Shown here one piece after another: positions 1-48,363 of a stretch of 48,363 nt of DNA; within the stretch, counting starts at the first letter, position 1; every line of letters starts with the position of its first letter. The DNA is taken from NCBI GenBank assembly GCA_012730045.1, contig JAAYBR010000026.1:1-48363 (forward strand), given 5' to 3'. The notes below the pieces were generated by a model. It worked only from the letters and a program-made list of their open reading frames with translations. It made no database searches and was not told the DNA's origin. The DNA comes from Candidatus Hydrogenedentota bacterium. GTDB lineage: Bacteria > Hydrogenedentota > Hydrogenedentia > Hydrogenedentales > CAITNO01. Made by a program: the position numbers and the translations under genes.

Positions 1-190
1 CACCAAGCCGTTCCCCTGCGGGGGCGCGGCAAGCGGCGCCCCTACGTGCGCATGTCCTCGGTTCGTGCGGGAACACCAAGCCGTTCCCCTGCGGGGGCGC
101 GGCAAGCGGCGCCCCTACGTGCGCATGCCTTGGGCATATGGGAAGACGCTAGGGAATCCTCCGTAGGGGCGCCGCTTGCTGCGCCCTCTT
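1..190. repeat. Palindromic dispersed repeat cluster, two direct copies and one inverted copy
   Basis: A 54-base block at 1-54 recurs identically at 74-127, a 73-base period. Its core (22-46 and 95-119) contains GGCAAGCGGCGCCCCTACG. The same core is present in inverted orientation at 162-186 with one mismatch, so the three copies could fold into alternative hairpins. There is no convincing coding sequence across this stretch. It looks like a mobile or recombining intergenic repeat family cut by the left edge of the window. Confidence 0.7.
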
Positions 191-241
191 CTTTCGCGGC
201 ATAACCCGGCCTGCCGGCCCTCCATCCAGCGGTCAGGGCCC

Positions 242-270
242 TTGCTATTTCCGGCTTTTCGGGGTAACAT
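242..270 (+). promoter_or_regulatory. Probable sigma70-type promoter of the FecR/OmpA/CHASE2 genes
   Basis: TTGCTA at 242-247, a 17-base spacer, then TAACAT at 265-270. Expected transcription start near 277, leaving a leader of about 53 bases before the ATG at 330. Match to consensus is moderate (4/6 in each box). Confidence 0.45.
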
Positions 271-329
271 TCAAAAGGATGCCCTTTTTTGGTGCTTCGT
301 GCCCGCAATTAATAGAGGAGCAACTGAAT

Positions 330-809
330 ATGAACAGGTTTTTTTGTCTCGTGTTTGCCCTGATGGTGGGGACGTGGTGTTTTGCCGCCTTCGGGGAGGG
401 CCAGCCGGCGGCGATCGGCAGCATCACGAAGGTGGAGGGGCCGGTTTCCGTGGTTCGGGGGGACGGGGAGATCGCGGCCGAAAAAGGCGCGCGCCTGTTT
501 CCGTCGGACGTGATCCGGACCGGGGAGGGCGGCAGTATTGGGATGGTGCTGCGCGACGACACCACGCTGTCCCTGGGCCCGTCCAGTGAGCTGAAGATGT
601 CGGAGTTTGAGTTCAAGCCGGCGGAGGGCATTTTTGGCCTGACGCTCGGGGTGGCAAAGGGCACCCTGGTGTATATTTCCGGCCAGATCGCCAAACTCGC
701 GCCCGGCTCCGCCCGCATTGAAACGCCCGCCGGCGTGGCCGCCGTTCGCGGCACCAAGCTCCTGGTGGAGGTGCCCGGGTCCGAAACGGCGAAACAGAAG
801 AAGGGGTGA
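330..809 (+). CDS. FecR-domain periplasmic protein
   Basis: A 159-residue protein. It begins with a Sec-type signal peptide (hydrophobic FCLVFALMVGTWCFAAF, cleavage probably after about residue 22). The rest is a compact FecR domain with the pattern RTGEGGSIGMVLRDDTTLSLG followed near the end by ETPAGVAAVRGTKLLVEV. FecR domains sit in the periplasm; some pass signals to anti-sigma factors and many others are of unknown role in envelope sensing. Start at 330 is chosen because AGAGGAG lies just upstream; a start at 279 would add residues that do not look like a leader. The gene is followed without a gap by an OmpA-like lipoprotein and a CHASE2/HD-GYP sensor. FecR and CHASE2 proteins often occur side by side, so a shared signalling role is inferred. 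Confidence 0.85.
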   Translation: MNRFFCLVFALMVGTWCFAAFGEGQPAAIGSITKVEGPVSVVRGDGEIAAEKGARLFPSDVIRTGEGGSIGMVLRDDTTLSLGPSSELKMSEFEFKPAEGIFGLTLGVAKGTLVYISGQIAKLAPGSARIETPAGVAAVRGTKLLVEVPGSETAKQKKG

Positions 810-814
810 TCGGA

Positions 815-1420
815 ATGAAACACCTTTCTTTTCTTGTGATCGGATGCGCGGTGTTTGTTTCGGGATGCGCCACGACGACACCCACGACCAATTTCTACCT
901 CGTGCCCGACCCCGAGGGGCACACGGGCGAGGTGGTCATAAGCAACGAGACCGGCGACGTGACCCTTAACAAGCCCGATGAAACCGTCTCCACGGAATCC
1001 GCGGCCACGCCGTTTTCGGCCTCCAGGCAGGCCGACCCGGCTGAGATCCAGACCAAGTTCGGCGCGGCGCTCGCGGTGATGCCGGCGCCCCCAAAGGCCT
1101 TCAACATCCAGTTCGAAACGGCGTCAAGCAAGGTGGACGCCGAATCGCAGGGGGTGATCGGCGAGGTCGCGGAGGAGTCCCGGAAACGCGACTCGCGCGA
1201 CATCAGCCTGAACGGCCACACGGACCGGCAGGGCGACGACGCGGCGAACATGAAGCTGAGTCTGGAGCGCGCCGAAGCGGTGAAAGCGGCGCTCGTTCAG
1301 GAGGGAATCAACCCCGAGCACCTCACCATCGAGTACTACGGCGAGAGCAAGCCCGTCGTTCCAACCGCCGACAATGTGAGCGAACCCAAGAACCGCCGGG
1401 TCGAAGTGGTCGTACGGTAG
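815..1420 (+). CDS. OmpA-family outer-membrane lipoprotein
   Basis: A 201-residue lipoprotein. The N-terminus MKHLSFLVIGCAVFVSGCA carries a lipobox (VSGC), so the mature protein should start at a lipidated cysteine. A low-complexity linker leads to a C-terminal OmpA/MotB peptidoglycan-binding domain: NIQFETASSKVD, then the diagnostic NGHTDRQGDD, LSLERAEAVKAAL, and NRRVEVVV near the end. It should tether the outer membrane to peptidoglycan. The upstream GTG at 806 overlaps the end of the FecR gene, but ATG 815 has AAGGGG at a good distance and gives a clean signal peptide. It lies between the FecR gene and the CHASE2/HD-GYP gene in one apparent operon, so it may be the envelope anchor of that sensory unit (inference). 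Confidence 0.9.
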   Translation: MKHLSFLVIGCAVFVSGCATTTPTTNFYLVPDPEGHTGEVVISNETGDVTLNKPDETVSTESAATPFSASRQADPAEIQTKFGAALAVMPAPPKAFNIQFETASSKVDAESQGVIGEVAEESRKRDSRDISLNGHTDRQGDDAANMKLSLERAEAVKAALVQEGINPEHLTIEYYGESKPVVPTADNVSEPKNRRVEVVVR

Positions 1421-1451
1421 GCGGGACCGGGGTCAACGGCAGGGCATTTCC

Positions 1452-3503
1452 GTGTCATTTCAACGCGGCAACGAGCGGGCGGCCGGGAAGCGGGCGTCCA
1501 GGCGCAGGGTCATCGCGCCCCGTCATATCATGCTCATTGGGGTGGGGCTCGTGGCGCTGGGCCTCTATGGCGTGCTGCACCCCCCCTCCTTCGTCGGCGC
1601 GCTCGGCTACATGGGCTATGACGAGATGGTGCGGTTTGTGGGGGGGGCGCTGCCCCCTCCGGAGGTGGCCGTTGTTGACGTGGACGAGGCCAGCCTCGCG
1701 GCGCTGGGGCAATGGCCCTGGCCCCGCTTCAGGATCGCCGCCCTCATTGACGGGGCGGCGGCTCTGGGCGCCCGCAGCATCGCGGTGGACTTTCTCTTCT
1801 CCGAGAGGGACCGCCTTCCCCTGGACGCGGCCGGCAGGCTTTACGAGGAGGAGCACGGCCGTTCCCCCGGCCCCGGCGCGGCCCCGGACGATGTTCACGG
1901 CAATGACCGCATCCTTGCCGCGGCGATTGCCCGGCACAAAGCGGTCCTGGGATCGAGCCTGATGTTCGGTGAGGGGGTTCAGGCGACGCCCGGTGACTGC
2001 GGGACGCCCCTGAAGGTCGTTCTGCGGGCGTTGCCGGGAACGGACGGGGCGCCGCCGGTGTCCCAGGCGGCCGGGGGCGCGTGTCCTTTGCCGGAACTTG
2101 CCGCCGGGGCGCGGTTTGTGGCCGCAGCCAACAGCCTGCCCGACAGTGACGGACGGGTGCGCCGGATGCCCCTCGTGCTGCGTTCCCGGGAGGGCTATGT
2201 CCCCGGCCTGGCATTGGCCGCGCTGCTGGCGGCATGGGACGAGGACCAGGTCTCGATTCTATGGGCCGCGGCCGGGGTCCTGGAGCTGCGCATCCGGGAC
2301 GTCGTCATCCCGACGGATCTCCGGGGAAACCTGCTGATCCCCTACCGGGCGCTGCCAACGGACCGGTTCCGCCACATTTCCGCAGTGGACCTGCTGGAGG
2401 GGCGGGTTCCAAGGGAACGCCTTCAGGACAAGATTGTCTTCATCGGCTCGTCCGCCGACGGGCTGCATGACGCGCATCCCACGCCGAACCTGCGGCGCTG
2501 CCCGGGGGTTGACCTCCATGCCTTTGCCGCCGACGCCGTGCTGCGCCGGGACTTCTTCGTCGAGCCGGCGTGGGTCACGGGGATGCAGGCGGTGATCGTC
2601 CTTGTTGTGGGACTCCTCGTGAGCGCCCTGATGGCCTGGGCGCCCATCACCGTCGGCGCGGGGGTTTCCGGCGCAATGTCGGTGGCGCTGACGGCCGGCT
2701 CATGGATGCTGCTCAAACACGGGGGCGTCTTCTTTTCCCCGGTTCCCGGCCTGGGCATGCTGCTTGGCGGATGTCTCCTGCTGACGCTTCTGCGCCTTCG
2801 CCAGAAGGAACAGCTCATTCTGGAGGATCTTCGGGAACTGTCCCTCGCGCAGAACTGCGCCCTCCTTGGCCTTGTGTCCATCTCCGAAATACGGGATCCG
2901 GAAACCGGCCAGCACATCACGCGAACCCAGCATTTTGTCCGGGTACTGGCGGAGCATCTGGGCAAGACCCCCAAGTACCGCCGCCAGCTCACGGCGAGGA
3001 ACATCGAAAGCCTTTTCAAAAGCGCGCCGCTGCACGACATAGGAAAGGTCGGCATACCGGACAGCGTCCTGCTGAAACCCGGCCGCCTGACCGATGATGA
3101 GTTCAACATCATCAAAGGGCACACCCGTCTCGGGTATACGACGCTCGCACGGGCCGAGAAGATGGCCGGGCTCTCCCACGACGTCTCTTTCCTGCGGTTT
3201 GCCAAGGAAGTGGCCCGGTCCCACCATGAGAAATGGGACGGAACCGGGTATCCCGACGGCCTGAGCGGAGAGGAAATCCCCCTATCAGCGCGCCTGATGG
3301 CCCTGGCCGACGTCTACGACGCGCTCCGGGCGAAACGGGTCTACAAGGAGCCCATGACGCACGAGAAGGCCCGGGAGATCATCTGCGAGGGCAGGGGCAG
3401 GCACTTCGACCCCGATGTTGTGGACGCGTTCCTGGCCCTGGAACAGCCATTCCAGGACATCATCAGCGAACACGCGGATTCCGAGGAATCTGAGGAGCTG
3501 TGA
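1452..3503 (+). CDS. CHASE2 sensor with HD-GYP c-di-GMP phosphodiesterase domain
   Basis: A 683-residue membrane sensor. A first membrane segment at about residues 26-50 is followed by an extracytoplasmic CHASE2 domain (about 50-370; PEVAVVDVDEASLAALGQWPWPR is typical). Three further membrane helices (about 375-455) come next, then a cytoplasmic HD-GYP domain. The HD pair is at about residue 528 in HDIGKVGIPD, and the second signature HHEKWDGTGYPDGLSG starts near residue 591, so the catalytic residues are all present. HD-GYP enzymes hydrolyse cyclic di-GMP, lowering its level in response to the CHASE2 ligand, which is unknown. Start choice is uncertain: GTG 1452 gives a basic N-terminus before the first helix, ATG 1530 would start at that helix. 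The intergenic distance from the OmpA gene is about 31 bases, consistent with cotranscription. Confidence 0.9.
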   Translation: MSFQRGNERAAGKRASRRRVIAPRHIMLIGVGLVALGLYGVLHPPSFVGALGYMGYDEMVRFVGGALPPPEVAVVDVDEASLAALGQWPWPRFRIAALIDGAAALGARSIAVDFLFSERDRLPLDAAGRLYEEEHGRSPGPGAAPDDVHGNDRILAAAIARHKAVLGSSLMFGEGVQATPGDCGTPLKVVLRALPGTDGAPPVSQAAGGACPLPELAAGARFVAAANSLPDSDGRVRRMPLVLRSREGYVPGLALAALLAAWDEDQVSILWAAAGVLELRIRDVVIPTDLRGNLLIPYRALPTDRFRHISAVDLLEGRVPRERLQDKIVFIGSSADGLHDAHPTPNLRRCPGVDLHAFAADAVLRRDFFVEPAWVTGMQAVIVLVVGLLVSALMAWAPITVGAGVSGAMSVALTAGSWMLLKHGGVFFSPVPGLGMLLGGCLLLTLLRLRQKEQLILEDLRELSLAQNCALLGLVSISEIRDPETGQHITRTQHFVRVLAEHLGKTPKYRRQLTARNIESLFKSAPLHDIGKVGIPDSVLLKPGRLTDDEFNIIKGHTRLGYTTLARAEKMAGLSHDVSFLRFAKEVARSHHEKWDGTGYPDGLSGEEIPLSARLMALADVYDALRAKRVYKEPMTHEKAREIICEGRGRHFDPDVVDAFLALEQPFQDIISEHADSEESEEL

Positions 3504-3569
3504 CCCTCCCGCCCCGGGGGTTCACCTGGCGGAGATTCGAGTAGGCCGCGCCCGCGCTCCCGCCGGACC

Positions 3570-5219
3570 CTACGACTGCGCGGGGAAGGCCTCCTCGTAG
3601 AGCACCTTTCCGTCCACATCGTGGAAACGGGCGGTGAGGGTGGGCACGCCCCCGGGGCGGTCCACCTCAAGGGAGAGAAAGCCGCCGACCACGTTGAGGT
3701 AGAGGTGCTCGGGGCGGCGGTCATCGGGGGGCCAGCCGCCGGCGTGCTCGTTGGTGGCCGGGCCGCAGGAGAACTCGCGCAGGCCGGTCTCGGGGTCTTT
3801 CGACGTGTACTGCCAGTGGCGGTCGCCGTTGCAGGTGATCATGTTCTTCTGCGACGCGAGGAAGGCGCGCAGCTCGCGGCCCTCGTGGGCGAAGCCGTCG
3901 TTGGCGTGGTTGTCGTTCTTGTTGTCACGGTCGGGCCCGACAACGGGGGTGGGGCTGACGAGGACGCGGAAGGTGGCGTCGGACGCGGCGACGGTGCGCT
4001 TGAACCACGCCTTCTGTTCGGCGCCCCAGATGCTCTTTTCGGGGCCGTCGCGCAGGTCGTTGGGGCTGCGGAAATCGCGGCCCTCGACCATCCACACCTC
4101 GAGGTCGCGGCCCCAGCGGGCGCTGCGGTACGTCTTCTCGCCCATGGGCACCTGCTCGCGGAAGACGCCGAGCCCCTGCCCAAAGGTGAAGGTCCCCATG
4201 TAGGGGTTCTTCATGGACGGCCAGCAGTCGTTCTGCCAGGTGTCGTGGTCGTCCTTCATGAAGTACGCCGCGATGTTCCGGTGGAAGGCGACATTGGACG
4301 GCAGGCTGTACTGCTGCTGCCAGTGCCAGCGGGCGAGTTCGATGGACTTCGCGCGCTCGTCGTAGTAGAGGATGTCCCCCGTGTGGATGAAGAAGTCCGG
4401 GTCGAGGGCGGCCATGGCGGCGTACACCTTGTAGCCCTGGTCGCCGAGGTCGCGCCGCGGGTAGCGGTGGCAGGTGGTGATGATGGCGCGGACCCGCGCG
4501 GGGGCGTCGGCGGGCGGCGCGGTGCGGAAGCCGCCGTCCATCGTCTGGCCCGGCGCGCCGTCCGGCCCGCGCGTCTCGACCGTGAGGGCGTGCTTCGTGG
4601 CGGGCTTCAGCCCCACGAGGGGGAAGGCGCGCGTGAAGTCGCGGTCCGGGTCCACGGGCAGCCAGTCCGTCGCCGTCGCGTCGCCGCCCTCGGGGGTGAC
4701 AACCACGCGCGCCTCACCCGGAGCGCCGGGCACCGCGCCCGCGATGGTGTCCACCGTGGACCCGTTGGGGAACTCGACCACGGGGGCGCAATGGCGCAGC
4801 TTCTGCTTCTCGTCCTCCAGGAGCCTGCCGGTCTTCGGGTCTTTGTAGCGGAAGACGGGCTCCGGGTGGTCCGAGCCGACGCGCTCGGCGTCGCGCGTGA
4901 GGCGCACCCAGACGATGGCGGAATCCGGGGTGACCTCGCCGATCTTGATGCCCGTGGCGAGATACGGCCCGTCGGCAAAGGCGGCGGCGCAGGCCAGCAG
5001 GGCGAACAGGGGGAACAACAGGGAGAACAGCACGCGCGCACGCTGGGACCGCCAGGCTCCAGCCTGGCCTCTTCTGCTTATGCGTGAAAAAACGCCGCCG
5101 GCATGCCGCCCGGTGAGCCAGGCTGGAGCCTGGCGATCCCAGGGGGGCACCGACCGTTGGCCTTCTTGTGGCTCCGGGCCGTGGGGAACGAAGGGGCGGC
5201 AACGAAGGTCTGTGTTCAT
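3570..5219 (-). CDS. PhoD-like metallophosphatase (alkaline phosphatase D family)
   Basis: About 549 residues. Family features are an N-terminal beta domain (GPYLATGIKIGEVTPDSAIVWVR is typical of PhoD proteins) and a metallophosphatase core with FIHTGDILYYDE, KDDHDTW and a late NGDRHWQY metal-binding histidine motif. PhoD enzymes are exported phosphomonoesterases or phosphodiesterases using iron and calcium. The ATG at 5219 has GAGGTG just upstream and lies 2 bases after the stop of the sulfatase gene, so the two are translationally linked. The N-terminus is odd: about 60 residues precede the hydrophobic export segment (LFSLLFPLFALLACAAAFA), and much of this is encoded by a 100-base inverted repeat (5043-5142). 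Export of this form is therefore doubtful unless translation begins closer to the hydrophobic segment. Confidence 0.85.
   Translation of the reverse strand: MNTDLRCRPFVPHGPEPQEGQRSVPPWDRQAPAWLTGRHAGGVFSRISRRGQAGAWRSQRARVLFSLLFPLFALLACAAAFADGPYLATGIKIGEVTPDSAIVWVRLTRDAERVGSDHPEPVFRYKDPKTGRLLEDEKQKLRHCAPVVEFPNGSTVDTIAGAVPGAPGEARVVVTPEGGDATATDWLPVDPDRDFTRAFPLVGLKPATKHALTVETRGPDGAPGQTMDGGFRTAPPADAPARVRAIITTCHRYPRRDLGDQGYKVYAAMAALDPDFFIHTGDILYYDERAKSIELARWHWQQQYSLPSNVAFHRNIAAYFMKDDHDTWQNDCWPSMKNPYMGTFTFGQGLGVFREQVPMGEKTYRSARWGRDLEVWMVEGRDFRSPNDLRDGPEKSIWGAEQKAWFKRTVAASDATFRVLVSPTPVVGPDRDNKNDNHANDGFAHEGRELRAFLASQKNMITCNGDRHWQYTSKDPETGLREFSCGPATNEHAGGWPPDDRRPEHLYLNVVGGFLSLEVDRPGGVPTLTARFHDVDGKVLYEEAFPAQS
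5043..5142. repeat. 100-bp inverted-repeat element inside the phoD-like leader
   Basis: The arms at 5043-5068 and 5117-5142 are 26 bases long and reverse-complementary with a single mismatch; the core of the arm is GCCAGGCTCCAGCCTGGC, itself a palindrome. The 48-base centre is unrelated to the arms. The element is read through in frame within the start of the PhoD-like gene. It resembles REP/MITE-type dispersed repeats and contains no open reading frame of its own. Confidence 0.75.
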
Positions 5220-5221
5220 GG

Positions 5222-8200
5222 TCAGTTCACCTCGTTGGTTTCGCCGGTGAGGGTGTTCACCGCGTGGTTGGCCACGCGGGCCACGTACTTGTTCGCGCCG
5301 TCGTTGACCGCGGCGCGGAGCGCGCCGAGGGCGGGCCGCGCGCGCCGGCCCAGACCGTCCAGCGCGAGGGCCGCCTGGAGGCGTATCCACTCGTCGCCGT
5401 CGGCGAGGGCGGCCTTCAACACCTCCAGCGCGGGGGCCGTGTCGTCCGGCATGCGGCGGACAACGCCCGCGGCGGCAGCCACGCGCACCACGGCCAAGGG
5501 GTCGCCGAGGGCCTTCAGAAGGGCGGCGCGGACTTCGCGGGGGGCGGCGGGCAGGGTGTCCAGCCCGGTCACGGCCCACCACCGCACGGACGGGTGGGGG
5601 CTGTCCTTGGCCGCGGAGAGCAGCTGCATGACGCTCTCGGGTGCGCCCGCCCCCGCCAGCGCCGCCACGGTGCGCAGGGTGTCCCAGAAGGTGGGGTCCT
5701 CCGCCGCCAGGGCGGCGTGCACCGCGTACCGCGTGCCGTGCACGTTGCCCAGGCGGTTCAGCTCCGCCTCGGGCAGGAGTCCCAGGTCGCGGCTGTCGGC
5801 GGCCCATTTGTCGTGGGCGGCGCGCAGGCGCGCGAGGGTCCCGGCGTGGGCGGGGTCCTCCGCGAGGCTGGCCAGCTCGTGCGGGTCGGCCTCCGTGTCG
5901 TACAGCTCCTCGGCGGGCTTGCGGTCGCCGGTCATCCAGGCGGCCCCCTCGGGCAGGGCGCCCTCGCGCTTCAGGCGGTTCAGCTCCTGCTTGACCGGGC
6001 CAAGCTCCGCGCTGTTCATGAATTGGTCGCGGGGCTTCCACGGCTCGTAGTTGCGGATGTACTTGTACCGCCCGTCATGCACGGCGCGCATCATGTCGTG
6101 GCGCTCGTCCATGCGGTCGCGGCCCGCGTGGACGTGCTCGCGCGGCGGCGGCAGGTCCGGCCCGGCGAAGGGGCGGCCCTGCAAATGGGCGGGCAGGGGC
6201 ACCCCGGCCAGCCGCAGCGTGGTGGGCGCGAAGTCCACCGAGCTGACCAGCTCGTCGGACACGCTGCCCGGCTGCACGGGGGCCAGGCCGCGCCACTTCT
6301 CCGGCACGCGCAGGATCAGCGGCACATGAAGCCCCGAGTCGTAGAGCAGGCGCTTGCAGCGCGCCATGCCGGGGCCGTGGTCCGACCAGAAGAGGACGAG
6401 GGTGTCCTCCGCCAGCCCGTCGGCCTCCAGCTCGGCGAGAAAGCGCCCCGCCCACGCGTCCATGCCCGCCACGAGGTCGTAATAATGCGCCCACTGCTCG
6501 CGGATCACCGGGGTGTCGGCGTGGTACGGCGGCACGGTCACCGCCGCCGGGTCGGTCTTCGTCCCCGTCTCCTCCGCATCCGCCTTGTCCGCCCCCTTGC
6601 CCCATCGGGCCACTTGGCTCTCGTGCGTGCCCGTGTAGTTGAACACGGCGAAGAAGGGCTGGCCCGCGTCCTTCCGGTTGCGCCAGTGGGCCTGCCTGCT
6701 GGAGTCATCCCACACGTTGTCCGGACGGGCGAAGTTGTAGTCCTCCTTCTCGTTGTTGCAGCAGTAGTAGCCCGCGCGGCGCAGGAGCGCGGGGAAGCAC
6801 TCCACCTCCGGCGGCAGCGCGGGCCTTGCGGAGCCTTTCTTCCCCTCGCCGCCCGAGCGCATGTGGTGGGAGCCGAGCGTCGTCGCGTGGACCCCCGTGA
6901 TGATGGACGACCGGTTCGGCGAGCAGACCGGCGCGGTGGTGTAGCAGTGCGTGTAGCGGCAGCCCGCCGCGGCCAGGGCGTCCAGCACCGGCGTGCGCGC
7001 GACGGTGTCGCCGTAGCACCCGAGGTGCGGGCCCGTGTCCTCGCAGGACAGCCAGAGGATGTTGGGGCGTTTCGCGGGCTGCGGCGGCGCTGCGACGCGG
7101 GCGGCCCAGGCCGCCCACGCGGCGGAGAGCCGCCCCACCACGTCGGGATGCGCCGCGGCGAGGTCCTTCGTCTCCGTGCGGTCCGCCGCGAGGTCGTACA
7201 GCTCCCAGGGGGCGTCCCCCTCGCGCACCGCCTTCCAGTCGCCGCTGCGCACGGCGCGGCTCGTGCCGAACTGCCAGAACAGCTCCCGGTCCGCCGTCTC
7301 CGCGCCGCCGCGCAGGGTGGACACGAGGCTCCTGCCCTCGGGCGGGGGCACGGGTTCGCCCCGGTGCTCGGCGGGGTAGGCCGCGCCGGAAAGCTCCAGC
7401 GCCGTGGGCATGAGGTCAATGAGGTGGGCCACCTGGCGGACAATGCCGCCTGCGGGGGTGTGCCCCGGCCAGCGGGCGATGCACGGCGTGGCGATGCCGC
7501 CCTCGTGGTCGTAACGCTTGAACTTGCGGAAGGGCGTGTTCTGCGCGTTGGCCCAGGGCGGATCCACGGAACGGTAGGAGTCCATGGGGCCGGGCAGGAC
7601 GTCCGGCGTCTCGTTGCGCAGCTCGGCGCAGCCGCCGTTGTCCGAAAGGAACAGGACCAGTGTGTTCTCCGCCGCGCCCATCGCGTCCAGCTTGTCCAGC
7701 ACGCGGCCGATGTTGCGGTCCATGCGGTCCACCATGGCGGCGTAGACCGCCATCTTCAGGTCCCACAGGTCGCGGTTGACGGCGTCCTCCAGGGACAGCT
7801 TCTTTCCGGCGTAGGGCGCGGCCTTCCAGGCCTCGGGGTTCTCCACGTCGTCCCACGCGGGGATTTCGGGGTCGCGCGGCGAGAGTTCCCAGCGCGGGTC
7901 GAGGAGCCCCATGTCGCGCATGCGCTGGAAGCGCGCGGCGCGGACTGCGTCCCACCCGCACAGGTATTCTCCCCGGTACTTCGCGATGTCCTCCGGCGGG
8001 GCCTGGAGGGGGTAGTGCGGGGCCGTGTAGGCAAGATAAAGAAAAAACGGCTCCGGTTTTCCGGCGTGGCCGTCGAGGTACTCCAGCGCGGCGTCCGTGA
8101 AGGCGTCGGTGGTGTAGAAGTCCTTGTTCTCCGGCGTGAAGGGCTGGATGACCTCCGTGTCCCGCGCCCATTTCCGGGGGTACTTCTGCTCCACGGGCTG

Positions 8201-8707
8201 CGGTTCTCCGGGGCGCTGTTCGCCGGGGTTGAAGTAGTTGCAGCAGCCGTCCACCAGGCCGAAATGGCGGTCAAACCCGCGCTCGACGGGCAGCTCCTCC
8301 GCGTGCCACTTGCCCGCCATGCAGGTGGCGTAGCCCGCGCCGCGCAGGACCTCGGCCAGGGTGGCGCAGTTGCGCATGACGACCGGCGTGTCCGTGCAGC
8401 CCGCCTGCTGCGAGTAGAGCCCCGTCAGGAGCGATGCCCGGGTCGGGGCGCACTTCGCGTTGTTGTAGAACTGCGTGAAGCGGGCGCCCTCGTGGGCGAG
8501 GCGGGCGAGGTTCGGCGTGTCAATCTCGCCGCCGTAGGGCGCGATGTCCGAGTAGCCCATGTCGTCCGCCATGATGACGACGATGTTGGGCCGGGGGGCG
8601 GGGTCCGCCGCCCGCGCGCCCCGCGCGGCCAGCACGCCCGCGCCCGCCAGGGCCGCCCGTTCCAGAAATTCGCGGCGCGTGTGCGCCCGGTGAAAATGCC
8701 CGTTCAT
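5222..8707 (-). CDS. Tandem double sulfatase with C-terminal HEAT repeats, Tat-exported
   Basis: One uninterrupted 1,161-residue protein. Residues 1-34 form a Tat signal (RREFLERAALAGAGVLA). Residues about 39-540 are a complete arylsulfatase-A-like domain with NIVVIMADDMGYSD and CAPTR at 86-90, the site where cysteine becomes formylglycine. Residues about 545-960 are a second sulfatase (RPNILWLSCEDTGPHLGCYGD; CSPNR at 595-599), closer to the N-sulfoglucosamine sulfohydrolase type. Residues about 1005-1155 are HEAT-like helical repeats (SVRWWAVTGLDTLP, AVVRVAAAAGVVRR). Both active-site motifs are intact, so two different desulfation steps in one chain are likely (inference). Start 8707 has GGAGG upstream. 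Downstream lies the PhoD-like phosphatase after 2 bases. No formylglycine-generating enzyme is in the window. Confidence 0.92.
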   Translation of the reverse strand: MNGHFHRAHTRREFLERAALAGAGVLAARGARAADPAPRPNIVVIMADDMGYSDIAPYGGEIDTPNLARLAHEGARFTQFYNNAKCAPTRASLLTGLYSQQAGCTDTPVVMRNCATLAEVLRGAGYATCMAGKWHAEELPVERGFDRHFGLVDGCCNYFNPGEQRPGEPQPVEQKYPRKWARDTEVIQPFTPENKDFYTTDAFTDAALEYLDGHAGKPEPFFLYLAYTAPHYPLQAPPEDIAKYRGEYLCGWDAVRAARFQRMRDMGLLDPRWELSPRDPEIPAWDDVENPEAWKAAPYAGKKLSLEDAVNRDLWDLKMAVYAAMVDRMDRNIGRVLDKLDAMGAAENTLVLFLSDNGGCAELRNETPDVLPGPMDSYRSVDPPWANAQNTPFRKFKRYDHEGGIATPCIARWPGHTPAGGIVRQVAHLIDLMPTALELSGAAYPAEHRGEPVPPPEGRSLVSTLRGGAETADRELFWQFGTSRAVRSGDWKAVREGDAPWELYDLAADRTETKDLAAAHPDVVGRLSAAWAAWAARVAAPPQPAKRPNILWLSCEDTGPHLGCYGDTVARTPVLDALAAAGCRYTHCYTTAPVCSPNRSSIITGVHATTLGSHHMRSGGEGKKGSARPALPPEVECFPALLRRAGYYCCNNEKEDYNFARPDNVWDDSSRQAHWRNRKDAGQPFFAVFNYTGTHESQVARWGKGADKADAEETGTKTDPAAVTVPPYHADTPVIREQWAHYYDLVAGMDAWAGRFLAELEADGLAEDTLVLFWSDHGPGMARCKRLLYDSGLHVPLILRVPEKWRGLAPVQPGSVSDELVSSVDFAPTTLRLAGVPLPAHLQGRPFAGPDLPPPREHVHAGRDRMDERHDMMRAVHDGRYKYIRNYEPWKPRDQFMNSAELGPVKQELNRLKREGALPEGAAWMTGDRKPAEELYDTEADPHELASLAEDPAHAGTLARLRAAHDKWAADSRDLGLLPEAELNRLGNVHGTRYAVHAALAAEDPTFWDTLRTVAALAGAGAPESVMQLLSAAKDSPHPSVRWWAVTGLDTLPAAPREVRAALLKALGDPLAVVRVAAAAGVVRRMPDDTAPALEVLKAALADGDEWIRLQAALALDGLGRRARPALGALRAAVNDGANKYVARVANHAVNTLTGETNEVN

Positions 8708-9036
8708 GGAGAGACCTCCGCGCCGCTGGAACCGTCCAAAAGAAACCGCCCCCTACCATACGGGACGCGGTGGAAAAAGTCCAGCCGGGGCGCTGGCGGG
8801 AACGGGATCGCTTCGCAACGAAGAAAGCGCGGGGGTTGCCGGGGCCGCCGACACCATGGGAACGCGGCGGCACCTCTCTTTGGAGTGCGGCGGCAACGAC
8901 GCCGCTTTGGCGTTCCGAGAAAGGGCCGCCGAGAGGGGGGGGGCGCGTGGATCATCCCCGGCCAAAGCGGTGTCGCCGCTGCGCTCTGCCACCGCACTCC
9001 ACATAATGGACGGACCCGCCAAGAAAGCGCGGCGTC
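8708..9036. repeat. Gene-free region with an inverted dispersed repeat
   Basis: The stretch between mutS and the sulfatase start holds an inverted repeat. The left arm, 8881-8911, begins TGGAGTGCGGCGGCAACGAC; the right arm, 8961-9001, is an imperfect reverse complement ending CACCGCACTCCA. The same GGAGTGCGGC...GC family recurs at 11791-11935. The region upstream of the sulfatase start must also hold its promoter, but I see no clear -35/-10 pair. No gene is supported. Confidence 0.6.
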
Positions 9037-11688
9037 TCAGCGGCCACGGCCCTTGCGGGGGGTGTTGGCGAGGTGCTTGAGGTGGTAGAGGAGCTGCTGG
9101 GCCTCGCGGGGCGAGAGGGCGTCGGGGTCCACGCGCTTCAGCTCCTCCTCCACGGGGCCGGGGCCCGCGTCCTGCGGGGTCTGGAAGAGCCAGAGCTGCT
9201 CGGGGAGCCCGGCGGGGGCGGGGGAGCCCGCCTCCAGAGACTCGAGGATGTTCCGCGCCCGCGCGATGACCTCCTCCGGGAGCCCAGCGAGCTGGGCCAC
9301 ATGGATGCCGTAGCTGTGGTCCGCGCCGCCGTCCTCAATGCGGTAGAGGAAGACCACCTTCCCGCCCCACTCGCGCACCGCCACGTTCACGTTCTTCGCG
9401 TGCTCCAGCTTGTTCCCCAGCTCGGTCAGCTCGTGGTAGTGCGTGGCGAAGACGGTCTTCGCGCCGACCCGGTCGTGCAGGTGCTCCGCGACGGACCACG
9501 CGATGCTGATGCCGTCGAAGGTGCTGGTGCCGCGGCCGATCTCGTCGAGGACCAGCAGGCTGCGCTCCGTCGCCGAGTTGAGGATTTCCGCGGTCTCGAT
9601 CATCTCGACCATGAAGGTGCTCTCGCCGCGGACCAGGTTGTCCGACGCGCCCACGCGGGTGAAGATGCGGTCCACCACGCCGACGCGCGCCGAGGCGGCG
9701 GGCACGAAACTGCCCATCTGCGCCATGAGCGTGATGAGGGCGACCTGGCGCAGGTAGGTGGACTTGCCGGCCATGTTCGGCCCCGTCACGATCCACACGC
9801 GCGCGCCGTCCGGGTCGAGCAGGGTGTCGTTGGGCACGAACTGCCCCGACTTCATGAGGTCCTCCACCACGGGGTGGCGCCCCTCGCGGATTTCGAGGAC
9901 GCCGAAGTCGCCCACCTCGGGGCGGCGGTAGTCGCGGGCGGCGGCGGTCTCGGCCAGCGAGAGCAGCGTGTCGAGCACCGCCAGCGTGTCCGCCGTCTGC
10001 TGGATGCGGCGCGCCTGGGCGGACACCTCGTCACGCAGGGCGGCGAAGAGGTCGTGCTCCAGCGTCTGCGCGCGCTCCTGCGCCGTGAGCATCTCCTCCT
10101 CGCGCTGCTTCAGCTCGGGGGTGACGTAGCGCTCAGCGTTGGCCAGCGTCTGCTTGCGCTGGTAGTCCGGCGGGGTCTGCTCCGACTGGCCCCGGCTGAC
10201 CTCGATGTAGTAGCCGAAGACCCGGTTGTAGCCGATCTTGAGTTTGGCGATGCCCGTGCGTTCGCGCTCGCGCTGCTGGAGCGCGGCGATCCAGTCGCGG
10301 CCGCCGCGCAGGAGCCCGCGCAGGCGGTCCAGCTCGGGATCGAAGCCGTCGCGGAGGATGCCCCCCTCGTTCATGGCCAGCGGCGGCTCGTCCACGATCG
10401 CCGCCCCAATGCGCGCCGCGAGGTCGTCCAAGGGGTCGAGGGCCTCCAGCAGTTCCCGGAGCAGGGCGCATTCCGCGCGCGCCAGCAGGGCGCGCAGCCC
10501 CGGCAGGCGCTCCAGCGACGCGCCCAGGGCGCGCATTTCCCGCGCGTTCCCCGCGCGCGACGTGAGCCGCCCGGTCAGGCGCTCCAGGTCGGCCATGCCG
10601 CGCAGTCCCTCGCGCAGGGCCATGCGCGCCTCCACGCCCTCCACCAGCTCCTGCACCGCGTCCAGCCGCAGGTTCACCGCCGCGGGGTCCACCAGCGGGT
10701 GCAGGATCCATGCGCGCAGCTTGCGGCCGCCCATGCTCGTGAGCGTGCGGTCGAGCACGCCCAGCAGCGACCCGCGCCGCCCGCCGCCCGCCAGCGTCGC
10801 CGTCAGCTCCAGGTTTCGCTGCGTGTTCTCGTCCAGCACCACATAACCCGAGGGGCTGTAGCGCCGGGGCAGGCGAAGGCGCGGCACGCCGTCGCGCTGG
10901 GTCTCGCGCACATACTGGAGCCCCGCGCCGAGGCAGCCCAGGGCGTTCGGGGCGTCGTCCAGCCCCACGCCCTTCAGCGTGCCCAGGCCGAACACCGCCA
11001 TGACCAGCCCGCCCGCCGTGTCCGCGTCAAAGCGCTCCGCGGGCCGCGCGGTGAACGAGATGCCGGGGAAAATCCGGCGCAGCTCCGCCAGCAGCGGCGG
11101 GTCCAGGTCGTCCGGGTGGAGCACCTCCAGGGGGGCCATGCGCGTCAGCTCGTCGCGCAGCGTGCGCAGCGCGCCCGGGCCCAGCTCCGCCGCCAGGGTT
11201 TCGCCCGTGCTGATCTCCAGAAAGGCGGCGCCCCCCGCCGTGCCGTCCGGCGCGGCCGACAGCGCGCACAGGTAGTTGCTCGCCCGCTCGTCCAGCAGTT
11301 CCGGCTCCAGCACCGTGCCCGGCGTGATCGTGCGGACCACGGCCCGCTTCACGATGCCCTTCGCCGCGCGCGGGTCCTCCATCTGGTCGCACAGCGTGAC
11401 CGTGCGCCCCGCGCGGATGGCCTTCGCCACATACGCGTCCACCGCCCGCACCGGCACGCCGCACATGGGCGCGCGCGCCGCCTTGTCCGCGCTGTCGCGC
11501 GAGGTCAGCGTGAGGCCCAGCAGCTCCGCCGCCTCCAGGGCGTCTTCGAAGAACAGCTCGAAGAAGTCCCCCATGCGGAAGAACAGCAGCGAGTCCGGGC
11601 ATTCCGCCTTCGCCTGCAAATACTGCCGCACCATCGGCGTGATCTCCGACGGGGACAGGTCTTCCACTTTCGCCCACACACTGGCCAT
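9037..11688 (-). CDS. mutS: DNA mismatch repair protein MutS
   Basis: An 883-residue MutS. It recognises mispaired bases and loops and starts mismatch repair together with MutL. Visible features are the mismatch-reading Phe-x-Glu site in MGDFFELFFEDA near the N-terminus, connector and lever regions, the Walker A motif GPNMAGKSTYLRQ, LVRGESTFMVEM, the Walker B stretch LLVLDEIGRGTSTFDG and FATHYHELTEL. Length fits the family (853 in E. coli). The start at 11688 matches family N-termini; an open frame runs upstream to 11865 but only through repeat sequence, so I reject that extension. A TATAAT box ends only about 7 bases before the ATG and no Shine-Dalgarno is present, suggesting a leaderless message. 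mutL is not in the window. Confidence 0.97.
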   Translation of the reverse strand: MASVWAKVEDLSPSEITPMVRQYLQAKAECPDSLLFFRMGDFFELFFEDALEAAELLGLTLTSRDSADKAARAPMCGVPVRAVDAYVAKAIRAGRTVTLCDQMEDPRAAKGIVKRAVVRTITPGTVLEPELLDERASNYLCALSAAPDGTAGGAAFLEISTGETLAAELGPGALRTLRDELTRMAPLEVLHPDDLDPPLLAELRRIFPGISFTARPAERFDADTAGGLVMAVFGLGTLKGVGLDDAPNALGCLGAGLQYVRETQRDGVPRLRLPRRYSPSGYVVLDENTQRNLELTATLAGGGRRGSLLGVLDRTLTSMGGRKLRAWILHPLVDPAAVNLRLDAVQELVEGVEARMALREGLRGMADLERLTGRLTSRAGNAREMRALGASLERLPGLRALLARAECALLRELLEALDPLDDLAARIGAAIVDEPPLAMNEGGILRDGFDPELDRLRGLLRGGRDWIAALQQRERERTGIAKLKIGYNRVFGYYIEVSRGQSEQTPPDYQRKQTLANAERYVTPELKQREEEMLTAQERAQTLEHDLFAALRDEVSAQARRIQQTADTLAVLDTLLSLAETAAARDYRRPEVGDFGVLEIREGRHPVVEDLMKSGQFVPNDTLLDPDGARVWIVTGPNMAGKSTYLRQVALITLMAQMGSFVPAASARVGVVDRIFTRVGASDNLVRGESTFMVEMIETAEILNSATERSLLVLDEIGRGTSTFDGISIAWSVAEHLHDRVGAKTVFATHYHELTELGNKLEHAKNVNVAVREWGGKVVFLYRIEDGGADHSYGIHVAQLAGLPEEVIARARNILESLEAGSPAPAGLPEQLWLFQTPQDAGPGPVEEELKRVDPDALSPREAQQLLYHLKHLANTPRKGRGR

Positions 11689-11695
11689 GCGCGCG

Positions 11696-11704
11696 ATTAT
11701 AGCA
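11696..11704 (-). promoter_or_regulatory. Extended -10 promoter of mutS
   Basis: Read on the minus strand, TGCTATAAT occupies 11704-11696, an extended -10 with a perfect TATAAT. No -35 box is seen 16-18 bases upstream. Transcription would start at about 11689, next to the mutS ATG at 11688. Confidence 0.5.
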
Positions 11705-11716
11705 AGCGGCGGGGGG

Positions 11717-11753
11717 TGGACGGGATGGACGGAATGGACGGAGTGGACAGGGG
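11717..11753. repeat. Short degenerate 9-base tandem repeat (TGGACGGNA type)
   Basis: About four imperfect units of the type TGGACGGGA / TGGACGGAA / TGGACGGAG lie directly upstream of the mutS promoter. A related 9-base array, GAGGTGGAC, occurs at 46963-47007. Confidence 0.6.
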
Positions 11754-11790
11754 TGCCGCCAAGGCCTCCGGGGGAGAACGTGCGAAGCAC

Positions 11791-11935
11791 CTTGGAGTGC
11801 GGCAGCTTGCTGACGCCTTTCTTCGCGCGGGCTTGCCCGCGCGCGGCGCCCCGCGACACCCGCAAAAAACACGGTTACCCAGGGGTGTCACAACGCCCCG
11901 GTCTCGAAGGCGGCAGCAAGCTGCCGCACTCCAAG
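11791..11935. repeat. Inverted dispersed repeat between mutS and the UPF0178 gene
   Basis: The left arm, 11791-11817, starts CTTGGAGTGCGGCAGCTTGC; the right arm, 11909-11935, is its reverse complement apart from one mismatch and ends GCCGCACTCCAAG. The same family appears at 8881-9001. The whole 11689-12052 gap otherwise contains only the mutS promoter and no supported gene. Confidence 0.7.
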
Positions 11936-12052
11936 GCGCGCTCCGCGCGCGTTGCCCGCAGACGACCGGGTGATGAAACCCCTTGTGGCCCGCGCGCCGC
12001 CCGCGCGGCTTGGGGTACACTCCCCGCATGGTCGAACCCCCGGGAACGCCCC

Positions 12053-12499
12053 ATGCCTTTGGTGTACATAGACGCCGACGCCTGCCCCGTGAAGGGCGAG
12101 ACCTGCCGCGTGGCCGCGCGCCACGGGGTGGGGGTGCGCGTGGTGGCGAACACCTTCATGGCGGTGCCCGCGGGCGCGGAGCTGGTCCGCGTGGGCGACG
12201 GCTTTGACGAGGCGGACGACTGGATCGCGGCGCACGCGGGCCCCGGCGACGTGGTGGTGACGGACGACATCCCCCTGGCGGGGCGGTGCCTGGCCGCCGG
12301 GGCGCGCGTGGTGGGGTCGCGGGGCCGCGAGTTCACGGAGGCCTCCATCGGCGACGCCCTGGCCACCCGCGAGGTGCTTTCCCAGCTCCGGGAGCACGGA
12401 CTGGTCAGCGGCGGCCCCGCCCCCTTTGGGCCGAAAGACCGGTCGCGGTTCCTCGACCGTCTCGACACGATGCTCCGGGCGGCCCTCCGGGGCGGCTGA
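12053..12499 (+). CDS. UPF0178 (DUF188, YaiI/YqxD) family protein
   Basis: A 148-residue protein that matches the YaiI/YqxD family along its length: it opens MPLVYIDADACPVKGE, with VVANTFMAVP, the acidic DEADDWIAAHAGPGDVVVTDDIPLA, and ends GPAPFGPKDRSRFLDRLD. The conserved aspartates suggest a PIN-like or NYN-like fold, but the biochemical function of the family is not established. Start 12053 is chosen because residues match family N-termini immediately; upstream sequence in the same frame is repeat-derived. There is no good Shine-Dalgarno. It stands alone between divergent mutS and a convergent glycosidase-like gene. Confidence 0.9.
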   Translation: MPLVYIDADACPVKGETCRVAARHGVGVRVVANTFMAVPAGAELVRVGDGFDEADDWIAAHAGPGDVVVTDDIPLAGRCLAAGARVVGSRGREFTEASIGDALATREVLSQLREHGLVSGGPAPFGPKDRSRFLDRLDTMLRAALRGG

Positions 12500-12510
12500 A
12501 CCGGGGCGGA

Positions 12511-14727
12511 CTATTTCTCGAACTGGGCCTCGAAGGCGGTCTTTCCGGCGGGGAAGGTGAAGATGAGCCAGCGGTCGCCGGCCTCGGCCTTGACGCGCTC
12601 GCCGCCGGCCTTGACGGTCTTGGCCTTCCAGCCGCCCGCCAGGGCAATGTAGCCCCGGGTCTCCCGGGAAAGGGCGGCGGTGAGCGAGAAGGTGAGGATG
12701 CCCTTTTCCTCGTTCCACGCGAGGGACTTGGTCTTGTCGAGGCCGAAGGAGCGCCCCTCGCCGAAGCCCATGAACGTGGGCCGCTCAAAGGTGGGGCAGA
12801 GGCCGAAGGTGGTCAGCTCGTTCACCGGGGGAATCGTGCCGTCGGGGAAGGTGACAACCTTGTCGCCTTCGGGACGCCACAGGAGGGCGTTTTCGGCATT
12901 GTCGGCCTCGAGGCTGGCGACGGGGGCGGGCTCCGCGCCGGGGAACGCGAGGACGACGGCGCCCAGGCTGCCCACGGTGGCCGCGTAGATGCGGGACACC
13001 CACAGGAGCGGCGCCGTGTTGTCCGTGTCCTGCGGGGAGGCGTAGAGCACGTCGGAGGAGAGGGCGCGCGTCAGGGCGGACCCGGCGCCGGGGGCGGGGT
13101 CGCCCAGGAGCTCCACGGGCCCGCGCCACAGGCGGATGGCGGTCTCCACCTCGGGGTCGAGGCGGGAGAGGCCGGCGACGTTGAACCGGACCGGGCCGGC
13201 GTTGAGGCGGTAGTCCACGGCGCGCCCGAGGACGGCGGAGGCCTCCAGCCAGGCGTCGCGGGTGGCGTCGAGGGTGGTCTCGGCGGCGGGGAAGACGGGC
13301 AGCGGGCGGCCGCCCTGGGCGGCGGCGGCGCAGACAGCGCCCAGGGCGCGCCAGTCGGCCTCGACACGGCTGACGCCGAAGGCGGCGAGCGCCTCGTCCG
13401 GAATGCGGGACGGCTCGACAACGAGGAAGCCGAAACCCTTCTCCACCAGGACGGCGGCCTGTTTGCGGGCGTATTCCGCGCCCTCGGGGTGGACGGGGTT
13501 CACCCAGGTCTGCCCGTCGGCGGACTTTACGGTCCAGGCGTCGCCGCCGCCCTGCACGGCGAGGGGGTCCAGGGTGACGCCGGGGGTGCAGCCGAGGCTG
13601 CGCAGCTCCTTGGCCACCTTCGCCATGTCCCTGGGCCAGCGGGGCGCGCCGCCCTCGCGGGTGCCGGGGCGGGCCTCCCATCCGGCGGGGACCAGGGCAT
13701 GCATGACGCCGAGGGCCATGGCGTCGGTGGCGGCTTTCTTGAGGGCGTCAAAGCCCTCCGTGTCGGGCACGGCGGCCCAGGCGCGCGGGCTGCCCTCGGC
13801 GGCCAGGGGGAACCCGGCCGCGTGCAGGGACTGGCTGTACAGGCGCTCCATCTTCACGGGGTCCGTTTCCAGGGCGAGCCAGACCGGGTCCGCCTCCAGG
13901 GTCTCGCCCGGGGCCACGACATGCCCGGGGGCGTAATCCGCCGTGACGAAGCCCTGCCAGGTGCCGCCGCCGGGCGCCAGCTCCACCCCGGCCGCGCTGC
14001 GGCCGTTCGGCACCACACCGACGGTCAGGTCCAGGCCCGACGCCGTGTCGTGGAAGACCATGCGCGTGGGCTTGGCGTCCCTGTCGTACAGCGGGAAGCC
14101 GCCGGTGACCCGGAGGGCGCGGCCGGCCGTCTCGACGGACGGGGAGAATCCGGACATGCTGCCCGCGTTCAGGGCGGCGGTCACAATGCGCTTCACCGTC
14201 ACGGGGGCCTCCGTGCTGTTGTGCAGCGTCACGGTCATGGTGACAAAGGGCCAGCGCTCATAGGAGGCCATGTGGTGGGTCACGATGAGGCCGTCGGCCG
14301 GGGCGAAGTTCACTTTGTACACTGTGCCCGGCCCCAGCAGCTCCGAGGAGAACTTGTCGCGGCTGCAGACGGCGGGGCCGCGCAGGCCCAGCTCGTCGTG
14401 CTTCAGCACGCGGCCGTCGGCCAGCTCGATGAAGAAGCCCGCCTCGCGCACCAGCAGCGACGGGTTCAGCAGGTCCTCCTGCTCCTGCACCCGGCGGATG
14501 CGCCATTCCCCGTCCGCTTCCGAGTAGTCCAGGCTCAGGTCGCCCACGGTGATGGTGTATCGGGACCGCAGATTCCAGGGGGCGCGCTCGGGCTTGGCCG
14601 GTTCGGGGGCCTTTTTCGCGGCCTTCTTCGGGGCGGCATGGGCCGGGGGGACGGCGGCCACCGCCAGGAAAAAAGCCGTCAGGGCCGCGGCCGCACACCA
14701 CGCCAAGCGCTTCGGAAACTGGTTCAT
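12511..14727 (-). CDS. Secreted melibiase-like (GH36/GH-D-type) glycosidase homologue
   Basis: A 738-residue exported protein. An N-terminal signal (AAAALTAFFLAVAAVPPAHAA) and a lysine/proline-rich linker precede a beta-sandwich region (about residues 45-290). A TIM-barrel-like middle then resembles the alpha-galactosidase superfamily in layout (MALGVMHALVPAGWEARPG, AKELRSLGCTPGVTLDPLAV, KGFGFLVVEPSR). The usual catalytic DxxW/K-x-D signatures of active melibiases are not obvious, so substrate and even activity are uncertain. The start at 14727 has GAGGAT 6 bases upstream. Upstream is an intergenic region with a large CACGGAC palindrome, shared with the divergent acyl-CoA synthetase gene. It probably acts on polysaccharide outside the cytoplasm (inference). 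Confidence 0.65.
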   Translation of the reverse strand: MNQFPKRLAWCAAAALTAFFLAVAAVPPAHAAPKKAAKKAPEPAKPERAPWNLRSRYTITVGDLSLDYSEADGEWRIRRVQEQEDLLNPSLLVREAGFFIELADGRVLKHDELGLRGPAVCSRDKFSSELLGPGTVYKVNFAPADGLIVTHHMASYERWPFVTMTVTLHNSTEAPVTVKRIVTAALNAGSMSGFSPSVETAGRALRVTGGFPLYDRDAKPTRMVFHDTASGLDLTVGVVPNGRSAAGVELAPGGGTWQGFVTADYAPGHVVAPGETLEADPVWLALETDPVKMERLYSQSLHAAGFPLAAEGSPRAWAAVPDTEGFDALKKAATDAMALGVMHALVPAGWEARPGTREGGAPRWPRDMAKVAKELRSLGCTPGVTLDPLAVQGGGDAWTVKSADGQTWVNPVHPEGAEYARKQAAVLVEKGFGFLVVEPSRIPDEALAAFGVSRVEADWRALGAVCAAAAQGGRPLPVFPAAETTLDATRDAWLEASAVLGRAVDYRLNAGPVRFNVAGLSRLDPEVETAIRLWRGPVELLGDPAPGAGSALTRALSSDVLYASPQDTDNTAPLLWVSRIYAATVGSLGAVVLAFPGAEPAPVASLEADNAENALLWRPEGDKVVTFPDGTIPPVNELTTFGLCPTFERPTFMGFGEGRSFGLDKTKSLAWNEEKGILTFSLTAALSRETRGYIALAGGWKAKTVKAGGERVKAEAGDRWLIFTFPAGKTAFEAQFEK

Positions 14728-14857
14728 GGGGTTATCCTCATGGGTTGTTCGGAGGGGACTCCCGGGGTAACGCCGGGCTCCCCCGGATTTCTTCCTGGGC
14801 GCGGACTGCGCGGCCAAAAGTATACCCCAAATCCCCGCGCCGGATGCCGGGCGGAAG

Positions 14858-14968
14858 ACACGGACCGGCACGGACGAAACACGGACGGACACGGACAGGG
14901 CGCGTCTGTCCTCGGCGTCTTTGTCCTGTCCGTGCGCGTCCGTGTCTGTCCGTGTCGGTCCGTGCCGG
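14858..14968. repeat. Large palindrome of CACGGAC / GTCCGTG heptamers
   Basis: The left half (14858-14898) is made of repeated CACGGAC units and the right half (14928-14968) of GTCCGTG units, giving a long imperfect hairpin around a centre near 14913. It lies between two divergently transcribed genes. GTCCGTG units recur at 47024-47065. No gene is supported inside it. Confidence 0.7.
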
Positions 14969-14984
14969 GGCGCGGGGCATGCTG

Positions 14985-14993
14985 TGCTACAAT
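14985..14993 (+). promoter_or_regulatory. Extended -10 promoter of the acyl-CoA synthetase/GNAT gene
   Basis: TGCTACAAT at 14985-14993 is an extended -10 (TGn plus TACAAT). No -35 is evident. Predicted start near 15000 gives a leader of about 27 bases containing AGGGGGG ahead of ATG 15027. Confidence 0.4.
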
Positions 14994-15026
14994 CGGCGTG
15001 TCGGCCCCGTAGGGGGGCCGCGAACC

Positions 15027-17756
15027 ATGCGGGGGTTTTCCAGGGCGATGGACGACGCCGGGAACACACGGCCGGACGGGGATGAGACGGCCCCGCGCCG
15101 TCCTTTCCTGGACGCCTTTTTCAAGCCGCGCTCGATCGCCGTGGTGGGGGCTTCGGAGCGCCCGGGCACCGTGGGCCGCAAGGTGTTCCGCAACATTCTG
15201 GACAGCCGTTTCGGGGGCGCGGTCCACGCGGTAAACCATGCGCGGCGGCAGGTCTTCGGCCTGCGCGCCCACGGCCGGGTGTCCGACATCGGGTTTCCGG
15301 TGGACCTGGCGGTCATTGTCACCCCGGCGCCGACGGTGCCCGCGGTGCTGGACGACTGCATCGCGGCGGGGGTTCCCGCCGCCGTCATCATCTCGGCGGG
15401 CTTCACGGAGACGGGGGAGCGGGGCCGCGCGCTGGAGGGGGAAATCCGGGCGCGGGTGCGGGCGGGGGGCATCCGGGTGATCGGTCCGAACAGCCTGGGG
15501 CTCATGAACCCGATCCTCGGGCTGAACGCGGCCTACTCCTCCGAGACGGCGCTGCGGGGGTCGGTGGGCTTCATCAGCCAGAGCGGGGCCATCTGCGCGT
15601 CCGTGCTGGACTGGAGTTTCCGGGTGCGGACCGGGTTCAGCGTGTTCGCCTCCTTCGGCGCCATGGTGGACGTGGGCTGGGGCGACCTCATCTACTACCT
15701 CGGCAACGACCCGAAGACCAAAAGCATTGTCATCTACATGGAGTCCGTGGGCGACGCGCGGTCCTTCCTGTCCGCGGCGCGCGAGGTGGCCCTGGTCAAG
15801 CCCATCATCGTCATGAAGGCCGGCCAGACGCCCGAGGGCGCCCGCGCCGCCCGCCATTCCGCCTACACCTCCGCCGACACGGGGGACGACGCGGTGCTCT
15901 CCGCCGCCCTCATGCGCTGCGGCGTGCTGCGGGTGGACGACGTGGAGACGCTGTTCTCCCTGGCCGACGTGCTGGGAAAGCAGCCGCGCCCCCGCGGGCC
16001 GCGGCTGGCCATCGTCGGCAACGCGGCGGGGCCGAACATCCTGGCGACGGACGCGCTGGCGCGGGAGGGGGGCGCGCCCGCGGCCCTCTCGCCGGCCACG
16101 CTGGAGGCGCTCAACGGGGTGCTGCCCCCCTACTGGAACCATGCGAACCCCGTGGACGTGGTGGCGGACGCCGACTCGGAGCGCTACGCGGACGCCGTGG
16201 CGGCGCTGGCGCGCGCGCCCGAGACCGACGGCGTCCTGGTGCTGCTCGCGCCGCAGACAACCACGGACCCCACGGGCACGGCGGAGGCCCTCGCCCGCCT
16301 GGACCGGGACCACGGCAAGCCCCTGCTGGCGAGCTGGATGGGCGGCGACGCCGTCGCCCAGGGCGTGCGCATCCTCAACGAGCACGGCATCCCCGCCTTC
16401 CCCTACCCGGACACGGCGGCGCGCGTCTTCGCGGCCATGTGGCGCTACAGCTATGTCCTGCGCGCCCTCTACGAGACCCCGCAGTCCCTGCCCCCGGAAA
16501 CCGAGGCGGGCCGCGCCACGGCGCGGGCCGTGGTGGACGCCGCGCTGGCCGGGGGCCGGGTCGTCCTCACGGAGACCGAGGCCCGCGCGGTGCTCGCGGC
16601 CTACGCCTTTCCCGTGGCCCCGGCGCCGCTGGCGCGCACGGCGGACGAGGCGGCGGCCCACGCGCGCGCCCTGGGTTTCCCCGTGACGGTGCAGGCGAAC
16701 GCCGCCCCCGCGGTCTGCGGCCTCGGCGGCCCCCCGCATTTGCAGGCCCTGGTCTCGGAGGAGGAGGTGCGGCGGGCCTTCGGCGTCCTCGCGGCGGCGG
16801 CGGGAGGCGATGCGGGGGTGGTGGTGCGCCCGTCCGTGCGCGACCAGGGCTACGAGCTGCTGCTGGGCGCCTTCATAGACCCCCAGTTCGGCCCGTGCGT
16901 CGAGTTTGGCGCGGGGGGCGCCCATGCCCATGTGCTGCGCGACCGCGGCATCGGCCTGACGCCGCTCACCACGACCCTGGCCCGCCGTGTCATCGAGCGC
17001 TCGCACACGGGCCGCGCCCTGCGGGACGCCCCCGGCGGCGTGGCGGTGGACCTGGACCGGCTCGAGGGGCTGCTGGTCCGCCTGGGCGACCTCATGATCG
17101 AGCAGCCGCGCATCCGCGAGATCGGGATCAACCCGCTCTTCGCCGGGGCGGACAAGATCCAGGCGGAGGACGTGCGGATCGTGCTGCACGACGCGGAGGT
17201 GCCCGACGCCGCCCTGCCGCGCCCGGCCATCCGCCCCTACCCCGCGCAGTACACCCGCGCCGCGGCCCTGCGCGACGGCGCCCCCGTGACGCTCCGTCCG
17301 GTCCGCCCGGAGGACGAGACGCTCATGGTGGACTTTCACCGCGGCCTCTCCAGCGACACGGTCTACTTCCGCTACCTGCGCCTGCTCTCCCTCGACCAGC
17401 GCATCCAGCATGAGCGCCTCAGCCGCCTCTGCTTCATTGACTACGACCGCCAGCTCGGCATGGCGGCGGTCACGGGCGGCGACACGCCCCGCATCCTCGC
17501 CATCAGCCGCCTCGTCAAGCTGCACGGCGACCGCGAGGCCGACTTCGCCGTCGTTGTCAGCGACAGCGCGCAGGGCCGCGGCCTCGGCGAGGCCATGCTC
17601 CGCCACCTGGTGGACGCGGCGCGCAGCGAGGGCATCATGCGGATCACCGGCGTCATCCATTCGGAGAACACCCCCATGCAGCGGCTCTGCCGCAAGGTCG
17701 GCTTCCATCTCCTCAAGCCCGCCGGGGACGATGTCATCGCCACGCTCGACCTGTGA
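15027..17756 (+). CDS. NDP-forming acyl-CoA synthetase fused to GNAT domain (Pat-like protein acetyltransferase)
   Basis: A 909-residue fusion. Residues about 25-125 are a CoA-binding Rossmann domain (FKPRSIAVVGASERPGTVGRK), about 140-460 a succinyl-CoA-ligase-like region (GPNSLGLMNP, GFISQSGAI), about 490-740 an ATP-grasp-like domain, and about 755-909 a GNAT acetyltransferase (VTLRPVRPEDE; acetyl-CoA loop QGRGLGEAML). This order is that of Pat/PatZ lysine acetyltransferases, which acetylate and switch off acetyl-CoA synthetase and other metabolic enzymes. In Pat proteins the synthetase part is a regulatory sensor, not an enzyme. Here the ATP-grasp region lacks an obvious HKT-type motif at the usual place (VQANAAPAVCGLGG), which fits a sensory role. 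ATG 15048 is an alternative start. The stop is 9 bases from that of the convergent Hsp70-like gene. Confidence 0.85.
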   Translation: MRGFSRAMDDAGNTRPDGDETAPRRPFLDAFFKPRSIAVVGASERPGTVGRKVFRNILDSRFGGAVHAVNHARRQVFGLRAHGRVSDIGFPVDLAVIVTPAPTVPAVLDDCIAAGVPAAVIISAGFTETGERGRALEGEIRARVRAGGIRVIGPNSLGLMNPILGLNAAYSSETALRGSVGFISQSGAICASVLDWSFRVRTGFSVFASFGAMVDVGWGDLIYYLGNDPKTKSIVIYMESVGDARSFLSAAREVALVKPIIVMKAGQTPEGARAARHSAYTSADTGDDAVLSAALMRCGVLRVDDVETLFSLADVLGKQPRPRGPRLAIVGNAAGPNILATDALAREGGAPAALSPATLEALNGVLPPYWNHANPVDVVADADSERYADAVAALARAPETDGVLVLLAPQTTTDPTGTAEALARLDRDHGKPLLASWMGGDAVAQGVRILNEHGIPAFPYPDTAARVFAAMWRYSYVLRALYETPQSLPPETEAGRATARAVVDAALAGGRVVLTETEARAVLAAYAFPVAPAPLARTADEAAAHARALGFPVTVQANAAPAVCGLGGPPHLQALVSEEEVRRAFGVLAAAAGGDAGVVVRPSVRDQGYELLLGAFIDPQFGPCVEFGAGGAHAHVLRDRGIGLTPLTTTLARRVIERSHTGRALRDAPGGVAVDLDRLEGLLVRLGDLMIEQPRIREIGINPLFAGADKIQAEDVRIVLHDAEVPDAALPRPAIRPYPAQYTRAAALRDGAPVTLRPVRPEDETLMVDFHRGLSSDTVYFRYLRLLSLDQRIQHERLSRLCFIDYDRQLGMAAVTGGDTPRILAISRLVKLHGDREADFAVVVSDSAQGRGLGEAMLRHLVDAARSEGIMRITGVIHSENTPMQRLCRKVGFHLLKPAGDDVIATLDL

Positions 17757-17765
17757 CTGCGGGCC

Positions 17766-19397
17766 TTATAGGCGGACAACGGGGTGGTCGCGCAGGAGAG
17801 GGACGCCGCGGAGGCGGTCGGTGACGGTGACGAGGAGGCGGCGCTGGCCGTCCACCTGGAAGGCGCAGAGGAAACGCTGGGCGTCTCGGCCCGTGTCAAT
17901 GGGGGGGTCGGCCTCGATGAAGGTGGGGTTGTCCCGGTTGAGGCAGATGAAGACGTTTTCCGTGGCGACGCGGGTCTCGTCCGCGGCGGCGGCGCCGGGG
18001 CGGGAGAGGGAGACGGCGGCGGCGCGGCGGCGCATCCGGGAGACCTCGAAGATGCGCAGGCCGACGCGGGTCTGGCCGTCGTAGGCGCCGCGGCCCCACA
18101 GGCGCACGGTGTCGGGGGGGGTGGGGTATCCTGTGCCGTGCGGGAGGAGGGGCTGAAACTCGTAGGCGTCATGTGCCGGGTTGTAGCTCTCGATGGCGTA
18201 GTCGTGCTGGAGCAGGGGGATGACCACGGCGGCGCAGGCGCCGCGGGCGACGGTGTCGAAGGGCCGGTCGAAGAAGACGCGGTCGCCGAAGCGGGCGCGC
18301 AGGAAGCGGCGCAGGGCGGGGATGAGGCTCGTGCCGCCGGTGACCAGGACGCGCTTCAGCTCCACGTCCGCGCCCCCGTTCGCCGCGCGGGCGTTCTCCA
18401 GGGCGCGGGTGAGGGTCGCGTCGAGGACGGCGGCGAACCCGCCCGCATCAAGGAGGCAGCCAAGGCAGGCGCGGTCCCGGCCGGGATGGCCGCCGCGTCC
18501 GCCATCGCGGCAGGCGTCGCAGTCGCGGGCGTAGACGGTGCGGTGGACCACGGGGGCGGGGCCGAGGTCGTTGACCAGGGTGAGGGGCTCCTCGGCGATG
18601 TCGGGGTTCGACAGGGCGATCTTGCACTGCTCGGCCAGGCGCAGGAGCATGGGCTCCATGGCGCGCAGCGCGGCGGCGTCGAGGCCGTGCCGCGCGCGGA
18701 AGTCGTCGGCGATCCAGTGGTCCACGTCCATGCCGCCGAGGTTTTCGCCCGCCCGGCCGAGCTGGACCGCCTTCTTCTCCGTGGCGGAGGAGGGGTCCAT
18801 GCGCACCACGGAGACGTCGAGGGTGCCGCCGCCGAAGTCCACGACCATGAAGGCCTCGCCCGCGCCGGGCAGGCCCTCATAGCCGAACACGCTGGCGGAG
18901 GCCTCGTCGAGCAGCCGGCAGCGCCCGGCGCCGGCGCGCGCGGCCGTCTCGCGGAGCCAGTCCTCGAAGTCCTCGAAAGACTCCACCGGCGCGGTGAAGG
19001 TGACCTCCCCCGAGTCCAGCGGGAGGGCCTCGCCTGCGTAGCGCAGGGCGAGCAGCAGGAAGTCGGACGAGGCGTCCACGTACCCCTTGTGGCCCTGGGG
19101 GGTCTTGCGGCGGTCGGTGTTGCGTCCGGCGACGGCGCGCTTCATCCAGCGGAAGGTGTCCGGGTGGTCGAGGAGGCCGCGCGCGAGCACCTGGGCGCCG
19201 ATCAGGGTTTCCTCCGCGCCGTAGTGGATGAGGGAGGGCACGACATGCACCGTGAGTTCCGGCGCGTCGGCGGAGGCGCGGTAGACGACGGGCACGGTGA
19301 TCCCCGGCAGGGCGACGGTCTCCGTCTGCCCGCTGCTCTCGTTCACCCGCGCGAGGAGGGTGTTGCAGGTTCCAAAATCCACCGCGGCGAGGGCCAT
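17766..19397 (-). CDS. Hsp70-family (DnaK-like) ATPase with a four-cysteine insert
   Basis: A 543-residue Hsp70 relative. Phosphate-1 motif AAVDFGTCNTLLAR (4-17), connect region RLLDEASASVFGYEG (161-175), phosphate-2 motif VVDFGGGTLDVSVV (185-198) and adenosine motif VLVTGGTSLIPALRRFL (350-366) give a complete actin-like ATPase. About 140 residues follow, enough for a short beta-type substrate domain but not the helical lid of DnaK (638 residues in E. coli). A cluster CDAC (293-296) and CLGC (311-314) is inserted before the adenosine motif and could bind zinc or act as a redox switch (inference). It is the last gene of an operon after a HEAT protein and a GrpE-like factor, with a 13-base gap and AAAGGAG as ribosome site. 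It is not the housekeeping DnaK; no DnaJ is nearby. Confidence 0.9.
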   Translation of the reverse strand: MALAAVDFGTCNTLLARVNESSGQTETVALPGITVPVVYRASADAPELTVHVVPSLIHYGAEETLIGAQVLARGLLDHPDTFRWMKRAVAGRNTDRRKTPQGHKGYVDASSDFLLLALRYAGEALPLDSGEVTFTAPVESFEDFEDWLRETAARAGAGRCRLLDEASASVFGYEGLPGAGEAFMVVDFGGGTLDVSVVRMDPSSATEKKAVQLGRAGENLGGMDVDHWIADDFRARHGLDAAALRAMEPMLLRLAEQCKIALSNPDIAEEPLTLVNDLGPAPVVHRTVYARDCDACRDGGRGGHPGRDRACLGCLLDAGGFAAVLDATLTRALENARAANGGADVELKRVLVTGGTSLIPALRRFLRARFGDRVFFDRPFDTVARGACAAVVIPLLQHDYAIESYNPAHDAYEFQPLLPHGTGYPTPPDTVRLWGRGAYDGQTRVGLRIFEVSRMRRRAAAVSLSRPGAAAADETRVATENVFICLNRDNPTFIEADPPIDTGRDAQRFLCAFQVDGQRRLLVTVTDRLRGVPLLRDHPVVRL

Positions 19398-19410
19398 GGG
19401 GCGTCTCCTT

Positions 19411-19953
19411 TCAGGGTTTTCGCGACACCACGGCCTTCAGCAGGGTCCTGCCGTGGGTGCGGTATCCGGGAACGCGGACGACCACGGGCGCGCCGCAGGG
19501 AATGGGCGACCCGTCCATGGACTCGTGCGCCGTGTCGTCGTAGGCCGTCTCGGCGCCGGCGGCGCCGATCCGCTGGAGCCCCTGGCGTTCCAGTTCGTTG
19601 CGGAGCTGCTCATGGACCGTCCGCACGTCCTCCGGGGAGGCGGGCCGCCCGGCAGCGGCCAGGTCCATGAGCATGTCGAGGTTGGCCAGGGGCGGGGCGA
19701 GGCGGGCGAAGAGGCGGTCGCGCTCGCGTTCGGCGGCTTCGGAGACCTGGCGGGTGCGCTCGGACTCGAGGCGGGCGTACTCCCCGCGCATGGTGTGCAT
19801 GCGGCGTTCCCGGTCCTGCAGCTCCATGGCGAAGTCGGCCATGCGCGCGGTGCGGTCCAGCAGCTCGGATTGGAAGTCCGGCGGGGGCGGGGGCGGGGTG
19901 TTCCACAGACCCGCGCGGTCCAGCAGACGCCTCAACCAGTAGGGCACGATCAT
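19411..19953 (-). CDS. GrpE-like nucleotide exchange factor
   Basis: A 180-residue protein with GrpE architecture. A proline run (PPPPPPD) leads to a long charged coiled coil (about residues 28-90; SELLDRTARMADFAMELQD, EAAERERDRLFARL), then helices, then a short beta-wing: AYDDTAHESMDGSP, APVVVRVPGYR and HGRTLLKAVVSRKP. GrpE dimers open the nucleotide cleft of Hsp70 to release ADP. The N-terminus WLRRLLDRAGLW is amphipathic and unlike housekeeping GrpE. Its start codon overlaps the stop of the upstream HEAT gene (ATGA), and the Hsp70 gene follows within 13 bases, so the partner is almost certainly the neighbouring Hsp70. Confidence 0.85.
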   Translation of the reverse strand: MIVPYWLRRLLDRAGLWNTPPPPPPDFQSELLDRTARMADFAMELQDRERRMHTMRGEYARLESERTRQVSEAAERERDRLFARLAPPLANLDMLMDLAAAGRPASPEDVRTVHEQLRNELERQGLQRIGAAGAETAYDDTAHESMDGSPIPCGAPVVVRVPGYRTHGRTLLKAVVSRKP

Positions 19954-22424
19954 GGGGCGGTCTCCCCTTTCGCGCCCCGGGGGGGCGCAAATTCACCGTC
20001 CTTGATCAGCACCAGATCGAAGGAGCCGGCGGTGATGCGGAAGGTCAGCAGGGCTTCCAGGATTCTCCGGACCCGGCCCGCCGCGCCGAGGCGCGCCTCG
20101 GCGGGGGCGCGGCGCAGGATGTCCAGGTCGGCCGGGGTGGCGTGGGCGGGCCAGAACTCCATCAGGTGACGCGCGCCGAGCAGCATGCGGGAGAAGAGGA
20201 CGGGCTCGTGCGGGGGCGGCGCGCCGGGGTCGAGGGGCGTGAGTCCGGCCACATAACCCGCCAGGCGCACCAGCCAGTGGGGGTGCGCGGCCACGGCGTC
20301 AGCGGCCCCCTCCGCGCCGCGGGCGGCCAGCGCGGCGGCCAGGCGGACGGCCTCGGGCGGGTCGGCTTCGTGGAGCCGCCGCAGCAGCTCCTCCGCGGGA
20401 ACGGCCGCCAGTTCCGGCCCCGCGCCGTCGGCCAGCCAGGCGGCGAGGGGGCCGCCGGAGGCGTCGGCGCCGGCCCCGCCCGTGTCGCGGGTGATGCGGT
20501 CAAACAGGGCGGCGCGGTCCGGGTCCGCCGGCCGCCAGCCCGATTCCGCGAGCCCCCCCATCAGGGGAAGGGTGAAGTCCAGGGGGAGTTCCAGCAGGGC
20601 CTGGAAAATGCGGGGCCAGTCGCCGTGGCGCACGGCGGAGTCGAGGGCGATGCGGATTTCCTGGTCCGTGCAGTCGGGCAGGCGCTTGCGCGCGCCGAAG
20701 AAGCCCATGCAGCGCAGGTCTCCGGAGTTCACCAGGGCGCGCACGAGGGCGCGCACGGGCTCGGCGGCGCGGTCGTAGGCCTGGCGCAGGTTTTGAAACT
20801 CGTAGTCCTCGGCAAAATACGCGTCAAACTGGCGCGTCACGAAGAGGTAGAGGCAGCAGTCCTCCGGGTCCGCCGGCCGGTACCCCTCGCGCAGGCAGAG
20901 GGCCGCGGCCGCGCCCGACGGGTCCTCCACGGCCAGGGCGCACAGGGCGTCGCGGTTCTCCGGCCGCTCCAGCGACGAGAGCAGCGTGTCCGCGCGGCGG
21001 GCGACCACGGGGTCCGGGTCGGACAGGGCCCCGGCCAGCAGTTCGACGCCGCCGGGCATCTCGGCGAGGCGGGTGGAGACGCCGGTCTTCAGGGCGGACA
21101 GGAAGTGCAGTTCCGGGGGCGCGTCGGCGACGAAGTTTCCCTGCTCCATGAGCTCGCCCAGGACCGGGTGGCGGGTTTCGGCCCAGCGCCGGCACAGCAG
21201 GTTGACGGCCTCCTGCGCCTGGAGCAGGCGCAGGCAGCCGGCGGCGCGCCGGGCCTCCTCCGCGTCCGCCCCCCCGGCGATGGTAATCAGGATCCCGGCG
21301 GCCTCGGGCTCGTCCAGAATCTCCCGCTCGCGGCCCGCCTGGAACGCGGAGCGCACGCGGAGGAGGGGGGGCGCCGAGGCCACGATGCGCGCGCCGGCGA
21401 TGATGCCGCCGAGGCGGGGGTCTTCCGTCCGGGCCCACAGGGCGCACAGGGCGTCGGCGGCCTCCTGCCGCGCGGGCCGGCCCAGGGCCTTTTCCGCCCC
21501 CGCGCGCACGTCCGGATCGGGGTCGTCCAGCAGACAGGCCAGGACGCGCGCGTCCTCGGGGGTGGCCGCGAGGCCGTCGGTCCGCCCCGCCCACACGGCG
21601 GTGAGCACGCGGAGTTCCAGGGGCGCCCGCGCCGTCATGGACCGCGCCCGCAGCACCGCGCCGAGTTCCGGGTCCCGGGTTTCGGCCCAGACCGCGCACA
21701 GGGCGTCCACCGCCGCAGGCTGGCGCAGCGCCGCGACGGCCTCCCGCGCGCGCGCCGCCATTTCCGGGTCGTCCCCGCGCAGGATGTCCAGAAGCGCCGC
21801 GACCCCGGCCTCGTCGGTGACGCAGGCGTCGGGCGCCTTCGCCAGGAGCGCGGAGAGGACGCGGACGGGCAGCGGCTTGCGGGCGATGTAGTTCGACCGG
21901 GCGATGTACTCGCCGAGCCGCGGATCGCGGGTTTCGGCCCAGACCCCGCACAGGGCGTCCACCGCCACCGGGCTGGTCAGGGACATGAACATGGTCCTTG
22001 CCTGACGCGCCCAGGCCGCGTCCGGGCTGTCCAGAAACCCGGCGAGAATGCGCACCGCCTGCTCCCCCTCCACCACCCAGCCGCCGAGCCCGGCCCGCAG
22101 CGCCGAGGCCAGACGCACCTCCAGCGGGCGGCGCGCCACCTGCCCCCCGGCGACAACCTCCTCCAGCGCCGGGTCGCGCGTCTTCCACCAGAGGGCGCAG
22201 AGGGCGTCCACCGAGTCGGGGTTCTTGAGCGAGTGGATCGCGCGGCGCGCGGTGTCCCGCACCGTCGCGTCCGGATGGTTCATGGCGGCGCACAGGACCG
22301 GGACCGTTTCGGGGCCGGCGTCCTCCGCGAGCCGCCGGCAGGCCTTGCGCTGCAGTGCCGTCCCAAGCACGGGGACGGTGCTCTGCAGTTGGCGCTCGCA
22401 CTGCCTGACTTCTTCCTCGCGCAT
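19950..22424 (-). CDS. HEAT-repeat protein with six 84-residue units, chaperone operon
   Basis: An 824-residue, predicted cytoplasmic protein with no signal peptide. Six repeats start near residues 72, 156, 239, 324, 407 and 492. The shared core is DALCALWAETRDPxLGxII, followed about ten residues later by VAxxPLxLRVLSAL. HEAT-like helices (for example DPDPDVRAGAEKAL) lie between cores. The last unit is degenerate. The C-terminal third (about 510-824) is helical without a family I can name. Such alpha-solenoids bind proteins. It is first in the operon, overlaps the GrpE gene by 4 bases and is preceded by GGGAGG. A role as substrate-recruiting or co-chaperone factor for the Hsp70/GrpE pair is inferred from context only. 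Confidence 0.8.
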   Translation of the reverse strand: MREEEVRQCERQLQSTVPVLGTALQRKACRRLAEDAGPETVPVLCAAMNHPDATVRDTARRAIHSLKNPDSVDALCALWWKTRDPALEEVVAGGQVARRPLEVRLASALRAGLGGWVVEGEQAVRILAGFLDSPDAAWARQARTMFMSLTSPVAVDALCGVWAETRDPRLGEYIARSNYIARKPLPVRVLSALLAKAPDACVTDEAGVAALLDILRGDDPEMAARAREAVAALRQPAAVDALCAVWAETRDPELGAVLRARSMTARAPLELRVLTAVWAGRTDGLAATPEDARVLACLLDDPDPDVRAGAEKALGRPARQEAADALCALWARTEDPRLGGIIAGARIVASAPPLLRVRSAFQAGREREILDEPEAAGILITIAGGADAEEARRAAGCLRLLQAQEAVNLLCRRWAETRHPVLGELMEQGNFVADAPPELHFLSALKTGVSTRLAEMPGGVELLAGALSDPDPVVARRADTLLSSLERPENRDALCALAVEDPSGAAAALCLREGYRPADPEDCCLYLFVTRQFDAYFAEDYEFQNLRQAYDRAAEPVRALVRALVNSGDLRCMGFFGARKRLPDCTDQEIRIALDSAVRHGDWPRIFQALLELPLDFTLPLMGGLAESGWRPADPDRAALFDRITRDTGGAGADASGGPLAAWLADGAGPELAAVPAEELLRRLHEADPPEAVRLAAALAARGAEGAADAVAAHPHWLVRLAGYVAGLTPLDPGAPPPHEPVLFSRMLLGARHLMEFWPAHATPADLDILRRAPAEARLGAAGRVRRILEALLTFRITAGSFDLVLIKDGEFAPPRGAKGETAP

Positions 22425-22480
22425 GCCGGAACAGCCTCCCTAAGGTTCTTCCACGGGACGCGCCTGCAGGGCCGCATACC

Positions 22481-22509
22481 ATTATGCCCGTTTTTGGGGC
22501 GGGTGTCCA
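22481..22509 (-). promoter_or_regulatory. Sigma70-type promoter of the HEAT/GrpE/Hsp70 operon
   Basis: On the minus strand TGGACA (22509-22504), a 17-base spacer and CATAAT (22486-22481) each match consensus at 5 of 6 positions. Transcription should start near 22474, about 50 bases before the ATG at 22424. I see no CIRCE element or sigma32-like box, so a classical heat-shock response is not indicated. The rest of 22425-22695 shows nothing else. Confidence 0.6.
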
Positions 22510-22695
22510 TCCGGCGCGTCCAGCCCGGGGGAGGCTCTGGGGGTTGGGGGGGGGAGGGGAAGCGCGGGATGACCGCGGAATGTGCGCGGTTCTGGAAAGG
22601 GGTGCGCCACGCGGACCGAAGAGCAGTCCCCCCCGGGCCGCATGGTTTCGTAAACATCCGCCTGGCGCAGCGTCCCGGCAAGCCCCCGCATGCCG

Positions 22696-24972
22696 TCAGC
22701 CCCCCGGCGGGGCGGGGCGGGCGCCGGGCACGGTGCGGACGGTTTCCAGCCGCAGCTCCCCGCGGGGGCCGTCGGCGCGGACGATGAGCACGTCGCGCGG
22801 GGCGCCGGAGAGGTTTTCCAGCGCGAAGCCGCCGTCCGCGGCCGGGGTCACGCGGACGCTGTCCACGCCGAAGCCCAGGCCGCGCGCGGGGTCGAGGTAC
22901 ACGTCGCCGTAGTGGTCGCGGATGCGGTTGCGGGCCTCGGCGGCGGCGCCGTTGCCCCAGTCGTAGATGGTGAACTCGCCGATGCCCTCGCCGTCGCCGC
23001 CCGCCGCGCCGCCGTGGCCGTAGTTCTCCATGGTGAAGCCGTGGTCCGCCGGGCCGAAGAAGGGCCACACCTTCTCCCACAGCCGCTTCGCCCGGGGGTT
23101 TTCCGGGCAGTACATCATGACGAAGGAGGACTTGAGCGCGGCGACGCCCCGCTCGAAAAGCTCCGCCTCGCCGGTGGCGCGGTAGTAGTCGAGGAACAGC
23201 TCGGCGAAGAGGCACTGGCGCGAGTCGTTCCACTCGCCGTCGCAGTTCATGACGCCGAAGCCGCCCAGCGCGGGGATGTGGATGAACGGCGGCTGCCACG
23301 TCTGCTGGAGCATGGACAGCTCGTCCAGGGTGCGCCGCCCCCACGCGAGCCAGCGCGGGTCCCCCGTGGCGCGGTGGGCCGCGAGCAGCGCCTCGGCGGT
23401 CCAGAACATGGAGAAGCTGCACTGCTTGTGCAGGGCGTTGCGGGGGATCTTCTTCCCGACGAACTCGTCGCGGCCCCAGCCGCAGCAGGACCAGAAGGTC
23501 TCGAAGTCCTCCCAGCGGCCCTGGGGCACGGCGTCGGCGAGGAGGGCGTCGAGCGCGCGGAGCGCGGCGTCGCGGTACTTCGCCTTGCCGGTCACGTCGG
23601 CGAGTTTCAGCAGGAAGGTGGCGCTCATGCTGTTCTCCGGCGAGTCGCGCAGGATGTCATGGGGCTTCTGCGTCTCCGGATGCAGCCACGCGGGGAAATA
23701 CCCCCTGTCGTCCTGGAGGGTCAGCAGGCGGTCGCCGTAGGCGCGGGCGTGGTCCAGCAGCCGGGGGTCGGGGTCCAGCTCCCCGTGCCAGCGCAGCATG
23801 AGCAGGCAGGTCCAGCTCGCGTCGAGGACGTGGAACCACTGGTCCGTCACGCCGCGCTCCCAGGGCACGCGGTTGGAGTTCATCCAGCGGCCCGTCGCCC
23901 AGCCCTTCGACCGGTTCACCTTCTTCCCGTCAACCTCCACCTTCTCCATCTCCGTGCCGTAGACGCCGGGGAAGAGGCCGTCGGTCCTGGGCGCGGCGAG
24001 GGCGAGTTCCTTGGTCAGGTTCGCCTTTTCCGCGAGCGCCGCGTCGTTGGTGCGGCGCGCGAAGCGCAGCACGCCGGACGCCCCGCGCAGGGAGGAGAAC
24101 CATGCCTGGTTCCAGATGGAGAGGAACTCGCGCATGTCCACGGGGCCGGGATGGTTGGGCGACTGGGTGACGTTGACGATGAAGGCGGGCGCGCCCACGC
24201 GGCGGCCGTCGAGGTCGAACTCCTGCCACACGGCGTCCTTCCACGTGTCGAAGGCCCACGCGTAGGTGTGGCGGACATAGGCGTCCATGGGCACCGTCAG
24301 CGGCTCGCCCTTTTCAAACAGCGGGTGGCCGTGGCGCCGCCAGAGGAAGCGCGCCGCGTCGTGCCAGGGGTTCACCGGGTCCTCCGGCGCGTCGCGGAGG
24401 GCCGCATAGAAGCCCAATTGCACCGTGCCCGGCCCCAGCACCATGCCGGGCTTCTTCTCGTAGAGCACATGGGTGTAGATGTTCGTAAGCGACATGCCCA
24501 CGGTGAGCGTGCGGCGGGGCGCGTCGAGGTCGAGGAACCACGGGGCGCCCGGCGTCTTGCCGCACAGGTCGAGGTCGGGAATGAGGGTCAGCACGCGCCC
24601 GCCCTTCGCGGCGATCAGCGCGGGCGACCGGAACACATGCTGCGCGGCGCAGTCGCCGTCGCGCGGCGAGAGGTGGGGCGTCCACCAGAAGTCCGGGCCG
24701 AAAAGCGCCTCCACCGGCACCGACAGCTCGTCCAGCGGCGTTTCGCGGTCCGGCGCCCAGGTCAGGCGCACGTGCCGCCACGCGCCATCCACCACGTCGG
24801 ACACTTCCACCGCCGGCGCGCCCAGCGCCTCCGGCGCGGGCCAGGCCGCGCGCGCCACCGGTTCGCCGTCCACCGAGAACACCCCCGTCGCCGCGTCTAT
24901 TGCGAGGGGTTCCGCCCCCGCCCCCGCCGCCGCGCACAGCAGCGCCGCCGCCAGCATTCCGTACCGCTCCAT
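22696..24972 (-). CDS. Secreted protein with six-hairpin (alpha/alpha toroid) glycosidase-like fold
   Basis: A 758-residue exported protein: the signal peptide MERYGMLAAALLCAAAGAGA should be cleaved near residue 20. The N-terminal ~230 residues look like a beta-sandwich. The rest has repeated helix pairs of an alpha/alpha toroid as in glycosidases and lyases of the six-hairpin superfamily (WTCLLMLRWHGELDPD, ENSMSATFLLKLADVTGKAKYRD, QCSFSMFWTAEALLAAHRATGD, QCLFAELFLDYYRATGE). I cannot assign a CAZy family or catalytic residues. The start at 24972 has AAGGG upstream; a TTG or in-frame extension to 25077 is not supported. Its setting among sulfatases and other secreted glycan enzymes suggests action on polysaccharide-derived sugars (inference). 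Confidence 0.65.
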   Translation of the reverse strand: MERYGMLAAALLCAAAGAGAEPLAIDAATGVFSVDGEPVARAAWPAPEALGAPAVEVSDVVDGAWRHVRLTWAPDRETPLDELSVPVEALFGPDFWWTPHLSPRDGDCAAQHVFRSPALIAAKGGRVLTLIPDLDLCGKTPGAPWFLDLDAPRRTLTVGMSLTNIYTHVLYEKKPGMVLGPGTVQLGFYAALRDAPEDPVNPWHDAARFLWRRHGHPLFEKGEPLTVPMDAYVRHTYAWAFDTWKDAVWQEFDLDGRRVGAPAFIVNVTQSPNHPGPVDMREFLSIWNQAWFSSLRGASGVLRFARRTNDAALAEKANLTKELALAAPRTDGLFPGVYGTEMEKVEVDGKKVNRSKGWATGRWMNSNRVPWERGVTDQWFHVLDASWTCLLMLRWHGELDPDPRLLDHARAYGDRLLTLQDDRGYFPAWLHPETQKPHDILRDSPENSMSATFLLKLADVTGKAKYRDAALRALDALLADAVPQGRWEDFETFWSCCGWGRDEFVGKKIPRNALHKQCSFSMFWTAEALLAAHRATGDPRWLAWGRRTLDELSMLQQTWQPPFIHIPALGGFGVMNCDGEWNDSRQCLFAELFLDYYRATGEAELFERGVAALKSSFVMMYCPENPRAKRLWEKVWPFFGPADHGFTMENYGHGGAAGGDGEGIGEFTIYDWGNGAAAEARNRIRDHYGDVYLDPARGLGFGVDSVRVTPAADGGFALENLSGAPRDVLIVRADGPRGELRLETVRTVPGARPAPPGG

Positions 24973-25161
24973 GACAACCCTTCCCGGGAGGCGGGTTCCG
25001 CCGGCTCCCGGCGGGCCGGCGCGCCAGAGGCCTCCCGGGGTCCATCTTTGCCCGAACGCCCCCCGGGGTTCAACCATCCGCCGTTCCGGCCCGGCGTTTT
25101 CCAGCGGCGCGGCGGCGGTGGATACTCCGCGCCGGGAGAGGGGGCACTCCGGAGGCCCCCA

Positions 25162-25467
25162 ATGACCAGGGAAGACGCGCCCGTGTTTGTGCGGAAGATC
25201 ATCAAGACCAGCGGCGACATGTGGATGAAGGGCTGGGCCGAGGCGAACGGCGGCAACATCAGCCTGCGCCTGAGGCCGGAGAAGACGGGCGACCTGTCGG
25301 CCTTCGGCCTCATTGACATGGCGGACAAGGCCGCGCTTGCATGTTCGGATTCTGCTTCCCCTTCGGGGGCATTTGCCCTGAAAAGCCTCGCGGACGGGCG
25401 GCGAACCCTCGTTGGCGCCATCATGGGACTCGCGACGTCGGCCCCAGTTTGCCTTTGTCTGCCCTAG
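25162..25467 (+). pseudogene. rhaD: Truncated rhamnulose-1-phosphate aldolase (RhaD-like) remnant
   Basis: The first ~50 codons match the start of class II aldolases of the RhaD type: VRKIIKTSGDMWMKGWAEANGGNISLRL is characteristic of rhamnulose-1-phosphate aldolase, which normally has about 270 residues and its zinc histidines further on. After about codon 55 the similarity stops and a composition-odd tail (SDSASPSGAFALKSL...) runs to a stop at 25467, overlapping the end of the convergent barrel gene. No zinc site can be present. ATG 25162 has GGAGG upstream, so the original start seems intact. The rest of the gene was lost by deletion or rearrangement near 25330, or the assembly is wrong there. 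It indicates that rhamnose catabolism existed in this lineage. Confidence 0.65.
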
Positions 25468-26801
25468 AAGTACCAGGTGAGGGTGGCCTGGATGTAGTCG
25501 TCCTTGCGGACGAAGGTGAGGAGGTCGTCGGCGGGGACGTTGCTGAAGATGCGCATCTCGACGCTGAGTTTCCAGTCCTCGCCGAGGCGGCGCTCGCCCT
25601 CGAGGCCGAAGGCGAGGGCGGCGGACTCCAGGTCCACGAACACGCCGCCGAGGAGCGAGGTGCTCTGGACGTCGTTGAGGGCGAGGCGGCCGCCGAGGAA
25701 GAGGTCGTTCTGGAAGTTGGTGAGGGCCTCCTTGCCGCGGCTGTCCCAGTTGTACTCGAGCAGGGTGCCGAGGTCGGCGCCGGTGCCGAAAATCCCGCCG
25801 AAGGTGTACTCAAACCCGGCGCAGACGGCGCCGTAGTCCTTGTTCATCCCCGTGCGGTAGATGCTTTCGGCCTTCCAGATCCAGTTGCCCGCGGTGTACT
25901 GGACGTCGAGCCCGGTCTGGTCTATCTGGTCGTAGTAGGGGATGAGCCGCGCGAAGGGCAGGGAGAGGAAGAGGCGGGTGAGGCGCGAGTTGATGTTCGC
26001 GCCGGACCAGCTGGAGTAGGGGGAGCCGGGGGTCAGGCGGATGGGGCCGATCTCGGGCACGTAGCGGTGGTCGCGGCTGGTGCCGTGGAAATGCGAGAGG
26101 CCGAAGTCCCAGCTTCCGATGTAGTGGGCGTAGCGGACCGCGAAGTCCTGGTTCCACTCCTCCGCGCCGGACTCGTACAGCGGCTCGTGATGCATGGGCA
26201 CGGGGGTGCGGAAGCGGCCGTGCCGCCCGGTGAGGGTGCGCCCGCGGAAGTAGGGGAGCCAGAAGAGGTCGAGGGTGCCCCAGGGGTTGATCCAGGCGAA
26301 GTTGGCCATGGGCTGGCCGAGCTTCTCATCGCCCGTGAGCGCCTCGATGGTGTCACGCTGGTTGATGACGTCCACGAGGCGCTGGGACTCGGCGACGCCC
26401 CAGTGGACCTTCCGCAGGCCGAGGCGCAGCTCCCAGCGGGGGGCGGCCTTCTGCCAGTAGAGCTCGCGCAGGTCGGCGTGGGTGCGCCAGTTGTCGTGCT
26501 GGTCGAGCCGCCCGAAGGGCGTGAAGACCAGGCTCTGGCCGCTGTCGGGCCACTCGTGGACCCAGGTGGCCGTGCCCGAGAGGGAGAGGTTGGTGTGGCC
26601 GGACTGGTCGCCGTCGCGGGGGTCGTCCAGAAACACGCGGGACTCGCCGGACAGGCTTCCGGTCCAGTCTCCCGCCCCGGCGGCCGCGCAGACGGCGCAC
26701 AGAAGCAGGAAAACCGCCCCCAGGGGGAGGGGGCGGCTGAAAAGGGTCAGGGGGCGGACGGTTCCCGGGTCACCGCACGTTCTTGAGGCTGTTCTGGTCA
26801 A
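25464..26801 (-). CDS. Outer-membrane beta-barrel protein of an RND exporter operon
   Basis: About 445 residues with a leader (LPLGAVFLLLCAVCAAAGA) followed by sequence rich in alternating aromatic and polar strands, and a C-terminal WYF ending typical of outer-membrane barrels recognised by BamA. It resembles DUF1302-type or alginate-export-like barrel proteins in length and strand pattern, but I cannot fix the family. It is the third gene after an RND exporter and a LolA-like periplasmic protein. Start is uncertain: TTG at 26801 overlaps the LolA-like gene by 32 bases; no in-frame ATG or GTG precedes the leader. Function inferred from context: outer-membrane exit or acceptor for a lipid or hydrophobic compound moved by the exporter. 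Confidence 0.7.
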   Translation of the reverse strand: MTRTASRTCGDPGTVRPLTLFSRPLPLGAVFLLLCAVCAAAGAGDWTGSLSGESRVFLDDPRDGDQSGHTNLSLSGTATWVHEWPDSGQSLVFTPFGRLDQHDNWRTHADLRELYWQKAAPRWELRLGLRKVHWGVAESQRLVDVINQRDTIEALTGDEKLGQPMANFAWINPWGTLDLFWLPYFRGRTLTGRHGRFRTPVPMHHEPLYESGAEEWNQDFAVRYAHYIGSWDFGLSHFHGTSRDHRYVPEIGPIRLTPGSPYSSWSGANINSRLTRLFLSLPFARLIPYYDQIDQTGLDVQYTAGNWIWKAESIYRTGMNKDYGAVCAGFEYTFGGIFGTGADLGTLLEYNWDSRGKEALTNFQNDLFLGGRLALNDVQSTSLLGGVFVDLESAALAFGLEGERRLGEDWKLSVEMRIFSNVPADDLLTFVRKDDYIQATLTWYF

Positions 26802-27579
26802 AGTCGCGCTCCGTCAGTCCCGTCCGGAACTGGTAGTTCTTCCATTCGAGGAGGGTGGACTTGCCGGTCTGGTGGTTCACCATCTCCATCCGGCCGGGCC
26901 GCCAGTTTTTCTCCTGGTGGAGTTTGTACTCGGTCATGGAGAGGGTTTTCAAGAGGGTTTCCTTGCGGTCGTAGTACTCGACCTTGGGGATGCAGTGGGT
27001 TCCCTGCTCCATCCAGACGACCTGCCTGGAGTAGCCGGAGGCCTTGTTCACGGGGTAGCGCTCGAACACGTCGCAGGGCTTGCCGCCGACCTCCTCCTCG
27101 CGCAGGTGCTTGTAGGTGAACTTCTCGAGGCGCTGGCTGGCCATGTCCTCGAAGGCGAACTCGCTGCCCATGAACGGGCCCGACTGGCCGCCGCCCGCGA
27201 TGCGCTTCACCCGGTTGACCGCGGGCAGGAAAAGCCACTGCTCGTCCTCCTTGTCCGCGTAGGCATAGGTGAGCAGCGCGGTGCCGCGGACATCCTTGGG
27301 CGTGTCGAACACGACCAGCGCGCGCGTGCTGCCGTCGGGCATCTCAAGGGACTTGATGCGCAGCTCGCGGCTCGTCGCCTCGTTGTTCCGGTTGCGCAGG
27401 GTCATCACCAGCTCGGAGCTGGTGTCGCCGTAGCCCTTGTCGGCCTCAGAGGCCTCGGTGGCGATGCGCAGGCCCTTCTCCTCGGGGGTTTCGGCGGCGC
27501 CGGCCAGGGGGAGCAGCGCGATCAGCGCGGCGGCGAGGGCGGCCAGGCTAGGCCTCGGCGACAATGACCATTTTTTCAT
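26770..27579 (-). CDS. LolA-like outer-membrane lipoprotein-sorting family protein
   Basis: A 269-residue periplasmic protein with a signal peptide (PSLAALAAALIALLPLAGAA). The mature part fits the COG2834 / LolA-like superfamily that occurs beside MMPL exporters: MTLRNRNNEATSRELRIKSLE, VVFDTPKDVRGTALLTYAY, EDEQWLFLPAVNRVKRI, GSEFAFEDM and a late YEL-type strand set. The fold is a half-barrel that carries lipid in a hydrophobic groove. GAAGGAAA precedes ATG 27579. It overlaps the upstream exporter gene by 32 bases and the downstream barrel gene by about 32 bases, so the three are translated from one message. It probably ferries a lipid or other hydrophobic cargo from the exporter to the outer-membrane barrel (inference). 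Confidence 0.85.
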   Translation of the reverse strand: MKKWSLSPRPSLAALAAALIALLPLAGAAETPEEKGLRIATEASEADKGYGDTSSELVMTLRNRNNEATSRELRIKSLEMPDGSTRALVVFDTPKDVRGTALLTYAYADKEDEQWLFLPAVNRVKRIAGGGQSGPFMGSEFAFEDMASQRLEKFTYKHLREEEVGGKPCDVFERYPVNKASGYSRQVVWMEQGTHCIPKVEYYDRKETLLKTLSMTEYKLHQEKNWRPGRMEMVNHQTGKSTLLEWKNYQFRTGLTERDFDQNSLKNVR

Positions 27580-29932
27580 CGGCGGTTTCCTTCTCTTCGG
27601 CGTCGTCCTTCCCGTTGTCCCCGTCGGCGATGAGGAGCATTCCGGGAAGCATGACAAGGTTGGCGATCAGGGACGAGATGATGACCACGGTGCTGAGCAC
27701 GCCCATGTTGTCGCAGAACATCATGGGGGACAGGGTGAGGACGCCGAACCCGGAGACGAGCACGACGGCGTTGGTCCACAGGGGCACGCCCACGCAGGAG
27801 TAGGCGTAGCGGACGCTCTGGCGCGCGGAGAGGCCGGCCTCCTGGTGCGCGCGCAGGTATTTGCTCATGAAGTGGATCGTGTTGTCCACGATGATGCCGA
27901 TGGTCATGGAGACGATGGTGGTCATGCTGAAGTTCATGTCCCAGCCCATCAGGCCCCAGAGGCCGAGGCCCACCGCCATGGGCGCGATGTTGGGGAAGAT
28001 GGCGAGGATGCCCATGCGCAGGGAGCGCAGGGAGACGATCAGCGCCAGGATCACGAGGACCAGGGAGAGCGGCGCGCTGACCATCATGCTCCGGATCATG
28101 GACCGGGAGATTTCGCAGAACATGACGGACGGCCCGATGGCGTCGCTGTACATGCCCGCGGGCAGGTTGGCCCGCTGCCACTCCTGCGCCCGGTCAATGA
28201 GCACCGCCATCTTTTCCGAGGGCAGGTTGGCCGTCGTCACGATGAGGCGCGTCGCGGACTTGTCCACGTTGATCTCGGTGTTGAGGTCAATGCCCATGGG
28301 CAGGGACATCTCGTAGAGCAGCAGGTACTGCGCGGCCAGCTCGCGGCTCTCCGGCAGCCGGTACATGGCCGGGTCGTCCCCGTTCATGCTCCGGTTCACC
28401 CGCTTGAGCGTGTCCACCACCGTGCCCACCTGCACCACCCCCTCCTGCGCCCGCAGCCAGTTGGCGAAGGTGTCCACGTTTGCCAGGTATTCGGGGTCGC
28501 TCACGCCGTCGCTCTCGCCCGCCTTCAGGCTGAAGGCCACCTGGTAGATGCCCGTCAGGTTCTCCATCAGGTACTGCGTGTTCTTCCGGATCGGGTAGTC
28601 CTCCTCGAACCACTCGGCGAACTGGTTGTTGATGTGGATGCTGGGCACAAAGGCGCCGAAGAAGATGCCCACGGCGGCCAGCGAGACGACCAGCGGCGTC
28701 TTCCAGCGGATGACCAGGCCCGCCATGACGGACATGGCCCGCTGCATCCGCTCGTCGCGGGTGCTCGCCTTCACGCGGAACGGCATCACCGCCAGCAGCG
28801 GCGGCAGCAGCAGCACGGCGAGGAGCCACGCGATGGCCACGCCCAGGCTCACCGTGTTGCCCATGAGCTGGACCGGCGGCGACGAGTTGAAGTTCATGCT
28901 CAGGAAGCCGATGACCGTCGTGAAGCTCGTGAGGAACACGGCGTTCATGTTGATGCGCATGCTCTCGACAATGGCCGCGTTCCGGCCCATGCCCTCGCGG
29001 AGGTTGTGCTGCGTCGCCATGATGATGTGGACGCAGTCCGCCACCGCCAGCGTCAGGATGATGAGCGGCGCGGGGGTCACGGGGCCGGAGATGTGGTAGC
29101 CCATCCACGACACGATGCCCACCGAGGTGGCGGTCGAAAGGAGGACAATCAGGGAGACCGCCCCCATGAGCCAGGCGGACTGGAGCATGACATACATCAT
29201 GAACATCAGCACGACCAGCATCACCGGCACCAGCGTGGTCAGGTCGTGCAGCGTGGCCTGGTAAAACGCGTCGTTCAGCGGGATGAGCCCCGTCAGGGCA
29301 ATCTCCACCCCGGGGTGGTCCCCAATGATCCGCGCGGCGAGCGCCTCCGCCTCCGCCGTCAGCTCCGCCCCCCGGTTCTTCCCGTCCTCCGGGATGTGCA
29401 CCGTCAGGTTCACCCCCGTCACCGGGCTCCCCGGCTTCACCAGCCGGTTCAGCAGGAGCGGCTCGTTCAGCGCCGTTTCCTTCGCCTTGGCCAGCGCCTC
29501 GTCGCTCATCTCCGCCGGGTTCACCACCAGCGGCTGCACCCGCAGCTCGTCCCCCTCGGAGGAGACGTACTGGAAATTGGTCACCGAGTCCACCCGGAGC
29601 ACGTGCGGCAGCTGCCACGCCGCCTCCGTCAGCTCGCCCAGGGCGGTCAGCGTCTCCCGGTCAAAGACCTCCCCGGACTTCGCCGTCACAATGAAGAAAA
29701 GCGTCTCGTCCTTCGTGTAGGCGTTCTGAAGCGCCTCGTAGTCGAGCAGTTTCGGGTCGTCGTGGGAGAAGAACACCCGGTAGTCGTTGTCCAGCACGAA
29801 ATACCGGAACCCGTAGCACGTGACGGCCGACGCCAGAAGCACGGTGATGATGATGGGCCAGCGCCACCGCAGCACCCACTGGGCATAACGGATGGTGAGT
29901 GCTTCGGCCCGCAGTTCAATGCTTTTCGACAA
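27548..29932 (-). CDS. MMPL/RND-superfamily exporter
   Basis: A 794-residue inner-membrane protein with the two-fold repeat of MMPL transporters: one membrane helix (PIIITVLLASAVTCYGF) then a periplasmic domain, a five-helix block (about residues 225-400), a second single helix, a second periplasmic domain and a second five-helix block (about 615-780). The periplasmic segments carry the HpnN-like patterns DNDYRVFFSHDDP and INNQFAEWFEEDYP. Such pumps use the proton gradient to move lipids and hydrophobic molecules. The start codon is TTG at 29932 with GAGGGA upstream. It leads an operon with a LolA-like protein and a barrel protein, giving a full inner-to-outer membrane path. The substrate is unknown; hopanoids or other lipids are possibilities. 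Confidence 0.9.
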   Translation of the reverse strand: MSKSIELRAEALTIRYAQWVLRWRWPIIITVLLASAVTCYGFRYFVLDNDYRVFFSHDDPKLLDYEALQNAYTKDETLFFIVTAKSGEVFDRETLTALGELTEAAWQLPHVLRVDSVTNFQYVSSEGDELRVQPLVVNPAEMSDEALAKAKETALNEPLLLNRLVKPGSPVTGVNLTVHIPEDGKNRGAELTAEAEALAARIIGDHPGVEIALTGLIPLNDAFYQATLHDLTTLVPVMLVVLMFMMYVMLQSAWLMGAVSLIVLLSTATSVGIVSWMGYHISGPVTPAPLIILTLAVADCVHIIMATQHNLREGMGRNAAIVESMRINMNAVFLTSFTTVIGFLSMNFNSSPPVQLMGNTVSLGVAIAWLLAVLLLPPLLAVMPFRVKASTRDERMQRAMSVMAGLVIRWKTPLVVSLAAVGIFFGAFVPSIHINNQFAEWFEEDYPIRKNTQYLMENLTGIYQVAFSLKAGESDGVSDPEYLANVDTFANWLRAQEGVVQVGTVVDTLKRVNRSMNGDDPAMYRLPESRELAAQYLLLYEMSLPMGIDLNTEINVDKSATRLIVTTANLPSEKMAVLIDRAQEWQRANLPAGMYSDAIGPSVMFCEISRSMIRSMMVSAPLSLVLVILALIVSLRSLRMGILAIFPNIAPMAVGLGLWGLMGWDMNFSMTTIVSMTIGIIVDNTIHFMSKYLRAHQEAGLSARQSVRYAYSCVGVPLWTNAVVLVSGFGVLTLSPMMFCDNMGVLSTVVIISSLIANLVMLPGMLLIADGDNGKDDAEEKETADEKMVIVAEA

Positions 29933-30239
29933 AACAGGTTCCCTCTCTCAACACTTTCCCGGACAAGTCCCCGCGCAAAGCGGGGTTCCGGGGGCTCGGC
30001 CGTCCGGCCCACCAAGGGGGGTGGGTATTATGGCACACTTTCCCGGGGCGTTTCCCGCACGCGGAATCCGGCCCGTGCGGCGGCCTCTCTCACCCCCCCC
30101 CTCTCCAATTACCAGCGACTCCCAATAATGTCACCGCCAAAGACCGGGAACGTCCCGCGCCGGCGGCGAGTTTGCGCGGGTTCCGCCCTGCCCGGTATCC
30201 TGTGGGGCCCGGCGATGCGGCCGGCACCCCAAGGGCTTG
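29933..30239. other. Gene-free divergent region with a small hairpin
   Basis: A CCCCGC/GCGGGG hairpin with a GCAAA loop lies at 29969-29985. A possible minus-strand -10 (CATAAT, 30032-30027) sits upstream of the exporter, without a recognisable -35. Nothing else is supported. Confidence 0.4.
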
Positions 30240-30814
30240 ATGAGCATGGTGTTCCCCCCCGACCGAGACGAAGCATCCCCCGGCAGGCGGCGCGAGGCCC
30301 TCTGGCTCGCCCTCATCCTGGTGCTGGCGGCCCTGCTGCGCGTCTGGTACCTCGCCGAGGTGGTCCGCGCCCCGGATTTCACCGCCCTGCGCCAGGACAT
30401 GGAGGTGCAGGACTACCAGGCCCGCGCCATGCTCAGCGGCAACTGGACCCCGCCAACGCCGAACTGATGAACGGCCTCGGGTGGCGCCACGACCGCGCCG
30501 GGAACGCGGAAAAGGCCCTCCACTGGTACGGGCGCGCCCTCGACACCGCCCCCCGCTACGCCCGCGCGCGCCTCAACCGCGCCGGCCTGCACCTGCGCGC
30601 GGGAAGGCTGGACGAGGCGGAGCGCGACGCCCGCGAGGCCGTCGCCGCCGCGCCCAACGCGCCGCAGACCCGCCACGCCCTCGGCGAGGTCCTCGCCGCG
30701 CGCGGCGACACGGAGGGCGCGCGCGCCGCCTTTGGGGACGCCCTGGCCCTCTCCCCGGATTTCGCCCCGTCCCGGGCCGCGCTGGACGCGCTCCCCCCCG
30801 CCCCCGCAATGTAA
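30240..30814 (+). pseudogene. Glycosyltransferase-39/TPR gene with internal deletion and frameshift
   Basis: The first ~70 codons (30240-30467) read like the start of a GT39/ArnT-type membrane glycosyltransferase: a basic stretch, one membrane helix (ALWLALILVLAALLRVWYLAEVV), then QDYQARAMLSGNWTPP, the usual lead-in to the first catalytic loop. The frame then ends at 30467. From 30432 another frame continues to 30814 with three clear TPR units (NAELMNGLGWRHDRAGNAEKAL, ARARLNRAGLHLRAGRLDEAE, TRHALGEVLAARGDTEGARAAF). Proteins that join a GT39 head to a TPR tail are known, so this looks like one gene that lost its middle. The junction is at CTGGACCCCGCC (30443-30454), which makes sense in both frames. 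An assembly error is the alternative. Confidence 0.6.
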
Positions 30815-30829
30815 CGTGGACATTACATT
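30808..30829. promoter_or_regulatory. Inverted repeat AATGTAA-N8-TTACATT
   Basis: A perfect 7-base inverted repeat (30808-30814 and 30823-30829) overlaps the stop of the TPR remnant and lies about 60 bases before the XRE gene. It could be an operator; its AT-rich arms make it weak as a terminator. Confidence 0.4.
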
Positions 30830-30849
30830 GCTATGTATGACACTTATCC

Positions 30850-30886
30850 TTGATTCTCGCCGCCTGTTGTGGTAAATTAAACCACA
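30850..30886 (+). promoter_or_regulatory. Promoter of the XRE gene with overlapping operator-like palindrome
   Basis: TTGATT (30850-30855), a 17-base spacer and TAAATT (30873-30878) form a good promoter. Transcription would begin at about 30885, right at ATG 30886. The palindrome TGTGGT-N7-ACCACA (30868-30873 and 30881-30886) spans the -10 box and the start site, so a protein bound there would block RNA polymerase. Confidence 0.6.
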
Positions 30887-31113
30887 TGAAGTCCCGCTAT
30901 GTAGTAGAGAATAATGTCCGGAAGTATCGGCTGGAGGCGGGGAAGACCCAGACCGCGCTGGCCGCCGAGGTCGGCGTGTCGCGCCAGACCATCATCACCA
31001 TTGAGCAGCGCCCGGTGGACGCCTCCCTCTCCCTCGGACTCCGGATCGCCCGGGCCCTCGCGCGGCCCGTGGAGGAGGTTTTTCTGCTCGACGGAAAATT
31101 CGGCGGAAAATGA
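30886..31113 (+). CDS. Small XRE-family helix-turn-helix regulator
   Basis: A 75-residue DNA-binding protein made almost entirely of one XRE/Cro-type HTH: NVRKYRLEAGKTQTALAAEVGVSRQTIITIEQ, then LSLGLRIARALARPVEEVF. It is like the short YgzD-type regulators. No Shine-Dalgarno precedes ATG 30886, and the promoter placement predicts a leaderless transcript. A palindrome over the -10 box and start codon is a natural site for autorepression by this dimeric protein (inference). The surrounding 70 bases are clearly more AT-rich than the flanking genes, which may mark acquisition by transfer. There is no obvious target gene or toxin/antitoxin partner next to it; two terminator hairpins follow. Confidence 0.9.
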   Translation: MKSRYVVENNVRKYRLEAGKTQTALAAEVGVSRQTIITIEQRPVDASLSLGLRIARALARPVEEVFLLDGKFGGK

Positions 31114-31114
31114 C

Positions 31115-31170
31115 CCGCCCCGCTCAGGGGCGGTTTCATCCGGCCCGGCACCCTGTCCGGGCCGTCTTTC
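31115..31170. terminator. Pair of hairpin terminators between convergent genes
   Basis: Hairpin 1: CCGCCCC / GGGGCGG at 31115-31133, followed by TTTC. Hairpin 2: GGCCCGG / CCGGGCC at about 31142-31163, followed by TCTTTC. They lie just after the XRE stop and before the end of the convergent DUF4091 gene. Confidence 0.65.
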
Positions 31171-31182
31171 ACAGGGGCCGGA

Positions 31183-34100
31183 TCATTTCAGCGCGTCCAG
31201 CAGGCGCGCCATGTCCGCGCGCAGCGTCTGAATGGTCTGCCAGCGCCGGTCCTCGATGACCCGCTGGGCCGTCACGCCGCCGGGGCCGGGCAGCTCGCCG
31301 TCCTCGTCGAGGCCGCAGAAGCGGGCCACCTCCCCGGCGCGTTCGCCCAGCAGGGCGCGGGCTTCGGCCACGGCGTCGGGCGTCTTTCCGGCGGCCTCCG
31401 CGGCGTCGGCGGCGGCGCGCAGGGCCGTGAGCATGGCGTGGTCCTCGCTGCCGTCGCGGACGGCGTGCCAGCGCTTGCTGGAAACGACGGCGTCGCCGGG
31501 GTAGATGAGCAGGTACTCCGACTCGCCGTTGTTGAACCACGGGTCGTACTGGGAGGTGCAGTAGGTCCAGAACCCCATGGCCTTGAGCTGGTGGTGCCAG
31601 CAGAGCCACGCCTGGCCGCGGTAGTAGCCCAGGGGCGACCGGTGCTTCACATTGTCCTGGCACTCGTAGGTGAAGACCGTGCCGCCGGCATTCTGGATGA
31701 GGGCGAACTTCTCCGGGTCGGGCTTGTTCACGATGCCGTTGCGGTGGGGGCACCAGAGGTCGGTGACCGGGAGCATGGCGCGCAGGTCGTCCAGGGACGC
31801 GTCGCCGACGGGGTCGGTATAGACGCGGATTTCCGGGTCGGCCTCGCGGGCGAGTTTCCCGAGGTTGACGTGGATGTCCACGAGCCCCGGGCGCAGACCG
31901 GGCTCGTCTATGGTGTAGAGCGCCCAGTCGTCATAGGTCATCCCGCGGGCCTTCAGGTGCTCCACCCACGCGCGCAGGTAGGCGACGTGCGCCTTGTTCC
32001 ACGGCTCGGAAAACTTCTCCGCCGGCCCCTTGATCGCCGAGTCGTAGGTGTAGAAGAGCATGAGCCCGTGCTTCGCGTGGGCGTCGAGGTAGGCGTCGTG
32101 CTCGGCGAAGTCCAGGGGGCCCGTCAGGTTCCCGTCGGCGTCGAAGGCCGCCTTCGGCGGGTGCAGGCAGACAAAGACCGTCGTGCCGTGGCGCACCTGG
32201 TCCGCCAGGGCCTCCTCCGGGTGCTCCTTGATGAGCGAGGACCCGACGTAGCCCCAGTGGCACAGGCCGAGGGTGCGCTTCTCCGGCAGGGTAGGAGGCC
32301 ACACGGTGAGTTTCAGGACCGCCTTCGCCTCCGTGCCCGCGACGTCCAGGCCGCGCAGGCGGATTTCGGCGGTCCAGTCGCCGGGGGCGAGGCCCGCCGT
32401 GTCCACCTCGAAGAAGAGCTGGCGCGCGTCGAGGGCGGGCACGACCAGGGTGCGGCCCTCGCCGAGCCGGGGGATGGCGTCGGCGACGGTGTCGGAGAGC
32501 TGCGTGGGCACGGCGACGGCCTCGCGCGCGATGAGGGCGGTCTTCGGGGCCTCCGCGCCCTCCGGGTCCTTCAGGGGGCCGGCGTCCACGCGCACGGTCA
32601 GCGCGGCGGAGGAAAGGTTGAACACGTTGAGGGCGGCGGACTCAATCTCGCCGGAGAAGGCCGCGACGGCGACCTCGGGGCCGGTCCAGCGACCCTCGGC
32701 CAGCTCGTCCGTGCCGGCGAAGGTCGCCCAGGGGTTCGCCGCGCAGACCGCCAGGGGCGCGCCGGTCTCGGCGCGCTTCGCGGCGACGGCGGCCATGCGC
32801 CCGGCGGCGGCGCGCGCCTCATCGAGGTCGCGCCCGAGGACGTAGAGCTCCTGGGCGGACAGCAGGGCGGTGAGGGCGGCGCGCTCGCGCAGGCCGGGCA
32901 GGCGCGCCTGCCAGTAGAGGGCCTCCTTTTCCAGGGCGGGGGCGATGTCCGGCGGCAGGCTTTTCGCGTGGTCGGCGATGCGGGCGACGGCCAGCCCGGC
33001 CTCGGCCAGCTCGGAGGAGAAGGGCGCGGCCTTCAGCGCGCGCTCCTGGCGCAGCACCTCGGCGCCGTCGCGCAGGACGGCGCAGGTGAAGCGCAGGTCG
33101 GCCTCGCCGCGCGCGCCGATGACATAGGCCAGCACGGCGCGGATCTCTTTGGCGGAGGAGGCGGTCTCCTTCCGCGCGGGGCGGCCGTTCTGCGTCACCT
33201 CCAGCGCGACGGTCAGCGCCTCGCCGTCGGGGTTCTCCACGACCACGGCCAGCTCGTTCCGCCCCACATGCGCGCGGCCCGTGTCCATTTTCACGAGGCG
33301 GACGCCGGGCTTCCGCGCCGCCCAGCGCACCTCGCCTGTGCGCTCCGCGTTGAACCGGTACTCGGGGAAGAGGATGTCGCCGCCGTCGCTGCCGGGCCAC
33401 TGGTGCGCGTACAGGGTGCCGGTCACGGTGGGGCAGAGCACGGTCAGGGGGCCGCCGTCGGCGAGGCGGACCACCGCCGCCGAGGCGTTGCACGGCCCGC
33501 CCAGGGCCACCCGGTCCGCCAGCGCGCCCGTGGCCTTGAAAACATGAATCTGTCCGCTGTACCCCGCCACCAGCACCTCGGGCGACCCGTCGCCGTCGAG
33601 GTCCGCCACCGTCGGCGACCGGCGCGTGCGCGCCTCCACGTTCGCCGTCCAGCGCGGGCTGCCGTCCGCGCCGAACACCGCCACGCCGCCCTCCAGGTCC
33701 GCCGCGATGACCTCCGGTTTGCCGTCGCCGTCCAGGTCGGCGGCGGACACGCCGCTGTCCAGCGCGCCCGACAGGGGCGCCGACCACTTCACCACGCCGT
33801 CGTGCCCGGCGGCGTACAGGGTGTCGCCCGTGCCGCCGAGGATCTCCGGCAGGCTGTCGCCGTCCAGGTCGCACAGAAGCGGAGCGCCGCCGCCCGGGGT
33901 GCCTCCGGCCATGCGCCAGAGCGGCTTTCCGTCATGGGAGAGGCACAGCAGGGGCGCGGCCTCGCCGGCGAAGAGCACCTCCAGGTTCCCGTCGCCGTCC
34001 AGGTCGCCCACCGCCGGGGCGGATTTCAGGCCGCCGGCCTCGTGGTGCGTCCAAAGCTCCGCCCCGTCGCCGCGCTTGGCCGACACCTCGCCCGCCGCGT

Positions 34101-34557
34101 CGGCCATGACAAACTCCAGGTTTCCGTCGCGGTCGAGGTCGGCGGCGGCGATGCCCGCCGCGCCCCAGGTGATGCTGCTCGACAGGGAGTCCAGCCAGAG
34201 AATCTCGCCGTTGCCGCCGTTCAGGCAGTAGACCCGGCCCGTGTTCGTGATCACCAGCACCTCCGGCCCCGGCGAGGACGCCATCGCCTCGGCGATGGTC
34301 GGCGACACGCTGATGGGGTCCGGCTGCCGCCACCGCCACAGCTCGCCGCCCTGCGCGTTCAGGGCGATCACCGCGCCCTGGATCGTCGTGGCCACGATTT
34401 CCGGCGCGCCGTCGCCGGTGAGGTCGGCGACGCCCACGGAGCCGTCGAACTGCTCGCCCACGGGGGCGAAGGTCCACACAGGCAGCAACTCCGCCGACGC
34501 GGGAAGAAGGGACAGCACCCCCAGCAGGGCGGGAAGGGCGGAAGAAAGACGGCGCAT
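31183..34557 (-). CDS. Secreted FG-GAP/VCBS-repeat protein with DUF4091 glycosidase-like domain
   Basis: A 1,124-residue exported protein. Signal peptide [19 protein letters not shown]. Residues about 30-400 hold at least seven FG-GAP/VCBS-type blades with the calcium-binding DLDGDGxPEV pattern ([60 protein letters not shown]), a likely beta-propeller. Beta-rich linkers follow. The region about 700-1010 matches DUF4091 / GH123-like proteins ([71 protein letters not shown]), a TIM-barrel related to N-acetylgalactosaminidases. The acidic pair DE in TIDEPG is a candidate catalytic site. The start 34557 is preceded by GGAGG. The fusion suggests a propeller that holds glycan while the barrel acts; substrate unknown. 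Confidence 0.85.
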
Positions 34558-34996
34558 GACGGGTCCTCCGGCGGAAATACCGCGTGGCGGGCCCGCTGGA
34601 CATCCGGGGGCCCATCCCCCAAGGATACCCCATGGCGGCCCGCGACGGCCAGCGGCGCGGCGCGCGGAGGCAGGTGGTGTTGATCGCCGGACAAGACGCC
34701 GGGAGAACCGAAGCCGCGGCGGGAACGAGATTGCCACAGTCGCTCCGCTCCTTCGCAATGACGTTTGTTTTCGCGGTCATTGCGAGGAGGCCGCCCCGGC
34801 CGACGCGGCAACCTCTTGTCGGAAAGCCTCCGGTTCCCCGCATGCATTGGGTGAACGGACACCTCTTCACACCCTCGGGGCCTTCACCGTGAAGCCGCAA
34901 GGCGGCGCGCGGCGCCGACATTGCGCGCGCGCGCCGTCCGCGGCGATAATAGACGGCCCCGGCGCGTCCGGGACCACCCCAACCAGGAGACCCGTC
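34558..34996. repeat. Gene-free region with a palindromic dispersed repeat (ATTGCGA family)
   Basis: The left arm, 34727-34762, contains GCTCCGCTCCTTCGCAATGAC; the right arm, 34776-34815, begins GTCATTGCGAGGAGG and ends CGCGGCAACCTC, an imperfect reverse complement. Translations of this type of repeat give the ERSDCGN-like peptides often mis-called as proteins in bacterial genomes. A weak promoter for ppnP (TTGCGC 34921-34926, 18 bases, GATAAT 34945-34950) follows it. Confidence 0.65.
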
Positions 34997-35329
34997 ATGT
35001 CCCAGTGCCCCGAATCCTTCGCGAATGTCACCGCCGTCTGCAAGGCCAACGTCTATTTCGACGGCAAGGTCGTCAGCCACACGATCCTGCTGGCCGACGG
35101 CGAGAAGAAGACCCTCGGCCTGATCTACCCCGGCGCGTACAACTTCGGCACGGGCCTGCCCGAGCGCATGGACGTCATCGCCGGCGCCTGCCGCGTGAAA
35201 CTCGCGGGCGCGGCCGACTGGTCGGAATACGCGGCGGGCACATTCTTTGAGGTGCCCGGCAATTCGTCGTTCGACATCGCCGTCGCCGACGGCGCCCCCA
35301 TGGAGTATGTCTGCTCGTACATCGGCTGA
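34997..35329 (+). CDS. ppnP: Pyrimidine/purine nucleoside phosphorylase PpnP (DUF1255)
   Basis: A 110-residue single-domain cupin of the PpnP/YaiE family, which cleaves a broad range of nucleosides with phosphate to give free bases and ribose-1-phosphate. Family hallmarks are [49 protein letters not shown] and [13 protein letters not shown]. Length is typical (94-110). AGGAGA precedes ATG 34997. The DUF1080 gene begins 40 bases downstream on the same strand and may be cotranscribed, although no functional link is obvious. Confidence 0.92.
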
Positions 35330-35369
35330 AACGGCGGTCCGGCGGCGCCGGACACGCGGGAGAACTGCC

Positions 35370-36365
35370 ATGAAACGGATGATCCTTGCCGCGTTGTTGG
35401 CACTGTCCTGCCTCCCCGCCCTCGCGGCGGGCGTGGACCCCTTTGTTGGACGCTGGGCCCTCGGCCTCCCCGGCAACGCCGCCGGATGGCTCGAGGTCAA
35501 ACAGGAGGACGGCTGGCTGGACGGCAGCGTGCTCTGGGGCGGCGGCAGCGTGCTGCCTCTGGACAGCGTCTACCTGGACGGCGACACCCTGCGCGCCGCG
35601 CGCGGGAAGGCCGTGGAGCGCAAACTGCCGTCTGGCGAGGTCCGCAACCAGTACGTCTCCGACCTCTACGCCTTCACCGTGGACGGCGACACGATCACGG
35701 GCACGCGGACCAGTCCGCGGGGCGACGGCACCGGCGTGGCCACCGTCGAGGTCACCGGGAAGCGCATTCCCCCGCTGCCCCCCGCCCCTGACCTGTCCAA
35801 GCTGAAATTCGGCGACCCCGTCACCCTCTTTAACGGGAAGAACCTCGACGGCTGGAAGCCCCTCGGCCTCGGCAAGAACGGCTGGAAGGCGGAGAACGGC
35901 GTCCTGGTCAACGATGCGCGCCAGGAGGAGGGCAAGCCCAAGGTGCACTACGCCAACCTGCGCACGGAGGCCGAGTTTGAGGACTTCAACCTCACGCTGG
36001 AGGTGAACGTGCCCAAGGACGGCAACAGCGGCGTGTACCTGCGCGGCGTCTACGAGGTGCAGGTGTTCGACAGCTTCGGCAAACCCCTGGACCCGCACAA
36101 CATGGGCGGCATCTACAGCCGCATCACCCCCTCGGCCGCCGCGGAGAAACCCGCCGGCGAATGGCAGACCATGGACATCACGCTGGCGGACCGCCATGTG
36201 ACGGTCATCCTCAACGGCGTGAATATCCTGGACAACGCCCCCCTCGCCGGATGCACCGGCGGCGCCCTCTGGGCCGACGAGTTCCGTCCCGGCCCCCTCT
36301 ACCTCCAGGGCGACCACACCGGCGTCCAGTACCGCAACATCGTCCTGAAGCCCGTGGTGAAATAG
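35370..36365 (+). CDS. Secreted DUF1080 (3-keto-disaccharide hydrolase family) protein
   Basis: A 331-residue exported protein. Signal peptide MKRMILAALLALSCLPALA. Residues about 22-130 are an extra beta-rich module (GRWALGLPGNAAGWLEVKQED). Residues about 148-331 are a DUF1080 concanavalin-like domain with the classical opening LFNGKNLDGWKP, then NSGVYLRGVYEVQVFDSFG, GGIYSRITPSAAA, GEWQTMDI and PLYLQGDHTGVQYRNI. Some DUF1080 proteins hydrolyse 3-keto-glycosides, and large expansions are typical of Planctomycetota, Hydrogenedentota and Lentisphaerota. ATG 35370 follows GGGAGA. No 3-dehydrogenase (GFO/IDH/MocA) gene is in the window to supply keto-glycosides. Confidence 0.9.
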   Translation: MKRMILAALLALSCLPALAAGVDPFVGRWALGLPGNAAGWLEVKQEDGWLDGSVLWGGGSVLPLDSVYLDGDTLRAARGKAVERKLPSGEVRNQYVSDLYAFTVDGDTITGTRTSPRGDGTGVATVEVTGKRIPPLPPAPDLSKLKFGDPVTLFNGKNLDGWKPLGLGKNGWKAENGVLVNDARQEEGKPKVHYANLRTEAEFEDFNLTLEVNVPKDGNSGVYLRGVYEVQVFDSFGKPLDPHNMGGIYSRITPSAAAEKPAGEWQTMDITLADRHVTVILNGVNILDNAPLAGCTGGALWADEFRPGPLYLQGDHTGVQYRNIVLKPVVK

Positions 36366-36790
36366 GGCTGTTCAAGATGGGCCGTGGTCGCCCGCATGTG
36401 CGGAATCTGCTCCCCGGAGGGGAAGAAGGCGCGCAGCCGGAGGTGACCGAAGGGAACCTCCGGACAGAAGCGCGCAGAACCATTCCCAAGCCGTCGCACG
36501 GCAGGCTCCCGCCGGGCGAACCGGCGGTCCGAATTGCGCAAAGAAATAATAGTGCGCTGGCGGCGGGTTTTGTGGTATGATTCCCCCGTGCGGCAATCAG
36601 CCTATGTCACTCCGGGGACATTGTGTTCCCCCTCCTGCCATGCTTTCCAGCCTTCGACCCGGGGCGTCCGGGGGCTGCGAACCGTCGCCGCATGCCGCAC
36701 GGGCCTTCGGCCCGGCCCGACTTTCCAAGCCGGCATTGCGCGCCAGATAACCTGACCATTGTGTATCCCGCCCCCAAGGAAAGTGTTTGA
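36366..36790. other. 425-base region without a supported gene
   Basis: A perfect CGGGCC-TTC-GGCCCG hairpin lies at 36700-36714, and the stretch 36600-36660 has the composition of other dispersed repeats in the window. AAGGAA at 36777-36782 is the ribosome site of the downstream helicase. I find no open frame that looks like protein and no tRNA. Confidence 0.4.
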
Positions 36791-37996
36791 ATGAGATTTG
36801 AAGACCTGAACGTGGACCCGCGCTGTTTGCGGACCCTCCACAAGAACAACATCACCGAGCCCACGCCGGTGCAGGAGCAGGCCATTCCGGTCGTGCTCTC
36901 CGGGGGCGACCTGATCGCCACGGCGCAGACGGGCACGGGGAAGACCCTGGCGTTCACGCTGCCGGCGATGATGCGGCTGGCGGACTCGAAGCCGGGGCCG
37001 GCCCGGATGCTGGTGCTCACGCCGACGCGCGAGCTGGCCCAGCAGGTGGAGACTGTCATGGCCCCCATCGCGCGCGCCCTGCGCCTCACCAGCGTGGTGG
37101 TCTACGGCGGCGCGGGCATGCAGCAGCAGGCCGACCGCCTGCGCCGCGGCTGCGATGTCATCGTGGCCACGCCGGGACGCCTGCTCGACCACATGAGCCG
37201 CAAGGCCGTCCGGTTCGACGGGCTGCAGATCCTCTGCTTCGACGAGGCGGACCGCATGCTGGACATGGGGTTCCTGCCGGACATCCGCCGCATCCTCGCG
37301 CACCTGCCCAAGGAGCGCCAGACGCTGATGTTCTCGGCGACCTTCGCCCCGGAACTCCAGCGGCTGGTCGGCGAGATGATGCACGACCCCGCCCGGATCG
37401 GCATCGAGGTGACCGCCCGCCCCGTGGACACGGTGCGCCAGGTGGTCTACCCGGTGCGCCAGGAGGAGAAGGCCGGCCTGCTCCTCAGCCTGCTCAAGGA
37501 GCAGGCGGCGGAGATGGAGTCCGTCCTCGTGTTCATGCGGACCAAGTCGCGGACCGACCGCGTCGGGCGCATGCTCAAGGCGGCGAACATCAAGGCCGCG
37601 GTCATCCACGGCGACCTGCCCCAGGGCGCGCGCCAGCGCGCGCTGGAGTCCTTCCGCGCGGGCAAGTGCCCGATCCTCGTGGCGACGGACGTCGCCGCGC
37701 GCGGACTGGACGTGGACGGCATCAGCCATGTGATCAACTACGACATCCCGCAGACGGCGGACGACTACATCCACCGGATCGGCCGCACCGCCCGCGCCCA
37801 GCGCGAGGGCGACGCGATCACCTTCGCGTGCCCGTCGGACATCTCGCCCCTCGGGAGCATCGAGAAGACCCTGGGCTACAACCTCCCGCGCATCGAGCGC
37901 GAGGGCGCGCCCGTCGTCCTCTCCACCTACCGCAAGACGGCGGCGGCCGGGTCGTCCCGCAACCGCCGGCCCCGCAGCCTCCTGCGCCGCCGCTAG
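36791..37996 (+). CDS. rhlE: DEAD-box ATP-dependent RNA helicase, RhlE type
   Basis: A 401-residue helicase with all DEAD-box motifs in order: F-upstream Q motif (EPTPVQEQAIPVVL), I AQTGTGKT, Ia PTRELAQQ, Ib TPGRLLDH, II DEADRMLDMGFLPD, III SAT, IV VLVFMRTKSRTD, V VATDVAARGLDVDG and VI HRIGRTARAQR. It unwinds structured RNA, typically in ribosome assembly, mRNA decay or cold adaptation. The C-terminal tail is short and arginine-rich (RNRRPRSLLRRR), as in RhlE proteins. Start 36791 has AAGGAA 8 bases upstream. A strong intrinsic terminator follows at 38020-38060, so it is a single-gene unit. Confidence 0.95.
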   Translation: MRFEDLNVDPRCLRTLHKNNITEPTPVQEQAIPVVLSGGDLIATAQTGTGKTLAFTLPAMMRLADSKPGPARMLVLTPTRELAQQVETVMAPIARALRLTSVVVYGGAGMQQQADRLRRGCDVIVATPGRLLDHMSRKAVRFDGLQILCFDEADRMLDMGFLPDIRRILAHLPKERQTLMFSATFAPELQRLVGEMMHDPARIGIEVTARPVDTVRQVVYPVRQEEKAGLLLSLLKEQAAEMESVLVFMRTKSRTDRVGRMLKAANIKAAVIHGDLPQGARQRALESFRAGKCPILVATDVAARGLDVDGISHVINYDIPQTADDYIHRIGRTARAQREGDAITFACPSDISPLGSIEKTLGYNLPRIEREGAPVVLSTYRKTAAAGSSRNRRPRSLLRRR

Positions 37997-38019
37997 GCGC
38001 CCCTCCTCCCCGTATTACC

Positions 38020-38060
38020 GACGGCGCGGACCCCCGGTCCGCGCCGTCTGTGTGTCTTTT
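38020..38060 (+). terminator. Intrinsic terminator after the RhlE helicase gene
   Basis: A perfect 13-base-pair stem (38020-38032 with 38036-38048, GACGGCGCGGACC arms) with a CCC loop is followed by the T-rich tract TGTGTGTCTTTT. Confidence 0.85.
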
Positions 38061-38100
38061 CTCCCCGCCCCCCTTCCTCCACCGGGACAACTGAGCCAGC

Positions 38101-38129
38101 TTGACAATGGCGACTAACCCGATTATAAT
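38101..38129 (+). promoter_or_regulatory. Perfect-consensus sigma70 promoter of cysH
   Basis: TTGACA at 38101-38106, a 17-base spacer and TATAAT at 38124-38129. Transcription should start near 38136, giving a leader of about 69 bases to ATG 38205 with AGGAGA as ribosome site. I could not recognise a riboswitch in the leader. Confidence 0.8.
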
Positions 38130-38204
38130 TAGGAAGATTATCGCCGGCACGCTTGTTTCCAGGAAGAACGGAGCAGCGGAAAGACTTACAGGAGACCCCG
38201 CACC

Positions 38205-38939
38205 ATGGCAGACTGGACAGACGGCATCAACGTGGATGAACTGGCCGCGATGGGCCCCGGGGAGCTGCTCCGGTGGTCCTGGGAGACGCGCGGGGCGCGC
38301 GCCGCAATTTTCACCAGCTTCCAGAAGACCGGCTGCGTGATGATTGACATGGCCCGAACCGCAGCCCCGGATTTGCGGGTGCTGACGGTGGACACCCTCC
38401 GGCTGCCGCAGGACACGCACGACCTGATGGCCGCGCTGGAGAAGAAGTACGGCATCCGGATAGAACGCTTTCAGCCGGACCCGGAACGGGTGGCGCGGAT
38501 GGTGGGCGACCACGGGGAGTACCTGTTCTTTGACAGCCGGGAGAAGCAGGAGCACTGCTGCGCGGTGCGGAAGGTGGAGCCGAACCGCCGCGCGCTGGCG
38601 ACGGTGGACATCTGGATCACCGGGCTGCGCCGCGACCAGTCGGCATTCCGGAAGGCCACGCCCAAGGCGGCGGTCGTCGAGCAGAACGGACGGACGCTGC
38701 TGAAACTCTGCCCCCTCATTGACTGGACGGAGGAGGATGTGGACGGGCACATTGCCGCCAACGCGGTGCCCTACAACAGCCTGTACGACAAGGGATACAC
38801 CAGCATCGGGTGCGTGGTGTGCTCGACGCCGACGCGTCCGGGCGAGGATCCCCGGGCGGGCCGGTGGCGCTGGATGAACCAACTCGCCGGGACGGACAAG
38901 AAGGAGTGCGGCATCCACATCCAGGGCAGCGGCATCTAG
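38205..38939 (+). CDS. cysH: Assimilatory adenylyl-sulfate (APS) reductase, CysH family
   Basis: A 244-residue CysH. It reduces activated sulfate to sulfite using thioredoxin or a related donor. Two cysteine pairs, CC at 118-119 and CVVC at 203-206, are the ligands of a [4Fe-4S] cluster, which points to APS rather than PAPS as substrate. The catalytic cysteine is in the C-terminal KKECGIHIQ motif (C235). Other family features are FTSFQKTGCVMIDMA, VDTLRLPQDTHDL and WITGLRRDQS. The gene has a consensus promoter and AGGAGA ribosome site. Downstream are the two siroheme-pathway genes and, convergent, a sulfite reductase fusion, so the block covers APS to sulfide. ATP sulfurylase (sat or cysDN) is not present here. 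Confidence 0.93.
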   Translation: MADWTDGINVDELAAMGPGELLRWSWETRGARAAIFTSFQKTGCVMIDMARTAAPDLRVLTVDTLRLPQDTHDLMAALEKKYGIRIERFQPDPERVARMVGDHGEYLFFDSREKQEHCCAVRKVEPNRRALATVDIWITGLRRDQSAFRKATPKAAVVEQNGRTLLKLCPLIDWTEEDVDGHIAANAVPYNSLYDKGYTSIGCVVCSTPTRPGEDPRAGRWRWMNQLAGTDKKECGIHIQGSGI

Positions 38940-39082
38940 GTCCCGGCGGGCGGTTACCGCTTTGCCGGCCACCTCCTTTTCGGCCTGCCGCTTTCCGTGG
39001 TGCTGGCTGCCGGCGCGCAGCGCATCCTCCCCGCCGTCCGGCCGTTCTGGCCGGCCGGGCCTTTCTTCGCGCGGCGCGCGGT

Positions 39083-39091
39083 TGCTACAAT
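39083..39091 (+). promoter_or_regulatory. Possible extended -10 promoter of the SUMT gene
   Basis: TGCTACAAT at 39083-39091 is an extended -10; a GGCCGG hairpin (39038-39054, CCGGCC arms) just upstream may end cysH transcription. Predicted start near 39098 gives a leader of about 22 bases before ATG 39120. Confidence 0.35.
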
Positions 39092-39119
39092 GCGCCGGTC
39101 CTCCATGGAGATCCCTCGC

Positions 39120-39890
39120 ATGACATCCTCCCCAAACCACAGCATGCCCCCCGCGCCGGGGCTGGTATCCCTTGTGGGGGCGGGACCAGGCGACCCCGGC
39201 CTGATCACCGTGCGCGGGCTGGATCGCCTCCAGCAGGCCGATGCCGTGGTCCACGATGAGATGATCGCCCCGGAACTGCTCGCCCGGGCCCGGCCAGACG
39301 CCGCGCTTATCCCCGCAGGCAAGCGGCGCGGACATCACTGCATGGAGCAGGACGCCATCAACGCCCTGCTGGCGGCGCTGGCCCGCCCCGGAAAGCGCGT
39401 GTGCCGCCTGAAGACGGGCGACCCCTTCGTGTTTGGGCGGGGCGGCGAGGAGGCCCTGTTTCTCGCCGCGGCCGGCATCCCCTTCGAGGTGGTGCCCGGC
39501 GTCACCTCCGCCGTCGCCGTGCCCGGAGCCGCGGGCATCCCCGTCACCCACCGGGGGCTTGCCGCCGTCTGCACCGTGGTCACCGGCCACGGCGACCCGG
39601 ACGGCGAAGGCCGGGTGGACTGGGAGGCCGTGGCGCGGGCGGGCGGCACGGTGGTGGTGCTCATGGGCCTGAAACACCTCGCGAAGATCGCGGAGCGCCT
39701 GCGGCGCGGCGGACTGGCCGGGGACACCCCCGCCGCCGTCATCACCCGCGGCACCCTGCCGGAGGAGCGGGTCGTCCTGGGGACCCTGGCGGACATCGCG
39801 GCGCGCGCGGAGGGTGCCGGGGCCGCGCCGCCGGGCATCCTGGTCGTCGGCGACGTGGTGACCCTGCGCGGCGGTAAGACACCGGGTTAG
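39120..39890 (+). CDS. cobA: Uroporphyrinogen-III C-methyltransferase (SUMT)
   Basis: A 256-residue SUMT, which uses two S-adenosylmethionines to turn uroporphyrinogen III into precorrin-2, the entry to siroheme and cobalamin. Signatures: VSLVGAGPGDPGLITVRGL at the start, VRGLDRLQQADAVVHDEMI, CRLKTGDPFVFGRGGEEA, VVPGVTSAVAVPGAAGIPVTHRG and VLMGLKHLAKIAERL. ATG 39120 is chosen because GGAG sits 9 bases upstream; ATG 39090 or 39105 in frame are less well supported. The next gene encodes the following siroheme step, and the sulfite reductase that needs siroheme is convergent just beyond, so siroheme is the likely product rather than B12. Confidence 0.93.
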   Translation: MTSSPNHSMPPAPGLVSLVGAGPGDPGLITVRGLDRLQQADAVVHDEMIAPELLARARPDAALIPAGKRRGHHCMEQDAINALLAALARPGKRVCRLKTGDPFVFGRGGEEALFLAAAGIPFEVVPGVTSAVAVPGAAGIPVTHRGLAAVCTVVTGHGDPDGEGRVDWEAVARAGGTVVVLMGLKHLAKIAERLRRGGLAGDTPAAVITRGTLPEERVVLGTLADIAARAEGAGAAPPGILVVGDVVTLRGGKTPG

Positions 39891-39897
39891 CATATCG

Positions 39898-40016
39898 GCG
39901 GGAACAGTCGGCGCCGTCTTGGAGGTGGCACGGGCTTCCAGCCCGTGAGCTGCGGGCGGAAGGCACATGGGCAGGATGCCCATGCCACCTCCAAGACGGC
40001 GCCGGTTCCCGTCCTG
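39898..40016. repeat. Palindromic dispersed repeat between the two siroheme genes
   Basis: Arms 39910-39935 and 39978-40003 are reverse-complementary over 26 bases with one mismatch (core GTCTTGGAGGTGGCACGGGC), and imperfect pairing extends outward to about 39898 and 40016. The interior includes smaller palindromes CACGGGC...GCCCGTG and CATGGGC...GCCCATG. Translation of such repeats gives the HGQDAHAT-like peptide seen in spurious proteins of related genomes. Confidence 0.75.
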
Positions 40017-40029
40017 AAAGGAGATGCCC

Positions 40030-40698
40030 ATGGGATACCTGCCCGTGTTCCTGAATCTCACCGGCCGGGACTGTCTCGTGGTGGGCGGCGGCGCGGTGGC
40101 CCTGCGCAAGGTGGAGACCCTGCTGGAGGCCGACGCCCGCATCACCGTGGTCAGTCCCGCGTTCGCCCCCGCCCTCGACGCGCTGGCCGCCACGCATCCG
40201 GACCGGCTGCGCGTGGTCCGGCAAGCCTACACCCCCCGCGACCTGTCCCCCTTTTCCTTCGTCATCGCGGCCACGGACGACCCGGCGGTCAACGCGGCCG
40301 TCGCGGCGGACGCCGAACGCGCGCGGGTGTGGGTCAACGTGGTGGATGTGCCGGAACACTGCACCGTCCTCGCCGCCGCCACCTTCCGGCGCGGCCCGGT
40401 GCAGGTGGCCGTGGGCACGGGGGGCGTGTGCCCCGCCCTGGGCCGGACCCTGCGCGACGAGTTGGAGGCCGCCTGCCCGGAGGCCCTGGGGGACTACGCT
40501 GCCGCCCTCGGCGCCGAGCGCGCGCGCCTCCGGAGGGAATGCCCGGATCCGGCACTCCGCGCGCGGACCCTCGACCACCTGTGCCGCCGCGAAACCCGCG
40601 ACCGCCTCCTGCGGGAGACCACCGGCACCCTGGAGACCCGCCTGCGCGAAGAGACCGGCCGGTTCCTCGGCGAAGACATGCCGCCCGCGCGTCCGTAG
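40030..40698 (+). CDS. Precorrin-2 dehydrogenase / sirohydrochlorin ferrochelatase (siroheme synthase N-domain)
   Basis: A 222-residue protein matching the N-terminal half of CysG (Met8/SirC type). It oxidises precorrin-2 with NAD+ to sirohydrochlorin and, in bifunctional members, inserts iron to make siroheme. The Rossmann start YLPVFLNLTGRDCLVVGGGAVALRKVETLLEADARITVVSP is diagnostic. Then FVIAATDDPAVNAAVAADAERARVWVNVVDVPEHCTVLAAATFRRGPVQVAVGTGGVCPAL follows, where the aspartate of VVDVPEHC is the presumed catalytic residue. The C-terminus is a helical dimerisation region. ATG 40030 has AAAGGAG 6 bases upstream; ATG 40024 abuts that site. It is separated from SUMT by a palindromic repeat, unlike CysG where the two halves are fused. 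Confidence 0.92.
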   Translation: MGYLPVFLNLTGRDCLVVGGGAVALRKVETLLEADARITVVSPAFAPALDALAATHPDRLRVVRQAYTPRDLSPFSFVIAATDDPAVNAAVAADAERARVWVNVVDVPEHCTVLAAATFRRGPVQVAVGTGGVCPALGRTLRDELEAACPEALGDYAAALGAERARLRRECPDPALRARTLDHLCRRETRDRLLRETTGTLETRLREETGRFLGEDMPPARP

Positions 40699-40735
40699 GG
40701 TTCGGAAGAGACCGGCCCCCGCCCCGCCTTTGCGC

Positions 40736-43700
40736 CTACTGGTCCCGGCAGGTTCCCGTGCAGCGTTCCATGCGGCGCAGCGAGATGGCGCCGACGGGAC
40801 AGATGCTGATGCAGTTGCCGCAGCGGATGCAGTTGTCGCTGTCTATCCAGATGTAGGTGGCGGCGGCGGGGTCGCCCGGGGGCGTCTCCTCCCACGCGAC
40901 GGGCTCGCCGTCGGGGCCGCGCTCGAGGCTGGCGAGGCGGCGGATGCAGTCGCGCGGCGAGACCTTGATGCACCAGTCGCAGTGGATGCACTTGTCCTGG
41001 TCAATCTCGAACTTGTGGTTGCACAGGTAGCAGCGCCAGGCGTGGGTGTCCGCGTCCTCCGGGCCGAAGCCCCGCTCCACCTCGTCCCCGGCGCCGCGCG
41101 CCGCCGGCGGCAGCACGGGCATGGGCGGGGGATACACGAGGTCGTGGTCGCGCGTGCGGTCGGTGAGCCCGGCGGGCTCCACGCGCACGCCGGTCCTGCG
41201 CCTCTGGGCGCCCATGAGGAAGGCGTCCATGGCCTCCGCGGCGGCCTTGCCGCCCGCGACGGCGTGGATGACGTCGCCGCTGCCGCCCGCGAAGTCGCCC
41301 GCCACAAAGAGGTTGGGGGCCGAGGTGCGGCAGCCGTCCGCCTGCGCCACGCCCCCGGGCAGCAGCCCGCGCTCGGGGTGCTGGCCGATGGCGAAGATCA
41401 CGCTGCGGCAGGGCACGTCAAACTCGCTGCCGGGCACGGGAATGAACCGGGGCTTGCCGCCCGGCTCCGGCTCGCCGAGCAGATTGCGCTGGAAGCGGAT
41501 GCCCGCGAGGCGCCCGTCCTCCACCAGCGCGCAAACCGGGGTGACCAGCGTCTCCACGGCGACCCGCTCCTCGTGCAGCTCGCGCAGCTCGTCCTCGCTG
41601 GCCGCCATCTGGGCCGTCCCCCGGCGGTAAAGGATGGACACCCGGCCCGCGTCCCCGACGAGGCGGCGCGCGGCGCGCGCGCAATCCACTGCCGTAAACC
41701 CGCCACCGATGACGGCCACATCCGGCGCCAGGCCGGAGAGCATGCCCGCGTTATAGCGCATCATGAAGTCCAGCCCCTCGATGCCCGCGCCTTCCGGCAG
41801 GCCCTCCAGGTCCAGACGCATGGGGCGCGACGCCCCGGCGGCCAGCAATACGGCGTCGTATTCGCGCCGGAGTGCGTCCACCCCGCCCGCGTCCAGCCGG
41901 GCGCCCAGCCGCACCGTGACCCCGCTGTCCACAATGGCCGCGATGTCGGCGTCCACCGCGTCCGGCGGCAGGCGGAACGCGGGGATGGCGCGCATCTGGC
42001 CGCCCAGGCGGTCCGCGCCGTCGAAGACGGTGACCTCGTGGCCGCAACGCTTGAGTTCGCGGGACGCCGCGAGGCCGGCGGGGCCGCCGCCGACCACGGC
42101 CACGCGTTTGCCCGTCGGCCCGAACCATGCGGGCAGGGGGCGGGGCGGCGCGGACGCGCCGTCCGATGCGGCGCGCTTCAGCGAGCAGATGCGGACGGGG
42201 CCGCGGGTGCTGGTCCACTGATAGCGGCAGCGGCTCTCGCAGGGCCGCGTGCAGACGCGCCCCAGCACGCCGGGGAACACGTTGTCCTCCTGGTTGACGA
42301 GGTGGGCGGCGTCCAGGTCGCCGAGGGCGATGCGGCGGATGTACTCCGGCACGTTTGTCTTTGCGGGGCAGGCCTCCTGGCAGGGGATGTCCCGCGCCAC
42401 GGTTTTCAGGTCGCCCGGCGTCTCCCCGAAACCCTCCGTCACGGACAGCTCGGCGGGGTTTTCCGCCAGGGGACGGGCGGGGAGGTTCAGGGCCGCGACG
42501 GCGTCGCGGTAGGGGGCCAGTCCGGCGCGGCGCACATGCGCGGCGAGACGCTCCATCGTGCCCGCGGCGAGGAAGGTGTCCAGCAGGGCCCCCATCACGC
42601 GGACACAGTCCTCCGTCCGGAATTCGCCCAGCACGGTGCCCGGGGCATCCTCCGTGCCGCCGAGCGTTACCTGGTACGCCTCCGAGGAGCCGCGCAGGTC
42701 GCGCACCCGCATGCCCCGGAACCCGATGTCCGCAATGCTGTACTGCGAGCAGGAGTTGGGGCAGCCGGAAAGGTTCACCAAAACGCGCGCGCGGATGGAT
42801 GCGTACCTGTCGTCGTGGACCACCGCCTGGAACCGGTCAAACAGCGCGTGGGTCGCGCCGACGGCGAGGGGGCAGTAGGTCGTGCCCACGCAGGTGACGA
42901 TGTCGCGCAGGCCGTGGAATCCCTCCGCCGCGAAGCCAAGCGCGGCGATTTCCGCCCGCAGTTCCGGCAGCCGCTCCGGCCGCACGCCGTGCAGCTCCAG
43001 GTTCTGGCGGTTCGTGGCGTAGACATGCTTGTCGCCGTAGATTTCCGAAAGCTCGGCAATCCGCGCGAGGGCCGCCGCGGCCATCTCCCCCTTGGGGATC
43101 ATGATCCGCTGGATGGCCAGCCCGTCGTCCCCCCGGGGGTCCGGGTCGGCCATCGGGTTCTCTGGCGGCGCGGGGGCGCACTCTTCAAAGGGCCGCGTGT
43201 CGAAGCCGCCCCGGTCCACGCCGGCGGCGTCCAGCAGTCCGTCCACGATCTCCCGGCAGCGGTCAATGCCCAGCCGGTGCACCACGAATTTGAGGCGCGA
43301 GTGCATGCGGACGCGCCGGTCGCCGTGGTCGCGCAGCAGGACGCCGACGGCGCGGCACAGCTCCACCGCGTGCTCCGCCGGGAGGAAGGTGTAGAGCGTC
43401 TGGGCGGTGAAGGGCCGCCAGCCCAGGCCGCCGCCGATCTTCACGCGGAACCCCGCCTCCCGCGCGCCGTCCTTTCCGGCGCGCGCGACGGCCACCAGGC
43501 CCACGCAGTTGATGTGCGGCTGGCCGCACCCGGCGGCGCACCCGGAGTAGGTGATTTTGAACTTGCGGGGCAGGTTGTCCAGGCTGCGGTCCGCCGAGAG
43601 CACCCGCGAGGTCTCCTCCGCGAGGGGCAGCACGTCCAGCCGCCGGTTCGGGCAGATGGCGGCCCAGGGGCACGCCGACACATTGCGCGTGACGTCGCCG

Positions 43701-44068
43701 CAGCCGTGGAAGGAGGTCATGCCCGCCGCATGGAGGTCGCGCAGCACCCGGGGCAGGTCCCGGAGCTGGAGACGGTGGAACTGCGCGCACTGGCGCGTGG
43801 TGAAGGAAATCAGGCCCGTTGCGTAGCTTTCCGAGAGCCGCGCCAGCGCGCGCGCGCGCACCGAGGTAATGCGCCCGCCGGGGATGACCACGCGCATCAT
43901 GTGGTTGCCCGGCTGCCGCGACTGGTAGATGCCGTACCACTTGGCGATGGACAGCTCCTCGCGGGCCATGGACCCCTTGCGGGCCATCTCATCGAAGTCC
44001 AGAACGAACCCCGCGTCCTTGATGATTTCCTCGTCGCTACGGAGACGTTTTTCCAGTTTTCGCTGCAT
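40736..44068 (-). CDS. Three-part fusion: siroheme sulfite reductase + GltD-like flavoprotein + ferredoxin
   Basis: An uninterrupted 1,110-residue protein. Residues about 40-530 are a siroheme/[4Fe-4S] nitrite-sulfite reductase with two half-domains; cluster ligands are C-x5-C (CVGTTYC, near 393-399) and C-x3-C (CPNSC, near 436-440). Residues about 555-955 are a GltD-like oxidoreductase: cysteine motifs CQEACPAKTNVP and CTRPCESRC, FAD site VVGGGPAGLAA (near 658) and NAD(P) site AVIGGGFTAVDCAR (near 785). Residues about 1010-1095 carry two ferredoxin motifs, the second a full CIRCGNCISICP. The likely reaction is six-electron reduction of sulfite to sulfide with NAD(P)H (inference); nitrite is an alternative, but cysH and siroheme genes nearby favour sulfite. 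ATG 44068 follows GAGG; GTG 44074 is less likely. Confidence 0.88.
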   Translation of the reverse strand: MQRKLEKRLRSDEEIIKDAGFVLDFDEMARKGSMAREELSIAKWYGIYQSRQPGNHMMRVVIPGGRITSVRARALARLSESYATGLISFTTRQCAQFHRLQLRDLPRVLRDLHAAGMTSFHGCGDVTRNVSACPWAAICPNRRLDVLPLAEETSRVLSADRSLDNLPRKFKITYSGCAAGCGQPHINCVGLVAVARAGKDGAREAGFRVKIGGGLGWRPFTAQTLYTFLPAEHAVELCRAVGVLLRDHGDRRVRMHSRLKFVVHRLGIDRCREIVDGLLDAAGVDRGGFDTRPFEECAPAPPENPMADPDPRGDDGLAIQRIMIPKGEMAAAALARIAELSEIYGDKHVYATNRQNLELHGVRPERLPELRAEIAALGFAAEGFHGLRDIVTCVGTTYCPLAVGATHALFDRFQAVVHDDRYASIRARVLVNLSGCPNSCSQYSIADIGFRGMRVRDLRGSSEAYQVTLGGTEDAPGTVLGEFRTEDCVRVMGALLDTFLAAGTMERLAAHVRRAGLAPYRDAVAALNLPARPLAENPAELSVTEGFGETPGDLKTVARDIPCQEACPAKTNVPEYIRRIALGDLDAAHLVNQEDNVFPGVLGRVCTRPCESRCRYQWTSTRGPVRICSLKRAASDGASAPPRPLPAWFGPTGKRVAVVGGGPAGLAASRELKRCGHEVTVFDGADRLGGQMRAIPAFRLPPDAVDADIAAIVDSGVTVRLGARLDAGGVDALRREYDAVLLAAGASRPMRLDLEGLPEGAGIEGLDFMMRYNAGMLSGLAPDVAVIGGGFTAVDCARAARRLVGDAGRVSILYRRGTAQMAASEDELRELHEERVAVETLVTPVCALVEDGRLAGIRFQRNLLGEPEPGGKPRFIPVPGSEFDVPCRSVIFAIGQHPERGLLPGGVAQADGCRTSAPNLFVAGDFAGGSGDVIHAVAGGKAAAEAMDAFLMGAQRRRTGVRVEPAGLTDRTRDHDLVYPPPMPVLPPAARGAGDEVERGFGPEDADTHAWRCYLCNHKFEIDQDKCIHCDWCIKVSPRDCIRRLASLERGPDGEPVAWEETPPGDPAAATYIWIDSDNCIRCGNCISICPVGAISLRRMERCTGTCRDQ

Positions 44069-44129
44069 GGCCACCTCGCGTTAAACGCCCGCGCGCGGCC
44101 CCGACGGGTCGCGCGCCCCAGTTTCCGCC

Positions 44130-44135
44130 ATTATA
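44130..44135 (-). promoter_or_regulatory. Probable -10 box of the sulfite reductase fusion gene
   Basis: A perfect TATAAT on the minus strand (44135-44130), with a poor -35 (CCGACG) 17 bases upstream. Expected start near 44123 gives a leader of about 55 bases. Confidence 0.45.
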
Positions 44136-44281
44136 CCCGACACAGCCCCCCGCGTCGGCGCTGGAGGACGACCGCACGGGGCCGTTCTTGTTTTTTCGGG
44201 CGTCCCGCGTGACTCCGGACCCGCGCATGCGGTATAACATGCGACCATTCCCCCCGCGGACAACACCGGAGAAGGAGCGTC

Positions 44282-44842
44282 ATGGGCCGGAACACCGTTC
44301 ATTTCAAATGCCATCACTGCGACCACTGCTGCCGCGACGTCGTGTGCCTGCCCACGCCGTGGGACGTGCTCCGCATCGCCCTGACCACGGGGCAGGACCC
44401 CCACGACTTCCTGGAGTTCCTCACACCCGACGAGATCACGGGCGTCGCCAAGAACGACCCCGCCTGGCTGCTGGCCGGCGGACAGAAGCACATGATGGCC
44501 CTGCGCCGCACGGCCAAACGGGGGTGCCACTTCCTGGACCGGAAGACGGGCTTCTGCGGCATCTACGACGCGCGCCCCATCCTCTGCCGGCTCTATCCCT
44601 TCAAGCTCCAGGAAACCCGCGACGGGGACTTCCGCGGCTTCACGCTCCACAAGGACGTGGGCTGCCCCCGCCACCGCGACGGCGTCTACGACACCGGCCC
44701 CCTTTACGACCTCTACCTCAACGACCGCATGCACCATGAGGACTACGACACGATGGTCGAGGCCTTCAACCGGAAGGACCGCCCCGGCCGGGAGCCGCAG
44801 GAGTTCCTGGACCTGTTCATCGAGGTCGTCGTGGAGGGGTAG
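44282..44842 (+). CDS. YkgJ-family cysteine-cluster protein
   Basis: A 186-residue protein of the CxxCxxCC (YkgJ, zinc/iron-chelating) family. Near the N-terminus FKCHHCDHCCRDVVC supplies the cysteine cluster; further cysteines follow in RGCHFLDRKTGFCGIYDARPILCRLYPF and in VGCPRH, which together would hold a metal or Fe-S cluster. The stretch CGIYDARPxxCRxYPF is diagnostic. Cellular role is unknown for most members. GAAGGAG lies 6 bases before ATG 44282. A TATAAC box at about 44232 may be its promoter. It lies between the divergent sulfite reductase gene and uxaC on the same strand, with a palindrome right after its stop that may end transcription. Confidence 0.88.
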   Translation: MGRNTVHFKCHHCDHCCRDVVCLPTPWDVLRIALTTGQDPHDFLEFLTPDEITGVAKNDPAWLLAGGQKHMMALRRTAKRGCHFLDRKTGFCGIYDARPILCRLYPFKLQETRDGDFRGFTLHKDVGCPRHRDGVYDTGPLYDLYLNDRMHHEDYDTMVEAFNRKDRPGREPQEFLDLFIEVVVEG

Positions 44843-44847
44843 GGCCA

Positions 44848-44937
44848 TCCGACCGATCGGTCGGATTTGTCGGGCCATCGGACCGATCGGACCGATCCGA
44901 CGGATCCGACCGATCCGACCGGTCCGACTTGCCCCTT
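44848..44937. repeat. Palindromic CCGATC/GATCGG repeat array upstream of uxaC
   Basis: It opens with the perfect 18-base palindrome TCCGACCGATCGGTCGGA (44848-44865) followed by TTTGT, which could act as a terminator for the YkgJ gene. Degenerate GACCGATC / GATCCGAC units then continue to about 44937, ending 18 bases before the uxaC promoter. Confidence 0.7.
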
Positions 44938-44954
44938 CGCGCCGCCTGCCGGCC

Positions 44955-44983
44955 TTGCCCTCCCCCCCCTCCGTCCCTATAAT
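44955..44983 (+). promoter_or_regulatory. Sigma70-type promoter of uxaC
   Basis: TTGCCC (44955-44960), a 17-base spacer and a perfect TATAAT (44978-44983). Predicted start near 44990 gives a leader of about 80 bases before ATG 45071, which has AAAGGAGG upstream. Confidence 0.65.
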
Positions 44984-45070
44984 GGACGGTTCCGGCAATT
45001 GTGCCGGAGGCCCCTTGGCGGGGCCGCGCCGCCTGGTTGCGGTGACCAACCGGAAAAGGAGGACGGAGCC

Positions 45071-46498
45071 ATGCCCAAGAGCCTGTACATCAAGGACGAC
45101 TTTCTGCTGACGAACGAGCCCGCCCGGCAGCTGTTCCATGAGTTTGCCCGGGAACTCCCCATCATTGACTATCACTGCCACCTGCCCGCCGGGCTGATCG
45201 CCGAGGACCACCGCTTCGCCAACCTGGCGGAGGTCTGGCTGGCCGGGGACCATTACAAATGGCGGATCATGCGCGCCAACGGCATCCCGGAGCGCTACTG
45301 CACCGGCGACGCCCCGGATTTCGAGAAATACATGAAATGGGCGGAGACCGTGCCGAAGTGCGTGCGCAACCCCGCCTACCATTGGACCCACATGGAGCTG
45401 AAGCGCCCCTTCGGCATTGCGGACCGCGTCTTCGGCCCCGACACCGCCGAAAGCATCTGGGAGGAGTGCAACGAGAAGCTGGCGAAGCCGGAGTTCTCCG
45501 CGCGCGGCATCATGCGCCAGATGCGGGTGGAACTGGTCTGCACCACGGACGACCCGGTGGACGACCTGGCCGCCCACCGCAAGATCGCGGCGGACAAGGA
45601 CTTCGACATCCGGGTGCTGCCCACCTGGCGGCCCGACCGGGCCCTGGCCGTGGACGATCCGGCAACCTTCACCGCCTGGGTGGCGAAGCTGGAGGAGGCG
45701 GCGGGCATGGACTGCCCGACCTGGGAGGCCTTTCTGGAGGCCCTGCGCAAACGCCAGGACTTCTTCCACGACTGCGGCTGTCGCATCGCCGACCACGGCC
45801 TGGAGGTTCCCCATGCGGCGGACTTCACCGCGGCGGCGGTGGAGGCGGCCTACCGGGCCGCCCGCGACGGGAAGACGCCGGACGCGGACGCGGCGCTCCA
45901 GTACAAGTCGGCCACCCTGCTGGAGCTGGGGCGCATGAACCACGCCAAGGACTGGGCGCAACAGCTGCACATCGGCCCCATCCGCAACCTGAACTCGCGC
46001 ATGGCCGGCCTTCTCGGCGCGGACGCGGGCTATGACTCCGTGGGCGACACGCCTTTCGCCCGGCCCCTGGCGAAGTACCTGGACCGCCTCGAAAGCACCG
46101 GCCAGCTCACGCGGACGGTCCTGTACACCATCAACCCGGCGGCCAACATGGTGCTGGCCACCATGACCGGCAATTTCCAGGACGGGTCGGCGCCCGGCAA
46201 GATGCAGTTCGGCAGCGGATGGTGGTTCAACGACCAGATGGACGGCATGATCCGCCAGATGGAGATTCTGTCGCAGACGGGGCTGCTGAGCCGCTTTGTG
46301 GGGATGCTCACGGACAGCCGGAGCTTCCTGAGCTACACGCGCCACGAGTACTTCCGGCGCATCCTGTGCAACATGATCGGCTCGGACATCACCGCCGGCC
46401 TGCTGCCCATGGGCTACAAGACCTACGGCGCGCTGATCAAGGACATCTGCCACAACAACGCGAACGCGTATTTCGGGTTTGGGCTGCCGGACCACTGA
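45071..46498 (+). CDS. uxaC: Uronate isomerase (glucuronate/galacturonate isomerase)
   Basis: A 475-residue UxaC of the amidohydrolase superfamily. It converts D-glucuronate to D-fructuronate and D-galacturonate to D-tagaturonate, the first step of hexuronate catabolism. Family features are FLLTNEPARQLFHEFARELPIIDYHCHLP (metal-binding HxH), WLAGDHYKWRIMRANG, YHWTHMELKRPFGI, CTTDDPVDDLAAHR (late metal-binding aspartate region), LPTWRPDRAL, QLHIGPIRNLNSRM and the C-terminal LTDSRSFLSYTRHEYFRRILCNMIG. Length is normal for the family (about 470). It has its own promoter behind a palindromic repeat array, so it is probably regulated alone; later pathway genes (uxuA/B, kdgK/A) are not in the window. 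It fits the use of uronate-rich glycans suggested by the sulfatases. Confidence 0.96.
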   Translation: MPKSLYIKDDFLLTNEPARQLFHEFARELPIIDYHCHLPAGLIAEDHRFANLAEVWLAGDHYKWRIMRANGIPERYCTGDAPDFEKYMKWAETVPKCVRNPAYHWTHMELKRPFGIADRVFGPDTAESIWEECNEKLAKPEFSARGIMRQMRVELVCTTDDPVDDLAAHRKIAADKDFDIRVLPTWRPDRALAVDDPATFTAWVAKLEEAAGMDCPTWEAFLEALRKRQDFFHDCGCRIADHGLEVPHAADFTAAAVEAAYRAARDGKTPDADAALQYKSATLLELGRMNHAKDWAQQLHIGPIRNLNSRMAGLLGADAGYDSVGDTPFARPLAKYLDRLESTGQLTRTVLYTINPAANMVLATMTGNFQDGSAPGKMQFGSGWWFNDQMDGMIRQMEILSQTGLLSRFVGMLTDSRSFLSYTRHEYFRRILCNMIGSDITAGLLPMGYKTYGALIKDICHNNANAYFGFGLPDH

Positions 46499-46962
46499 CC
46501 GGCAACAAAATGAGCGCGGAAGCGGCGTCGTGAAAGGCGGTCGCCCTCTCCTGGGCGTCGGCACTTGGGCCGGTGAGGGCCCTTGTTCGACTGTCGGGCC
46601 TTTTCGCCACGCCACTTCCGCGCAATGCCACCGGCGCGCGGTGTCCGCGGGTCCTGCGCCCTCTTTTGGGCTGAGCGGCCCTTCTTGCGTTCCCTGCGGG
46701 AACTTCGGCGCGCTCCGGAACACCGCCGCCTGTCCGTCCACCCGTGATCAGGGTCGCCGCCCCGGTTTTGCCCGTGGGTCAACGCCCGGACCGGGTCACC
46801 ACCTGCCGCAGCCGCCAAAACCGGGCGTCTTCACTCCGTTTCGCCCATCACCTCACGCCGGATCCCGAGTCCGGCCCTGCGGCTCGCCAGGCCACCTGAA
46901 TTGTACCATGCCCGCGCGGGAATGCAAATCGTTCTGGCCAAGATGCCGCGCGGCCGCCGGAC

Positions 46963-47007
46963 GAGGTGGACGAGGTGGACGAGGTGGACGAGGTGGACGA
47001 GGTGGAC
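46963..47007. repeat. Five perfect tandem copies of GAGGTGGAC
   Basis: A 45-base array of exactly five 9-base units, uninterrupted, in the gap between two convergent genes. A related degenerate array is at 11717-11753. It is too short-period and spacer-free to be a CRISPR. Confidence 0.9.
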
Positions 47008-47023
47008 AGACTGGGGGGCTCTT

Positions 47024-47065
47024 GTCCGTGCGGGTCCGTGTGTGGGTCCGTGTTTGTCCGTGCCG
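47024..47065. repeat. GTCCGTG heptamer array
   Basis: Four GTCCGTG units with 3-6-base spacers lie directly after the GAGGTGGAC array. The same heptamer makes up the right half of the large palindrome at 14858-14968. Confidence 0.6.
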
Positions 47066-47081
47066 CCGCAGTGCGCGGCAC

Positions 47082-47981
47082 TCAGACGGGGGGAGCGTCG
47101 GCGGGGGGCATGTCCGTCTTGAGGTTTTGGGCGAGGGAGATCACGGCGAGGGCGTCCTCGTAGTCCTGGCTGTGGCTGAGTGCCTGGGCGGTGGCCACCA
47201 GCACGAGGTGCAGAATCTCCTCCGTGGTCAGGCCGGCGGCGAGAATCCGCTCGGCGGCGTCGGCCGACGGCCCCTGCATGCGCAGGAACTCCGACAACTC
47301 CAGGGCGCGCGCGGCGGTCTGCCAGTCCACAATCCGCTCGCCGCCGGCCTCGTGGAACCGGGTCATGGCGGCGTGGCCCGTCCACTTGCACCAGACCACG
47401 CGGGCGCCGAGGCGCGCGGCGGTGAGGTGGAAGAGGGCGGCCAGCAGGGCGGGCACCCCCCCGCCGGTGTCCAGGATGCGGCCTGCGTCCGCGTGCGCGG
47501 TTTCCGAGCGGTCGCCGGGCACGGGCCTCCAGCCCCGCTCATCGGCCAGCCAGGCGGCCAGGGCCGAGGGGGTCTGCTCCCTTCCCGACTGGACGAAGTC
47601 CGCGGCCAGGGCGTCGAGGCGGTCGCCGAGGTCCGGGCGTGTCCGGGGCCACCCCAGGAACTGCGTGAGGGCCGCCAGGGCCCGCTCGAGGCGCGCCACA
47701 TCGTCCGGGGCGTCCCGCCAGCATTCCCACTGTTCCGGCAGGCACTCACGGACCGATTCGCCCGTGAGCTCGCGCAGGAGCCCCCAGTCCCCGGAGGCGG
47801 GGGGGGCGGGCAGCAGGCGCAGCGCCTCGGGCAGGGCGCCGCCCAGGCCGCACAGCTCCCGCTTCACGGCGCCGCGCACCACGGGCGAGGCGTCGTCGAG
47901 CAGGCGGAGCAGGGCGGCCAGTTTGGCCGTCTGCGCGGCGTCGGGCTTGGCGCTGAGGGCGCTTTGGTTCAGGCTCACCAT
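47082..47981 (-). CDS. SirB1-like transglutaminase-fold protein with HEAT-like N-terminus
   Basis: A 299-residue protein. The N-terminal part has a HEAT-like helix pair (LAALLRLLDDASPVVRGAVKRELCGLG). Residues about 100-230 resemble the transglutaminase-like core of the SirB1/YchA family: helical LAALTQFLGWPRTRPDLGDRLDALAADF, then VPALLAALFHLTAARLGARVVWCKWTGHAAMTRF, matching the usual segment in which substrate-free, non-catalytic members keep the fold. The C-terminus (TTEEILHLVLVATAQALSHSQDYEDALAVISLAQNL) is TPR-like. The catalytic Cys-His-Asp triad is not clearly conserved, so function is unknown. Start 47981 is chosen over the first ATG at 48047, because the extra residues look like intergenic sequence. 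No signal peptide. Confidence 0.65.
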   Translation of the reverse strand: MVSLNQSALSAKPDAAQTAKLAALLRLLDDASPVVRGAVKRELCGLGGALPEALRLLPAPPASGDWGLLRELTGESVRECLPEQWECWRDAPDDVARLERALAALTQFLGWPRTRPDLGDRLDALAADFVQSGREQTPSALAAWLADERGWRPVPGDRSETAHADAGRILDTGGGVPALLAALFHLTAARLGARVVWCKWTGHAAMTRFHEAGGERIVDWQTAARALELSEFLRMQGPSADAAERILAAGLTTEEILHLVLVATAQALSHSQDYEDALAVISLAQNLKTDMPPADAPPV

Positions 47982-48363
47982 GGGGTGCGTCAACCCTTCC
48001 GAAACCCCGGTGTTGTGCGGGGTCCCGGGGGGATTATACAGCAACACGCATGACCATCGCGCACAGGCGGTTCATGGCATCCGGATATCCCGGCGCGATG
48101 CCCGTCCGTTGCGCCGATGCCCCCGTTTCGTGCAGAGAAGGAAGGCGGCCACGCGGGCGCGGGGCGGTCCCGGGAGAGGGCATGCGCTTTCTCTCTCCGC
48201 GACGACGCTCCTTGACGGCCTGCCGGGGCTTTGATAGACTGGTCGGCGGGACGGGAAAGTTGAATCGGTTTCGGGAATCCCTTGGGGGCATGGGGAGGGC
48301 TGGTGCCTACCTTGCCTTTCCTTTGCGCCGTTGCGCCTTTGCGTTAAAGCCTCTTTAACGCCA
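47982..48363. other. Right-end region without a supported gene; repeat-like terminus
   Basis: No convincing open frame. The last ~45 bases contain CCTTTGCGCCGTTGCGCC, TTTGCGTTAAAG and CTTTAACG, a short-unit TTTGCGNN pattern like the TTTGCG...GTTAA dispersed repeats known from many bacteria. It is cut by the window edge, so its extent is unknown. Confidence 0.4.

Follow-up and report, generated by a model that had tools for sequence, protein, structure and literature searches.

A putative self-powered, single-chain assimilatory sulfite reductase with GltD-like flavoprotein and ferredoxin modules in Candidatus Hydrogenedentota

Introduction

Can a single gene supply both a sulfite reductase and the machinery that feeds it with electrons? 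CysJ, which serves this purpose in the CysJI enzyme of E. coli, is an FAD/FMN protein, and NirA takes its electrons from an external ferredoxin. In a Candidatus Hydrogenedentota genome (contig JAAYBR010000026.1; the 48,363-nucleotide stretch analysed is referred to here as the window), an initial annotation had proposed that siroheme reductase, GltD-like flavoprotein and ferredoxin are joined in one chain. Two of the ingredients are known, each by itself: the self-contained sulfite reductase Fsr and the GltD-like donor DsrL. In the open-licence literature searched we found no assimilatory sulfite reductase described as fused or as GltD-linked, nor any double-repeat, two-motif reductase combined with an NADPH-type GltD-like module and a ferredoxin.

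Results

The gene is a single intact coding sequence of 1,110 amino acids, with its ATG at 44068-44066 preceded by GAGG on the minus strand and its stop at 40736-40738. Frame length and coordinates agree with the initial annotation, to which the strand (minus) can now be added. An alternative GTG at 44074 gives a protein of 1,112 residues, the version to which all residue numbers in this work refer, and the N-termini of the relatives likewise read MQR(K/N/S)L. A CxxCxxCC metal-binding protein (window 44282-44842) and the glucuronate isomerase UxaC (window 45068-46498) are coded near the fused gene, with no evident link to it.

Pfam places NIR_SIR_ferr and NIR_SIR, each twice, within residues 51 to ~490, followed by Fer4_20 (562-640), Pyr_redox_2 (657-942) and a Fer4 dicluster domain (1028-1098), and the E-values of the domain matches (1.9e-41, 3.9e-34 and 9.6e-26) are far beyond chance. 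The NCBIfam model PRK12771 spans residues 558-1100, covering Fer4_20, the FAD/NAD(P) domain and the ferredoxin (E=4.6e-101). The AlphaFold model of the fused protein is confident (pLDDT 90.1, pTM 0.80), and Foldseek matched its front part to M. tuberculosis NirA (1zj8) and plant reductases, and its back part to NfnABC, StnABC and GltD. By these matches the reductase part is assigned as a NirA-type siroheme sulfite/nitrite reductase, and the flavoprotein part as a GltD/NfnB-like FAD/NAD(P) module with a two-cluster ferredoxin. The proposed modules and their order are thus real, and they are kept in the fused relatives. Neither CysJ-type flavodoxin-like FMN and FAD reductase domains nor an FrhB-type F420 oxidase domain was found in the fused chain by Pfam.

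Table 1. Positions of the fused gene, its modules and motifs, and the neighbouring pathway genes in the window
Feature	Position	Strand	Basis
cysH-like APS/PAPS reductase	38205..38939	+	domain matches
cobA, uroporphyrinogen-III C-methyltransferase (siroheme synthesis)	38997..39890	+	domain matches
Precorrin-2 dehydrogenase / ferrochelatase-like, CysG N-terminal type (met8-like)	40024..40698	+	domain matches
Fused sulfite reductase / GltD-like flavoprotein / dicluster ferredoxin CDS (predicted)	40736..44068	-	ORF and domain matches
C-terminal ferredoxin cysteines C1015-C1092	40799..41032	-	C-x2-C; C-x2-C-x2-C-x7-C; C-x2-C-x2-C-x3-C
FAD/NAD(P) domain (Pyr_redox_2)	41249..42106	-	Pfam; Foldseek NfnABC/StnABC/GltD
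YRR motif, residues 816-818	41621..41629	-	alignment; NADPH-type in DsrL-2 (PMC7596348)
Fer4_20, GltD/NfnB-type N-terminal cluster domain (C565, C569, C608, C612, C616)	42155..42391	-	Pfam, alignment
Reductase C-terminal half (residues ~318-505)	42560..43123	-	profile matches
Catalytic siroheme-[4Fe-4S] motif C395-x5-C401...C438-x3-C442	42749..42892	-	29/29 relatives and all references
Reductase N-terminal half (residues ~45-285)	43220..43942	-	Pfam; holds R94, R130, K171, K173
Second (N-half) [4Fe-4S] motif C135-x5-C141...C179-x3-C183	43526..43672	-	25/25 relatives having the N-half

The four basic substrate residues are all present, R94 and R130 in 25 of 25 relatives and the lysines within an LPRK(F/Y)K stretch kept in all rows. 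The claim that all key motifs are intact holds for the catalytic motif, whose cluster cysteines are conserved, but not for the ferredoxin, whose first motif is non-standard: serine or alanine replaces the usual fourth cysteine, and a cysteine stands four residues on (C1043). An extra CxxC lies upstream of this motif, the pattern is kept across the whole clade, and ten ferredoxin cysteines are invariant across 13 fused proteins. The Fer4_20 domain is without the two usual distal-cluster cysteines, and the exact electron route is therefore uncertain. The YRR motif, which marks the NADPH-specific DsrL-2 (PMC7596348), was found in every reductase-linked flavoprotein module aligned.

The initial annotation did not report the cluster motif of the N-terminal half. 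It is absent from the ten aSir-type reference enzymes aligned (E. coli CysI and the nitrite/sulfite reductases of Chlorohelix, Thermus, Streptomyces, Shinella, Acinetobacter, Allomeiothermus, Aureibacter, Paraburkholderia and Tistrella), as well as from the solved nitrite reductases aligned. According to the Fsr structure paper (PMC10229431), two siroheme-cluster sites were ancestral; DsrAB retained both, one for catalysis and one as a structural site, while assimilatory enzymes gave one up. The aSir/NirA type is defined by one cluster site and a lost N-half motif, which the fused protein has retained; it would work like aSir but is a two-motif variant, carrying a DsrAB-like pair of motifs on one chain. 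The pseudo-site arginine R356 (in NRQN) is kept in all family rows and absent from the ten references, but the two lysines are missing from the pseudo-site, so that a second siroheme, if bound at all, would probably be structural. The idea that the twin motif is unique to the fused family was rejected, since L058, L060 and the unfused Verrucomicrobiota reductase in L106 also carry it. L058 (G071) and L060 (G073) hold another type of nitrite/sulfite reductase with twin cluster motifs, to which L058 adds a C-terminal TusA domain.

Whether sulfite or nitrite is reduced cannot be read from the sequence by itself, but gene context makes sulfite the likely substrate. Family searches of the genome found the ATP sulfurylase Sat, but not CysD, and the fused gene was the only NIR_SIR gene. 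The CC and CxxC pairs of the cysH-like product suggest an APS reductase, and the true start of cobA is probably internal to the frame listed in Table 1. Among the relatives, whose neighbouring genes were named by reading their sequences, 13 loci have a cysteine-synthase-type gene (cysK) as neighbour of the reductase or close to it, 9 loci have cysH, and others have cysD/cysNC and metB-type genes. No nitrate-reductase-like molybdoenzyme was found in the genome, where a single weak and partial molybdopterin-oxidoreductase match leaves no sign of nitrate assimilation. Taken together, Sat, cysH, the siroheme genes, the sole NIR_SIR gene, the sulfur genes of the relatives and this lack of a nitrate pathway point to sulfite, in an assimilatory pathway, as the likely substrate.

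The same evidence makes it improbable that the enzyme is an assimilatory nitrite reductase, in which the NirA-like part would make ammonia from nitrite with NAD(P)H. That reading draws on the reductase half, whose best NCBIfam matches are NirA-type models and whose closest solved relatives are nitrite reductases, plant enzymes among them, and M. tuberculosis NirA; NirA, however, is itself reported as a sulfite reductase in a title cited in PMC11237513. Sulfur-assimilation neighbours recur across phyla, and the family search found no other sulfite reductase in this genome, which has Sat and cysH.

Somewhat less probable still is a main role outside assimilation, in the detoxification of sulfite or in dissimilation, as for Fsr or DsrAB-DsrL. 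The two cluster motifs recall DsrA and DsrB, the GltD-like donor recalls DsrL, and in one Verrucomicrobiota genome (L106:2654-7827, G437) an unfused twin-motif reductase, 36% identical, a GltD-like flavoprotein and a TauE-type sulfite exporter lie in a row, a more distant version of the fused system. Against this, cysH, cysK and siroheme genes accompany the family, none of the dsr genes was seen in the window, and the family search of the genome found no other sulfite reductase that could serve assimilation.

The initial annotation had proposed a search for the same domain order in other genomes, and this order was found in Hydrogenedentota and Planctomycetota. The full fused ORF is present in 8 of the 68 Hydrogenedentota genomes sampled, a ninth match (G048) being the flavoprotein module only, and in several Planctomycetota (Pirellulales, Sedimentisphaerales and Phycisphaerae), although it is rare there, since the only one of 246 genomes sampled in the Planctomycetota group searched that carries it is the seed genome itself. 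In a genome of the same genus the fused gene is 89% identical, with dN/dS values of 0.22 for the reductase, 0.18 for the flavoprotein and 0.23 for the ferredoxin, and all modules are under purifying selection. Two neighbouring genes are found instead in Lentisphaerae, Kiritimatiellae, other Verrucomicrobia, Spirochaetes and Fibrobacterota (Chitinivibrionales), as well as in one Phycisphaerales and one Gemmatimonadales genome, as would be expected if the flavoprotein/ferredoxin were the electron donor of the reductase. In 12 of 14 unfused pairs the genes overlap by 4 nt, with the second start inside the stop codon of the first (ATGA/GTGA). This overlap in other phyla is what might suggest that misassembly or a frameshift has run two genes together here, the case named beforehand as fatal to the single-chain claim, but such an artefact is hardly credible and is effectively excluded by the many intact fused relatives in Hydrogenedentota and Planctomycetota (55-89% identical) and the low dN/dS.

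All fused proteins fall into a single clade of the reductase tree (row L017, labelled split, is actually fused), and they group in the flavoprotein tree as well, with one unfused row at an unresolved basal position. A single fusion event is the simplest reading of both trees. The Verrucomicrobiota flavoprotein had also been considered stand-alone, a view partly rejected, as such a reductase stands beside the flavoprotein gene in 8 of the 24 loci concerned. One locus has a second NIR_SIR frame (L080:3619-4872) downstream of its flavoprotein/reductase pair. In the genome studied here, contig C37 carries a 344-bp fragment (L126:8155-8498) that is 91% identical to window 40947-41290 and reads as what is left of an incomplete duplication that took in the ferredoxin end of the gene, not as a second copy; a GltD-like paralogue (G000:C104:33875-35314, L003) lies inside a 1,144-aa open frame.

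Discussion

Our analysis supports, with a probability of about 0.8, an NADPH-dependent, one-chain assimilatory sulfite reductase that powers itself and whose modules were joined in a single event, starting from two overlapping ancestral genes. NADPH would reduce the FAD of the GltD-like module, and electrons would travel over the Fe-S clusters of this module, then over the C-terminal ferredoxin, and reach the siroheme-[4Fe-4S] centre of the reductase C-half. Sulfite, held by R94, R130, K171 and K173 of the N-half, would be reduced at the siroheme centre to sulfide, which would then enter cysteine synthesis. We infer NADPH as the donor, the electron route, the substrate and the assimilatory role, and likewise the activity of the enzyme and its independence from an external donor.

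The enzyme shares with CysJI and NirA/SirA the double-repeat NIR_SIR fold, the four substrate Arg/Lys residues and the catalytic motif in the C-half, but its donor is a fused GltD-like flavoprotein with a ferredoxin, and its N-half cluster motif sets it apart from CysI and the nine other references. A GltD-like donor had been presented as a different solution from CysJ, which the domain content bears out; it is not unique, since DsrL is the GltD-like donor of DsrAB (PMC7596348). Like DsrAB with DsrL, the protein has two siroheme-cluster motifs per functional unit and a GltD/NfnB-type flavoprotein with a C-terminal dicluster ferredoxin (Fer4, FAD/NAD(P), linker), with YRR as in DsrL-2; unlike them, it is one chain, and its reductase has no inserted ferredoxin domain. 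Membership of the module in DsrL was rejected. It is 30-31% identical to DsrL from Gemmatimonadota dsrABL loci, but these DsrL proteins branch as a clade of their own with full support and differ from it in the C-terminal ferredoxin, and the dsrAB expected of a DsrL host is missing from a genome with one NIR_SIR gene. The module is best described, from these comparisons, as related to DsrL and probably working like it, but not DsrL. Near the dsrAB of one Verrucomicrobiota genome (G379) no dsrL was found.

The Fsr of methanogens (PMC10229431) also unites cofactor oxidase, ferredoxin clusters and siroheme reductase in one chain, but combines a single Dsr-type repeat with an F420H2 oxidase, in contrast to the double repeat and GltD-like NAD(P)H module described here. 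The Fer4_20, FAD/NAD(P) and dicluster ferredoxin architecture is that of the PRK12771 and NfnB-StnB/GltD flavoproteins; whereas other PRK12771-type proteins pair with 2-oxoacid oxidoreductases, Nfn/Stn partners or glutamate synthase, the present clade pairs with sulfite reductase.

A bolder version of the preferred reading, which we hold at less than even odds, is a single-chain assimilatory enzyme that, like DsrAB, has a structural siroheme-[4Fe-4S] centre in addition to the catalytic one and is driven directly by NADPH through the DsrL-like module. If true, modern assimilatory enzymes, which are supposed to stem from a gene duplication and fusion, would have in this enzyme a living representative of an intermediate stage. 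The conserved second motif makes that model of sulfite reductase evolution directly testable, because the model has the aSir type losing one site (PMC10229431) and the aSir-shaped chain described here kept the motif. The engineering of sulfur assimilation could also profit from an NADPH-dependent sulfite reductase encoded by one gene. For the organisms themselves, the fused and unfused forms, spread over several uncultured phyla, would represent a third way to drive the assimilatory reduction of sulfite, alongside CysJ and free ferredoxin.
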